A stretch of DNA of 51,464 nucleotides, taken from Verrucomicrobiota bacterium. GTDB taxonomy: Bacteria; Verrucomicrobiota; Verrucomicrobiia; Limisphaerales; UBA9464. The notes under the pieces are model-generated. The model saw nothing but the letters and a program-made list of their open reading frames with translations. It had not been told where the DNA came from and did not search any database. The position numbers and the translations under genes are program-made. The stretch is taken from assembly GCA_008933025.1 (NCBI GenBank), contig WBXI01000006.1:1-51464 (forward strand), given 5' to 3'. Positions 1 to 51,464 of the stretch are shown piece after piece (within the stretch, counting starts at the first letter, position 1; each line of letters opens with the position of its first letter).

Positions 1-1
1 A

Positions 2-1120
2 GCCGCGTCCTGGCTCCGGTTCATGGGACTTTTCTGGGCCACCGCCCCCATCGCCTGGCTCTACGCCATCCCGGTCGAACGCCTCGCCGATTCCCTCGCG
101 GCCGCCCGGTTCAACGTCGCCTTGCTCGCCGTCGTCTCGCTCTGGCGCGTCCTCCTGATCGCCCGCGCGACCAGTGTCCTCCACGCCGTCCCTTTCGTCG
201 CCGCCCTCGCCTGGGTGGTGTCCGCCGCATGCCTCGAGGTGACCGCCGTCTACATTTTCGGGCCCGGCCTCGCCCGGGACATCATGGCCGGGATGGGCGG
301 CCTGCGGAATTCCCCGGAGGAAAACCTTTTGCTCGGCGCGCTCCATCGGGCCACGAACGCCGCGATCCTCGCCTTCGTCCCGGCCGTCCTCGTCGGGATC
401 GCGGCACGACGGTGGCACAAGTCGCCCGTCGCGGCCGGCGTGGTCCCCGCCCCGGCGCCGCTCCCGTGGAAGACCTTCGCCGCCCTCGCCGCCTTCTGGA
501 TCGCCGTCGCCATCCCCGCCCAGCGCGAAGTCCGGCTCAACGCCGAACTCGATGCCCTCGTCGCGGCCGGGCGTTGGCGCGAGGCACTCGACCACCTCGC
601 GGCCCATGGTCCGAAAGCCTACGCGCCTTCGCGCCAGCTTCCCCCGAAGGCGTTCGAATATTCCGTCTTCACCCAATTGCCCGACCTGTTGGGTGCCCTG
701 GCCACCAACGACCCGCCCTGGCTCCACGCGCATCTCCTCCGGCGCTGGAACATCCTCGCTTCCCACCTCGGGTACGTTCCCGCGACCGACGGTCCCCATC
801 CGACGGTCGACGACGAATACGTCGGCTGGCGCGGCTACATGGCCTGCCGCGAACTCGGGCCCGATGTCCTGATCCGCGCGCTCGACGGCCTCGAGTGCTC
901 CGCTTCGGGGCGAGCCTGGGTGAGCAACAACGTCGCGATGTTCGCGTTTGCCGCGGAGCACGCCGCGCCGGGGAGCCGGCAAATCGATGGAACGAACCCA
1001 CCCCCGTCCGGGTCTGCCGCCGACATGCGGCGACTGGGCGAGCGTCTCGCCCGCCACCCGAAGCCCCGAACTTCCGGCTTGCCCCGGACCGGGGCTTCTG
1101 GCGACGGTGCGTCGCGATGA
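2..1120 (+). CDS. Hypothetical membrane protein, 5'-truncated by the window edge (open frame runs upstream of the ATG at 23)
   Basis: ORF 23..1120; frame is open back to base 2 and encodes hydrophobic residues; several predicted TM stretches then a soluble C-terminal part. Confidence 0.6.
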   Translation, partial: AASWLRFMGLFWATAPIAWLYAIPVERLADSLAAARFNVALLAVVSLWRVLLIARATSVLHAVPFVAALAWVVSAACLEVTAVYIFGPGLARDIMAGMGGLRNSPEENLLLGALHRATNAAILAFVPAVLVGIAARRWHKSPVAAGVVPAPAPLPWKTFAALAAFWIAVAIPAQREVRLNAELDALVAAGRWREALDHLAAHGPKAYAPSRQLPPKAFEYSVFTQLPDLLGALATNDPPWLHAHLLRRWNILASHLGYVPATDGPHPTVDDEYVGWRGYMACRELGPDVLIRALDGLECSASGRAWVSNNVAMFAFAAEHAAPGSRQIDGTNPPPSGSAADMRRLGERLARHPKPRTSGLPRTGASGDGASR

Positions 1121-1224
1121 AGGTTCGGCGACACGTCGACGGCCCGTCCGGGACCAATGGTTCCCGGGCGAACCGCATCATTGGGGAGAACATCATTATC
1201 GGCGGCGCAAGCCGGCCTTGCTGA
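1117..1224 (+). CDS. Candidate Ile-rich leader peptide MKVRRHVDGPSGTNGSRANRIIGENIIIGGASRPC
   Basis: ATG overlaps the stop of the upstream ORF (ATGA); five Ile codons in eight (1177..1200), followed by a strong hairpin and then cimA. Confidence 0.4.
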   Translation: MKVRRHVDGPSGTNGSRANRIIGENIIIGGASRPC

Positions 1225-1243
1225 GCGAGTTTTCCCCGAACCG

Positions 1244-1276
1244 AAAACCCCGTTCCGCAGGCCGGAACGGGGTTTT
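1244..1276 (+). terminator. 14-bp perfect stem-loop (AAAACCCCGTTCCG / CGGAACGGGGTTTT), terminator or attenuator upstream of cimA
   Basis: Perfect inverted repeat with 5-nt loop, ending in TTTTGGTTTT. Confidence 0.6.
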
Positions 1277-1321
1277 GGTTTTCCGGACCCCACTTTTCGA
1301 GACACCCTCCGACACTCCTCC

Positions 1322-2893
1322 ATGAAATCCCACGTCGAGATCTACGACACGACCCTGCGCGACGGCTCGCAGGGCGAAGGCGTCAACTTTTCGGTCGCCG
1401 ACAAGCTCCGCATCGCCGAGCGCCTCGACCAGTTCGGCATGCACTTCATCGAGGGCGGCTGGCCGGGCTCGAATCCCAAGGACATCGAGTTCTTCGCGCA
1501 GGCCAAGCGGCGCAAGTGGCGCCACGCGCGCCTCGCGGCTTTCGGTTCCACCCGGCGCAAGGGCGTCGCCGTCGAATCCGACGAACAGGTGCGCCTCCTC
1601 CTCGAGGCCGGCACGCCCGTCGTGACGATCTACGGGAAGACCTCGATGCTCCATGTCCGCGAGGTGCTGCGCTGCACGCCGGAGGAAAACCTCGCGATGA
1701 TCGGCGACACGGTCCGCTACCTGAAGGACCACGGGAAATTCGTCGTGTACGACGCGGAACACTGTTTCGACGGCTTCAAACTCGACCCGGAATACGCGCT
1801 CGCCTCCTGGCAGGCCGCGGAGAAAGCCGGCGCGGACCGGGTGGTCCTCTGCGACACCAACGGCGGGTGCCTGCCCGGCGAGGTCGCGCGGATCACGGCC
1901 CACGCGATCGGCCGGCTGAACTGCCCGGTCGGCATCCATTCGCACGACGACAGCGGCCTCGGGGTGGCCAACGCGCTGGCGTCCGTCGAGTCCGGCGCGA
2001 TGCACGTGCAGGGCACCGTGAACGGCTACGGCGAGCGCACGGGCAATTGCAATCTCGTCAGCACCATCCCCTGCCTTGCCCTCAAGATGGGCCGGCGCAC
2101 CGTCGCCCCCGGTTCGCTGCGCAAGCTCCGGGACTTGTCCCAGTTCGTCGACGAGATGGCGAACATCCGGCCGAACCCGCGCCAACCCTGGGTGGGTTCC
2201 GCGGCTTTCGCCCACAAGGGCGGCACCCACGTCAACGCCGTCCAGAAACTCGCCTCCAGCTACGAGCACGTCGACCCGTCGCTCGTCGGCAACGCGCGCA
2301 ACATCCTCGTCAGCGACCTCTCCGGCCGCAGCAACATCCTGCTCAAGGCCCGCGACCTCGGGTTCGATCTCGACGAATCGAAGCCCGACGCCAAGGCGAT
2401 CCTGCAACGCGTGAAGGAACTGGAGCACGAAGGCTACGAGTTCGAGGCCGCCGAGGCGTCGCTCGCGCTCCTCATCCGCGGCCTGGTCGAGAAGAACCCG
2501 GAACTGCTTTTCACCGTCGACGCCTTCCACGTCTCGACCCGCGGCACGCCCGCCTCGTCCGTCTGCGAGGCCACCGTCAAGGTTCGGGTCGGCAACGTCG
2601 TCCACCACACGGTCGCCGACGGCGACGGCCCGGTGAACGCGCTCGACGGTGCCCTCCGCTCCGCCCTCGCCCGCTCGTTCCCCAAACTCGCCAAGGTCAC
2701 CCTCACCGATTACAAGGTCCGCATCCTCGACGGCGTCGCCGGCACCGCCGCCCGCACCCGCGTCCTCATCGTGTCCGGCGACGGCACCCGCGAATGGGGC
2801 ACCGTCGGCGTCAGCGAGAACATCATCTCGGCGTCGCTCCAGGCACTGGTGGACTCCATGGAATACGCGCTGCTCCAGCGCCGCGGTCGCTGA
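1322..2893 (+). CDS. cimA: Citramalate synthase (isoleucine pathway; alpha-IPM synthase-like with C-terminal regulatory domain)
   Basis: N-terminus MKSHVEIYDTTLRDGSQGEGVNFSVADKLRIAERLDQFGMHFIEGGWPGSNPKD; HSHDDSGLGVAN motif. Confidence 0.93.
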   Translation: MKSHVEIYDTTLRDGSQGEGVNFSVADKLRIAERLDQFGMHFIEGGWPGSNPKDIEFFAQAKRRKWRHARLAAFGSTRRKGVAVESDEQVRLLLEAGTPVVTIYGKTSMLHVREVLRCTPEENLAMIGDTVRYLKDHGKFVVYDAEHCFDGFKLDPEYALASWQAAEKAGADRVVLCDTNGGCLPGEVARITAHAIGRLNCPVGIHSHDDSGLGVANALASVESGAMHVQGTVNGYGERTGNCNLVSTIPCLALKMGRRTVAPGSLRKLRDLSQFVDEMANIRPNPRQPWVGSAAFAHKGGTHVNAVQKLASSYEHVDPSLVGNARNILVSDLSGRSNILLKARDLGFDLDESKPDAKAILQRVKELEHEGYEFEAAEASLALLIRGLVEKNPELLFTVDAFHVSTRGTPASSVCEATVKVRVGNVVHHTVADGDGPVNALDGALRSALARSFPKLAKVTLTDYKVRILDGVAGTAARTRVLIVSGDGTREWGTVGVSENIISASLQALVDSMEYALLQRRGR

Positions 2894-2950
2894 CCGCCCC
2901 GCCGGACGACGCGCGGGCGGGTCCTTTCGTCGCGGACCCGCCCCGCCGTC

Positions 2951-3925
2951 CTAGGGAACCGCGGTCGCCCGGAAGAGCCCGGCGTCCACGAGACAGTTGG
3001 TCGAGAAGGTCCAGGTGCCCGACGTCACGCGCTGCGTGGCGATCGGGACCCAGGCCACCGCGTCGCGGCTTTTCCAGACGGTGTAGGTCCCGATCCACGG
3101 TCCGTTGACGTCGAAGAAGAACACGTTGGAAGCCACCGAGGTCTGCACCAGGCGCAGCGGCACGTCGAATGGGTACACCGCCAGGCGTACCGGGGCACTG
3201 GTCACGCTGCCGGCCGTGTTCGCGACCACCACCCGGTAGAGTCCGTCGGCCGAAGCGGGCACGTTGGTCAGCACGAGCGTCGGCAGCGTCCCGCCGGGCA
3301 CCGGCAGGTCGCCGACCCACCATTGGTACGACGGCGCCGGATCGCCGGTCGCCAGCACCTCGAACCGTGCCGTACCGCCGACGGCCACCGACTGCGGCAG
3401 CGGGTCCCGGTCGACCACGGGCACGACGCCGTTCGGCGCGATCTCGATGGTCACCGGCATGCTCACCATCATGGGGCCGTAATTCACGTTCCCGGCGAAG
3501 ACCTCAACGTTGTAGGTGCCGGCCACGGTGGGCGTCCCCTGGATGTAGCCCTTGCCGCCCGGCTTGGTGTCGATGGCCAAACCGGGCGGAAGCGGTCGGC
3601 AATCGAACGTGTCGAGGGTGTGGTCCGAACCGGGGTCGAGCACCGTGATGCGGATCTTGAAGGGCGTGCCGACCTTTCCCGAAACCCAATTGGTGGGATC
3701 ACCGACGGGCGTCGTGCCCGAATAGACGACGACGCCGCCGATCGCCGCGGAAGCGGCCGAAAGGGCGTGGGCACCGCCCGAAACCAACGAGCCCAGTCCG
3801 GCCCAACGGCACAACTGCACCGCGAGGGGCGCGCCGAGTCTTCCCAGGACGAACAACGGCTGGAACCAAGCCCGTCCCTGGACGAACAACGCCAGGAGCA
3901 ACGGCCACAGGCGCGCCGCCTTCAT
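2951..3925 (-). CDS. Secreted protein with Ig-like domains
   Basis: 'PPGLAIDTKPGGKGYIQGTPTVAGTYNVEV' and 'VAVGGTARFEVLATGDPAPSYQWW...ADGLYRVVVANTAG' Ig-like signatures; ATGA overlap with the upstream gene. Confidence 0.75.
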   Translation of the reverse strand: MKAARLWPLLLALFVQGRAWFQPLFVLGRLGAPLAVQLCRWAGLGSLVSGGAHALSAASAAIGGVVVYSGTTPVGDPTNWVSGKVGTPFKIRITVLDPGSDHTLDTFDCRPLPPGLAIDTKPGGKGYIQGTPTVAGTYNVEVFAGNVNYGPMMVSMPVTIEIAPNGVVPVVDRDPLPQSVAVGGTARFEVLATGDPAPSYQWWVGDLPVPGGTLPTLVLTNVPASADGLYRVVVANTAGSVTSAPVRLAVYPFDVPLRLVQTSVASNVFFFDVNGPWIGTYTVWKSRDAVAWVPIATQRVTSGTWTFSTNCLVDAGLFRATAVP

Positions 3926-4494
3926 CGGGTTCCCTCCCGGGTCCGGTCGCCGGCCCCGTGCCGATCCTCCGGCGTCGCCTCTCCCAATTCGCGCACCCCG
4001 CCGCGCGAATCGACCTCGAATCGCCGGGTCTCCGGGAAGAAGCAACTCGACCCGCTGCAACCCTGCAGCACGACCTCGATCCGCAAGGGCGCCGGCCGTG
4101 GTTGCGGCAGGACCCAATCCGCCGAGAACGACGCGGCGTACACGCGTTTCTTTTGGCCGGAGAAACGGTCCTTCACCGGGACCGATTGCGGCAGCCGGAA
4201 CCGGATCCGGTTGGTCGTGCCGTCGAGCCGGAACTCCAGCTTCTCGGCATACAACAGGTGGGCGGCCGGGAGCCGGAATCCCAGGGTGAGGCACGCTTGG
4301 CCGGAATTCGTGGCCATCGTCGGGACAATCTCGAACGGACTGGCACCCCGGGCCGACCCGCAGGCCAGCCAAACCAGCAGGCCCGGCATCGCAAGCCGGC
4401 ACATGCGCCGGGCCGCGCCGCGCGCCCCTTGGGCCATGGCCCGGGCCACTCGGGCCGGCGCCGTCGCCACCCACGCAATCCAGACGCGGTGCAT
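3922..4494 (-). CDS. Stand-alone DsbD N-terminal (alpha) domain-like periplasmic protein
   Basis: Signal peptide; 'VVLQGCSGSSCFFPETRRFEV' resembles DsbD-alpha 'YQGCADAGFCYPPET'. Confidence 0.75.
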   Translation of the reverse strand: MHRVWIAWVATAPARVARAMAQGARGAARRMCRLAMPGLLVWLACGSARGASPFEIVPTMATNSGQACLTLGFRLPAAHLLYAEKLEFRLDGTTNRIRFRLPQSVPVKDRFSGQKKRVYAASFSADWVLPQPRPAPLRIEVVLQGCSGSSCFFPETRRFEVDSRGGVRELGEATPEDRHGAGDRTREGTR

Positions 4495-4504
4495 CGTTCG
4501 TTCC

Positions 4505-4738
4505 TCAATTGCAGCCGCAGCCCCCGCCCCCGACGGCGCGGCCGCCGTGCACCGCTTCCCGCGAAAACCACAGGTGCTCGCCCATGGCCGACCCGAGGCG
4601 GTCCCGGTCCGGCCGCATCCCGTACTGCGCCAGATGATCCCGTTCCCACGGCCGGACGGCGGAGCAACCGGACATCACGGCCATCGCCGCCACGGCGATC
4701 ACCGCCCGGCAATACCGGATGGACGACCGGGGTTTCAT
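4505..4738 (-). CDS. DUF4266-type small lipoprotein
   Basis: Lipobox-like AVMSGCS, 'WERDHLAQYGMRPDRD', C-terminal GGGGCGCN; ATGA overlap with tlpA-like stop. Confidence 0.75.
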   Translation of the reverse strand: MKPRSSIRYCRAVIAVAAMAVMSGCSAVRPWERDHLAQYGMRPDRDRLGSAMGEHLWFSREAVHGGRAVGGGGCGCN

Positions 4739-5364
4739 CGTGGGACCTGCCCGCGCGCCTCGGGCACCGCGTTCGTGCCCGGCGCACGCAACAACTGCTC
4801 GATCTCGCGGAGGTACAGCCGCTTGGTTTCGTGCCCCTTGTAGCCCGGGTGCATGAACCGGACGATGCCCTCCCGGTCGAGCAGGAACGAGGTGGGCATG
4901 GCGACCACGTTCACCCGTGCCACCAACCGCCGCTTCGCGTCCCGCACCACGGGAAACGAAACCGGGTTGTCCGCGAGGAACGCCTTCATGGCCGACTTGC
5001 TTTCGTCGACGTTGACCGCCAGCACCTGCAAACCCTGCGACCGGTACCGCTGGAAAAAGTCTTCCATCAACGGGAACGATTCCTGGCACGGGCCGCACCA
5101 CGACGCCCAGAAATCGACGACGACGACCTTGCCCCGGAGTTCCCGCGGCAGGTCGCCTTCCATCCCGAACGCCGCCAGGTCCGGGAACCGGTCGCCGACC
5201 TGGAGCGCCGGCACCGCGTTGGTGGGCGTCGCCGCGGTTTTCGTCTCGGCCCCGAACGCCGGCGATGGGTTCGCGAACGCGGCGCCGACCGCCACCGCGC
5301 ACGCGAGCGGCAGCCATCCCCACGCACCGCGCCGGGGAGGGGTTTCGGTAGGAGTGATGTTCAT
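4735..5364 (-). CDS. TlpA/ResA-family thioredoxin-like protein
   Basis: 'GKVVVVDFWASWCGPCQESFPLMEDFFQRYRSQGLQVLAVNVDES'; N-terminal signal. Confidence 0.92.
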   Translation of the reverse strand: MNITPTETPPRRGAWGWLPLACAVAVGAAFANPSPAFGAETKTAATPTNAVPALQVGDRFPDLAAFGMEGDLPRELRGKVVVVDFWASWCGPCQESFPLMEDFFQRYRSQGLQVLAVNVDESKSAMKAFLADNPVSFPVVRDAKRRLVARVNVVAMPTSFLLDREGIVRFMHPGYKGHETKRLYLREIEQLLRAPGTNAVPEARGQVPR

Positions 5365-5383
5365 GCGACGATGCGGGCGCGGT

Positions 5384-6550
5384 TCAGAATTGCAGCCGCA
5401 ACCCGACGGTCCAGATGTTGGCCTCGGGGTAGTTGCTCCGCGAAGTCACGGCGTCGAGGCCCAGCATCCGGTAGCGCTTGTACGCGGCTTCCAGAGTGCC
5501 GTGCCGGTGGACCCGCCATGACACCGAGGCACCGTAGGTGAAAGTCTCGAGCTCCGAAAGCCGGTAATCGGCCGAGGAAAACGCCGGGATCACGGCGTCC
5601 GGCGTCGACTCGGGATCGGTGGGATCGCCGGCGAACCGCACGCCGTAGAACGACGCCGCGGACTGGCGGTGGTACCGGAACATCGGCGCGACGCGGACCC
5701 GGTTCCCGAGATCCTGGAACCACTCGACCCCGGCGGTGTGGCCGACGATCCCGAAGGAATCGTGGCCGAACCGATAGCTGGTCTCGACGGCGGCGTGGAG
5801 CGGCGGGATGGCCTGGTTCCAACCCACCCAGACCACTTGCCGCGTCTTGTGCCCGGGACGTTGGTCGGGGAACAACGTCCGGGAGTTCGGATAGCCGTCG
5901 AAGCGGACGCCCTTGTACGGATCCGAGAGGTAGCCGGAGGCGGTGCCCAGCGTGAGGTTGACCGTCAACAGGGACAAACGGTTCAGGACCTGCACCCAGC
6001 CGACCAGGAATTCCCACTCGTCCTTCCGCCGCTCGCGGCGCCACGACTTGGGTTGGATGGTGTCGAAATCGCGGGCCAAACCCAGGTTCAGGGTCGAGTT
6101 CTTCCCGTTGAAATCAAAACTGTAGTTCGCCCCCGGCGCGTACGAGACGTAGTCGTTCTCGCGGCTTTGCGCGAAGTGCGGCGCGATCGTGTGCGCCCCG
6201 TGGCGCCAGACCCATTCCAAAGTCTCCGCCAACCGCAGGTCGGTGAGTTCCGCCAGCGGGACCTGCGTGCTCCCCTTCGGCGGCGGCGCGCCGGTCGGGG
6301 TCGCGCCCGAGATCGCGTCCGCCACGAACTGTGCCCGGACCGTCTGCTGCGCCGGCAGGTCCGCCTCGACCTGGACGGCATGGGTCTGCACGTCGGTGCG
6401 GTGCGCGTCTTCCTGGTACGCCTCGAACCGGTACTGCACGCCGATCTCGCCCCGGACCTGCAGGCGGCCGAGCCCGGGCAACAGCAGCGCGGCCAGCAAT
6501 GCCAGCAGGGGTCGCGGCCGGGCCGCCGTGGAATCGCCCAAAGCCTTCAT
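5384..6550 (-). CDS. DUF3570-type outer-membrane beta-barrel protein
   Basis: 'YRFEAYQEDAHRTDVQTHAVQVEADL...DAISGATPTGAPPP' and C-terminal barrel ending LRLQF. Confidence 0.8.
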   Translation of the reverse strand: MKALGDSTAARPRPLLALLAALLLPGLGRLQVRGEIGVQYRFEAYQEDAHRTDVQTHAVQVEADLPAQQTVRAQFVADAISGATPTGAPPPKGSTQVPLAELTDLRLAETLEWVWRHGAHTIAPHFAQSRENDYVSYAPGANYSFDFNGKNSTLNLGLARDFDTIQPKSWRRERRKDEWEFLVGWVQVLNRLSLLTVNLTLGTASGYLSDPYKGVRFDGYPNSRTLFPDQRPGHKTRQVVWVGWNQAIPPLHAAVETSYRFGHDSFGIVGHTAGVEWFQDLGNRVRVAPMFRYHRQSAASFYGVRFAGDPTDPESTPDAVIPAFSSADYRLSELETFTYGASVSWRVHRHGTLEAAYKRYRMLGLDAVTSRSNYPEANIWTVGLRLQF

Positions 6551-7638
6551 GTTCCGTGTTCCCCGGCCACGACCGGAACCAGACCGGTCCCGGCGACGCG
6601 TTGCACCGGCTCGAGCGGCAGTTCGAGGCGCGACAAATGCCAGACGCGGCCCTGGCGTTGGCGGAATCCCAGGTTGCCCGGCAACGCGACCAACGCCCGC
6701 ACGACCCGCAACCCCAGCCCCAGCGTGTGCCCCGCCGGCGTCGTGTGCCGCACCTGGTTGAGGATCGTCAACCGCACCCGCTGGCCCGCCACCCGCAGGC
6801 GGATGCAGATCGGCCCGCGCCCGTGCACCAACGAATTCGTGAGCAGCGAGTGCAGGATTTGCTTCCCGTACCGGGGATCGACGTTCACCCAGCAGCTGCC
6901 ACCGGGCTGTTCGAGCCGCAACTCGCGTTTCTCCTCCGCCGCCAGCAGCCGGAAATCCCGGATCAGATCGTCCAGCAGCGCCGCGATGTCCACCGCGCGG
7001 CGGTCCCATTGCAACCGGCCCTGGTCGGCCTTGGCGATCAACAGCGACTGGTCCACCACGTGCGTGAGCCGGTGCAACTCCCCGTGCAGTTCCTCCGCCA
7101 GCTCGGGGTCGATCCGGCCGTCGGACTGCTCGACCTTGAGCCGGAGGATGGTCAACGGCGTGCGCAGTTCGTGGGCGACCCGCGCGGCGTACTCGCTCAT
7201 CTCGCCGAAGGAGGTCCGCAGCCGGCCGAGCATGTCGTTCAGGTGCCGCACGAGGTCGCGGAACTGCTCGTCGGCCTCCGCCAACTCGACGCGCCGGTCC
7301 AGGTTGCGGGTGCTCACGGCCATCAACTGGGTGTTGAGGCTCCCGATCGGGCTCAGCGACTTGCGCGCGATCCACCAACCGAGCAGGAGCAACGCCAGCA
7401 CCATGGGCAACGAGAACGTCAATCCCGCCACCACCAGGTCGTTCATGATCTCGCGGATCTCTTCCTCCGTCAGGCTGCCGCGCAGCCGCCAGTTCTCGCG
7501 CGTCGTCGCTTCCGTGCCGAACGATTTCCGGCGGAGTTCCTGGTCGAGGTTGCTGTAGGTCAACCCCATGAAGACCGCGGTCGCCGCGAAGAAACTCAGG
7601 GCAAACCACAGGGTGAGCCGGACCCGCAACGACTTCAT
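6547..7638 (-). CDS. HAMP-type sensor histidine kinase with atypical ATP-binding region
   Basis: Two TM segments, AHELRTPLTILRLKVEQ H-box, LLTNSLVHG N-box; no DxGxG box. Confidence 0.88.
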   Translation of the reverse strand: MKSLRVRLTLWFALSFFAATAVFMGLTYSNLDQELRRKSFGTEATTRENWRLRGSLTEEEIREIMNDLVVAGLTFSLPMVLALLLLGWWIARKSLSPIGSLNTQLMAVSTRNLDRRVELAEADEQFRDLVRHLNDMLGRLRTSFGEMSEYAARVAHELRTPLTILRLKVEQSDGRIDPELAEELHGELHRLTHVVDQSLLIAKADQGRLQWDRRAVDIAALLDDLIRDFRLLAAEEKRELRLEQPGGSCWVNVDPRYGKQILHSLLTNSLVHGRGPICIRLRVAGQRVRLTILNQVRHTTPAGHTLGLGLRVVRALVALPGNLGFRQRQGRVWHLSRLELPLEPVQRVAGTGLVPVVAGEHGT

Positions 7639-8312
7639 TCGGCCTCCTCCCGCAGCGCGAACCCGACGCCGCGCACGGTGTGCAGCAGGGGCTTGGTCCC
7701 CGGCAGGTCCAGTTTCCGGCGCAGGTAGTTCACGTACACGTTCACCACGTTCGTCTGCGAATCGAAGTGCTGGTCCCACACGTGCTCCACGATCGCCGTC
7801 TTGCTCACCGGCTTCGGCGAACTCACCATCAGGAATTCCAGCAGCGCGAACTCGCGGTTCGTCAACTCGATCTCCGCCCCGCCACGCCGCGCGCAATGCG
7901 ACACCAGATCCAGCTCGAGATCCGCCACCCGCAGCGTGTTGGCCTGCTGCGGACGCTGCCGCCGCAGCACCGCCCGGATCCGCGCCAACAGTTCCGTCAG
8001 CGAAAACGGCTTCACCAGATAGTCGTCCGCGCCCGCGTCCAATCCCCGCACCCGGTCCTCCACGTCGCCCCGCGCCGTCACGAAGATCACCGGCACCGTC
8101 GATCCCTTCCGGCGCAGGTGCCGGACCACCGTGAACCCGTCCTTCGCCGGCATCATCACGTCGAACACCATCGCGTCGTACGGGTGGTTCTCCGCCAGCC
8201 ACAGCGCCTCGTCGCCGTCCGACGCCAAGTCGACGGCATAGCCCTCCGCCTGCAGGCCCTGCCGCAGGTGTTCGGCCACCTTCGTCTCGTCTTCCGCGAT
8301 CAGGATGCGCAT
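7635..8312 (-). CDS. OmpR-family response regulator
   Basis: MRILIAEDETKVAEHL... receiver and winged-helix domain; ATGA overlap with kinase. Confidence 0.93.
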   Translation of the reverse strand: MRILIAEDETKVAEHLRQGLQAEGYAVDLASDGDEALWLAENHPYDAMVFDVMMPAKDGFTVVRHLRRKGSTVPVIFVTARGDVEDRVRGLDAGADDYLVKPFSLTELLARIRAVLRRQRPQQANTLRVADLELDLVSHCARRGGAEIELTNREFALLEFLMVSSPKPVSKTAIVEHVWDQHFDSQTNVVNVYVNYLRRKLDLPGTKPLLHTVRGVGFALREEAE

Positions 8313-8649
8313 GGATTTTCTACCCACCCAATAGGCCGATCCCTCCCCCCGGGCGAGTGCGATCGTCTCCTTAAGAAAAAACTAACCGCTGCCCGACGCC
8401 GTCCTTACGCGGGACCGGGCAGGTTCATGACGGCGACGGTTCTCTCCTCCCGTCCGTCGCCGTGGCGGTCCAAGGTGCTGATTCCTTCGGACCGCTTTAT
8501 TCCGCGGGGGACGGTTCGCGTCCGGTTGGTGGCGCGGGCCGTCCCCCCAATTCCCCCGGCCCCACCCTCCGTAGCCTTCACCGTAAGGCGACGGAGCCCA
8601 TCACCACGTAGCTGTCGCCGTAAGTCGACGGATTCGTTACTCTCCGACA

Positions 8650-9183
8650 ATGCTCCGGCTTCTCTGGTTCCTGCTGGCAGCGGTGTCCCTGGCGACGCTC
8701 TTCTGCCTGTTGCCAGCCTGGGGGATGGAGATTGCCTGGACGGGGCACTTCCTGGAACCGCACCGCATCGCGGCAGATCCGGCGGGCTTGGTCGTCCACC
8801 TCGCGTTCGTCGCTTTGCTCCCCTTCCTGATCGTGGGCTCGGTGGCACCGCTGCTGCCCGACAAAGCCATCCGTCCGGCCCTCTTCGGCGGGTTGGCAAT
8901 GTTCGCGCTGTGGCTGGCAGCCGCCGTTGCTCCCCGGAGCTGGGTTTCGGCCGCTCCGATGGACCGCCAGACGGTCCGGGAACATGCCGAGGCGGTGTCC
9001 CGCGTTCGCACGGGGACCATCCCTTCCGACGAACGAATCTCGGACGGGGAAATCGTGTGGTACGAAAAGCGGTGGGGAACCGATTCGGGGGCCATCATCG
9101 GCTTCACGCTGATTCCCTGCCTGAGCCTCGCCGTCGACTGGTGTGTCCGGCGACGCGAGGCGGCAACGCGGATGGCACGCTGA
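8650..9183 (+). CDS. Hypothetical membrane protein
   Basis: 177-aa ORF with about four hydrophobic stretches. Confidence 0.6.
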   Translation: MLRLLWFLLAAVSLATLFCLLPAWGMEIAWTGHFLEPHRIAADPAGLVVHLAFVALLPFLIVGSVAPLLPDKAIRPALFGGLAMFALWLAAAVAPRSWVSAAPMDRQTVREHAEAVSRVRTGTIPSDERISDGEIVWYEKRWGTDSGAIIGFTLIPCLSLAVDWCVRRREAATRMAR

Positions 9184-9382
9184 CCCGAGGAACCGCGGTT
9201 CCCCGGAAGCGGCGAACTCGTTCGCCGTGCCGGTGTGCCCTTGTCTCCCCGCTTCCCGAATCGCCGGGTACGGGGACCCGGCCCGCCGGCGAGGCCCGCC
9301 GGCTCATGCCGGGTGCGTTCCCGTTCGGATTGGTCCCGTCTCGACCCTTGCACCGCGGACCCGCACGCCGTCCACTTCGCCC

Positions 9383-10447
9383 ATGCAGCTCCGGTTCCGG
9401 CGCTTCGACCTCCAACTCCGCCATCATTGGGCGATCGCCACGGACCTCGATCGCGGCGGCGGCAAATCCCTTTGCCCGGTTGTCTTCGTCGAATTGACCG
9501 ATCGCCACGGCAGGACCGGCATCGGAGAGGCTTCCCCGTCCAGCCAGTACCACGAATCGCACGGGACCGTCGCCGCGTTCCTCGGCCGCATCGATCCGGC
9601 ACGGCTCGATTTCGACGACGTGGCCGGCAGCATGGCCCATCTGGAATCGATTTCCCCCGGCAGCCCGCCCGCCCGATGCGCCGTGAACCTCGCCTTGCTG
9701 GACGGCGCCGCGACCGCCGCGGGGGTTCCCGTCTGCGAGTTTCTCGGGCTCGGCCCCTTCGCCGAGGGGCGCCACGTCAGCTCGTTCACCCTCGGCCTCG
9801 ACACCCCCGAGGCCATGGCCCGCAAGGCCGCCGAGGCCGCTCCCTATCCCCTGCTCAAGTTGAAGCTCGGCGGCCCCACCGACCGCGAGAACCTCGCCGC
9901 CGTCCGCCGGGCCGCGCCCGGGAAAACCATCCGGGTCGACGCCAACGCCGCGTGGCACGACCGGGAGGAAGCGCTCCGCAACATCGAGTGGCTCGCCGCC
10001 GATCCCCTCGTGGAATTCGTCGAGCAACCCATGCCGCCCGACCGACCCACGGCGGACTGGGCTTGGCTGAAGGCGCGCTCGCCGCTGCCCCTGTTCGGGG
10101 ACGAACTCTACCAGGGACCGGAGGATGCCGCCCGCTGCGCCGAGTGCGTCCACGGCATCAACGTGAAACTGGTCAAGACCGGCGGCATCACCCGCGGCAA
10201 ACTCGCGCTCGAGGCCGCCCGCGCCCAGGGACTCCGGACCATGATCGGCTGCATGATCGAATCGTCGGTGCTCATCAGCGCCGGTGCCCATCTCGCCGCC
10301 CTCGCCGACCACCTCGATCTCGACGGCTCGGTGCTCGTCACCAACGACCCCTATGCCGGCGTGCGCAACGAGGGCGGCATGCTGCGCTTTGCCGGCGTCG
10401 AACCCTTGGTCGGGCTCCGGGTGAAACCCCGGGACTCGGCATCCTGA
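9383..10447 (+). CDS. Enolase-superfamily dipeptide epimerase (L-Ala-D/L-Glu epimerase-like)
   Basis: 'PLLKLKLGG', 'IRVDANAAW', 'VEFVEQPMP', 'LFGDEL', 'VKLVKTGGITRGKLALEAARAQGL'. Confidence 0.88.
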   Translation: MQLRFRRFDLQLRHHWAIATDLDRGGGKSLCPVVFVELTDRHGRTGIGEASPSSQYHESHGTVAAFLGRIDPARLDFDDVAGSMAHLESISPGSPPARCAVNLALLDGAATAAGVPVCEFLGLGPFAEGRHVSSFTLGLDTPEAMARKAAEAAPYPLLKLKLGGPTDRENLAAVRRAAPGKTIRVDANAAWHDREEALRNIEWLAADPLVEFVEQPMPPDRPTADWAWLKARSPLPLFGDELYQGPEDAARCAECVHGINVKLVKTGGITRGKLALEAARAQGLRTMIGCMIESSVLISAGAHLAALADHLDLDGSVLVTNDPYAGVRNEGGMLRFAGVEPLVGLRVKPRDSAS

Positions 10448-10457
10448 ATCGAATCCC

Positions 10458-12839
10458 ATGCGCTTCTCCATTCCCGCGGCGTGCCTCGGGTTGCTCCTGG
10501 CCTTGCTGGCCGGCACCGGATGCGAAACCCAGCCGCCGCGCCCCCCGGCACCGCGGCCCACCCCGGCTTTCCGCGCCGACAAACTCGACGAGATCGATCG
10601 CGCCGTCGCGACCCGCGTCGCCGCGGGGGAATTGCCCGGGGCCAACCTCTGGCTCGAGCATCGCCGCACCGCGCACCATGGCGCCTTTGGCTCCCGCGCC
10701 CTGGAACCCGCGCGCGAACCCATGTCCGAGGACACCGTGTTCGACGCCGCGTCGCTCACCAAGGTGCTCGCCACCACCCCGTGCATCCTTCGCCTGGCCG
10801 AGGCGGGCCGGATCGGCCTCGAGGACCCGGTGGCCCGGTATCTCCCGGCCTTCGCGGCCCACGGGAAAGGCGGCATCACCCTGCGGCATCTCCTCACCCA
10901 CACCAGTGGCCTGCGTCCCGGCCTGCCCTCGCGCGGCGATTGGTCGGGCCCGGGCGACGCGCTGGCCCTCGCCTGCGCCGAGACGCCGGCCCAGGCCCCC
11001 GGAAAACAGTTCGTCTATTCCGACATCAATTTCATCGTGCTCGGCGAGCTCGTCCGGGCCGTGTCCGGCCGCGGCATCGACCAGGCCGCGCGCGAGTGGT
11101 TCTACGGGCCGCTCGGCATGCGCGACACCGGCTTCCTCCCGCTCGCCGCGGGCCTGCCTCCCTCCCGGATCGCCCCGACCGAACGCCAACCCGGCGGCGC
11201 CTGCCTGCGCGGCGTCGTGCACGACCCCACCGCGCGCCGCATGGGCGGCGTCGCCGGACACGCCGGCGTCTTCACCACCGCGCCCGACCTCGCGCGCTTT
11301 TGCCGCATGCTGCTCGGCGGCGGCGAACTCGACGGGCACCGCGTCCTCTCCCCCGCCACCGTCGCCCGGATGACCTCCGTCCAGACGCCCGACGGCATCC
11401 CCGCGCGCGGACTGGGCTGGGACATCGATTCCCCCTACGCCGGCCCGCGCGGCCGGCATTTTCCCGTCGGCAGCTACGGCCACACCGGTTGGACCGGCAC
11501 CTCGGTCTGGATCGACCCCGGCTCCGACACCTTCGTGATCCTGCTGTCCAACCGGAATCATCCGACCGAGGCCGGGGATGTGCGGAATCTGCGGCGCGAG
11601 GTGGGCACGTTGGCGGCGGAAGCGCTCGCGGACGTGGCGTGGCCGACGCCGGTCGGCGCCGCGGCGCCCTTCCCCGCCGACGATCCCGGGTTCGGCGCGG
11701 CCGGCCCGGCGGACGCGGGCGTGCTCCAGGGAATCGACGTGCTCGAGCGCGACGGGTTCCGTGCCCTGCGCGGTTTGCGCGTCGGCTTGGTGACCAACCA
11801 CACCGGGCGCAACCGCGCGAGACGGGCGACGATCGACCTCCTGCACGGTGCCGCCGGGGTGGAGCTCGTGGCCTTGTTTTCGCCCGAACACGGCATCCGC
11901 GGCCTGCAGGACGAGAAGGTGGCGGATGGCCGGGACGAGAAGACCGGACTCCCGGTGTACAGCCTGTACGGCGAGCGCCGCGCGCCGACACCCGAACAAC
12001 TGGCCCCGCTCGACGCCGTGGTGTTCGACATCCAGGACATCGGATGCCGTTTCTACACCTACATTTCCACCCTGGGGAACTGCATGGAAGCCGCCGGACG
12101 CGCCGGAAAGAAGTTCGTGGTGCTCGACCGGGTCAACCCGGTGAACGGCGTGGGGGTCGAGGGCCCGGTCCTTTCCGCCCCGAGGAGTTTCGTGGGCTGG
12201 CACGAGTTGCCCCTGCGGCACGGGATGACCACCGGCGAATTGGCCCGGTTGTTCGACGCCGAGCGGAAACTCGGCGGCAATCTCGTGGTGGTGCGCTGCG
12301 AAGGCTGGCACCGCGCCGACTGGTTCGATGCCACCGGATTGCCCTGGACGAATCCGTCGCCCAACATGCGCGGTCTCGCGGAGGCGACGCTGTATCCGGG
12401 CGTGGGATTGTTGGAAGCCTGCGCGGTGAGCGTGGGACGCGGGACCGGCACCCCGTTCGAGGTGATCGGCGCGCCCTACGTGGACGACCGGGTGTTGGCC
12501 GCGGCCATGAACGCGGCCGGGCTGCCCGGCATTCGTTTCCTCCCCGTTCGGTTCACCCCGACGGCGAGCGTCCACCAGGGCAAGGAATGCGGCGGGGTGC
12601 AGATGCTGGTCACCGACCGCGACGCGTTCCGGGCGGCGGACCTCGGCATGGCGTTGGCCTCGACCCTTCACCGCCTGTGGCCCACGGAACTCCAGCTCGG
12701 GAAGATGGCGTCGCTGCTGGGCGATCCCGAGACCCTCGAGGCGATTCGTGCCGGCAAACCCCCGGGAGAAATCCGCGCGATCCGCGACCGCGGGCTCCCG
12801 GACTTCCTGCGACGCCGCCAACCGCACCTCTTGTACTAG
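10458..12839 (+). CDS. Fusion: serine hydrolase (beta-lactamase class C-like) plus DUF1343/NamZ-type exo-beta-N-acetylmuramidase domain
   Basis: 'DAASLTKVLATTPCILRLAEAGRIGLEDPVARYLPAFAAHGKGGITLRHLLTHTSGL' (SxxK, YSD) then 'GLVTNHTGRNR...LFSPEHGIRG...VYSLYG...DIQDIGCRFYTYISTL...'. Confidence 0.9.
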   Translation: MRFSIPAACLGLLLALLAGTGCETQPPRPPAPRPTPAFRADKLDEIDRAVATRVAAGELPGANLWLEHRRTAHHGAFGSRALEPAREPMSEDTVFDAASLTKVLATTPCILRLAEAGRIGLEDPVARYLPAFAAHGKGGITLRHLLTHTSGLRPGLPSRGDWSGPGDALALACAETPAQAPGKQFVYSDINFIVLGELVRAVSGRGIDQAAREWFYGPLGMRDTGFLPLAAGLPPSRIAPTERQPGGACLRGVVHDPTARRMGGVAGHAGVFTTAPDLARFCRMLLGGGELDGHRVLSPATVARMTSVQTPDGIPARGLGWDIDSPYAGPRGRHFPVGSYGHTGWTGTSVWIDPGSDTFVILLSNRNHPTEAGDVRNLRREVGTLAAEALADVAWPTPVGAAAPFPADDPGFGAAGPADAGVLQGIDVLERDGFRALRGLRVGLVTNHTGRNRARRATIDLLHGAAGVELVALFSPEHGIRGLQDEKVADGRDEKTGLPVYSLYGERRAPTPEQLAPLDAVVFDIQDIGCRFYTYISTLGNCMEAAGRAGKKFVVLDRVNPVNGVGVEGPVLSAPRSFVGWHELPLRHGMTTGELARLFDAERKLGGNLVVVRCEGWHRADWFDATGLPWTNPSPNMRGLAEATLYPGVGLLEACAVSVGRGTGTPFEVIGAPYVDDRVLAAAMNAAGLPGIRFLPVRFTPTASVHQGKECGGVQMLVTDRDAFRAADLGMALASTLHRLWPTELQLGKMASLLGDPETLEAIRAGKPPGEIRAIRDRGLPDFLRRRQPHLLY

Positions 12840-12890
12840 ACCCGCGCCGGTGGCGAGCGGGGCACCGGGCCTTGACGACCGGCGCCCTGC

Positions 12891-13832
12891 CTACCCGCGG
12901 TGCTGCTCGCGGAACTTCCGCGGCGTGATGCCGAACCGCCGGCGGAAATGGGCGGTGAAATGGCTTTGGTCGCAGAATCCCGATTGCCGGGCCACCGCCG
13001 CCAGCGGTGCCGCCGTGTCGACCAACCAGTTCCGCGCCAACTCGAGACGGCGCAAAACGACGTACTGGTGCGGCGCCAACCCCGTCGACTGCTTGAACCG
13101 CCGCGCGAAGTGAAACGGGCTCAATCCCGCCTGCTTCGCCATCGCCGCCAGCGACAGGTTGCCCGTCACATCCGCGCGGATGCAGGCGATCGCCAACCGG
13201 AGTTGGGCCGGGGTGAGGCCGCCGGTCCGCGGATGTTCCGCCTGGACCCGGCCGTATTGCCGCACCAAATGCACCGCGAGGGCACCCGCCAATGCCTCCA
13301 CGTAGACGCCTCCCCGCGGGCTTCCGCTCGCCGCTTCCCGGCGGATCTGTTCGCCGATCGCCGTGCAGACGGGATCCGCAACGCCGCGGAGGGGTGGCAA
13401 CTCGACGGCGTTTCCCCGCGTCAACTCCCGCGCGTGGTGCGCGACGAACTGCGGCGTCAGGGAGATCGTGAAGAATTCCCCTTCCACCCGCGCCAACGTG
13501 TCGAACACGACCGCGGCCGGGTACAGCGAGAATTGCCCGGGTGCCGCGCCCTCCGGCCGGAGCGGGCCACCGTCCGGGGATTCGCACGCCGCCTTCCCTT
13601 CCGGCGAAAAGACGAGGAGGTGGTTCACCGGCATCGACGGGGGAACCTCGCGCCACCCCGCGCCATGCACCTCCAGATGCACCGACGGCCATTCCACCGG
13701 ATCGCTCGCCAGCTCCGGCGACGCGCGGAAGACGGGCCGCAAATCCCCCGTCGCCGCGTCGATCAACATTTCCCGAACCGTCGCCGTCGGAAGGGATCGG
13801 GGCATCGTCCGGCAGTTCAAGACGTTCGTCAT
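12891..13832 (-). CDS. AraC-family transcriptional regulator
   Basis: C-terminal 'SLAAMAKQAGLSPFHFARRFKQSTGLAPHQYVVLRRLELARNWL...FCDQSHFTAHFRRRFGITPRKFR'. Confidence 0.93.
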   Translation of the reverse strand: MTNVLNCRTMPRSLPTATVREMLIDAATGDLRPVFRASPELASDPVEWPSVHLEVHGAGWREVPPSMPVNHLLVFSPEGKAACESPDGGPLRPEGAAPGQFSLYPAAVVFDTLARVEGEFFTISLTPQFVAHHARELTRGNAVELPPLRGVADPVCTAIGEQIRREAASGSPRGGVYVEALAGALAVHLVRQYGRVQAEHPRTGGLTPAQLRLAIACIRADVTGNLSLAAMAKQAGLSPFHFARRFKQSTGLAPHQYVVLRRLELARNWLVDTAAPLAAVARQSGFCDQSHFTAHFRRRFGITPRKFREQHRG

Positions 13833-13864
13833 GCTGCCTGTTGGACGGCACGGACCGGCGACGG

Positions 13865-14302
13865 TTACAGGATTGTCGGTCCGGGCAACTCCATCGTGCA
13901 CGCCAACAACTCGCCGCGTGGCACGAAGCCCAGATGTTCCCAGAAACGCCGCCCCGATGGGTTGGAGGCAAACACCATCACGTGCACCCGGGTCAATCCC
14001 TCGGCCGCCAAGGCCGCCACGCAACGGGCCACCATCAGCCGCCCCAACCCGCGCGAGCGGAATTCCCGCGCCACCGCCAAGTGGTAGATGAAACCCCGGC
14101 GGCCGTCGTGTCCGCACAGGGCCGTCCCCACGATCGTCCCGGCGCTCTCCGCCACCACGCTCAGGCCGGGATTGCGCCGGAGGAAGCGCGCCACCCCCTC
14201 CGCTCCATCCGTCGCGTTCAATCCCATCCCCTCGGTCTGCCCCCACAGGGCGTGGGCGGCAGCGTGGTCTTCCGGCTCCATCGGGCGTAGCACGGGTATC
14301 AT
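13865..14302 (-). CDS. GNAT-family N-acetyltransferase
   Basis: 'GFIYHLAVAREFRSRGLGRLMVARCVAALAAEGLTRVHVMVFASNPSGRRFWEHLGF'. Confidence 0.9.
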   Translation of the reverse strand: MIPVLRPMEPEDHAAAHALWGQTEGMGLNATDGAEGVARFLRRNPGLSVVAESAGTIVGTALCGHDGRRGFIYHLAVAREFRSRGLGRLMVARCVAALAAEGLTRVHVMVFASNPSGRRFWEHLGFVPRGELLACTMELPGPTIL

Positions 14303-14564
14303 GCGCGCCCCAGCGTGCCGCCGCCCACCGCGCACGCGAGCCCGAATCGATGGGGCCCGAATTTTCGTCCGCCGCCGCCGTCCGACGCCACCGTCCACCC
14401 GACCCGTGGCCGCGCGGGCGACGGGGCGGAAGCGACGGAACCCCGTGTTCCCGGTTGTCCCGGACGACGCCCCGTGCTCACGATTCGGCGATGTTCCCCT
14501 GCCGCAACGTCGCCGGCCCGCGCTTTCCCGCGCCGCACCCCCCGGCAACCCAGCCGACACGGCC

Positions 14565-16226
14565 ATGATCTGGGCCCAACATTACGACCCGCTGGGGAAC
14601 GCGACGGCGTCCACCCTCGTCGCGGCATTGCCCGTCGTCGTGCTGCTGGGACTCGTCGCCCTGGGCCGCATCCGCACCTGGCTCGCCGCCGTGCTCGGTC
14701 TCGCCGCGGCCACGGCCGTCGCCGCGTTCGCGTTCCGCATGCCGCCGTCCGCCACGCTCGGCGCCGCGGTGCATGGCGCCGCCTTCGGACTCTTTCCCAT
14801 CGGCTGGATCGTCCTCAACGTGATGTTCCTCCATGCATTGACCGTGAAGAGCGGGCGCTTCGACGCCCTTCGCGGACAACTCGCGCGCCTCGCTCCCGAC
14901 CCGCGCCTCCAGCTCATCCTCGTCGCCTATTGCTTCGGCGGCTTCATCGAGGGCTCCGCCGGATTCGGTGCGCCCGTCGCCATCACCGCCGCGATGCTGA
15001 TGCAACTCGGCTTCAAACCCATCGAGGCCTCCGCCCTCACCCTCATCGCCAACACCGCCCCGGTCGCGTTTGGCTCCGTCGGCATCCCCATCACCACGCT
15101 CGCCCAGGTCACCGGTCTCGACGTCTTCAAGCTCTCGCAGATGGCCGGACGCCAACTCCCGTTGTTCTCGCTCGTCGTCCCGTTCTGGCTCGTGTGGGCG
15201 TGGGGCGGTTTCCGTGCCGTCCGCGGCGTCTGGCCCGCGGCACTCGTCGCCGGCCTCTCCTTCTCCGTCGTTCAGGCCTTGGTCAGCAACCTGCACGGTC
15301 CCCTGCTCGTGGACACCGCCGCCGGTCTCGCGTCCATCGCCGCCTTCATGGGCCTGCTCCGCGTCTGGAAACCCCGCGACGTCCCGGCACCCCGCGCCGG
15401 CGACGGCGCAACCGATCCCAAGCCGGTTCCCGCCGCGATGGCCTCGCCCCGCCCCGGCAATCCCTGGACGCCCTGGATCATCCTCGCCCTGGTCCTGTTC
15501 GCGTGGGGATTGCCCCCGGTGAAACAGGCCATGGACCGACTCGGGGTGCCGACGTTCGCGGTGCCGGGCATCCATGCCCGCGTGGTCCGCGTCCCGCCCG
15601 TCGTCGAACTGCCGACGCCGGGCAAACCCACCAAGCCCGAGGCCGCCGAGTTCAAGGCGAACTGGCTCTCCGCGAGCGGCACGGGAATCCTCGTCGCCGC
15701 CCTCCTTTCGGCCGCCGTGCTCGGCTTCCGCCCGCGCGAACTCGCCGCCATCTACCTCGAGACCCTCCGGCGCGTGCGGCCGTCGTTGCTCACCATCGCG
15801 GCCATGATCGCCCTCGGGAACGTCACCAAGTACTCCGGGGCCGACGCCACGCTCGGGCTCGCGCTCGCCAACACCGGCAGTTGGTACCCATTCTTCGGCA
15901 CCCTCCTCGGCTGGCTCGGCGTCGCGCTCACCGGGTCCGACACCGCCTCCAACGTGCTCTTCGGCAGTCTCCAGAGAATCACCGCCACCCAACTCGGCCT
16001 CAGCCCCTACCTGATGGCCGCCGCCAATTCCGTCGGCGGCGTCATGGGCAAGATGATCGACGCCCAGAGCATCGTCGTCGCCAGCGTGGCCACCGGCATC
16101 CACGGCGCCGAGGGACGGATCCTCCGCCGCGTCTTTTTCCACAGCCTCGCCCTCGCCGTCCTTGTCGGCATCTACGTCTCCCTCCAGGCCCGCTGGCCCT
16201 TCCTGGCCCGGATGGTGGTGCACTGA
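14565..16226 (+). CDS. lctP: L-lactate permease family transporter
   Basis: MIWAQHYDPLGN..., 'FGGFIEGSAGFGAPVAITAAML', 'LTGSDTASNVLFGSLQRITA'. Confidence 0.92.
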   Translation: MIWAQHYDPLGNATASTLVAALPVVVLLGLVALGRIRTWLAAVLGLAAATAVAAFAFRMPPSATLGAAVHGAAFGLFPIGWIVLNVMFLHALTVKSGRFDALRGQLARLAPDPRLQLILVAYCFGGFIEGSAGFGAPVAITAAMLMQLGFKPIEASALTLIANTAPVAFGSVGIPITTLAQVTGLDVFKLSQMAGRQLPLFSLVVPFWLVWAWGGFRAVRGVWPAALVAGLSFSVVQALVSNLHGPLLVDTAAGLASIAAFMGLLRVWKPRDVPAPRAGDGATDPKPVPAAMASPRPGNPWTPWIILALVLFAWGLPPVKQAMDRLGVPTFAVPGIHARVVRVPPVVELPTPGKPTKPEAAEFKANWLSASGTGILVAALLSAAVLGFRPRELAAIYLETLRRVRPSLLTIAAMIALGNVTKYSGADATLGLALANTGSWYPFFGTLLGWLGVALTGSDTASNVLFGSLQRITATQLGLSPYLMAAANSVGGVMGKMIDAQSIVVASVATGIHGAEGRILRRVFFHSLALAVLVGIYVSLQARWPFLARMVVH

Positions 16227-16727
16227 GGCGTCGCGTCCCCTTTTTCCCCGCGATCGCTTTTGCCGGGACATGCGCCGTGGCGACGCGCCGTTCGTGATCC
16301 GCGCCGAACCGGCGCGGCAACACCGGACACCGTTCCACGACCGCTCCCACCCCGGTCGATCGCGTGTCGCAGGGGCACGAGCACGCCCACTTCCGAGCCC
16401 GTCTGAAAACCAGGCGGGGGTCCTGCGGCAAGGGACTTCATCGGGCAAGCGAGGCGGCGAAAGCGGGGCGGGCCCCGAGTGATCCGTGACACCCGAGCCA
16501 ACGAAACGTGCCCGAAGAAGACCCGGCGCCCGGAGGGCTCCGAGGGGTCGACGGTCCGGTTCGGAAAACCGGCGCCTTCGAGGCGCGGGAAACCAATCCA
16601 TGCGGTCGCTCGGGCAATAAACGCGAAGCCGTCGCGGATAGCGGATGCATTCTGGCCGCGTGGGGCGGAGGGTGGGATCCAATGGGCCGGCTTCCAAAAG
16701 GCGGGCGGCCGCAGACGAACACATACC

Positions 16728-18110
16728 ATGAAAAGACTACTCTCCCAGTTGGCGCTCCTCTCGGGGATCGGCCTGCTTGTTGCGCCGACGGCCTGTCAGG
16801 CGACGCCCGCCTTCGCGCGCCAACTCAATGCCCAATGCACGGCCTGCCACACCGAGTATCCCGTCCTGAACGAGTTCGGCCGCTTGTTCAAGGTCGGTGG
16901 CTACACGATGGCCACGGACCAGACGAAGCTGCCCCCGGTGGCGTTCATGGTGCAGGCGGGTTTCACCCACACGCAGGCCTCCGTGCCCGGCGGCGCGGCG
17001 ACGGGTTTCCACGACAACAACAATTTCTCGCTCAATCAGGCCAGCATCTTCTACACGGGACGCCTGTTCGGACCCTATGCCGACCCGCTCTTCGGGCCCA
17101 CTGCGGCGGGGTTCCTCAACAAGATCGGCATCTTTTACCAGCACACCTACGACGGCATCGGGCATTCCTGGGCCTGGGACAACGCCGAAATCCGCTACGC
17201 CGACACCGGCTCGCTCTTCGGCAAGACCGCCAACTTCGGCTTCTATGCCAACAACAACCCGACCATGCAGGACCCCTGGAACACCCTGCCCGCCTGGGGA
17301 TTTCCATTCAGTTCGTCCCCGCTCGCCCCGACGCCGGCGGCGGCCACGCTGATCGACGGCGGCGTCAGCCAGCAGGTCGTCGGCGCGGGGGGCTATGTGC
17401 TGATCGACAACAAATGGTACGTGGACGCGGGCGTCTACCACACCCTCGGCGCCGGATTCCAGCGGTGGATGGGCGTGGACCCCGCCGGCGAGACCCAGAT
17501 CCCGGATCTCGCACCGTATTGGCGGTTGGCCTATACGGGCCGCAACGAAATGGGGACGTCATCCTGGGAGATCGGAACCCACGGAATGGCAGCCAGCACC
17601 TATCCGGGCCGCGATTCGAGCGCCGGAAAGGACCAAATCCTCGATCTGGGAGTCGACACCCAATACCAGACGACGTTCGGCAACAACGACGTCCTGGGCA
17701 TGCTGTCGTGGACCCATGAAAACCAGACTTGGGACGCGAGCCAACCGCTGGCATTGACCACCAATGGCAGGGACACCCTGTGGAAGGCAGCGGCGACCAT
17801 CCACCTGCTCCACGACAAAACTTACGGCGTCGCGGTTCAGTACTTCCTGACGGACGGCAGCAGCGACGCGCTCCTGTACGGCGGCAGCGCCAACGGTTCG
17901 CCGCTCAGCGACGGCTTCGTGTTCGAATTGAACTGGATGCCGCTCAACAAATCCGGCGGCCCGTTCTTCTGGCCGCGGAGCAACGCGAAGTTCACCGCCC
18001 AATATATTCTCTACAACCGATTCGACGGCGCCCGTTCGAACTACGACGGCACGGGTCGGAACGCCTCTGGAAACAACATGTTGTTCCTCGGCGCCTGGAT
18101 TGCCTTCTGA
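16728..18110 (+). CDS. Outer-membrane fused monoheme cytochrome-porin (Cyc2-like)
   Basis: Signal peptide, 'PAFARQLNAQCTACHTEYPVLNEFGRLFKVGGYTM' heme motif at 16836..16850, then a long beta-barrel-like region ending in aromatic F. Confidence 0.7.
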   Translation: MKRLLSQLALLSGIGLLVAPTACQATPAFARQLNAQCTACHTEYPVLNEFGRLFKVGGYTMATDQTKLPPVAFMVQAGFTHTQASVPGGAATGFHDNNNFSLNQASIFYTGRLFGPYADPLFGPTAAGFLNKIGIFYQHTYDGIGHSWAWDNAEIRYADTGSLFGKTANFGFYANNNPTMQDPWNTLPAWGFPFSSSPLAPTPAAATLIDGGVSQQVVGAGGYVLIDNKWYVDAGVYHTLGAGFQRWMGVDPAGETQIPDLAPYWRLAYTGRNEMGTSSWEIGTHGMAASTYPGRDSSAGKDQILDLGVDTQYQTTFGNNDVLGMLSWTHENQTWDASQPLALTTNGRDTLWKAAATIHLLHDKTYGVAVQYFLTDGSSDALLYGGSANGSPLSDGFVFELNWMPLNKSGGPFFWPRSNAKFTAQYILYNRFDGARSNYDGTGRNASGNNMLFLGAWIAF

Positions 18111-18149
18111 TCGAGCCGCAACCGCCTTCTTGCGTCGGCTCGCGACTTT
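18111..18149 (+). terminator. Stem-loop after the cytochrome-porin gene
   Basis: CGAGCCGCAA...TTGCGTCGGCTCG followed by CGCGACTTTT. Confidence 0.4.
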
Positions 18150-18349
18150 TCCCGCGAATGCCGGCAAGCCGGTCGTATCGCCCGCCAAAGGGACGTCCCA
18201 TGGGGTGTCGGTTCCGGGCACCTGGCTCCGCCCGCAGGGAGGCGCACGATTTCACACGGGGTCACGACGAACCCATGGGACTGTCCGGTTCCCGCGTGTC
18301 TCCGGGGCGGAATCCCCGGGCCAACCCCCGCGACCCGGCGGCAGTCGCC

Positions 18350-21300
18350 TCACCCGAAGTCGTGCGACGCCGGCGCGTTCATCCGCAGGTCCAGCCACTC
18401 GAACTTCTCCGCCTTCACGTGGATCGTCGCGTGCCGGCGTTGCACCACGCCCTCGCACGCCAGGAACGGCTCGCTCACCAACCGCAACCGCTCCGCCTCG
18501 AACAACGCCGGCGACACGATCAGGTTCGCCACGCCCGTCTCGTCCTCGAGGCTCACGAAACAGATCCCCTTCGCCGTGCCCGGCCGTTGCCGGCAGATCA
18601 CCTGCCCCGCCACCCGGACCCGCCACCCGTCTTCCGCCTGCGCCAGTTGGGACGCCTGCCACACCCCTTCCAGCCGCGGCCGCAACAACGCCATCGGGTG
18701 CGGTCCGGTCGTGAGCCGCAATCCCTCGTAGTCCGCCTCCATCCGTTCCTTCGCGTCCATCCGCGCCAGAGGCACGCCCGACCCGGCGGTACCCGGGCCC
18801 GGCCCGAACAATTCGTCCGGCCGCAGCGCGCGCTCGGCTTCCCACAGCGCCGCCCGCCGGTGTTCCGCCAACCCGTTCAACGCGCCGATCGATGCCAGCG
18901 TCCGCCACTCGTCCGCCGGCAGTTTCACGCGCGACCGCAGGTCGTCGAGCGACGCGAACGGCCGGCGTTCGCGCTCGGCGACGAGTCGGTCCGCCCCGGC
19001 CCGGCGCAACCCCCGGACGCCCGCGAGCCCGAGCCGGAGGTGGCCATCCGGTTCGATGGTGCAATCCGCCGACGAACGCAGCACGCACACCGGCCGCACC
19101 TTCACGCCGTGCCGCTGGGCGTCCTGCACCACCGTGGCGGGCGAGTAGAAACCCATCGGCTGGTTGTTCAGCAGCGCGCAGTAAAACTCCGGCGCCCGGT
19201 GTGCCTTCAGGTAGGCGCTGGCGTAGGCGATGTGCGCGAAGCTGATGGCATGCGATTCCGGGAACCCGTAGAGCGCGAACGATCCCACGGCGCGGACGAT
19301 GCGTTCCGCGGTGTCGTCGGCGACGCCGCGTTCCCTCATCGCGGCGCGGAGCCGGGCCGACACGCGCTGCATCTTCTCGTCCGACCGATGGAAACTGATC
19401 GCGCGCCGCAATTCCTCCGCCTCGGTGCCGCTGAAGTCCGCCATGACCATGGCCATGGAGAGCATCTGCTCCTGGAACAGGGGCACGCCGAGCGTGCGCT
19501 CCAGCACCGGGCGCAACCGCTCGTCGTAGTAGGTCACCGCCTCGGTGCCGTCGCGTCGGCGCAGGTAGGGGTGGGCGAGGTCGCCCTGGATCGGTCCCGG
19601 CCGGATCAATGCCACCTCGACCACCAGGTCGTAGAAACACTTCGGCTTGAGCCGCGGCAACGTCGCCATCTGCGCGCGGCTCTCCACCTGGAACACGCCC
19701 ACCGTGTCCGCGCGCTGCAGCATCGCGAACGTGGCCGGATCGTCCTCCGGCAACCGCGCCAGATCCACGGGATGTCCCCGCTCGCCCGTCAACCGCACGC
19801 AGTCCTGCAGGGCCGACATCATGCCGAGACCCAGCAGGTCCACCTTGATGATCCCGAGTTCCTCGCAGTCGTCCTTGTCCCATTGGCAGACCACGCGGCC
19901 GGGCATGGCGGCATTTTCCAGCGGCACCACGCGGTGCAGGGCATCCTGGCACACGATCATTCCGCCGGTGTGTTGCCCGAGGTGCCGGGGCAACCGCCGC
20001 ATCTGTTGGTAGACCGACACGAACGCGGGCGCGCGCGGGTGGGTCCGCGGCAACCCGGCCTGTTCCATGTGTTCCTCCAGCGCGACCGTGTGCGGGAAAT
20101 CGCCGTGCGAGAACAGCGCCGAGAAGCGGTCGAGCACGTCGGCCGGCAGGTTCAGCGCCTTGCCGATTTCCCGCGCCGCGCTGCGCCCGCGGTAGGTGAT
20201 GACCGTGGCCGTCATCGCAGCGCCGTGCGGGCCGTAGCGTCGGTACACTTCCTGGATCACCCGCTCGCGCCGTTCGCCGCTGGGCAGGTCCACGTCGATG
20301 TCCGGCCACCCCTTGCGTCCCTCGCTGAGGAAGCGTTCGAACAGCACGTTGAACCGGACGGGATCGACCGCGGTGATGCCGAGGCAGAAGCACACCGCGC
20401 TGTTGGCCGCGCTGCCGCGGCCCTGGGCGAGGATGTCGTTCTCGCGGCAGAACCGGACGAGGTCGGCCACCATCAGGAAATAGCCCGCGAACCCGAGTTT
20501 GCCGATCAACGCCAACTCCTTCGCGAGCAACCCGCGCACCTTCTCCGGAATCCCGTCCGGATACCGCCGCCGGGCCCCGGTCCGGGTCCATGCCTGCAGC
20601 ACGCCTTCCATCGTCTCGCCCGGGCCCACCGGGAACCGCGGGAATTCGTACCCCAGATCGCCGAACCGGTATTGCAACCGATCCGCCAACGCCACCGTCT
20701 GGGCGATCGCCTCCGGCACATCCGCGAACAAAGCCGCCATGGCGCGCGGATCCTTGAGGTGACGGGCGTCGTTCGACGCCAGCAACGAGCCCGCGGCATC
20801 GAGATGCGTGTGGTGGCGCAGGCAGGCGAACACGTCGAGCACGGCACGGGCCTCGGGCGTCGCGTGCAACACGCCGTTGGTCGCCAGCAACGGCAGTTTC
20901 CGGGTCCGCGCGAGGTCCACGAGCGCCGCGTTCACGCGGTCTTCCCCCCGCACCCGGTGGCGCTGCAGTTCCACGAAGACGTTGCCCGGCCCGAACGCCC
21001 GCTCCAACCGCCGCGCCGCGTCCGCCGCGCCCTGCATCCCGCCGCCGCCCAGCAACGCCCGGCGCAACGGGCCTTCCTCGTCGCCCGTCAACGCCACCAA
21101 CCCGCCCGCACCCCCGTCGAGTTCGTCCCAGCGGATCCGTGCCTCGCCTTTCGCCGACCGCAGGTGCGCCCGGCTCAACAACCCGCACAGGTTCTGGTAG
21201 CCGCCCCGGTCCACCACCAGCACCGGCACGACCGACCCGTCTTCCATCGCGAGTTCGGACCCGACGACCGGCCGGATGCCGGCCTCGCGCGCGACGCCGG

Positions 21301-21460
21301 CCAACCGGGGGATTCCCTGCACGCCCATGCGGTCGCACACCGCGATGGCGGGCATGCCAAGGCGTGCCGCGGTGTCCGCCAGGGTTTCCGGCAACGACGC
21401 CGCGCGCAGGAAACTGAACGCGCTGCGCGCGTGCAACTCGACGTAGCCCGGCGCTTTCAA
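18350..21460 (-). CDS. dnaE2: Error-prone DNA polymerase III alpha-like (DnaE2/ImuC), TTG start overlapping imuB stop
   Basis: 'YVELHARSAFSFLRAASLPETL', 'QGRGSAANSAVCFCLGIT', 'GWPDIDVDLPSGERRE', C-terminal OB fold. Confidence 0.94.
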   Translation of the reverse strand: MKAPGYVELHARSAFSFLRAASLPETLADTAARLGMPAIAVCDRMGVQGIPRLAGVAREAGIRPVVGSELAMEDGSVVPVLVVDRGGYQNLCGLLSRAHLRSAKGEARIRWDELDGGAGGLVALTGDEEGPLRRALLGGGGMQGAADAARRLERAFGPGNVFVELQRHRVRGEDRVNAALVDLARTRKLPLLATNGVLHATPEARAVLDVFACLRHHTHLDAAGSLLASNDARHLKDPRAMAALFADVPEAIAQTVALADRLQYRFGDLGYEFPRFPVGPGETMEGVLQAWTRTGARRRYPDGIPEKVRGLLAKELALIGKLGFAGYFLMVADLVRFCRENDILAQGRGSAANSAVCFCLGITAVDPVRFNVLFERFLSEGRKGWPDIDVDLPSGERRERVIQEVYRRYGPHGAAMTATVITYRGRSAAREIGKALNLPADVLDRFSALFSHGDFPHTVALEEHMEQAGLPRTHPRAPAFVSVYQQMRRLPRHLGQHTGGMIVCQDALHRVVPLENAAMPGRVVCQWDKDDCEELGIIKVDLLGLGMMSALQDCVRLTGERGHPVDLARLPEDDPATFAMLQRADTVGVFQVESRAQMATLPRLKPKCFYDLVVEVALIRPGPIQGDLAHPYLRRRDGTEAVTYYDERLRPVLERTLGVPLFQEQMLSMAMVMADFSGTEAEELRRAISFHRSDEKMQRVSARLRAAMRERGVADDTAERIVRAVGSFALYGFPESHAISFAHIAYASAYLKAHRAPEFYCALLNNQPMGFYSPATVVQDAQRHGVKVRPVCVLRSSADCTIEPDGHLRLGLAGVRGLRRAGADRLVAERERRPFASLDDLRSRVKLPADEWRTLASIGALNGLAEHRRAALWEAERALRPDELFGPGPGTAGSGVPLARMDAKERMEADYEGLRLTTGPHPMALLRPRLEGVWQASQLAQAEDGWRVRVAGQVICRQRPGTAKGICFVSLEDETGVANLIVSPALFEAERLRLVSEPFLACEGVVQRRHATIHVKAEKFEWLDLRMNAPASHDFG

Positions 21461-23085
21461 TCCATCGCTCCTTCCACGGTCCAGACGCCGCCCGATTCCA
21501 CCAACCGCAGCACCGTCCCGCCCCGCAGCGACACGTCCCATTCCGCGCGCGACCACCCGTCCGCTTCCCACCAGCGTCCCGAGGCTTCCCACGGCCCCGA
21601 CGCCTCCACGATCCGCCCGCCCGCCACCGTGCACCGCACCGATGCGGGACGCCGGCTGGGATCGGCGCCGGGTTCCACCGGCTTCGCGGCCCCGGCGGAG
21701 GCGACGCCGGGGAATGCCACCACCTTCGCGTCGACCGTGTCCGGCGCTCCGGGCCGGAACATCGGGTCCAGCCACGCCGCGACATCCGCCGGCAGGGGCG
21801 GCCGGAAGCAACGCCACGGGGTGCGCCGCGCCAATTCCGCGGCGCGGCCCTTCGCCGGCGGCGCGTTGTCGAAATCGGGCGGCACCAACCGGAACTGGCC
21901 GGGCCGATGCCCGTCGGAACGCACGGGGCTGCCGACGCGATCGGCACCGACCAACGCGCTGAGGCGCGCGAGGGTTTCCTGGAATTGGTGCGGATCCTTC
22001 AACGCGGCCTCGAACAGGCCGAACTGCCGTTGCACCGGCCGCGCCGGCTCCGCCGAGAGCGTCGCGCCCGTCACCGCCGACTCGGTCCGCACGCCGTCGA
22101 GATGCGTCTGGAGCATCCGGAACAGGACCTCCGCGCGGCGGGTCGGCTGCGGCACGTCCAGACGCCGTTCCCACGCGGCGCCGGATTCCAACCGGAGGCG
22201 CAGCACCAGCACTTCCGCGACCCAGCCGAATGCCGCGAGCCGCGCCTCGAGCGATTCCGCGTGGCGCCGCAGCACGAACAGCAACGGCTCGAGCGTCTCG
22301 ACCGGATGCCCCAGTTCCGCGGTTTCCTCGAAATGTTCCGCCGGCCTGGCCAACCGCAGCGGCCGACGGGCGGTCGTCGATGCCGCCGCAAACAATCCCA
22401 GTGCCTCCAACCCGAGCCGGTCCGCGAGTTCCGCCTGGCCGAGCGCCAGCAAGGCTCCCACCGTGGACACGCCCCATTTCCCGAGGATTTCCAGCACGTG
22501 GGGCGTCGGGTCCAACGCTTCCACCGGCAGCGACGCCACGAACCCCGCGGCGTCCCGCGCCCATGCCACCGGTCCCGCGACGAGCGACGCGGCCGAATTC
22601 ACCGCGGGCCAACGCGCCGCGTGCAGGGCCACGGAAGGCGTCGCGCCGAGACCCACGCGCGCCTGCAGGCCGAGACCCGCGGCCACCGCGTGCAAACGCG
22701 CGCCCCACGCCATGGGCGCCGTGCCGTCGCCCGACCCGCCGCCGCGCCATTCGGACAACCCGCGCAGGTCGAGCGTCACCGTGCCCGGGGAGGTCTGCTC
22801 GAGGTTCGGGGAGAAGCCGAACGCGGCCTGCAGCAACGCGTCCGTCGCGGTCGCTTCCGCGCGCGGCGAACGGTGGCGCACCCCCACGTCGCGGCAGCGC
22901 GCGAGGGCCTGGGGCGCGGTCATGCCGGATGCCACGCCCGCGGCCCGGGCCGGCCCGGTGAGATCCATCACGCGGGGCGTGTCCGACGCCGGATCCACCA
23001 GCACCACGGGACGCGCCCACTCGGCGGGTTCGTGGCGCAACACGGCCTGGAGCGGGAATTGCGGGACGTGGACGACGGCATTCAT
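21457..23085 (-). CDS. imuB: ImuB-like Y-family polymerase homolog
   Basis: Y-family-like fold with degenerate active site, located between imuA-like gene and dnaE2. Confidence 0.88.
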   Translation of the reverse strand: MNAVVHVPQFPLQAVLRHEPAEWARPVVLVDPASDTPRVMDLTGPARAAGVASGMTAPQALARCRDVGVRHRSPRAEATATDALLQAAFGFSPNLEQTSPGTVTLDLRGLSEWRGGGSGDGTAPMAWGARLHAVAAGLGLQARVGLGATPSVALHAARWPAVNSAASLVAGPVAWARDAAGFVASLPVEALDPTPHVLEILGKWGVSTVGALLALGQAELADRLGLEALGLFAAASTTARRPLRLARPAEHFEETAELGHPVETLEPLLFVLRRHAESLEARLAAFGWVAEVLVLRLRLESGAAWERRLDVPQPTRRAEVLFRMLQTHLDGVRTESAVTGATLSAEPARPVQRQFGLFEAALKDPHQFQETLARLSALVGADRVGSPVRSDGHRPGQFRLVPPDFDNAPPAKGRAAELARRTPWRCFRPPLPADVAAWLDPMFRPGAPDTVDAKVVAFPGVASAGAAKPVEPGADPSRRPASVRCTVAGGRIVEASGPWEASGRWWEADGWSRAEWDVSLRGGTVLRLVESGGVWTVEGAMD

Positions 23086-23089
23086 CGGT

Positions 23090-23773
23090 TCAACCGGCCT
23101 GCTTCGCGTCGCTTTCCGCGCCGTCGACCGCCTCCACCGCGCGCAGCACCTCGAAGCGCACCGACGCCAAGGCTGCCGCCGGGCCGGCATCCAGGGCGTC
23201 CAACCCGAGTCCCGCGGCCACCCGCACCCGCGCCAACGCGGCCCCGGTCATCGACGACGGCGTGACCACCAGCAACGCGGATCCATGGTGCGACAGCAAC
23301 CGGCCGAACCGATGCCAGACGCTCGCGGAAACCCGGCGCAGTTGGAACGCCGGGTTCGCCTTCAGGTCGAGCAGCACGAGCGGAAAATTCCGGTCCCGCA
23401 GGATCAGGTCCGTCGCCTTCAACGCCTCGGCGGCATCCCGGCAACGCACCCACAACAACCGCGCCAGTTCGTCGGGCTCGAGCGCGTCCACGTCGAGGCT
23501 GTCCGCCCCGTCCACCAACGCCACGAACCGGCCGTCGGCCGCCGCCCGGCGCACGATGGCGTGCAGCACCTGCACGGAACCGGAACCCGGTCCGGTACCG
23601 ACCAATTCGGTGAGGCCACCCTGGGGAATCCCGCCACCCAGCGCCCCGTCGAGCGCCGGAACCCCGGTGGGCACCACGGGCGTGGACCGCGGCTCGGGCA
23701 GGCCCAACCGCGCCTGCGGGAGACGTTCCCGGAGGAGACGGCGGAGTTCGACGACGCTGGTAGGGTTGCGCAT
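23090..23773 (-). CDS. imuA: ImuA-like RecA-family protein
   Basis: 'VPTGVPALDGALGGGIPQGGLTELVGTGPGSGSVQVLHA', cassette position. Confidence 0.85.
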   Translation of the reverse strand: MRNPTSVVELRRLLRERLPQARLGLPEPRSTPVVPTGVPALDGALGGGIPQGGLTELVGTGPGSGSVQVLHAIVRRAAADGRFVALVDGADSLDVDALEPDELARLLWVRCRDAAEALKATDLILRDRNFPLVLLDLKANPAFQLRRVSASVWHRFGRLLSHHGSALLVVTPSSMTGAALARVRVAAGLGLDALDAGPAAALASVRFEVLRAVEAVDGAESDAKQAG

Positions 23774-24013
23774 GACACCCAGGGCCGGAGCGATCCGGGA
23801 CGGGCACGGTACGCCGCCCCGTGCCGACCGGAACCGAAATCTTGCCACCCCGGTAAGATGGCCGCGACCATGCACCCGGGGGTCGGACAACGGCGGTCCG
23901 ATGCCCGGCGGGTGCCGTCGGCCAAACCCAGCGCGGGCCGGGCCGACGCCGGCAAACGTTCGGGACCTGGAATTCTTGTTTCCACATGGCATGCGGACGG
24001 CTAGTCCTCGGGC

Positions 24014-24703
24014 ATGCGATTCGGGCGCTGGACTTTGGCGATCGGCATCGGCGCGGCGGGATTCGGAGCCTTGGCGGTGGCCGACGACGTCCGTGCCGTG
24101 GCCGGCGTGCCGGGTTTCGCCGCCATTGGCATTCTCCAATGGATCGACCCCCCCACGGGGTTGCCCGTCGCGCTGTTCGCGGATCCCTTCGGCCGACTGC
24201 CCGCGATCGTCCAGGACCGGATCGTGATCGGCGACCCCGGCACCGCGGACTTCTCGACGGGACAGGTTCCCCTGCTGGTGGCCAGCGAGGTCCTGCCGGC
24301 GTATTGGGAACAACCTTGCGTCTGGAAGACCGCCCGGCGCGGGCCGGCGGGATTTGCCGGGCGTATGGGCCCGTGGGCAGCGCGGGATTTCGCGGGGATT
24401 CCCGCGACGGACCGGCGCGCCTCGGAATGGGACAATGGATCCGAAGCCCGGGTGGTCTGGTTTGCCGCCGGCAATGGCACCGGTTCCCAGGGTCGGACGG
24501 CACCGGCCGTCGTGTTGGCGCCGCGCGAACTGCACGTCGAAATGCTCGTCGAGCCCGGCCGGGCGTTCGATGTCTTGTCGTCGACCGACGTCGGCGGCCC
24601 CTATGCCGCCGTTTCCCGGGTCATCTCCGGTCCGGACGGGCACCTCGTCTTCACGGTGCCGGTGGTCGACGACATTGGTTTTTTCCGCCTCTTTCCGCTG
24701 TGA
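24014..24703 (+). CDS. Secreted hypothetical protein with a verrucomicrobial-type C-terminal domain (ends FFRLFPL)
   Basis: Signal peptide; 'VEPGRAFDVLSSTDVGGPYAAV...GFFRLFPL'. Confidence 0.6.
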   Translation: MRFGRWTLAIGIGAAGFGALAVADDVRAVAGVPGFAAIGILQWIDPPTGLPVALFADPFGRLPAIVQDRIVIGDPGTADFSTGQVPLLVASEVLPAYWEQPCVWKTARRGPAGFAGRMGPWAARDFAGIPATDRRASEWDNGSEARVVWFAAGNGTGSQGRTAPAVVLAPRELHVEMLVEPGRAFDVLSSTDVGGPYAAVSRVISGPDGHLVFTVPVVDDIGFFRLFPL

Positions 24704-24767
24704 ACGAACCTCCGTCCCCTTTCCCAAAGTCCATTTCCGAAGAACACATTCCCGAAGCACACATTCC

Positions 24768-25322
24768 ATGAAAACCATCCCGCGTCTCTGGATCGTCGGT
24801 TTCCTCGTCCTGCTGCTCCAGGGTCCAGCCGTCCTCGCCCAGTCTTCCGCCACCACCGCCACCGTCCTCCTGACGATCAAAGGCAAGGACGGCGAACTGT
24901 TGGGCGAGGTGACGCAGAAGGGACGCGAGGGACAGCACAGGGTGCTCGCGTTCAACCACGAGATCGCTTCCCAACGCGACCTCTCCAGCGGGCTCCCCAC
25001 CGGCAAGCGGCAGCACCAACCGCTCCGCGTGGTGAAGTACATCAACCGGTCGTCGCCGCTGCTGCTGAATGCGATGGCCAAAAGCGACGTGTTTCCCGAG
25101 GTCACGCTCACCGTGTGGGCGACCGCCGCAACGGGCCTCGAGAACGTGCTGGTCACCTACACGCTCTCCGATGCCCGGATCGTCGATCTCCGCGTCTGGA
25201 TGCCCAACAAACTCGATGCCGCCGCGCAGTCGTACGTGCCCTCCGAGGAGGTCGCGTTTTCCTACTCCACGATCACCGTGACCTATGCCCAGGGGGGCAT
25301 CGTCGGCTCCGACGGCCCCTGA
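24768..25322 (+). CDS. Hcp-like (type VI tube protein family) protein with N-terminal signal peptide
   Basis: 'FNHEIASQRDLSSGLPTGKRQHQPLRVVKYINRSSPLLLNAMAKSDVFPEVTLTVW' resembles the Hcp core; preceded by MKTIPRLWIVGFLVLLLQGPAVLAQS. Confidence 0.8.
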   Translation: MKTIPRLWIVGFLVLLLQGPAVLAQSSATTATVLLTIKGKDGELLGEVTQKGREGQHRVLAFNHEIASQRDLSSGLPTGKRQHQPLRVVKYINRSSPLLLNAMAKSDVFPEVTLTVWATAATGLENVLVTYTLSDARIVDLRVWMPNKLDAAAQSYVPSEEVAFSYSTITVTYAQGGIVGSDGP

Positions 25323-25375
25323 GCCCGCAGTTTCCCATCGCCCCGGCGCCCGTGCTGTGTCCCCATCTCGCGCCG

Positions 25376-26581
25376 GTGAACGGTCAGGGATCCGAATTCG
25401 ACGTGGTGGTGATCGGCGGCGGTGCCGCGGGCCTCTTTTGTGCCCGCACGGCCGGGCTGCGGGGGCGGCGCGTCGTCGTCCTCGAGCACAACGCTCGCCT
25501 CGGGAACAAGATCCTCGTCTCCGGCGGCGGCCGCTGCAATTTCACCAACGTCGGCGCCACCGCAGCCAATTACGTCACCAGCGGCAGCCCGCACTTCGCC
25601 AAGTCCGCCTTCGCCCGTTTCACCCCCGCCGATTTCCTCGCCCTCGTCGAACGCCACGGCATTGCCTGGAACGAACGGAAGCTCGGCCAACTCTTCTGCG
25701 TCCAGAGTTCCCGCCAGATCCTGTCCATGCTCGAGGCCGAGTGCGCCGCGGCCGGCGTCGCCATCCGGACCCAATGCCGGGTCGGCGGTGTTTCCCGCAT
25801 TCCCGGCGAGGGAACCCTGCGCTGGGAAATCGCGACGGATGGCGGTCCGGTGCGCGCCGCGTCGCTGGTCGTTGCCACCGGCGGACTCTCGTTCCCCAAA
25901 CTCGGCGCGACCCCGTTCGGCTACCGGGTCGCCGAACAGTTTGGTTTGAAGCTCGTCGCGCAGCGCCCCGGCCTCGTGCCTTTGACGTGGAATCCGCCGG
26001 ACCATGCGTCCTACGCCGACCTCACCGGCCTCGCCATCCTGGTCGGGGCCCAGGCCGGTCCCGACACCCCGGTCTTCCGCGAGAACGTCCTCTTCACGCA
26101 CCGCGGCCTCAGCGGACCGGTCATCCTCCAGGTCTCCAACCAGCGCCAGCCGGGCGAACCGATCCATCTCGACCTGCTCCCCGGCCTCGATGTCCCGGCA
26201 TGGCTGGCGGACCGCTCGCGCGGCGGCCAGACGTTGAAGCAGGCGGTTCGCGGCCTGTGGCCGGAACGATTCGCGTCCGCATGGTGCGCGCGCAATGCCC
26301 CCGAACGACTGCTCGGCCAATGGTCGCGCAAAGACCAGGAAACCGTCGCCGCAGCGATCCAGGCGTGGACCATCGCGCCGGCGGGGGACGAGGGATACCC
26401 CAAGGCCGAGGTGACGTTGGGCGGCGTGGACACGGCGGAATTGTCCTCGAAGACCATGGAAGCACGGAAGGCCCCCGGGTTGTATTTCGTGGGCGAGGTG
26501 GTGGACATGACCGGTTGGCTGGGCGGCTACAACTTCCAGTGGGCCTGGGCCAGCAGCCATGCCGCGGGCCAGGCGGTCTGA
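25376..26581 (+). CDS. HI0933/YhiN-family NAD(P)/FAD-dependent oxidoreductase (GTG start)
   Basis: 'FDVVVIGGGAAGLFCARTAGLRGRRVVVLEHNARLGNKILVSGGGRCNFTN', 'YFVGEVVDMTGWLGGYNFQWAWASS'. Confidence 0.93.
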   Translation: MNGQGSEFDVVVIGGGAAGLFCARTAGLRGRRVVVLEHNARLGNKILVSGGGRCNFTNVGATAANYVTSGSPHFAKSAFARFTPADFLALVERHGIAWNERKLGQLFCVQSSRQILSMLEAECAAAGVAIRTQCRVGGVSRIPGEGTLRWEIATDGGPVRAASLVVATGGLSFPKLGATPFGYRVAEQFGLKLVAQRPGLVPLTWNPPDHASYADLTGLAILVGAQAGPDTPVFRENVLFTHRGLSGPVILQVSNQRQPGEPIHLDLLPGLDVPAWLADRSRGGQTLKQAVRGLWPERFASAWCARNAPERLLGQWSRKDQETVAAAIQAWTIAPAGDEGYPKAEVTLGGVDTAELSSKTMEARKAPGLYFVGEVVDMTGWLGGYNFQWAWASSHAAGQAV

Positions 26582-26675
26582 ACGCCCGGCGCGTTTCGAG
26601 TTTCATGACCGGGGCGCCCACGCCCGCCCCCATGCTTGAAACTTCAAGCTTCCGGTTCGAAACTCCCCGCACGCA

Positions 26676-27962
26676 ATGGCCGTGAACCGCAAAGCCCCGC
26701 CGCGCTCCAGTTTCCTCGACAAGGTGCTGGGTCGGTTGGATCGGCTGGATTCCGAGGGTCTCCAGTCCGTGGTCCAGCGCCTCGCCCGCGAACGCGGGTT
26801 CCTCGAGACCCTGTTCAATTCCATCGAGGACGGCGTGATCGTCGCCGACAACCAGGGGCGCGTGGCCTATTTCAACGCGGCCGCGATGGCCCTCGTCGGC
26901 TTGCCGACCCAGGGCGCCGAAGGCGAACCGGTCCGCCGGTTCCTTCCCGAAATCGACTGGGACCACATCCTCGCCCAGGACGAGGCCGGCGGTCCGGCGG
27001 TGCACCGGAGCGAATTCGAGATCCAGTACCCCCGCCCCCGCTACATCCGTCTCTATGCCGCGCCGCTCGACGGCGACGCGCCCGGCAGTTCCGGGGTCGC
27101 GCTCATCCTCCACGACGCCACCGAGGCCCGCCAAAAGACCACCGAGGCCATCGAGACCGAGCGCATCCACGCGCTGACACTGCTCGCCGCCAGCGACGCC
27201 CACGAGATCGGCAATCCCCTCAACGCCCTCCACATCCACCTGCAACTGATCGAGCGCGACCTGCGCAAGCTCCGGCTCCTGCACGGGCTCGGGACCGGCG
27301 ACGCCTCGGAACGCCGCCGTGCCCGGGGCACCCGGACGGCCCCGGCCCCGGCCGACATCGAGGAAATCCTCGCGCGGACCGAGGGCTACCTCGGGGTGGC
27401 GCAGGGAGAGATCGGGCGTTTGGACTACATCGTGACCCAGTTCCTGCAGGCGTTGCGGCCGACGCCCCCGCGATTCCAGACCGGATGTCTCAACACCACG
27501 GTGCGCGAGACGCTGGAGTTGCTGCGGCCGGAGTTGGGCAACCGGCAGATCACCGTCGCCGACCAACTCGCGCGCACCCTGCCGGACGCGCGGTTCGACC
27601 CCGCCCAGTTGAAGCAGGTGTTCGTGAACCTGGTGAAGAACGCGATGCAGGCGATGAGCACGGGCGGTAGGCTGACCTTGGCGAGCGGGGCGACGCCCGA
27701 TGGCGTTTGGATCTCCGTGGCCGACACCGGGACGGGGATTCCGGCGGAGCGGCTCTCGCGGATTTTCGAGCCGTTCTTCACCACCAAACAAAAGGGCTCC
27801 GGACTCGGGTTGATGATCGTGCAACGGATCGTCCGCGACCACGGTGGGCGCATCGAATTGGACAGCCGGGTGGGACGGGGCACGACTTTCAAGCTCTGGC
27901 TGCCGTTGGCGGAGCGAACCCCCCTGGGATTGCCGGCGGCGGACGGCGGACGCCCGGCATGA
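26676..27962 (+). CDS. PAS-domain sensor histidine kinase (NtrB-like)
   Basis: PAS 'LFNSIEDGVIVADNQGRVAYFN', H-box 'SDAHEIGNPLNALHIHLQ', G-box 'VADTGTGIP'. Confidence 0.92.
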   Translation: MAVNRKAPPRSSFLDKVLGRLDRLDSEGLQSVVQRLARERGFLETLFNSIEDGVIVADNQGRVAYFNAAAMALVGLPTQGAEGEPVRRFLPEIDWDHILAQDEAGGPAVHRSEFEIQYPRPRYIRLYAAPLDGDAPGSSGVALILHDATEARQKTTEAIETERIHALTLLAASDAHEIGNPLNALHIHLQLIERDLRKLRLLHGLGTGDASERRRARGTRTAPAPADIEEILARTEGYLGVAQGEIGRLDYIVTQFLQALRPTPPRFQTGCLNTTVRETLELLRPELGNRQITVADQLARTLPDARFDPAQLKQVFVNLVKNAMQAMSTGGRLTLASGATPDGVWISVADTGTGIPAERLSRIFEPFFTTKQKGSGLGLMIVQRIVRDHGGRIELDSRVGRGTTFKLWLPLAERTPLGLPAADGGRPA

Positions 27963-28011
27963 CGGCACAAGTCCGTTTCCCCCGGGCCCGGAGTCGGTTA
28001 GCATCGACCCC

Positions 28012-29381
<1,370 letters not shown>

Positions 29382-29382
<1 letters not shown>

Positions 29383-31184
29383 TGAAACAACCGCCCCGGG
29401 GTCTCCAGGACCTCATCCACTCGCTGGAATCCGGCGTCGTCCGCCGGTTGATCCGCTGCTTCCTCGTCGGTCTGCTCGGGGTCGGGGTCCTCGCGCTGTA
29501 TCTCTTGACCGAGGCCCGGAATTTCTCGAACCCGGAAGCCATGGAGATGGCACAGGTCGGCCGCAACCTCGCCGCCGGCCGCGGTTTCACCACCCATTTC
29601 ATCCGGCCCGTCAGCCTCCAGTACCTGAAGCAACGCGCCGTGGACCGGGGTCTTTCGCAAGACAGGCTCCTGAAGCGCGCCCATCCGGACCTGCAGAATC
29701 CGCCGCTGTTCCCCGCGATGATCGCGGGTCTCTTCAAGGTACTGCCCGCAGGCTGGATGAACGGGTTGCCGGCGCGGGTCGAACGCTCCCGCCCCCCCGC
29801 CGAGATCGCCATCACCTTCATGAACCTCGGCTGGTTCGCGCTCGGCACCTGGCTGATTTTCCGGCTCGGCGCCCGGCTCTTCGACGGCAGCGTCGGTGGT
29901 CTCGCCGCCGCGGCCTACGCCGGCACCGAGGCGTTCTGGCGTTTCTCGAGCAACGGCCTTCCAACGCCCTTCCTCATCGTTCTCGTCGTCCTCCTGATCG
30001 AGTTGTTGACCCGGCTCGACGACATCGGGGCGGAACTCGCCCCCGGCGTGGTGCCACCCCTCGCGCCCCCCCTGAAACTCGCCGCGCTCCTCGGCGTGGT
30101 TCTCGGCGTCGGATTCCTGACCGAATACGCGTTCGGCTGGCTGGCGATACCCACCGTCGTCTGGCTGCTGGTCACCCACGTGCGGCGGTGGAGCACCAGC
30201 GCCGCTTGCCTCGCCGTCTTCCTCCTCCTCGCCACGCCTTGGCTCGCGCGGAATTACCAGCTCAGCGGGCATGTCTTCGGAACCGCGGGAATCGCCTTGG
30301 TCGAGGGCACCGCCAAGTTCCCCGAAGCGACCGCCGAACGCTACATCCACGCCCCGAAGGAAATGCCCGACGTCACCGAGCTCCGGGTCAAACTTTCGGT
30401 CAATCTGGCCGAGATCCTCCGCAATTCGATCCCGCGAATCGCCGGGAGTTGGATGACCTGCCTGTTCATCGCCGGATTGGTGTTGCCGTTTCGCCGGTCC
30501 GGATTGCGGCGGCTCCGGTGGTTCACGGTGGGTTCCCTCGCCCTCTTCGCCGTCGTCCAGGCCTTTTGCCGCACCCAGGGTTCCCATCTGGTCCCCGACG
30601 TGAATCCCGAGAACCATCTCGTGCTCCTCACCCCGGCGATCTTCCTGCTCGGTTCCGCGCTGTTCTTCAGCCTCATCGACGGAACGGAATTCGGGCACGA
30701 TCTCTTCCGGTCGTTGTTCGTCGGCGGCGCCTGGATCGCCTTCAGCCTGCCACTCCTCACCTGCCTGCTGCCTCCCCGCACCTATCCCCTGATCGAGCCG
30801 ACCTACCGCCCCGACATCATCCGCGACATCACCGGATACACCCAACCCGGCGAACTCCTCATGAGCGACATTCCTTGGGCGGTGGCATGGTACGGGGACC
30901 GCGATTGCATCTGGCTCCCGCTCCAACTGCAGGATCCGGGCGGCGAGGATTTCTACGCCATCAATGATTCCGAACGGGACGTGGCGATGCTCTACCTGTC
31001 CCCACTGACGACCGAACAACCGCTCCGGCGGGCATTGGCGACCGACGAGTTCGTGTGGGGGCGTTTCTACATGGACGCCTTGGTGCGCCGCAACCTGCCC
31101 ACCGGCTTCCCCCTGAAGTACGGCTACCCGGGTTCTGCCAGCAACGGGCACCTCCTTCTCGCCGACCGGCCCCGTTGGGAGTGA
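29382..31184 (+). CDS. Polytopic membrane protein, GT39/ArnT-like glycosyltransferase family
   Basis: Multiple TM helices, 'NPEAMEMAQVGRNLAAGRGFTT' N-terminal loop; start overlaps the response-regulator stop. Confidence 0.7.
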
Positions 31185-31190
31185 TGGGGA

Positions 31191-32312
31191 TCAACGCGGC
31201 GCGGTGCCCCGGATCCAACCGGCCAACCGCGCCGTGTTCGACGCCAATTCGTAGCGTTCGAGGAACCGCGCCCGGCCGGACGCGGCACGGGCACGGCATT
31301 CCGACGGCGAAGCCAACGCTTCCATGACCATCCGCTGGATCGTTCCCGGCGTGGCGTCGGGCAGCATCCAACCCGACCGCCCGTCGTCGAGGATTTCGCG
31401 GGCCGCTCCCACCGGGGAAGCCACCACCGGCGCTCCAAAGGCCTGCGCTTCCAGCAACACGATGCCGAACGTCTCCAACGACGACGGAAACACAAACAGC
31501 GAGGCGCGTTGCCAAAGATCCTTCCACACCGCGCTGCCGGCCTCCACGCCCCGATGCACGGCCATTCCCGGAATCGCCGGCACGGCGTCGCGGGTCACCA
31601 CGTCGAGGTCGCAATGTTCCCGCAGCCCGTTCTGCCACGCCTCGACCAGCGCCGCCCCCCCTTTCCTTCGGAAATCACCCCCGACGAACAACAGCCGGGG
31701 TCTTCCCGTCCTTGGGACGCCGTCGTCCTCCATGCCAGGGTCCCGCAGGGAAGGCGGAAGACGATGCACCGTCGCCGGCAAGTCGGGATGATGCCGCCGC
31801 AGCGCCGACACCACGTGATCCGACCACGGCAACAAGCCGGTCGCGTGCCGGAACAACCGACGCTCGCGATTCAGGAGCCAACGCAGCGTCAGGGGATGAA
31901 ACCAACGCGCGGCAGCCGTCGGTGCGAACCATGGCGACCGCCGCAATTCGTCGAATGTCGCGTCCAGCGCGACCCAGCAGGGCACGTCGGCCGCCACGTC
32001 GGGCAACAGCAGTCCCACGCTCTGCGTGTTCACCACGACGGCATCGATGCGCACCCGACGTCGCAACGCAACCAACTGCTCGGCCGCGTGCCGACTCGTT
32101 GCGCGCCGCCACCGGACCGCCAGAAAGTCGAGTCCAAGGCGGTTCAAGCCGCGGATCCCGCGCTCGGCAGACCGATGCTCCGGCGGCAACGGCATGGCAT
32201 CGATCCGATGGGGAACGATCCCCAGCCCTGGATTCTCCGTCAGTTCGGCCACGAACCGCGGCAGATACGAGGTGTGCCCGAGAGTGTTCTCGTTGATGAA
32301 GGCGACATTCAT
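31191..32312 (-). CDS. Glycosyltransferase family 4-like
   Basis: 'LLFVGGDFRRKGGAALVEAW', 'FVFPSSLETFGIVLLEAQAFGAPVVASPVGAAREI'. Confidence 0.9.
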   Translation of the reverse strand: MNVAFINENTLGHTSYLPRFVAELTENPGLGIVPHRIDAMPLPPEHRSAERGIRGLNRLGLDFLAVRWRRATSRHAAEQLVALRRRVRIDAVVVNTQSVGLLLPDVAADVPCWVALDATFDELRRSPWFAPTAAARWFHPLTLRWLLNRERRLFRHATGLLPWSDHVVSALRRHHPDLPATVHRLPPSLRDPGMEDDGVPRTGRPRLLFVGGDFRRKGGAALVEAWQNGLREHCDLDVVTRDAVPAIPGMAVHRGVEAGSAVWKDLWQRASLFVFPSSLETFGIVLLEAQAFGAPVVASPVGAAREILDDGRSGWMLPDATPGTIQRMVMEALASPSECRARAASGRARFLERYELASNTARLAGWIRGTAPR

Positions 32313-32346
32313 GCCGCGTCCGAACGTGCCATGCCCCCCACGGTTT

Positions 32347-33477
32347 TCATGCCCTGCTCCCCGTGCCGCAAATGGCACGGAATCTCTCGGCCAATGCCTC
32401 CGTGACCCGGCCAGGATCGTTGCGTCGGCACGCCAATTCGCGACCCGCCAAACCCATCCGCGCCCCAAGTCCTGGCTCCAATGCCAACCGCTGCAAGGCA
32501 CCCGCCCCGGCCCCGCCGGTTTCCATGGAGACCGGCATCCCTCCCTCGCCGCTGACCCAGCAAGTGATCGGGTCGGGGTGATGGACCACCGGCAATCCGG
32601 ACGCGATGGCTTCGAGGATGGCGATCGAAAACGGCTCCGCCAACGCGCCCAGGATGTAGCAGTCCGCCGCGCGATAGAGGGACTCCAGCCGCGCGCGGGG
32701 AATGGCACCGAGAAATTGCACGCGATCCCCCAGCGTGCGTCGCGCTTCCTCCCGCACCGCGCCCGCCCCGTCCTCGTCTCCGCCGGCCGAAACCAAACGC
32801 CAACCCGGGCCAGCCGCCGCCACTTCCCGAATCACGTGATCCAACCGCTTTCCCGATACCCGACCGACCGGCCCCACGGTCAAGGCGACCATCGCATCGT
32901 TCGGGATCCCGAATTCCGCGCGGATCGATTGCTTCTCACCCGGCACGGGTGGCCGGAATCGGTCGAGCTCGACGAAGTAGGGTACCACGAAGAACCGGGA
33001 CAGGCGTTCGGGACGGACCACCATGGCGGCTTCCTCCAGATAACGGGGTGCCAAGAGGTGGATGCCATCGTAATCCTGCAGCCAACGCGGGCTGAGGCGC
33101 ATCCCGTCGCTGAAGACCACCTTGGCTCCGTGGAACCGGCGGAATCGCTTGAGATTCCACGCCAAACTCGGATCCCCGCAGAACGCGAGATCGATCCGCC
33201 GCCGTCTCAATCGGAGGATGCTTGGCAGCACGGCGGACATCTGTTCGATGTGGTATCGCGCACCCCAACTGGCGGGCCGAACGATCCACGAGAGCCGGCT
33301 GATGGTCGGGATCGGCAGCGTCGGACATGGCCAGCCTTCGAGGCGGGACGCCCCCCAAAGCTCCACGTCGACACGCGGGGCGAGGTTCCTGGCCAACTCA
33401 CCGATCCATGTCTCGATACCCCGGCGCACTCGTCCAAGCCCGCTGGATATCAGCGCAATCTTGGGATCCACGGGCAT
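32347..33477 (-). CDS. Glycosyltransferase family 4-like
   Basis: 'ALISSGLGRVRRGIETWIGELARNLA', 'GALAEPFSIAILEAIASGLPVVHH'. Confidence 0.88.
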   Translation of the reverse strand: MPVDPKIALISSGLGRVRRGIETWIGELARNLAPRVDVELWGASRLEGWPCPTLPIPTISRLSWIVRPASWGARYHIEQMSAVLPSILRLRRRRIDLAFCGDPSLAWNLKRFRRFHGAKVVFSDGMRLSPRWLQDYDGIHLLAPRYLEEAAMVVRPERLSRFFVVPYFVELDRFRPPVPGEKQSIRAEFGIPNDAMVALTVGPVGRVSGKRLDHVIREVAAAGPGWRLVSAGGDEDGAGAVREEARRTLGDRVQFLGAIPRARLESLYRAADCYILGALAEPFSIAILEAIASGLPVVHHPDPITCWVSGEGGMPVSMETGGAGAGALQRLALEPGLGARMGLAGRELACRRNDPGRVTEALAERFRAICGTGSRA

Positions 33478-33580
33478 GGCTTTTGAACTTCGATCCAAAG
33501 GATTAACCCTAAGGGCGTTTGCATCCGCGGACTAGGCGGGCGGGCCGGGCCATGTTCACCCTTCCACCCATCGACCCGCC

Positions 33581-33614
33581 AAAGAAAAAGGGCGCGACCC
33601 AGAGGATCGCGCCC
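33581..33614 (-). terminator. Rho-independent terminator of the PEP-CTERM gene
   Basis: Minus strand GGGCGCGATCC-TCTG-GGTCGCGCCC then TTTTTCTTT. Confidence 0.88.
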
Positions 33615-33634
33615 TTCTTAGAACCAACCTGAAA

Positions 33635-34255
33635 TTACTGACGGCGGCGCCAGAGACCGAAGGCGACCAAGCCGACACCGGCAACCATCGCGTAGGTTTC
33701 GGGCTCGGGAACCACGTACTGGAAGTTCACGGCCTTGAAGCGGGTACCAATGCCAACCGTTCCGAAGGCAGCGACATCGCTCTCGAAGTTCAACCCAATG
33801 TTGCTGTGGGTCGGAACGGAGTCACCATTCTGGTTGTCACCCAAAACGTTCAAGTTGCCAGCAGCATTGGCATACAGAACGTACAGGCCAGCACCGAGAT
33901 TAGCGCCACCCGTGGTGGTGTAGATATAACCGCCGCTCGAAGCGCCGGAGCTAACGGACCACGAACCGACCGTGGTGAAGGCACCAAACGGGTTGGACGT
34001 ACCGCTCGTGGACTTGATCAGCGTCAACGTGGTCGAACCTATCAGGCTGCCGTCGCCCAACTCGTCAAACAGGCCAACGTCAGAAACATAGATGCCCGAG
34101 GTCACGGTGAACATCGTGCCAACCTTGTCGAGCTGGTTCCCGAAGATCGAGTTACCGTTGTCGTCGGGGTTGGTGTTAAAGATGGTGGCGTACGAGACAG
34201 TCTGCGCCCCTGCGAGGAGGGCGACCGCCAGAAGGCCTTTAGTCATGGATTTCAT
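33635..34255 (-). CDS. PEP-CTERM sorting domain protein
   Basis: Signal peptide and C-terminal 'VPEPETYAMVAGVGLVAFGLWRRRQ'. Confidence 0.93.
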   Translation of the reverse strand: MKSMTKGLLAVALLAGAQTVSYATIFNTNPDDNGNSIFGNQLDKVGTMFTVTSGIYVSDVGLFDELGDGSLIGSTTLTLIKSTSGTSNPFGAFTTVGSWSVSSGASSGGYIYTTTGGANLGAGLYVLYANAAGNLNVLGDNQNGDSVPTHSNIGLNFESDVAAFGTVGIGTRFKAVNFQYVVPEPETYAMVAGVGLVAFGLWRRRQ

Positions 34256-34375
34256 AGTCGGAAGTTCGGTTTCGCTAACTCAGTTCTTTGAGCTTTCTGC
34301 CACGCAATCAACCCAAGGTCAACGTCTTTTTGGGGAAATGTCGGCGTCGCCCGCCTCGATCCACCCATCACCAAT

Positions 34376-34412
34376 GAAAACGCCGCGATCCCCGACATCG
34401 GGATCGCGGCGG
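34376..34412 (-). terminator. Rho-independent terminator of the DUF481-like gene
   Basis: Minus strand CGCCGCGATCCC / GGGATCGCGGCG stem then TTTTCATT. Confidence 0.82.
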
Positions 34413-34430
34413 TTGATTCCCGCTCGTGCG

Positions 34431-35165
34431 TCAGAACTTGTACTTGATGCCCGCCAGCAGGCGGATGTCGTTTTCCTTCCGACCCAACGCCGGCTTGCTC
34501 CGGTAGTTGTCCCCGAGCGTCAGGGTCGCCGAAAGCTTCTCCGTCAAGTCCGCCTCCAGGGTCGCCTGCGCGGTGATCACGTAGTTCGCGAACCGATCCA
34601 CCTGCGGGCTGTAGTCCGCTTCCTGCACCAAACGGACCTTGTCGTTGAACTTGTGGGTGAACTTCTCGCCCAAACGCACCGTGAAATACCGGCGGGCCGG
34701 CGAACGCTCGAATTGCTCCAGCACGAGGCCGGGACCCGCCTCGAAGCTCAGCGTGCTCTTGTCGTTCTTGATCACGTAGTAGCCAACACCCGGATTCAAC
34801 GACACGCGGTACTTGATGTCCGCCACCCTGTCCTGTCGGGCATCGACACGGCCCAGAAAGTAGAACCGGTCGTCGATCAGGCGGTTGTACTGGAGCGACG
34901 CCCCATAGTTTTGCGCGGTCGTCGTGCGAACGCCCGTGGTCTGGTCCTTGTTGCTGCCGTAGACCGCGTCCAATCCGGCACTCAACTCGTTCTTGTCCCA
35001 TTTCTTGAGCCCAAGAAGGTTGCCGCCGGCCAGCAGCGTGTCCGAATTGCCCTTGTTGACGGCCACGTTGACCGTGGCCGATGTCTGCCAACCTTTGTTG
35101 TCTTCCGCCCGGAGCGAAACGGCCGCCGCCAAGGCGGCCAACACCACGAATTGTGAATGCTTCAT
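34431..35165 (-). CDS. DUF481/YdiY-like outer-membrane protein
   Basis: 'GWQTSATVNVAVNKGNSDTLLAGGNL...', C-terminal barrel ending IKYKF. Confidence 0.85.
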   Translation of the reverse strand: MKHSQFVVLAALAAAVSLRAEDNKGWQTSATVNVAVNKGNSDTLLAGGNLLGLKKWDKNELSAGLDAVYGSNKDQTTGVRTTTAQNYGASLQYNRLIDDRFYFLGRVDARQDRVADIKYRVSLNPGVGYYVIKNDKSTLSFEAGPGLVLEQFERSPARRYFTVRLGEKFTHKFNDKVRLVQEADYSPQVDRFANYVITAQATLEADLTEKLSATLTLGDNYRSKPALGRKENDIRLLAGIKYKF

Positions 35166-35319
35166 AACGTAGAGGCGCGTGAGTAACCAAGCGCCCCCGC
35201 CGCTGCAACGGCTTTCTCCGTCCCACCGCCCCGATCCCCGCGGCTCGGCACCGTCGTGATCGACCTCGCCCCCCGGTGCGCGTTGACGCCAACAACCCCG
35301 CCGGAGGCACACCCCGACC

Positions 35320-35799
35320 TCATTCCGGAAGGTCCACCGACGCCACCGCCATCGCCGCGATGCCCTCCTCGCGGCCCACGAAACCCATCCGCTCGTTCGT
35401 CGTCGCCTTCACCCCGACTTTCCCCGGGGGAATCCCCAGCGCCGCCGCGATGTTGGCCTTCATCGCCGCCAGGTGCGGGTAAATCTTGGGCTGCTCCGCC
35501 GCCAGCGAGGCGTCCACGTTCACGATTCGTCCCCCGCGCTCCCGGACCCGACGCGCCGCCTCTTCCAGAAAGATCCGGCTCGGCGCGTTTTTCCACGCCG
35601 CGTCCGTGTTCGGGAACAGATGCCCGATGTCCACCTCCCCGATGGCGCCCAGCACGGCGTCCGTCAACGCGTGCATCAGCGCGTCCGCGTCGCTGTGGCC
35701 TTCCAACCCCTTCGCATGCGGGATCTCGACCCCGCCGAGCACCAACCGCCGGCCTTCCACCAAGGGGTGGACGTCATACCCGATTCCAACGTGAACCAT
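35320..35799 (-). CDS. ispF: 2-C-methyl-D-erythritol 2,4-cyclodiphosphate synthase
   Basis: '[48 protein letters not shown]'. Confidence 0.97.
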
Positions 35800-35903
35800 T
35801 CCCGGACCTTGCCCCCGCCGGCGCCCCGGCGCCAGCCGCGTCGCGTCGACCGCCCAACTTCCCCTCTTCCCCACGGGGCATTCGCACGCCATCCTCCCCG
35901 GCC

Positions 35904-36188
35904 ATGGGCGCGAAAGCAGACATCGGTTGGACCACGGAGGGTGAAGACGGCATCAAGCGCCATGTCTACGCGCAACACGTCGGCACCGAGTGGCGCTTCT
36001 TCGAACGTCCCAAACGCCGCGGATCCGAGATCGAATGGATTCCCATGGAGGAACCGCCGCTGGCCGACTGGCTCGAATTGCTCGACGCCCTCGAACGCGG
36101 CTACGTGCGCCGTCGCTACAAACCCGAGCACATCGCGCAGGTCCGCAATCGGATCCGCGAGTTGTTTCCCGACTTCAAGCGGCCCTGA
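35904..36188 (+). CDS. Small conserved hypothetical protein (94 aa)
   Basis: Compact ORF without antisense conflict: [40 protein letters not shown]. Confidence 0.65.
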
Positions 36189-36225
36189 CCCCACCCGGGG
36201 CCAAGTTCCACTGCCACTCCGGACC

Positions 36226-36990
36226 ATGCGCCGCATCCCCGCACTCCTCTTTTTCCTGGCGCTCGCGTTGAGCCACGCCCGCGCCCAGGTGCCGGCGGAT
36301 CCCGCCGCGTCCGCCGTCGCGCCCAACCCGCTCTACGTCGAGGCGCCCGGCACGCCCGACGGCATCGGCAAATGGTTTTTGGGCCGGGAAATCGCCCACT
36401 ACATGAGCCATGGCGGTGCCTCGTGGCTGGAACGGCCCGAACGCGAGGACGAGGAAAGTCCGGTGGTCGCCCTCGACCTGCTTGCCCTCCGTCCGGGCGA
36501 CGTGGTTGCCGACGTCGGCGCCGGCAGCGGCTATTTTTCCTGGCGCATGGGCCGGATCGTCGGCCCCAAAGGGCGGGTCTACGCCACCGACATCCAGCCG
36601 GAAATGCTGGCCATCCTGCGCACCAACGTCCTCGCGCACGGCATCACCAACGTGATCCCGGTCCTGGGCACGCCGACCGATCCCAAGCTGCCCACGAACG
36701 CGCTCGACCTGATCCTGCTCGTCGACGTGTACCACGAGTGCGACCACCCGCACGAGATGGTGCAGGGTTTCGTGCGCGCCTTGAAACCCGGCGGCCGGCT
36801 CGCGCTCGTCGAGTATCGCGGCGAGGAGCGCTGGATCCCCATCAAGCCGCTCCACAAGATGACCGAGGCGCAGGTGCGCCGCGAGATGGGGCTCCACGCC
36901 CTCGAATGGGTCGGCAACGTGCGCGGACTCCCCCGCCAGCATCTCCTCGTGTTCCGAAAGCCCGTCCCCCCCGCGAAACCGGCCCCGTGA
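36226..36990 (+). CDS. Class I SAM-dependent methyltransferase with predicted signal peptide
   Basis: MRRIPALLFFLALALSHARAQ then 'VVADVGAGSGYFSWRMGRIVGPKGRVYATDIQPEML'. Confidence 0.87.
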   Translation: MRRIPALLFFLALALSHARAQVPADPAASAVAPNPLYVEAPGTPDGIGKWFLGREIAHYMSHGGASWLERPEREDEESPVVALDLLALRPGDVVADVGAGSGYFSWRMGRIVGPKGRVYATDIQPEMLAILRTNVLAHGITNVIPVLGTPTDPKLPTNALDLILLVDVYHECDHPHEMVQGFVRALKPGGRLALVEYRGEERWIPIKPLHKMTEAQVRREMGLHALEWVGNVRGLPRQHLLVFRKPVPPAKPAP

Positions 36991-37009
36991 AGGGACGCCG
37001 CGGCGGGGG

Positions 37010-40000
37010 TCACCGCGCCGGGCCGCCACCGCGGATCGTGAACCAGAACTGCCCGCGCAACGTCTTTCCGCCGGCCGCGTCCACGTTGTACTTCGCCTCG
37101 TATTGCATGGCCGGCTTCGCGTCCGCCATCCCCAGCAGCACCGTGCGGCCGTCCGCCGACAGTCTCGCCGACGTCACCGCCACCTCGTCGCGGCCCTCCC
37201 TCGACGGTTCGGCCACCGACCAATCCTTCGATCCGTAATCCGCCGCATAGCGGTAATTCCAACGCTTCACCGCCCAACTGCCCGGATCTTCCGCCGTCTT
37301 CCTGTCCAGGGGCACCCCGAATTTCAACTCGATGCCGTCCGGTCGCGCATGCCAACCCACCGGCACCGGCACCGGGCGTCCCGTGAACCGCACCCGTTGC
37401 ACCGCGCCGTCGCGCGCCGCGCTCGTCTGCCAACCGGTGCTGCCCGCCACGTACAACGCGCCGTCCGCCTCGCGGAACGTCGCACGGTTCGGACCCGACA
37501 GGAATTTCGCCGGCAAGGGAACCACCGCGCCCTGCGCCCCGCCCGCCACCTCGTCGCGCAATGCCAGCATCATCCCGCAACGTCCCCAAAGCAGGTGCAT
37601 CATCTGCCCGCCCAACACCCCCCAGCGCCCCTCCGGGATCCATGCCTGCCCGCCGCTCGAATTGTCCACGCCGTGCGGGATCCAACACAACGGTTCGTCG
37701 TATCCCAAGGGCCGTTCCGGCGTCGCCTTCGGCCCGCCAAACCCGTAGTAACCACGCGTCCGGATCTCCGCGATCTGCGACGAGGGCGTCCACGTCCCCT
37801 GCTGCGGCGACACCGTGATCACCTTCCCGTCCGGGCGCACCCCCATGCCGTTCGGATTCCGGAATCCGGTGGCCAACGTCTCCATGGACTTCCCGTCCGG
37901 CCGCACGCGGTGCACCCCCTTGGGATCCACGTAGTAGAAATTCCCCGCGTCGTCCTTCTCGAGGTCGGTCACGTAGTCGTGCCCTCCCGTCGACGTCTCG
38001 ATGCCGTCGAAGAAACTTTCCTGGAAGTCCGCCTCGCCGTCGCCGTTCGAATCCACCAACCGCGTGATGCGGTCGCGGCCCAGCACGAACACCTGCCCGT
38101 CGCGAACCTTCAATCCCAGCGGCTGCGACAATCCCGTCGCGAACCGCCGCCACCGGAGGTCCTTCAACCCCGCGTCCACGCCGGTGATCCGCCACACGTC
38201 GCCGTGGATGGTGCACACGTAGCCGGTCCCGTCGGCGGTGAAGTCCACGCCCGCCGCGAACAGCAACGCATGCCACGGGTTTTCGTAGGGCATCGCCAGC
38301 GTGTCCACCGCGAGAAAATCCCCGTCCGCACCCACCTTCCCCGCCGTCCGCAATTCTTCCGGGAAACAAGCGGGTCCCGCGTCGGCCGTCGGCACCCGCG
38401 GGACGCCCCCACCCAGCCCGACCAATTCCCCGGGATTCGGGGCATCCGTTGCCGGCCCGCTCCAGACCCGGACTTCCAACCGCCGTTCACCGGGGCCCGC
38501 CGGCAACGTCGCGACCAACCTTCCGTCCGGACCGCGCTCCGCGGACAACGCGGCCCCGACGAGGGCCACCACCACCGTCCGGCCGTCGTCCGCCAACAAT
38601 GCCGTGGTGGCACCCGCGACCGACCGGATTTCCGCATGGGAATTCGTCCGGCCTGGCTTGTGGCCCGCCGCGACGAATCGGATCGCCTGTTGGCTCGGAC
38701 CGAACAGGAGGGATCGCGTGAAAACGGTGCGGCCGGCGACTTCCGCCGCCCCCGGTTCTTCCAGCACCCGCGTTCCCGCCACGTCGTATTCCAGCGTCGT
38801 GCGCCATCCGTTCCGGCGAAGGCCGACGTATCGGCGCGGTTGCCCGGGCCAACCGTCGCCCGCGGGCACCAGCACCACCGGATCGCCGGCCGGCCGGGGC
38901 GTGCCGATCAGGCCGAAACGACCCGGATCAAACCGCAGCAGACCGCCGGTCCACCCGGCCCGCCAAGCCAACGACGCGGTGTCGTAGGCCACCGCGACGC
39001 GCCCGTCGCGCCCCCCCAACCGCACCGAAAGGCCCTTGCCCACCGCGCCGTCCGGAAGGGCGAGCACGGAGGCCAGAAACGGACCCACCTCGGTCTGTTG
39101 CCACCGGTTGTCCGTCCAGTCCTTCTCGCCCTGTTTCCCCGGGTCGACCCCCGACACCGCGGGCACGCCCGCGGCGCGCGGGGTTTCCACCCGCCCTGCC
39201 GATGGCCGCGTCCCTCCCACGGGGCCCAACCGCGAGCCGTCGGTGAATTCGTCCCTCGACTCGAAACGCAACGCGACCAACGCCGACTCCGGGATTCCGT
39301 CGCGCCGCGGCGCGCGGATCCCTTCCTCGACCACCACCGAATCGATCCATCCCGAGCAGCCCAGCCCACCCTCGACCAACCGGCCGACCGCGAACGGCGC
39401 GGCACTCCCGTCGGGCTCGGTCGCGCGCGTGGTGGCCACGTCCGCGGCCTGCTCGCCGTCGACCCACAAGCGGACCCGGTCCGGCCCGTACTGCGCCGCC
39501 ACGTGGTGCCAACGGCCGTCGCAGACGTCGCGGGACGAGCGGACTTCCGCGGGCGACAGACCCGGGGAATAAAAGCTCAGCGTTCCCGAACCGGCATAGG
39601 TGTAGAGTTCCCAGTGGGTGGGTGACGCCTTGGCCTCGCTGGCGGCGATGATGTTGAAATTGTCCTTCGTTCCCAACCGGACCCACGCCTGCACCGTGAG
39701 GGGCGCCCGGCGCAATCCCGGCACGCCGTCCCGAAGGACGCCCCGCACCCGCGCGTCCAACCCGCGGCCCTCCTTGCCCTCCACCCAGACATCCGCGACT
39801 GCCGGCAGTGGGTCGGGCGCCGCCGCCGCCGCGGTGCCCCGCGCGGCCGCGGGCCTAGCCGACGGACGCCAGGTGGCGCCGTCGCGCCACACGTACGACT
39901 CCGGGGCGGTCGTCGGGGGATCCACCGCCAGCGGTTCCCGCCCGGCCGCCCACGTGCAACCCCGGCGGATCAAAGCGCCCGCCGCATGGATCGAGGCCGG

Positions 40001-41479
40001 CCCGTGCCCGAGCACGGTCTGGAACACCCGCGCCTTCCCGTAGGCGTACGCCCAGGCCATGGGCTCGTGGGCGCGGGTGATCTTCGACCACGCGGTGGCC
40101 AGCGGTTCGATCGGCTCGGTGCCCGCCTGGTGGAAATACAGCTCGTCCCGGGTGTCGAATCCCGCGAGTCCGGCGGTCACCGGGTGTTTCGCGCCGGTGA
40201 CGTCCACGTGGAACGGCCCGAAAGGATCGTGCCCGCTGGGCAGCGGCGGCCGGTGTTCCCAGACCCGACGCGCGATCTTCGCGGTGAACTCCGGCCACAC
40301 GTCCGCATCCTTGGTTCCCGGCAACGAGGGGTGGAATGCGCTGGCACCGAAATGGACCAGGGCCAACCCGCCGCCCCGCGCCAGATGGCCCATCAACGCC
40401 TGCCGCGCCGCCGCGGCGAGTCCCGGGCGTTCCCAGTTCACGTAGTTCCAGACCACCAGATCGTAGTCCGCGAGCCGACCCGTGAAGCCGCCCGGCGCCG
40501 GCTTCGCCTCGCCCAGGCGATCCGGATCCTCGAGCACGTGGACCAACGCCCGGGGATCGTGTTCCAACACCTGCACCAACGCCCCGCTCACCGCGTTCCA
40601 GTCGTGCGCCGGATGGTTCGCGCCCGTGACCACCAGGGCCTTGAACCGCCCGAATTCCTCGCTCTCAACCCCGCCCGGCGGCACCTCGACGTGCGCCGTC
40701 CAGGCGATCGCGTTCAGCATCATGCGGCGCCACGACGGGTTCCACCATTGGGCATAGAAGTGCCCGCCCGTCGTGCCGAATCCGCGGCCACCGTCGGCCC
40801 GTTCCACCGACCATGCCACCACCTGGTCGCCGCCTTCCTTGGGTGGACGGGTGAGCAGCACCGGCTTCAGCCGCGGGTCGTTGTCGCGAAACCGGATCCG
40901 GTAATAGAACTCCTCCGGCGCCGACCACGGCGCGACCCCGCGGGTCACCGGGTGCCCGGCCACGGGAACCGCGTCGGCGGTCCACGTCTGGATCGCCGAC
41001 CGCCAATGCTGCGGCCCCGGCCCGGTCTCGTAATCGAAATAGCCGCCCGCCCATTCCGTGATGTCCGCATCGGCCCGCACCGGGTGGAACACGCTCCAAT
41101 GGTAGAACACGATGCCGCAGCCGCGTTGCATCTGCCGCTTCAACTGCGCGTACCGGTCGCCGACGTAGAGCGGATGGTCGGTCTCGCGGTGGTCGCCGCC
41201 GTCGCTGGCGATGAAGATCGTGTCCGCGTCGTCGAGCGTCCGGGGATCCGCCGGCCAACCGTTCGGGTGCACCTCGGCGCGGATCTGGCCGCGGAGCGAG
41301 GGCGAGCCCTCGAGCAGTTGCCTGAGGAGAACCACGCTCTTTTCGTACTCGTGCGCCTCCTTGCCGTGCCCGGTGATCGGGCCCGCGATCAGCGCGACTT
41401 TCTTCGGCGCCGCGGACGCGGGCAGGACGAGGAACGCCAAAACGGCGGCCAGACAGATTCGGGGGACTCGGGCGTGCAT
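37010..41479 (-). CDS. Large secreted multidomain protein: two ThuA-like domains, LamG-like domain, C-terminal beta-propeller (sorbosone-dehydrogenase-like) region
   Basis: 1489 aa; 'KKVALIAGPITGHGKEAHEYEKSVVLL', second 'FKALVVTGANHPAHDWNAV', LamG 'VQAWVRLGTKDNFNIIAAS', propeller 'QPLGLKVRDGQVFVLGRDRITRLVDSNGDGEADFQESF'. Confidence 0.82.
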   Translation of the reverse strand: MHARVPRICLAAVLAFLVLPASAAPKKVALIAGPITGHGKEAHEYEKSVVLLRQLLEGSPSLRGQIRAEVHPNGWPADPRTLDDADTIFIASDGGDHRETDHPLYVGDRYAQLKRQMQRGCGIVFYHWSVFHPVRADADITEWAGGYFDYETGPGPQHWRSAIQTWTADAVPVAGHPVTRGVAPWSAPEEFYYRIRFRDNDPRLKPVLLTRPPKEGGDQVVAWSVERADGGRGFGTTGGHFYAQWWNPSWRRMMLNAIAWTAHVEVPPGGVESEEFGRFKALVVTGANHPAHDWNAVSGALVQVLEHDPRALVHVLEDPDRLGEAKPAPGGFTGRLADYDLVVWNYVNWERPGLAAAARQALMGHLARGGGLALVHFGASAFHPSLPGTKDADVWPEFTAKIARRVWEHRPPLPSGHDPFGPFHVDVTGAKHPVTAGLAGFDTRDELYFHQAGTEPIEPLATAWSKITRAHEPMAWAYAYGKARVFQTVLGHGPASIHAAGALIRRGCTWAAGREPLAVDPPTTAPESYVWRDGATWRPSARPAAARGTAAAAAPDPLPAVADVWVEGKEGRGLDARVRGVLRDGVPGLRRAPLTVQAWVRLGTKDNFNIIAASEAKASPTHWELYTYAGSGTLSFYSPGLSPAEVRSSRDVCDGRWHHVAAQYGPDRVRLWVDGEQAADVATTRATEPDGSAAPFAVGRLVEGGLGCSGWIDSVVVEEGIRAPRRDGIPESALVALRFESRDEFTDGSRLGPVGGTRPSAGRVETPRAAGVPAVSGVDPGKQGEKDWTDNRWQQTEVGPFLASVLALPDGAVGKGLSVRLGGRDGRVAVAYDTASLAWRAGWTGGLLRFDPGRFGLIGTPRPAGDPVVLVPAGDGWPGQPRRYVGLRRNGWRTTLEYDVAGTRVLEEPGAAEVAGRTVFTRSLLFGPSQQAIRFVAAGHKPGRTNSHAEIRSVAGATTALLADDGRTVVVALVGAALSAERGPDGRLVATLPAGPGERRLEVRVWSGPATDAPNPGELVGLGGGVPRVPTADAGPACFPEELRTAGKVGADGDFLAVDTLAMPYENPWHALLFAAGVDFTADGTGYVCTIHGDVWRITGVDAGLKDLRWRRFATGLSQPLGLKVRDGQVFVLGRDRITRLVDSNGDGEADFQESFFDGIETSTGGHDYVTDLEKDDAGNFYYVDPKGVHRVRPDGKSMETLATGFRNPNGMGVRPDGKVITVSPQQGTWTPSSQIAEIRTRGYYGFGGPKATPERPLGYDEPLCWIPHGVDNSSGGQAWIPEGRWGVLGGQMMHLLWGRCGMMLALRDEVAGGAQGAVVPLPAKFLSGPNRATFREADGALYVAGSTGWQTSAARDGAVQRVRFTGRPVPVPVGWHARPDGIELKFGVPLDRKTAEDPGSWAVKRWNYRYAADYGSKDWSVAEPSREGRDEVAVTSARLSADGRTVLLGMADAKPAMQYEAKYNVDAAGGKTLRGQFWFTIRGGGPAR

Positions 41480-41576
41480 GGAAGTCTCCGCGAAAAAACA
41501 GAACGGCGTCGCGGGTGCAAGCCCTTTGCCGGTCCCGATCCTTCCGCCCGTCGCTCCTCCGTGGTAACACCCGTCC

Positions 41577-42974
41577 GTGCGCGCCCTGCCCGCCCACGTC
41601 GATCGCAATCTCCGGGAGACCTGTCTCTTGCCGCGGGGAGCATCGTTGCTCGTCGCGGTTTCCGGCGGCGCCGATTCCATGGCCCTGCTCCATGCCCTTG
41701 CCCTCGCCGCCCCCCGCGCGCCTTGGCAACTGCGCGTCGCCCATTTCAACCACCGGCTCCGCGGTGCCGACAGCGACGCCGATGCCGCGTTCGTCGCCGA
41801 CCGGGCCCGCCGCCTTTCCATCCCGTTCGTCGGGGGCAACGCCGAACACCGCGGCCCAAAAACAGCCGGACTCGAGTCCACGGAGATGGCCGCGCGCCGC
41901 CTTCGCCACGCGTTCCTGGCCCGTGCCGCGCGTGCCGCCGCCGCCGACGCGGTCGCGCTCGCCCACCATGCCGACGACCAAACCGAACTCTTCCTGCTCC
42001 GGCTCCTCCGCGGCTCCGGCGGCTCCGGCCTCGGCGGCATGCGCTGGACGTCGCCCTCGCCCGCCGATCCCGGCGTGCGCCTGTGCCGGCCGCTGCTCGA
42101 CGTCCGACGGGCCGGTTTGCGGGCATGGTTGGCATCGCGAAAGATCGGCTTCCGCGAGGACGCCTCGAACGAGGACCCCGTGTTCGCCCGGAACGACGTG
42201 CGGCACCGCTTGCTGCCCTTCCTGCGGGAATTCGCCGGCGTCGGCATCGACGACGTGCTCCTGCGCGTCGCCGAATTGACCGCGGCCGACGCCGACTTCG
42301 TCGCCGGAACGGCGGCCGTCTGGGATCGCTCCGCCCAACCCTTCGCGTCGCTTCACCCGGCGGTCCAGCGCGAGGTGATCCGCGGGCAACTCTGGCAACT
42401 GGGACAGGACCCGACCTTCGAACTCGTGGAACGCCTGCGCCGCCAACCGGCGCGGCGCGCCTCCGCCAGCAAGGAGCGCTCGTGGACGCAATCGCAAGGC
42501 AGGGTTTCCGCGGCCCCGACCGAAACCGATTTCCGGCACGGGGAACGCGTCCTCCGGCTCGACCAACGCCCGCGTCGACTGCGGTGGGGCGGCGTGGAAC
42601 TTCGGTGGTCGCCCGTCGAGGGACCCGGCGCCGCGGTCCTGCCGGGACCCGAACCGCGGCGCGAATGCCTCGACGGCGACCGGGTCGGCGACGTCGTGAC
42701 GCTGCGCCATTGGCGACCGGGCGACCGCTTCCGCCCGCTCGGCTTTCCCGCGGCCGCCAAGCTCCAGGATCTCTTCGTGAACCGCCGCGTGCCGGCCGCC
42801 GAACGGCGCCGCCGGCTGGTCGCCGCCGACGCGTCGGGGCGGATCTTCTGGGTCGAGGGACTCCCCCCCGGGCACGAGGTCCGGGTCACCGCCAAGACCC
42901 GGCGCCGTTGGGATTGGAGCTGGCGCCGGCCCGAAACGACGCGGGTCCCGCGTGCCGCGCCCGACGCCGGCTGA
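41577..42974 (+). CDS. tilS: tRNA(Ile)-lysidine synthase
   Basis: 'SLLVAVSGGADSMALLHALA' PP-loop, 'LRVAHFNHRLRG', 'ALAHHADDQTELFLLRLLRGSGGSGLGGM', 'EDASNEDPVFARNDVRHRLLP'. Confidence 0.95.
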   Translation: MRALPAHVDRNLRETCLLPRGASLLVAVSGGADSMALLHALALAAPRAPWQLRVAHFNHRLRGADSDADAAFVADRARRLSIPFVGGNAEHRGPKTAGLESTEMAARRLRHAFLARAARAAAADAVALAHHADDQTELFLLRLLRGSGGSGLGGMRWTSPSPADPGVRLCRPLLDVRRAGLRAWLASRKIGFREDASNEDPVFARNDVRHRLLPFLREFAGVGIDDVLLRVAELTAADADFVAGTAAVWDRSAQPFASLHPAVQREVIRGQLWQLGQDPTFELVERLRRQPARRASASKERSWTQSQGRVSAAPTETDFRHGERVLRLDQRPRRLRWGGVELRWSPVEGPGAAVLPGPEPRRECLDGDRVGDVVTLRHWRPGDRFRPLGFPAAAKLQDLFVNRRVPAAERRRRLVAADASGRIFWVEGLPPGHEVRVTAKTRRRWDWSWRRPETTRVPRAAPDAG

Positions 42975-42986
42975 GCCCGCCCCGGC

Positions 42987-44741
42987 TCAACGGCGCCGGC
43001 CCTTGGCCGCGAGGGCCGCGCGCAGCTTGGCCAAGGGCAGCGTGTTCACGACGTCGGCCTTGGTCAGCCAACCCTTGCGCGCCACCCCCGCGCCCAGCCG
43101 CAGGAAATCGAAATGCTCGAGACGATGCGCGTCGCAGTTCACCGCGCATTTCACGCCCCGCGAACGCGCGTATTGCCATTGCCGCCAATCGAGATCGAAC
43201 CGGTACGGGTTCGCGTTCAGCTCGATCCACGTGCCCGTCGCGGCGCACGCATCGATCACCGCGTGCTGGTTGACCTTGTAGGCGTCGCGCTCCAGCAACA
43301 ACCGCCCCGTCGGGTGCCCCAGCATGTGCACGCGCGGGTTCTCCGCCGCCGCGACCAACCGGCGCGTGTTCTCCGCCTCGTCGCCCGACGGCACGTGGAG
43401 GCTCGCCACCACCACGTCCAGTCGTGCCAGCACCTCGTCGTCGAAATCCAGGCCGTCCTTGAGGATGTCCACCTCGATCCCGGTCAACAGGCGGAAATCG
43501 CTGCCTTCGTCCTCGATGCGCTTGTTCAGGTCCGCGATCTCCGCCAGTTGCGACCGCAGCCGCCCCTCGTCGAGTCCGTTGGCCTGGAAGGACGCGCGCG
43601 AGTGGTCGGTGATCGCCCAGTAATCGAGGCCCAGTTCCATCGCGTGCGCGGCGATGTCCGCGATCGGGTTGCGGCCGTCGCTCCACGTCGAATGGTTGTG
43701 CAGCGAACCCCGCAGGTCGGTCCACTCGAGCAACCGCGGCAACGCGTGTTTCTCGGCCGCCGCGAATTCCCCGTGGTCCTCGCGCAACTCGGGCGGCACG
43801 AAGTCCATCCCCAGCGTCGCGTACAATTCCTCCTCCGTGGCGCAGTCCACCCGCAGCGCCGGGTCCCGCGTCTCCTCCGTGGCCCGGAACAACCCGTACT
43901 CGTTCAACCGCAGCCCGCGGGCGATCGCCCGTTGCCGCATCGCGATGTTGTGTTCCTTGCTGCCCGTGAAATAGGCCAGGGCGGAAGCGAACTCCGAATC
44001 GTCCACCACCCGCAGGTCCGCCTGGATGCCCTCCCCGTCGAGGATCACGCTGGCCTTGGTCTCGCCGCGACCCAGCACCGAGCGCACGCCCGGCAAACCC
44101 ACGAAGAAATCCAGCACCGACGACGGCTGCCGGCTGGAGACCACGAAATCTATGTCGCCGATCACCTCCTTCCAGCGACGGAGACTGCCGGCCGTGCTGC
44201 ACCGGACCACGTCGGGATGTTGGCGCAGCGCCTCGAGGATGGGCTCGGCGGCCACCAGGGCGGAAAGCAACCGATGCCGCGAGGCGAACTGCCGGCGGAA
44301 CGCGATGGCCTCGAGGAGACGCGACTGCGATTTGTCGCCGAACCCGTCGAGCGCCGCCACGCGGCCCGCCTTGCACGCCCCCTCGAGCGCGTCGATGGAA
44401 TCGACGCCGAGTTCCTCGTGGAGTCTCTTCGCCTTCTTGGGGCCGAGTCCCTGGAGTTGGAGCAAATCCAGCAGGCCCGGCGGGACCGACGCGCGGAGTT
44501 CCTCGAGGTAGGGCAACCGCCCGGTGCCGACGAGGATGGTGATCTTTTCCCGGAGCGCCTCGCCGATGCCCTTCAGTTCCCCCAGACGCTCTTCCCGGAC
44601 CAACGTGCCCAGCGGCTCGGAGAGTCCTTCCAGCGTGCGGGCGGCATTGTGGTAGGCCCGCGTCTTGAACGGATTCTCCCCCTTCAATTCGAGCAAGGTC
44701 CCGATCTCTTCCAATGCAGCGGCGACCTGATCCTTGTCCAT
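42987..44741 (-). CDS. polX: DNA polymerase X family with PHP domain
   Basis: HhH 'QGLGPKKAKRLHEELG', nucleotidyltransferase 'AGSLRRWKEVIGDIDFVV', PHP 'LRGSLHNHSTWSDGRN'. Confidence 0.94.
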   Translation of the reverse strand: MDKDQVAAALEEIGTLLELKGENPFKTRAYHNAARTLEGLSEPLGTLVREERLGELKGIGEALREKITILVGTGRLPYLEELRASVPPGLLDLLQLQGLGPKKAKRLHEELGVDSIDALEGACKAGRVAALDGFGDKSQSRLLEAIAFRRQFASRHRLLSALVAAEPILEALRQHPDVVRCSTAGSLRRWKEVIGDIDFVVSSRQPSSVLDFFVGLPGVRSVLGRGETKASVILDGEGIQADLRVVDDSEFASALAYFTGSKEHNIAMRQRAIARGLRLNEYGLFRATEETRDPALRVDCATEEELYATLGMDFVPPELREDHGEFAAAEKHALPRLLEWTDLRGSLHNHSTWSDGRNPIADIAAHAMELGLDYWAITDHSRASFQANGLDEGRLRSQLAEIADLNKRIEDEGSDFRLLTGIEVDILKDGLDFDDEVLARLDVVVASLHVPSGDEAENTRRLVAAAENPRVHMLGHPTGRLLLERDAYKVNQHAVIDACAATGTWIELNANPYRFDLDWRQWQYARSRGVKCAVNCDAHRLEHFDFLRLGAGVARKGWLTKADVVNTLPLAKLRAALAAKGRRR

Positions 44742-45019
44742 GGTCGGGCGAGGCTGGCGACCGGTCGTTGCCACGCAAGCGTTTTGAACCGGCGGCGGGC
44801 CCGGGCGGGACCCAATCGCCCCCCGGCACCAATCCGGCACCGGTCCCGGCCATCCTGCCGTCCTTGTTGGCGGCGGCCAAGACGATGATTCCCTTCCTGC
44901 AATCCAGCCCACCGCGGTGGCGCCCGCGGTTTCGGGACAACCGGGGCCAAACGCATCGGGTCGACGATCCGATCGCGATCGGGAATTGCGCGCGTCGCCA
45001 TTCCGCGCAGTGTTGGCCC

Positions 45020-45529
45020 ATGTCCGAGGCATTGCCTCATCCCGACAATTTCCATCTGCGCTCGGCCCGCGGTTGGCTGGAACTCGGCGACCATCGCGAG
45101 GCCGAGATCGAGTTGGGGAACCTGCGCCCGGAGTTGTCGGGCCACCCCGACGTCCTCGAGGCCCGGTTCCAGGCGTTGGTCGGCCAGCGCCGTTATCCCG
45201 AGGCACTGGAGATCGCGCGGCGGCAGGTCCAAGGCGACGATGCCGATCACCGCGGGCACCTCAACCTCGGCAACGCGCTGTTCTGGCTGTCGCAAACCGA
45301 AGCGGCCTGCGAGGCCGTCACCGCGGTGCTCGACCGGTTCCCCAAGGTCTCCGCCCTGCCCTACAACCTCGCCTGCTACTGCGTGCGGATGGGTCGCCTC
45401 GACCAAGCGCGCGCCTGGCTCGACCGGAGTTTCGCCCTGGGACGCCGGGAAACCATCATCGCCTTTGCCCTGACCGACCCGGACCTGCGGGAACTCTGGG
45501 ATTACCTGCGGGAACTCGATCCCGACTAG
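45020..45529 (+). CDS. Tetratricopeptide-repeat-like protein
   Basis: '[20 protein letters not shown]', '[22 protein letters not shown]', '[26 protein letters not shown]'. Confidence 0.75.
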
Positions 45530-45644
45530 CCCCCGGCGAGGGCGCCCTTGGCCACCGTGGCCCCGCCGTCCCACGACGACCGCGGCAGGTCGGAATTCCC
45601 GGCTTTCCAGAAATGGCCGGGCCATCGAGGATATTCCCACACGC

Positions 45645-46388
45645 ATGAAAGGTTCTTGCCCCCGCGCCATCGCCGCGACCCGCGCGGCCTTCACGCTGAT
45701 CGAGTTGCTGGTGGTGATCGCCATCATCGCGATCCTCGCCGGCATGTTGCTGCCGGCCTTGGCACGCGCGAAGGCCAAGGCACTCCAGACCAAGTGCATC
45801 TCCAACAACAAGCAGGTCATCCTGGCGTTCCAGATGTACGCGGACGATTTCCGCGACTTCATGCCCCTCTGCAACGACTGGGCCTCGGCCGGCGGCACCA
45901 ATGGGCGCTACGACGTGTTCACCGCCATGACGAACCGTCCGCTCTATCCCTACCAAGGCAGCCCGCTCATCTTCGCGTGCCCCGCGGACAAGGGGGACAT
46001 TTTCCGCGAGAAAGTCATCGGCGACTACAAGGCGACGAACTGCTTCCGCCAGTACGGGACGAGTTACCTGATGGAATGGGCGGGTGATTTCGCGCGCACC
46101 AAGCACGTGACCGGCGACCGGAACAACCAGGGCACCTACAATGGCACCCCGATGAAGTCATCCGAGATCGCCCAGAGCGCCGCCAACAAGATCGTGCAGG
46201 GAGACTGGCCTTGGCATCCCAACCGGGGCTGGGACGACAAGAAAAGCCAGTGGCACAACTACAAGGGCAGGAGCCTCTCGGTCTTGGCGTTCGGAGACGG
46301 CCACGCGGAGGCCTACAAATTCCCGACCCTCAAGGATACCGATCCCTACTGGAGCCTGGCCCCGAACCCGTCCCACCTCTGGTGGTGA
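45645..46388 (+). CDS. Type II secretion/type IV pilin-like pseudopilin
   Basis: '[31 protein letters not shown]' prepilin motif; 'FGDGHAE' C-terminal motif. Confidence 0.92.
45697..45758 (+). repeat. Inverted repeat arm A (pseudopilin N-terminal coding block), 61/62 identical to arm B
   Basis: TGATCGAGTTGCTGGTGGTGATCGCCATCATCGCGATCCTCGCCGGCATG(T)TGCTGCCGGCC. Confidence 0.85.
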
Positions 46389-46401
46389 CCCGACCGCGCC
46401 G

Positions 46402-47205
46402 TCAGCGGCGGACCGTGGTGTTCTCGGACCACCAGATGATGTCGACCACGGAGTCTCCCGCCGGGACGTTGAGGCTCAGGCTGCCATTGTAGGTGGGCTT
46501 CGCCTTGATCTTGGAACCGATCCACTTGTGGATCTCCGAATGCCCGTCGGCAAAGGAAAGCCCGCACGCGCCGTTGTGGTAGCTGGCCGGGAAATCGATG
46601 ATCTGCGCGGACTTGGCGCCCTGCTCGGCCATCGCCACGGCGCACGCGGCGTCGTTGATGCTGTCGGGATGCTCGTCGACGAACACCCAGGTCTTGGACG
46701 GGTTCGCGATGTCGCTGTCCTTGGCAAACGTCCGGTACGGCGGCACGGGCAACCAACCGCCGAAGTCGAACGCCTGGCTCATCGAAATGCTGCGGATGCG
46801 CGGCGTGTACTTCACCTTCGGCAACTTGGCGACCGCCGCCTTGTCCGCCGGGCACTTGTAGATCGCGGTCGAGCGTCCACCGTACTTGAAGAGCGGACCA
46901 TTGGTGATGTAGGCGACATTGGTGTTCGCCGGACTCCCGAAATCCAGGCCTCCCTCCACCCATACGGGCCGACCGTTCATGGAGAGCGACGCCACCAGAT
47001 TGCCGGAGTAATCGTCGGAATAGAGGCGCCACGCCAGCATCAGTTGCCGGCCATTGCTCATGCACAACACGCCGTCGGCCTTGGTCTTCGCCTTGCCGAG
47101 GGCCGGCAGCAGCATGCCGGCGAGGATCGCGATGATGGCGATCACCACCAGCAACTCGATCAAAGTAAAACCGCGGGATCTCGTGCGAATAGAGTGGGTC
47201 TTCAT
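46402..47205 (-). CDS. Type II secretion/type IV pilin-like pseudopilin
   Basis: '[35 protein letters not shown]', 'SFADGHSEIHKW'. Confidence 0.93.
   Translation of the reverse strand: MKTHSIRTRSRGFTLIELLVVIAIIAILAGMLLPALGKAKTKADGVLCMSNGRQLMLAWRLYSDDYSGNLVASLSMNGRPVWVEGGLDFGSPANTNVAYITNGPLFKYGGRSTAIYKCPADKAAVAKLPKVKYTPRIRSISMSQAFDFGGWLPVPPYRTFAKDSDIANPSKTWVFVDEHPDSINDAACAVAMAEQGAKSAQIIDFPASYHNGACGLSFADGHSEIHKWIGSKIKAKPTYNGSLSLNVPAGDSVVDIIWWSENTTVRR
47101..47162 (-). repeat. Inverted repeat arm B (pseudopilin N-terminal coding block)
   Basis: Reverse complement matches arm A with a single T/C mismatch; 50 nt perfect core. Confidence 0.85.
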
Positions 47206-47291
47206 GACGTGCCGAAAATAACCGCCAGTGGCGGAGCGGCAAATTGCCACGCACGGAAGAAAAAGTGCCAGCAAGAAGATGGGACCGTGGT

Positions 47292-47377
47292 TGGTGCCGG
47301 CGGAGGGACTTGAACCCCCACTCCCTTGCGGGAACAAGATTTTGAGTCTAGCGCGTCTGCCATTTCGCCACGCCGGC
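47292..47377 (-). tRNA. tRNA-Leu(CAA), CCA encoded
   Basis: GCCGGCG acceptor, long variable arm, CTCAAAA anticodon loop (CAA), TTCAAGT T-loop, 3' CGCCGGCACCA. Confidence 0.95.
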
Positions 47378-47497
47378 AACGGTCGGTGCGTGCAACGCCC
47401 CGTTCAAATGCCAGTCCACGGACCCCGTTGCAAACGAAACTTTCCGCGCATTCGCCAACCGACCATCGGATGCACCCCGCGAACCGCGGCGCCCGGC

Positions 47498-49291
47498 CTA
47501 CAACTCGGTCGTCGCCACGCGGCGCAAGCCGATGCGGAGCGGCACCCAACCCGACAGCACGCTCAGCAACACGAACACGGCCCAGCCGACCATGGGTTTC
47601 ACCGGGCCCGTTTCCTCGCCGCGCCAACCCCACGGCGACCCCATGGCGAGCGCGATCACCGACGCCAGGATATAGAAAAAACTCAGCACCAGGCAGAACG
47701 TGCCGCCGAACCCGCTCACGATCTTGCTCGGGTTGGTTTCCCGGAAATTCGGATGGATGGCACCCAGACCCACCGCGATCGCGTTCAGGGTGAAGGTCAT
47801 CACCGTCACCGCGACGCCGAAATAGAGTTGCCGCTGCCATTCGAGACCGAGCAGATGGCCCGACATCAACGTCAACCCCAGCGTCAGGCAAAGCGACGTC
47901 GCCCCCGCCAACCAAAACTTCAGCAGCACCACCCGCACCAATCCCAGCGGGGCCAGTCCCACCAGCCACACGCGGCGTCCTTCCAGCGAGAACTGCGGGA
48001 ACACGAACCGGGTGGTGATGGTGGCCACGTTCAACGCGCAGGCGGCGAGGTTCAGATACGAAACCAGACCGATCCAGAACGCCGAGTCCAGTTGCCGCGT
48101 GAAATGCCGCAGGTTGAGGATGTAGACCGCCAGCAGGCCGAAGAGCAGCACCGTCTGCCCCCACTGCGTCGTGTCCCGCCAGAACACCCGGAGATCCTTG
48201 GCCACCAAGGCGCGGACGTCCGTGGCCAATCCCGCCCACCGCAGCACCCGGTCCAGACGGTCGACCGGACCGAAATGCGCCGCGGCCCCGCAGGATTCGC
48301 CGGGGCCGGCAGGGGCCAGCCACAGGCGGCGGATTTCCGCGGCGGTGGAGAGGTTCCGGGCCTCGAGCCGCTGCCACCAACCCCAGCGCGAGAATGCCGA
48401 GGCGCGGCTTTGCACCGTGTTGGCGGCGCCGTAGAAGGGCCCGCCCAACCCGATCAACGCCAACCGCCCGAGGAACAACACGTGGCTCAGCAACACCAGC
48501 GCGTAGAAGCCGGCCGCCTTCACCGCGCCTTCCGCGAGGTTCAGCACGCACGCGCTCAGCCAATAGCTCGGCAACAGCGGCGACTGCGCGAAACCGGTGT
48601 TCACCAGCAGGCGATCGATGACCGACTGCACCCGCGCCTCGAGCACCTCGTCCGAGGCGGGCTCGGGCCGGAGATGGAACGCCAGCAAGGCCAGCACCAC
48701 CGCGACCCCCGTGACCGCGGCGATCTGGAACGCGCGGCGGTCCAGCCACCGCGCCACGAAGATGGCCAGCGCGGCGCCACCGATGCCCGGAAGGACCACG
48801 AACAACAACACCAATCCCAGCGTCGCGGGGTAGAAATGCCACGGCACGCGGTTCAGTTGCCCGTAGGCCGCCAGCAACGGCGCGATCAGGAACAGGAACG
48901 CCCACGAGGCCAGCAGCGTGCTCTCGATGCACTTCCACTGGAACACCGCCGAGATCGGCACCGGCGCGGTGATCAGGAATGCCGTCTCCCGGTTCCGGAA
49001 AAAGTTGGTGTAGCAGATCACCAGGTTCGAGAGCAGCAGCAGGCCGAACAGGAACGCGAACAGCAGGAACAACAACCGCTCCACCAGCAGCGAACCCAGT
49101 CCCGGGAAACGCCCGATGAACGCGAGTCCCAGCCGGAACAACAGGAACGCGAACGCCAGGTAGCCCACCAGAAATCCCCCGATCACCGCCACCAGCAGCC
49201 TCGACTGCTGGCGCAACCCCAGCACCCGGCGCCATGCCGACAGCGCGTTGACGCGCACCAGCAATCCCAGCGGCGATTCCGTCGCGTTCAT
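47498..49291 (-). CDS. ABC-2-like exporter permease
   Basis: 597 aa, many TM segments, adjacent to and overlapping an ABC ATPase gene. Confidence 0.85.
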   Translation of the reverse strand: MNATESPLGLLVRVNALSAWRRVLGLRQQSRLLVAVIGGFLVGYLAFAFLLFRLGLAFIGRFPGLGSLLVERLLFLLFAFLFGLLLLSNLVICYTNFFRNRETAFLITAPVPISAVFQWKCIESTLLASWAFLFLIAPLLAAYGQLNRVPWHFYPATLGLVLLFVVLPGIGGAALAIFVARWLDRRAFQIAAVTGVAVVLALLAFHLRPEPASDEVLEARVQSVIDRLLVNTGFAQSPLLPSYWLSACVLNLAEGAVKAAGFYALVLLSHVLFLGRLALIGLGGPFYGAANTVQSRASAFSRWGWWQRLEARNLSTAAEIRRLWLAPAGPGESCGAAAHFGPVDRLDRVLRWAGLATDVRALVAKDLRVFWRDTTQWGQTVLLFGLLAVYILNLRHFTRQLDSAFWIGLVSYLNLAACALNVATITTRFVFPQFSLEGRRVWLVGLAPLGLVRVVLLKFWLAGATSLCLTLGLTLMSGHLLGLEWQRQLYFGVAVTVMTFTLNAIAVGLGAIHPNFRETNPSKIVSGFGGTFCLVLSFFYILASVIALAMGSPWGWRGEETGPVKPMVGWAVFVLLSVLSGWVPLRIGLRRVATTEL

Positions 49292-50037
49292 CCGACGGTT
49301 TCCGGCACGGTCTCCTGTTCGCCCTCGGTGATGGCCAGGAACGCCCGTTCGAGCGCCCCGTCCGTTCCCGCCCGCGCGTGCAGTTCCGCCGCCGTCCCCA
49401 CCGCCACCAGTTTCCCGCGGTGGATGATCCCGACGCGATCGGCCAGTTCCTGGGCGACCGAGGTCTGGTGCGTGCTCAGGAACACCGTCATCCCGCGCCG
49501 TGCCCGCTCGCGCAGCGTGTCCTTGACCACCCGCGCGTGGTGCGGATCCAGGCCCACCATCGGCTCGTCGATGACAAACACTTCCGGGTCATGCAACAGC
49601 GCGCTCGCGATCGCCACCCGCTGCCGCGTCCCGTGGCTCAGCGACTCGATCGGTTTGTGGAGCCACGGCTCGAGGTTGAACCGCGGCACGAGATCCGACG
49701 CCACTTCCTCGATGCGCCGGTCGGGCATCCGGAACAACTGCCCGGTGAACCGCAGGAATTCCCACGGGGTGAGTTTGTCGTAGAGGAACGGGAAATCGGG
49801 GACGTAGGCGAGGCGGGCCCGCGCCTCGAGCGGTTGGGCCTGGATGTCGTATCCGGCCACGCGGGCCGCCCCGCGATCCGGCCGGATCAGGCCGACCATC
49901 AGCTTGATGGTGGTGGTCTTGCCGGCGGCGTTCGGGCCCAGAACGCAGAAAAACTCCCCTTTCGGGACTGTCAACGTGATGCCGTCCACGGCTTTCACGT
50001 CCCCGAAATGCTTGGCCAAGTCCTCCAACTCGATCAT
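49288..50037 (-). CDS. ABC transporter ATP-binding protein
   Basis: Walker A 'GPNAAGKTT', signature 'SLSHGTRQRVAIASALLHDPEVFVIDEPMVGLD'. Confidence 0.95.
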   Translation of the reverse strand: MIELEDLAKHFGDVKAVDGITLTVPKGEFFCVLGPNAAGKTTTIKLMVGLIRPDRGAARVAGYDIQAQPLEARARLAYVPDFPFLYDKLTPWEFLRFTGQLFRMPDRRIEEVASDLVPRFNLEPWLHKPIESLSHGTRQRVAIASALLHDPEVFVIDEPMVGLDPHHARVVKDTLRERARRGMTVFLSTHQTSVAQELADRVGIIHRGKLVAVGTAAELHARAGTDGALERAFLAITEGEQETVPETVG

Positions 50038-50092
50038 CGGCGGGCAGAACTTGGGGCCGTTCGCCACAGCATGCCAGCCTGAGTTTGGCGGT

Positions 50093-51259
50093 TCAAGCCG
50101 CGGCGATCGCCGCCGCCATCGCCTCGATCTCGGCCCGGGCCACCGCCCGGTGGTCTTTGCCCATCGCGAACGCACGCCCACGCACGCCCTGTTCCCGGCA
50201 CGCCTCGGGATGGTCCAGCCACCACCCGATCCGTTCCGCACACCGCGCGGAATCCCCGGCCGGCACCCCGTCGATCTGTCCCGGAAACACGTGGTCCAGG
50301 ATCGGCAGGTGCATCGCCACCACCGGCAGCCCAAACGCGAGGAACTCGTGGACCGACAGCCCCCACCCTTCCTCCCGCGACAGGCTGAGCCCCACCCGCG
50401 ATGCCGCCACCAACCGGTTCTTCTCCGCTTCCGATACCGCCCCCGCGAGCACCACGCCCGATCCGATGCCGGCCTCCGCGATCCGTCGTTCCAGTTCGCC
50501 GCGATGCGGTCCCTCGCCGATCACCAGCAACCGCGCGTCGGGCCGTTTCTCGCGTACCTGGCGCCAGACCTCGGGCGCGTCGAGGATGCCCTTGTGCTCG
50601 TGCAAGCGCCCCAACAGGACCGCGTCGAATTCCTTCGGGCAACGCGTGGCGTCCGGAATGGCGTCCGCGTCCACGCCGTACCCGGTGCACCGGATTTCCC
50701 GCGGTGCCAGTCCGAGGTCCACCTCCAACCGGTTGTAGTCCGCGGCGACGGGCGGCGTGCTGCAAAGGATCAACTTCGCATGGCGGTTCAACAAGCGGAC
50801 CGCCAACCGTTCGGTGACGACGAAAAGCCGGTCGATGATCCCGCCGCGACGGTCCTGCGCGTACACCATGTGATGCACCTTCACCGCGAGCACGGCCCTG
50901 TTTTTGCGGGCCAACCGCCACGCCGGGTACACCTCGAAAAGGAACGGCGCGCAGGCGAAATAAACATCGTAGCCCGCCGCGTCCCGCGCGTAGTGGAACG
51001 ACAACGATCGCCATGCGTACGCCGGGAGGCACAAGAGATTCTGGATCCGGTTCCGCGGCGCCGGCACAAGGTCGTCGCTGCTCACCAACCGCGAGTGCGG
51101 AAAGGTCTCACGCCACAATGGCATCGCGGCCCGCGCCACCACGAAGTCGACCGAATGCCCCGCCGCGATCCAATGCGGCACCACGCCGGCAAAATACCGG
51201 ATCACCCCGGAAACCGACCGGGGCTCCATCGCGGTGTTGTAGAGGATCAGGATCCGCAT
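50093..51259 (-). CDS. Glycosyltransferase family 4-like
   Basis: 'LLVIGEGPHRGELERRIAEAGIGSGVVLAGAVSEAEKNRLVAASRVGLSLSREEGWGLSVHEFLAFGLPVVA'. Confidence 0.9.
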   Translation of the reverse strand: MRILILYNTAMEPRSVSGVIRYFAGVVPHWIAAGHSVDFVVARAAMPLWRETFPHSRLVSSDDLVPAPRNRIQNLLCLPAYAWRSLSFHYARDAAGYDVYFACAPFLFEVYPAWRLARKNRAVLAVKVHHMVYAQDRRGGIIDRLFVVTERLAVRLLNRHAKLILCSTPPVAADYNRLEVDLGLAPREIRCTGYGVDADAIPDATRCPKEFDAVLLGRLHEHKGILDAPEVWRQVREKRPDARLLVIGEGPHRGELERRIAEAGIGSGVVLAGAVSEAEKNRLVAASRVGLSLSREEGWGLSVHEFLAFGLPVVAMHLPILDHVFPGQIDGVPAGDSARCAERIGWWLDHPEACREQGVRGRAFAMGKDHRAVARAEIEAMAAAIAAA

Positions 51260-51332
51260 CGAAGGCTCCGGAACGACCGGCGCGGCCGGGGTGTTTCACG
51301 GGTCCACCGGCCATGGGGCCCGCCGTTGGATG

Positions 51333-51464
51333 CTAGCGCTTGGCCGGGTCCGCCGCCGCCTCGTCGATGAGCCCGCGCAGGGTCCGGTGCAACAGGAACG
51401 CCGTGTCCGGCCCCACCGAGTTCACCTCGCCGTACGGCGGACCCTTCGCCCCGAACAGATAGGG
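51333..51464 (-). CDS. C-terminal fragment of a protein cut by the window edge
   Basis: In-frame ...PYLFGAKGPPYGEVNSVGPDTAFLLHRTLRGLIDEAAADPAKR*. Confidence 0.55.
   Translation of the reverse strand, partial: PYLFGAKGPPYGEVNSVGPDTAFLLHRTLRGLIDEAAADPAKR

Follow-up and report, generated by a model that had tools for sequence, protein, structure and literature searches.

The locus upstream of cimA in this genome raises the question of what the short interval in front of the gene does, and whether the codons and hairpins in it form a regulatory switch. The window (the whole 51,464-nt stretch of DNA analysed) comes from an uncultured member of the Verrucomicrobiota (4.47 Mb, 86% complete) whose named relatives are Limisphaerales/subdivision 3 MAGs; the lineage is thus non-proteobacterial, as the sequence-only reading had assumed. 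The identification of the downstream gene as cimA was also correct, since its protein matches NCBIfam TIGR00977 with 696.6 bits (cut-off 450). The product, citramalate synthase, is the enzyme that commits carbon to isoleucine synthesis by way of pyruvate. A promoter-like motif, a 35-codon ORF and a 14-bp hairpin follow one another between the upstream ORF and cimA (Table 1). We propose, with a probability of about 0.92 and on the grounds of comparative sequence analysis and predicted folding, that this arrangement is a ribosome-mediated transcription attenuator of cimA which senses charged tRNA-Ile. The same-strand ORF upstream of the leader (23-1120) has a hydrophobic N-terminal half and gave no family match in Pfam or NCBIfam. 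Its TGA overlaps the leader ATG (ATGA); a coupling of this ORF to the leader is doubtful because the neighbouring genes here are not kept in relatives.

Table 1 Features of the cimA leader region (positions in the window)
Feature	Positions	Strand	Evidence
Candidate promoter: hexamers TTGCCC and CGACGG with 17 nt between them; the second is weak and has TGG before it	1079..1107	+	
Leader peptide ORF, 35 codons, ATG start, UGA stop at 1222-1224	1117..1224	+	
Hairpin within the leader ORF, candidate pause hairpin	1148..1167	+	window and two closest relatives only
Control codons ATC ATT GGG GAG AAC ATC ATT ATC, five Ile	1177..1200	+	enrichment and position conserved
Segment able to pair with 1229-1237 (1:2 pairing, overlaps the Ile codons)	1183..1191	+	window folding
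Putative antiterminator 5' arm (region 2), contains UGA 1222-1224	1220..1234	+	alignment, folding
Region 3: putative antiterminator 3' arm, which the terminator uses as its 5' arm	1243..1258	+	
Predicted intrinsic terminator, 14-bp stem 1244-1257/1263-1276 and TTTTGGTTTT	1244..1282	+	
cimA, citramalate synthase, proposed target gene	1322..2893	+	TIGR00977 equivalog

The leader ORF, translated as MKVRRHVDGPSGTNGSRANRIIGENIIIGGASRPC, carries five Ile codons within eight (1177-1182 and 1192-1200), just as had been described. Five or more Ile codons within the 24 codons before the stop occurred in 0.56% of dinucleotide-preserving shuffles of the window leader. The run in the window alone is suggestive at most (p about 0.006), and it is therefore conservation that decides. 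The frame is open far upstream of 1117, so that no stop codon fixes the start of the leader. We located cimA in genomes at the level of genus, family and order and took the upstream DNA for comparison. Among 37 distinct leaders, the 24 codons before the UGA are 17.6% Ile when read in its frame, versus 2.0% and 2.5% in the other two frames. The Ile codons in 30 divergent representatives (identity below about 65%) numbered 121, where dinucleotide shuffles predicted 48 (z=12.8). Across the leader set, the Ile codons are concentrated at codons -7 to -15 relative to the stop; examples of the peptides are MYPIAIGIIAIGPGPCR (L087), ...MPMIGSIIIISGHRPC (L014) and ...ASIQAIGMIGRIGIRMIPGRSRCRHC (L024). 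Some leaders (L051, L026 and L007) have just one or two Ile codons each, which counts against the attenuator reading. The peptide outside the Ile run is not conserved from genus to genus. It had been asked whether the Ile codons are kept in relatives despite divergent flanks; they are, and judged by these comparisons the leader Ile codons are under selection across relatives while their flanks diverge.

The leader Ile codons are mostly ATT, although the genomes otherwise use ATC. ATT makes up 64% of the leader Ile codons versus 12% of those in cimA, an excess beyond the composition of the leaders, in which the T-ending share of other NNY codons is 37% (p=9e-5). This preference would be consistent with control codons that are read more slowly.

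The stem-loop noticed after the ORF was confirmed as a perfect 14-bp stem with the loop CAGGC, and the U-tract that follows it (TTTTGGTTTT), earlier called imperfect, is interrupted. A terminator between the leader ORF and cimA is conserved in relatives; its pairs hold in 96.2% of cells and its covariation was above all shuffles. An alternative antiterminator fold was looked for as well, and it exists and is conserved. Region 2 with the UGA, CUGAACGAG, is near-invariant in 35 aligned leaders; its pairing partner is AAAACCCCGUUC, which also serves as the terminator 5' arm. When the 3' arm of the terminator is omitted, folding predicts this antiterminator in nearly all leaders, and 93.6% of cells keep its pairs, compared with 36-52% when the arms are slid. 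Its covariation is modest because the core pairs are nearly invariant, and such low variation is as expected of an arm serving two partners. Having one arm in common, the antiterminator and the terminator are mutually exclusive. The terminator is far more stable than the antiterminator (-25 versus -11 kcal/mol), and the switch must therefore be kinetic. This difference in stability, the interrupted U-tract and the modest covariation all count against the attenuator reading.

Constrained folding of the window leader showed that the antiterminator still forms with a ribosome at the first or the last Ile codon, and that a ribosome at the UGA prevents it while the terminator remains. When the window was folded without a ribosome, 1183-1191 paired with 1229-1237 and the terminator formed. 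A protecting 1:2 hairpin is present in classical leader-peptide attenuators. In the leaders compared here it is strong in the window but, with a mean z of -0.2, does not exceed chance over the 37 leaders, and it was set aside as a general feature. The other hairpin pointed out earlier, at about 1148-1167, does exist, with one bulged T; its assignment to the core of the switch was given up, as apart from the window only the two closest relatives were seen to have it. Folding of the entire 216-nt leader was more stable than that of shuffled sequences (z -3.8). A generic promoter/terminator scan of the window reported nothing at this locus and missed the hairpin because it is too strict for an interrupted U-tract.

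Riboswitch and T-box systems use the same terminator/antiterminator platform, and a metabolite- or tRNA-binding riboswitch or a T-box might accordingly drive these two folds, the ORF being incidental. We consider this very improbable. Rfam gave no match at the gathering score (the best permissive match had E 0.33). On the 5' side of the UGA, the reading-frame content alone is conserved across genera and there is no obvious RNA structure. The leaders found at other genes of the pathway, described below, argue against it too, since their amino acid follows the pathway (Ile, Leu, Val).

With the covariance model R1, the element was found at cimA in 42 of the 43 family genomes that have cimA (two of the 42 are cut by contig ends), and all nine genus members carry it. 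In the sole family exception, G049, only the 3' part of cimA is present. Elsewhere in the order the element was found in two other families, f13 (five genomes, before cimA) and f33 (once, on a contig that ends 41 nt after the element). No further match came from 388 genomes drawn across the phylum, and the element is absent from the 66 other cimA loci with usable upstream DNA. A generic search for terminators within 150 nt upstream of cimA gave positives that were all element-bearing leaders. The distance from the leader stop codon to the cimA start is always 62-119 nt. The model matches cimA leaders strongly and gives no strong match elsewhere in the genomes; those of the weaker matches that were inspected as possible extra copies at other genes were ordinary terminators of unrelated genes. 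Several of the closest non-attenuated relatives (L039-L044) have, by eye, a TTGCCA-N17-TAGAAA-like promoter near the cimA ATG. One locus within the attenuated clade (L110, 171 nt of upstream DNA) may represent a loss of the element.

These data bear on two other explanations. The hairpin sits between two same-strand genes, of which ORF 23-1120 on the upstream side stops at the leader ATG. The Ile codons form an AT-rich stretch within GC-rich DNA; the hairpin might thus be the terminator of the upstream gene and the Ile run a chance AT-rich patch, perhaps a part of the cimA promoter. However, the upstream neighbour genes vary among relatives while the element persists, region 2 with its UGA is invariant, and in 37 leaders a single reading frame holds the Ile enrichment. 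This frame-specific conservation leads us to regard such an explanation as already refuted, with hardly any probability left to it. Even less probable, in our opinion, is a free-standing small RNA gene or a trans-acting small protein. The promoter-like motif and the terminator could indeed belong to a gene of its own, but the element always lies 62-119 nt before cimA and has no strong model matches elsewhere in the genomes, and a functional small protein is hard to reconcile with a sequence that is not conserved between genera outside the Ile run.

The attenuator reading would have been contradicted by a cimA transcription start after the hairpin; the promoter-like motif precedes the leader ORF instead, and with it the whole switch. 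Each of the nine genus members has the motif TTG(T/C)C(A/C/G) at a distance of 35-39 nt upstream of an in-frame start codon (ATG or GTG). This spacing makes a transcription start at, or a few bases from, the leader start codon likely, and the leader ORF is probably located at or near the 5' end of the transcript.

The frame-specific Ile enrichment and the conserved alternative folds thus speak for the Ile-sensing attenuator that had been suggested, and the following course of events can be proposed. RNA polymerase would start at the leader ATG or slightly before it, with a ribosome trailing behind. With ample Ile-tRNA, the ribosome would pass the Ile codons, reach the UGA in region 2 and cover this arm (1220-1234); regions 3 and 4 would then pair, the terminator would form and cimA would be off. 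If Ile-tRNA were short, the ribosome would stall 7-15 codons before the stop and leave region 2 free to pair with region 3, by which the terminator would be blocked and cimA transcribed. The sequences themselves provide the ORF, the in-frame Ile enrichment, the fixed distance of the Ile codons from the stop, both conserved folds and the specificity for cimA; from these we infer leader translation, stalling, termination and the response to starvation.

Further leaders were found within the same genus. The leader before leuA (L182-L188, from G000:C313 and six other genus genomes; e.g. VDFRFSLLLALLAPLLSGAVARA) has 24.6% Leu and 0.8% Ile in its last 18 codons, with 1.6-7.9% Leu off-frame, and is followed by a terminator (CCCCUCCGCCGC...GCGGUGGGGUUUUUUG). 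The leader before ilvH (L208-L215; L213 in the window's genome, G000:C20, reads MLSAVLPVVGVSVLRD) contains 29.4% Val and 0.8% Ile, with 0.8-6.3% Val off-frame. It ends 171-225 nt before ilvH and is followed by a terminator; its stop context is GGGACUGA and the terminator reads GCCCGC..GUCC..GGACGCGGGUUUUCGAUUUU, a similar one being present at ilvH in other genera of the family. The enrichments at leuA and ilvH were less strictly tested than that at cimA because the stops were picked by eye. Both leaders have, again by eye, a similar layout consisting of a TTGACC-like motif, about 17 nt, a hexamer, about 7 nt and the start codon. We conclude that the two are probable leucine and valine attenuators, respectively, as far as codon content and terminators indicate. 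The ilvD upstream regions that were inspected had no obvious leader or terminator. In the window's genome, cimA, leuA and ilvH each have a leader. Different amino acids before different pathway genes are hard to explain except by codon-specific sensing, and the three leaders of the genus, one each for Ile, Leu and Val, serve as an internal control of specificity.

By its anatomy, the cimA leader would work like the leader-peptide attenuators of Proteobacteria, whose sequence-testable core features it possesses. Like the ilvGMEDA, ilvBN, leu, his and trp attenuators of E. coli and Salmonella, it has a short ORF whose control codons specify the amino acid produced, and mutually exclusive terminator and antiterminator folds in which the ribosome position would be the sensor. 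In contrast to them, it is found in another phylum, shares no sequence family with them and has cimA as its target; moreover, its UGA lies in the antiterminator arm, it has no conserved 1:2 hairpin and its start codon is apparently at or near the 5' end.

Corynebacterium and Leptospira are among the bacteria with known or suggested leader ORFs at ilvB (PMC10272879). The ilvB-II, ilvB-OMG and Leptospira ilvB motifs resemble the cimA leader in having an ORF rich in branched-chain codons before a branched-chain gene, with attenuation supported or proposed, but they precede ilvB and have mixed branched-chain codons (two of them with Thr), whereas the cimA leader is Ile-specific (PMC10272879). The actinobacterial leader ORFs of ilvB, leuA and cys similarly have Ile/Val/Leu runs by terminators or alternative structures, although both the genes and the structures are different (PMC1262725). 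A caution for our reading of cimA is that mutating similar control codons at ilvB of Streptomyces coelicolor was reported to be without effect on regulation (PMC1262725). His leader peptides before hisS paralogues in Firmicutes are, like the cimA leader, of the classical type outside Proteobacteria and Actinobacteria, but differ in phylum, amino acid and target; few such reports existed as of 2010 (PMC2965389). The literature searched, which excludes most subscription journals, contained no attenuation paper on Verrucomicrobiota or on cimA. The mechanism suggested by the sequences is very probably classical ribosome-mediated attenuation that is new for cimA and, in the literature searched, for Verrucomicrobiota.

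The histories of cimA and of its leader are discordant. In the tree, the cimA proteins of the genus group with cimA of relatives without the attenuator; a second, separate clade comprises those of f13 and the remaining genera of the family. Constraining the genus and the other family members together was rejected (AU p=1.4e-5), as was constraining all attenuated cimA sequences together (p 3.5e-4), the constraint groups having been named after the first tree was seen. The loci concerned are cimA in the window (1322-2893) and L035, L037, L038, L007, L008 and L051. The leader RNA being clearly homologous, two courses are conceivable: the leader stayed in place and the coding sequence of cimA behind it was exchanged, or it was the leader that moved. 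Shared neighbourhood proved uninformative as a test of in-place replacement of cimA, the neighbours not being kept even within the genus.

On balance, we lean slightly towards a broader view in which ribosome-mediated attenuation is a general control of branched-chain synthesis in Limisphaerales (Ile at cimA, Leu at leuA, Val at ilvH), with leader ORFs at the 5' end and a portable switch: either a foreign copy took the place of the cimA of the genus while the leader stayed, or the leader itself moved. The switch should permit cimA expression only upon isoleucine shortage, and the cimA, leuA and ilvH leaders would form a testable regulon in uncultured bacteria. Leader-peptide attenuation would thereby be extended to a phylum and to a target, cimA, for which the literature searched gave no description, and the discord between gene tree and leader suggests that a regulatory leader can persist while the enzyme behind it changes.
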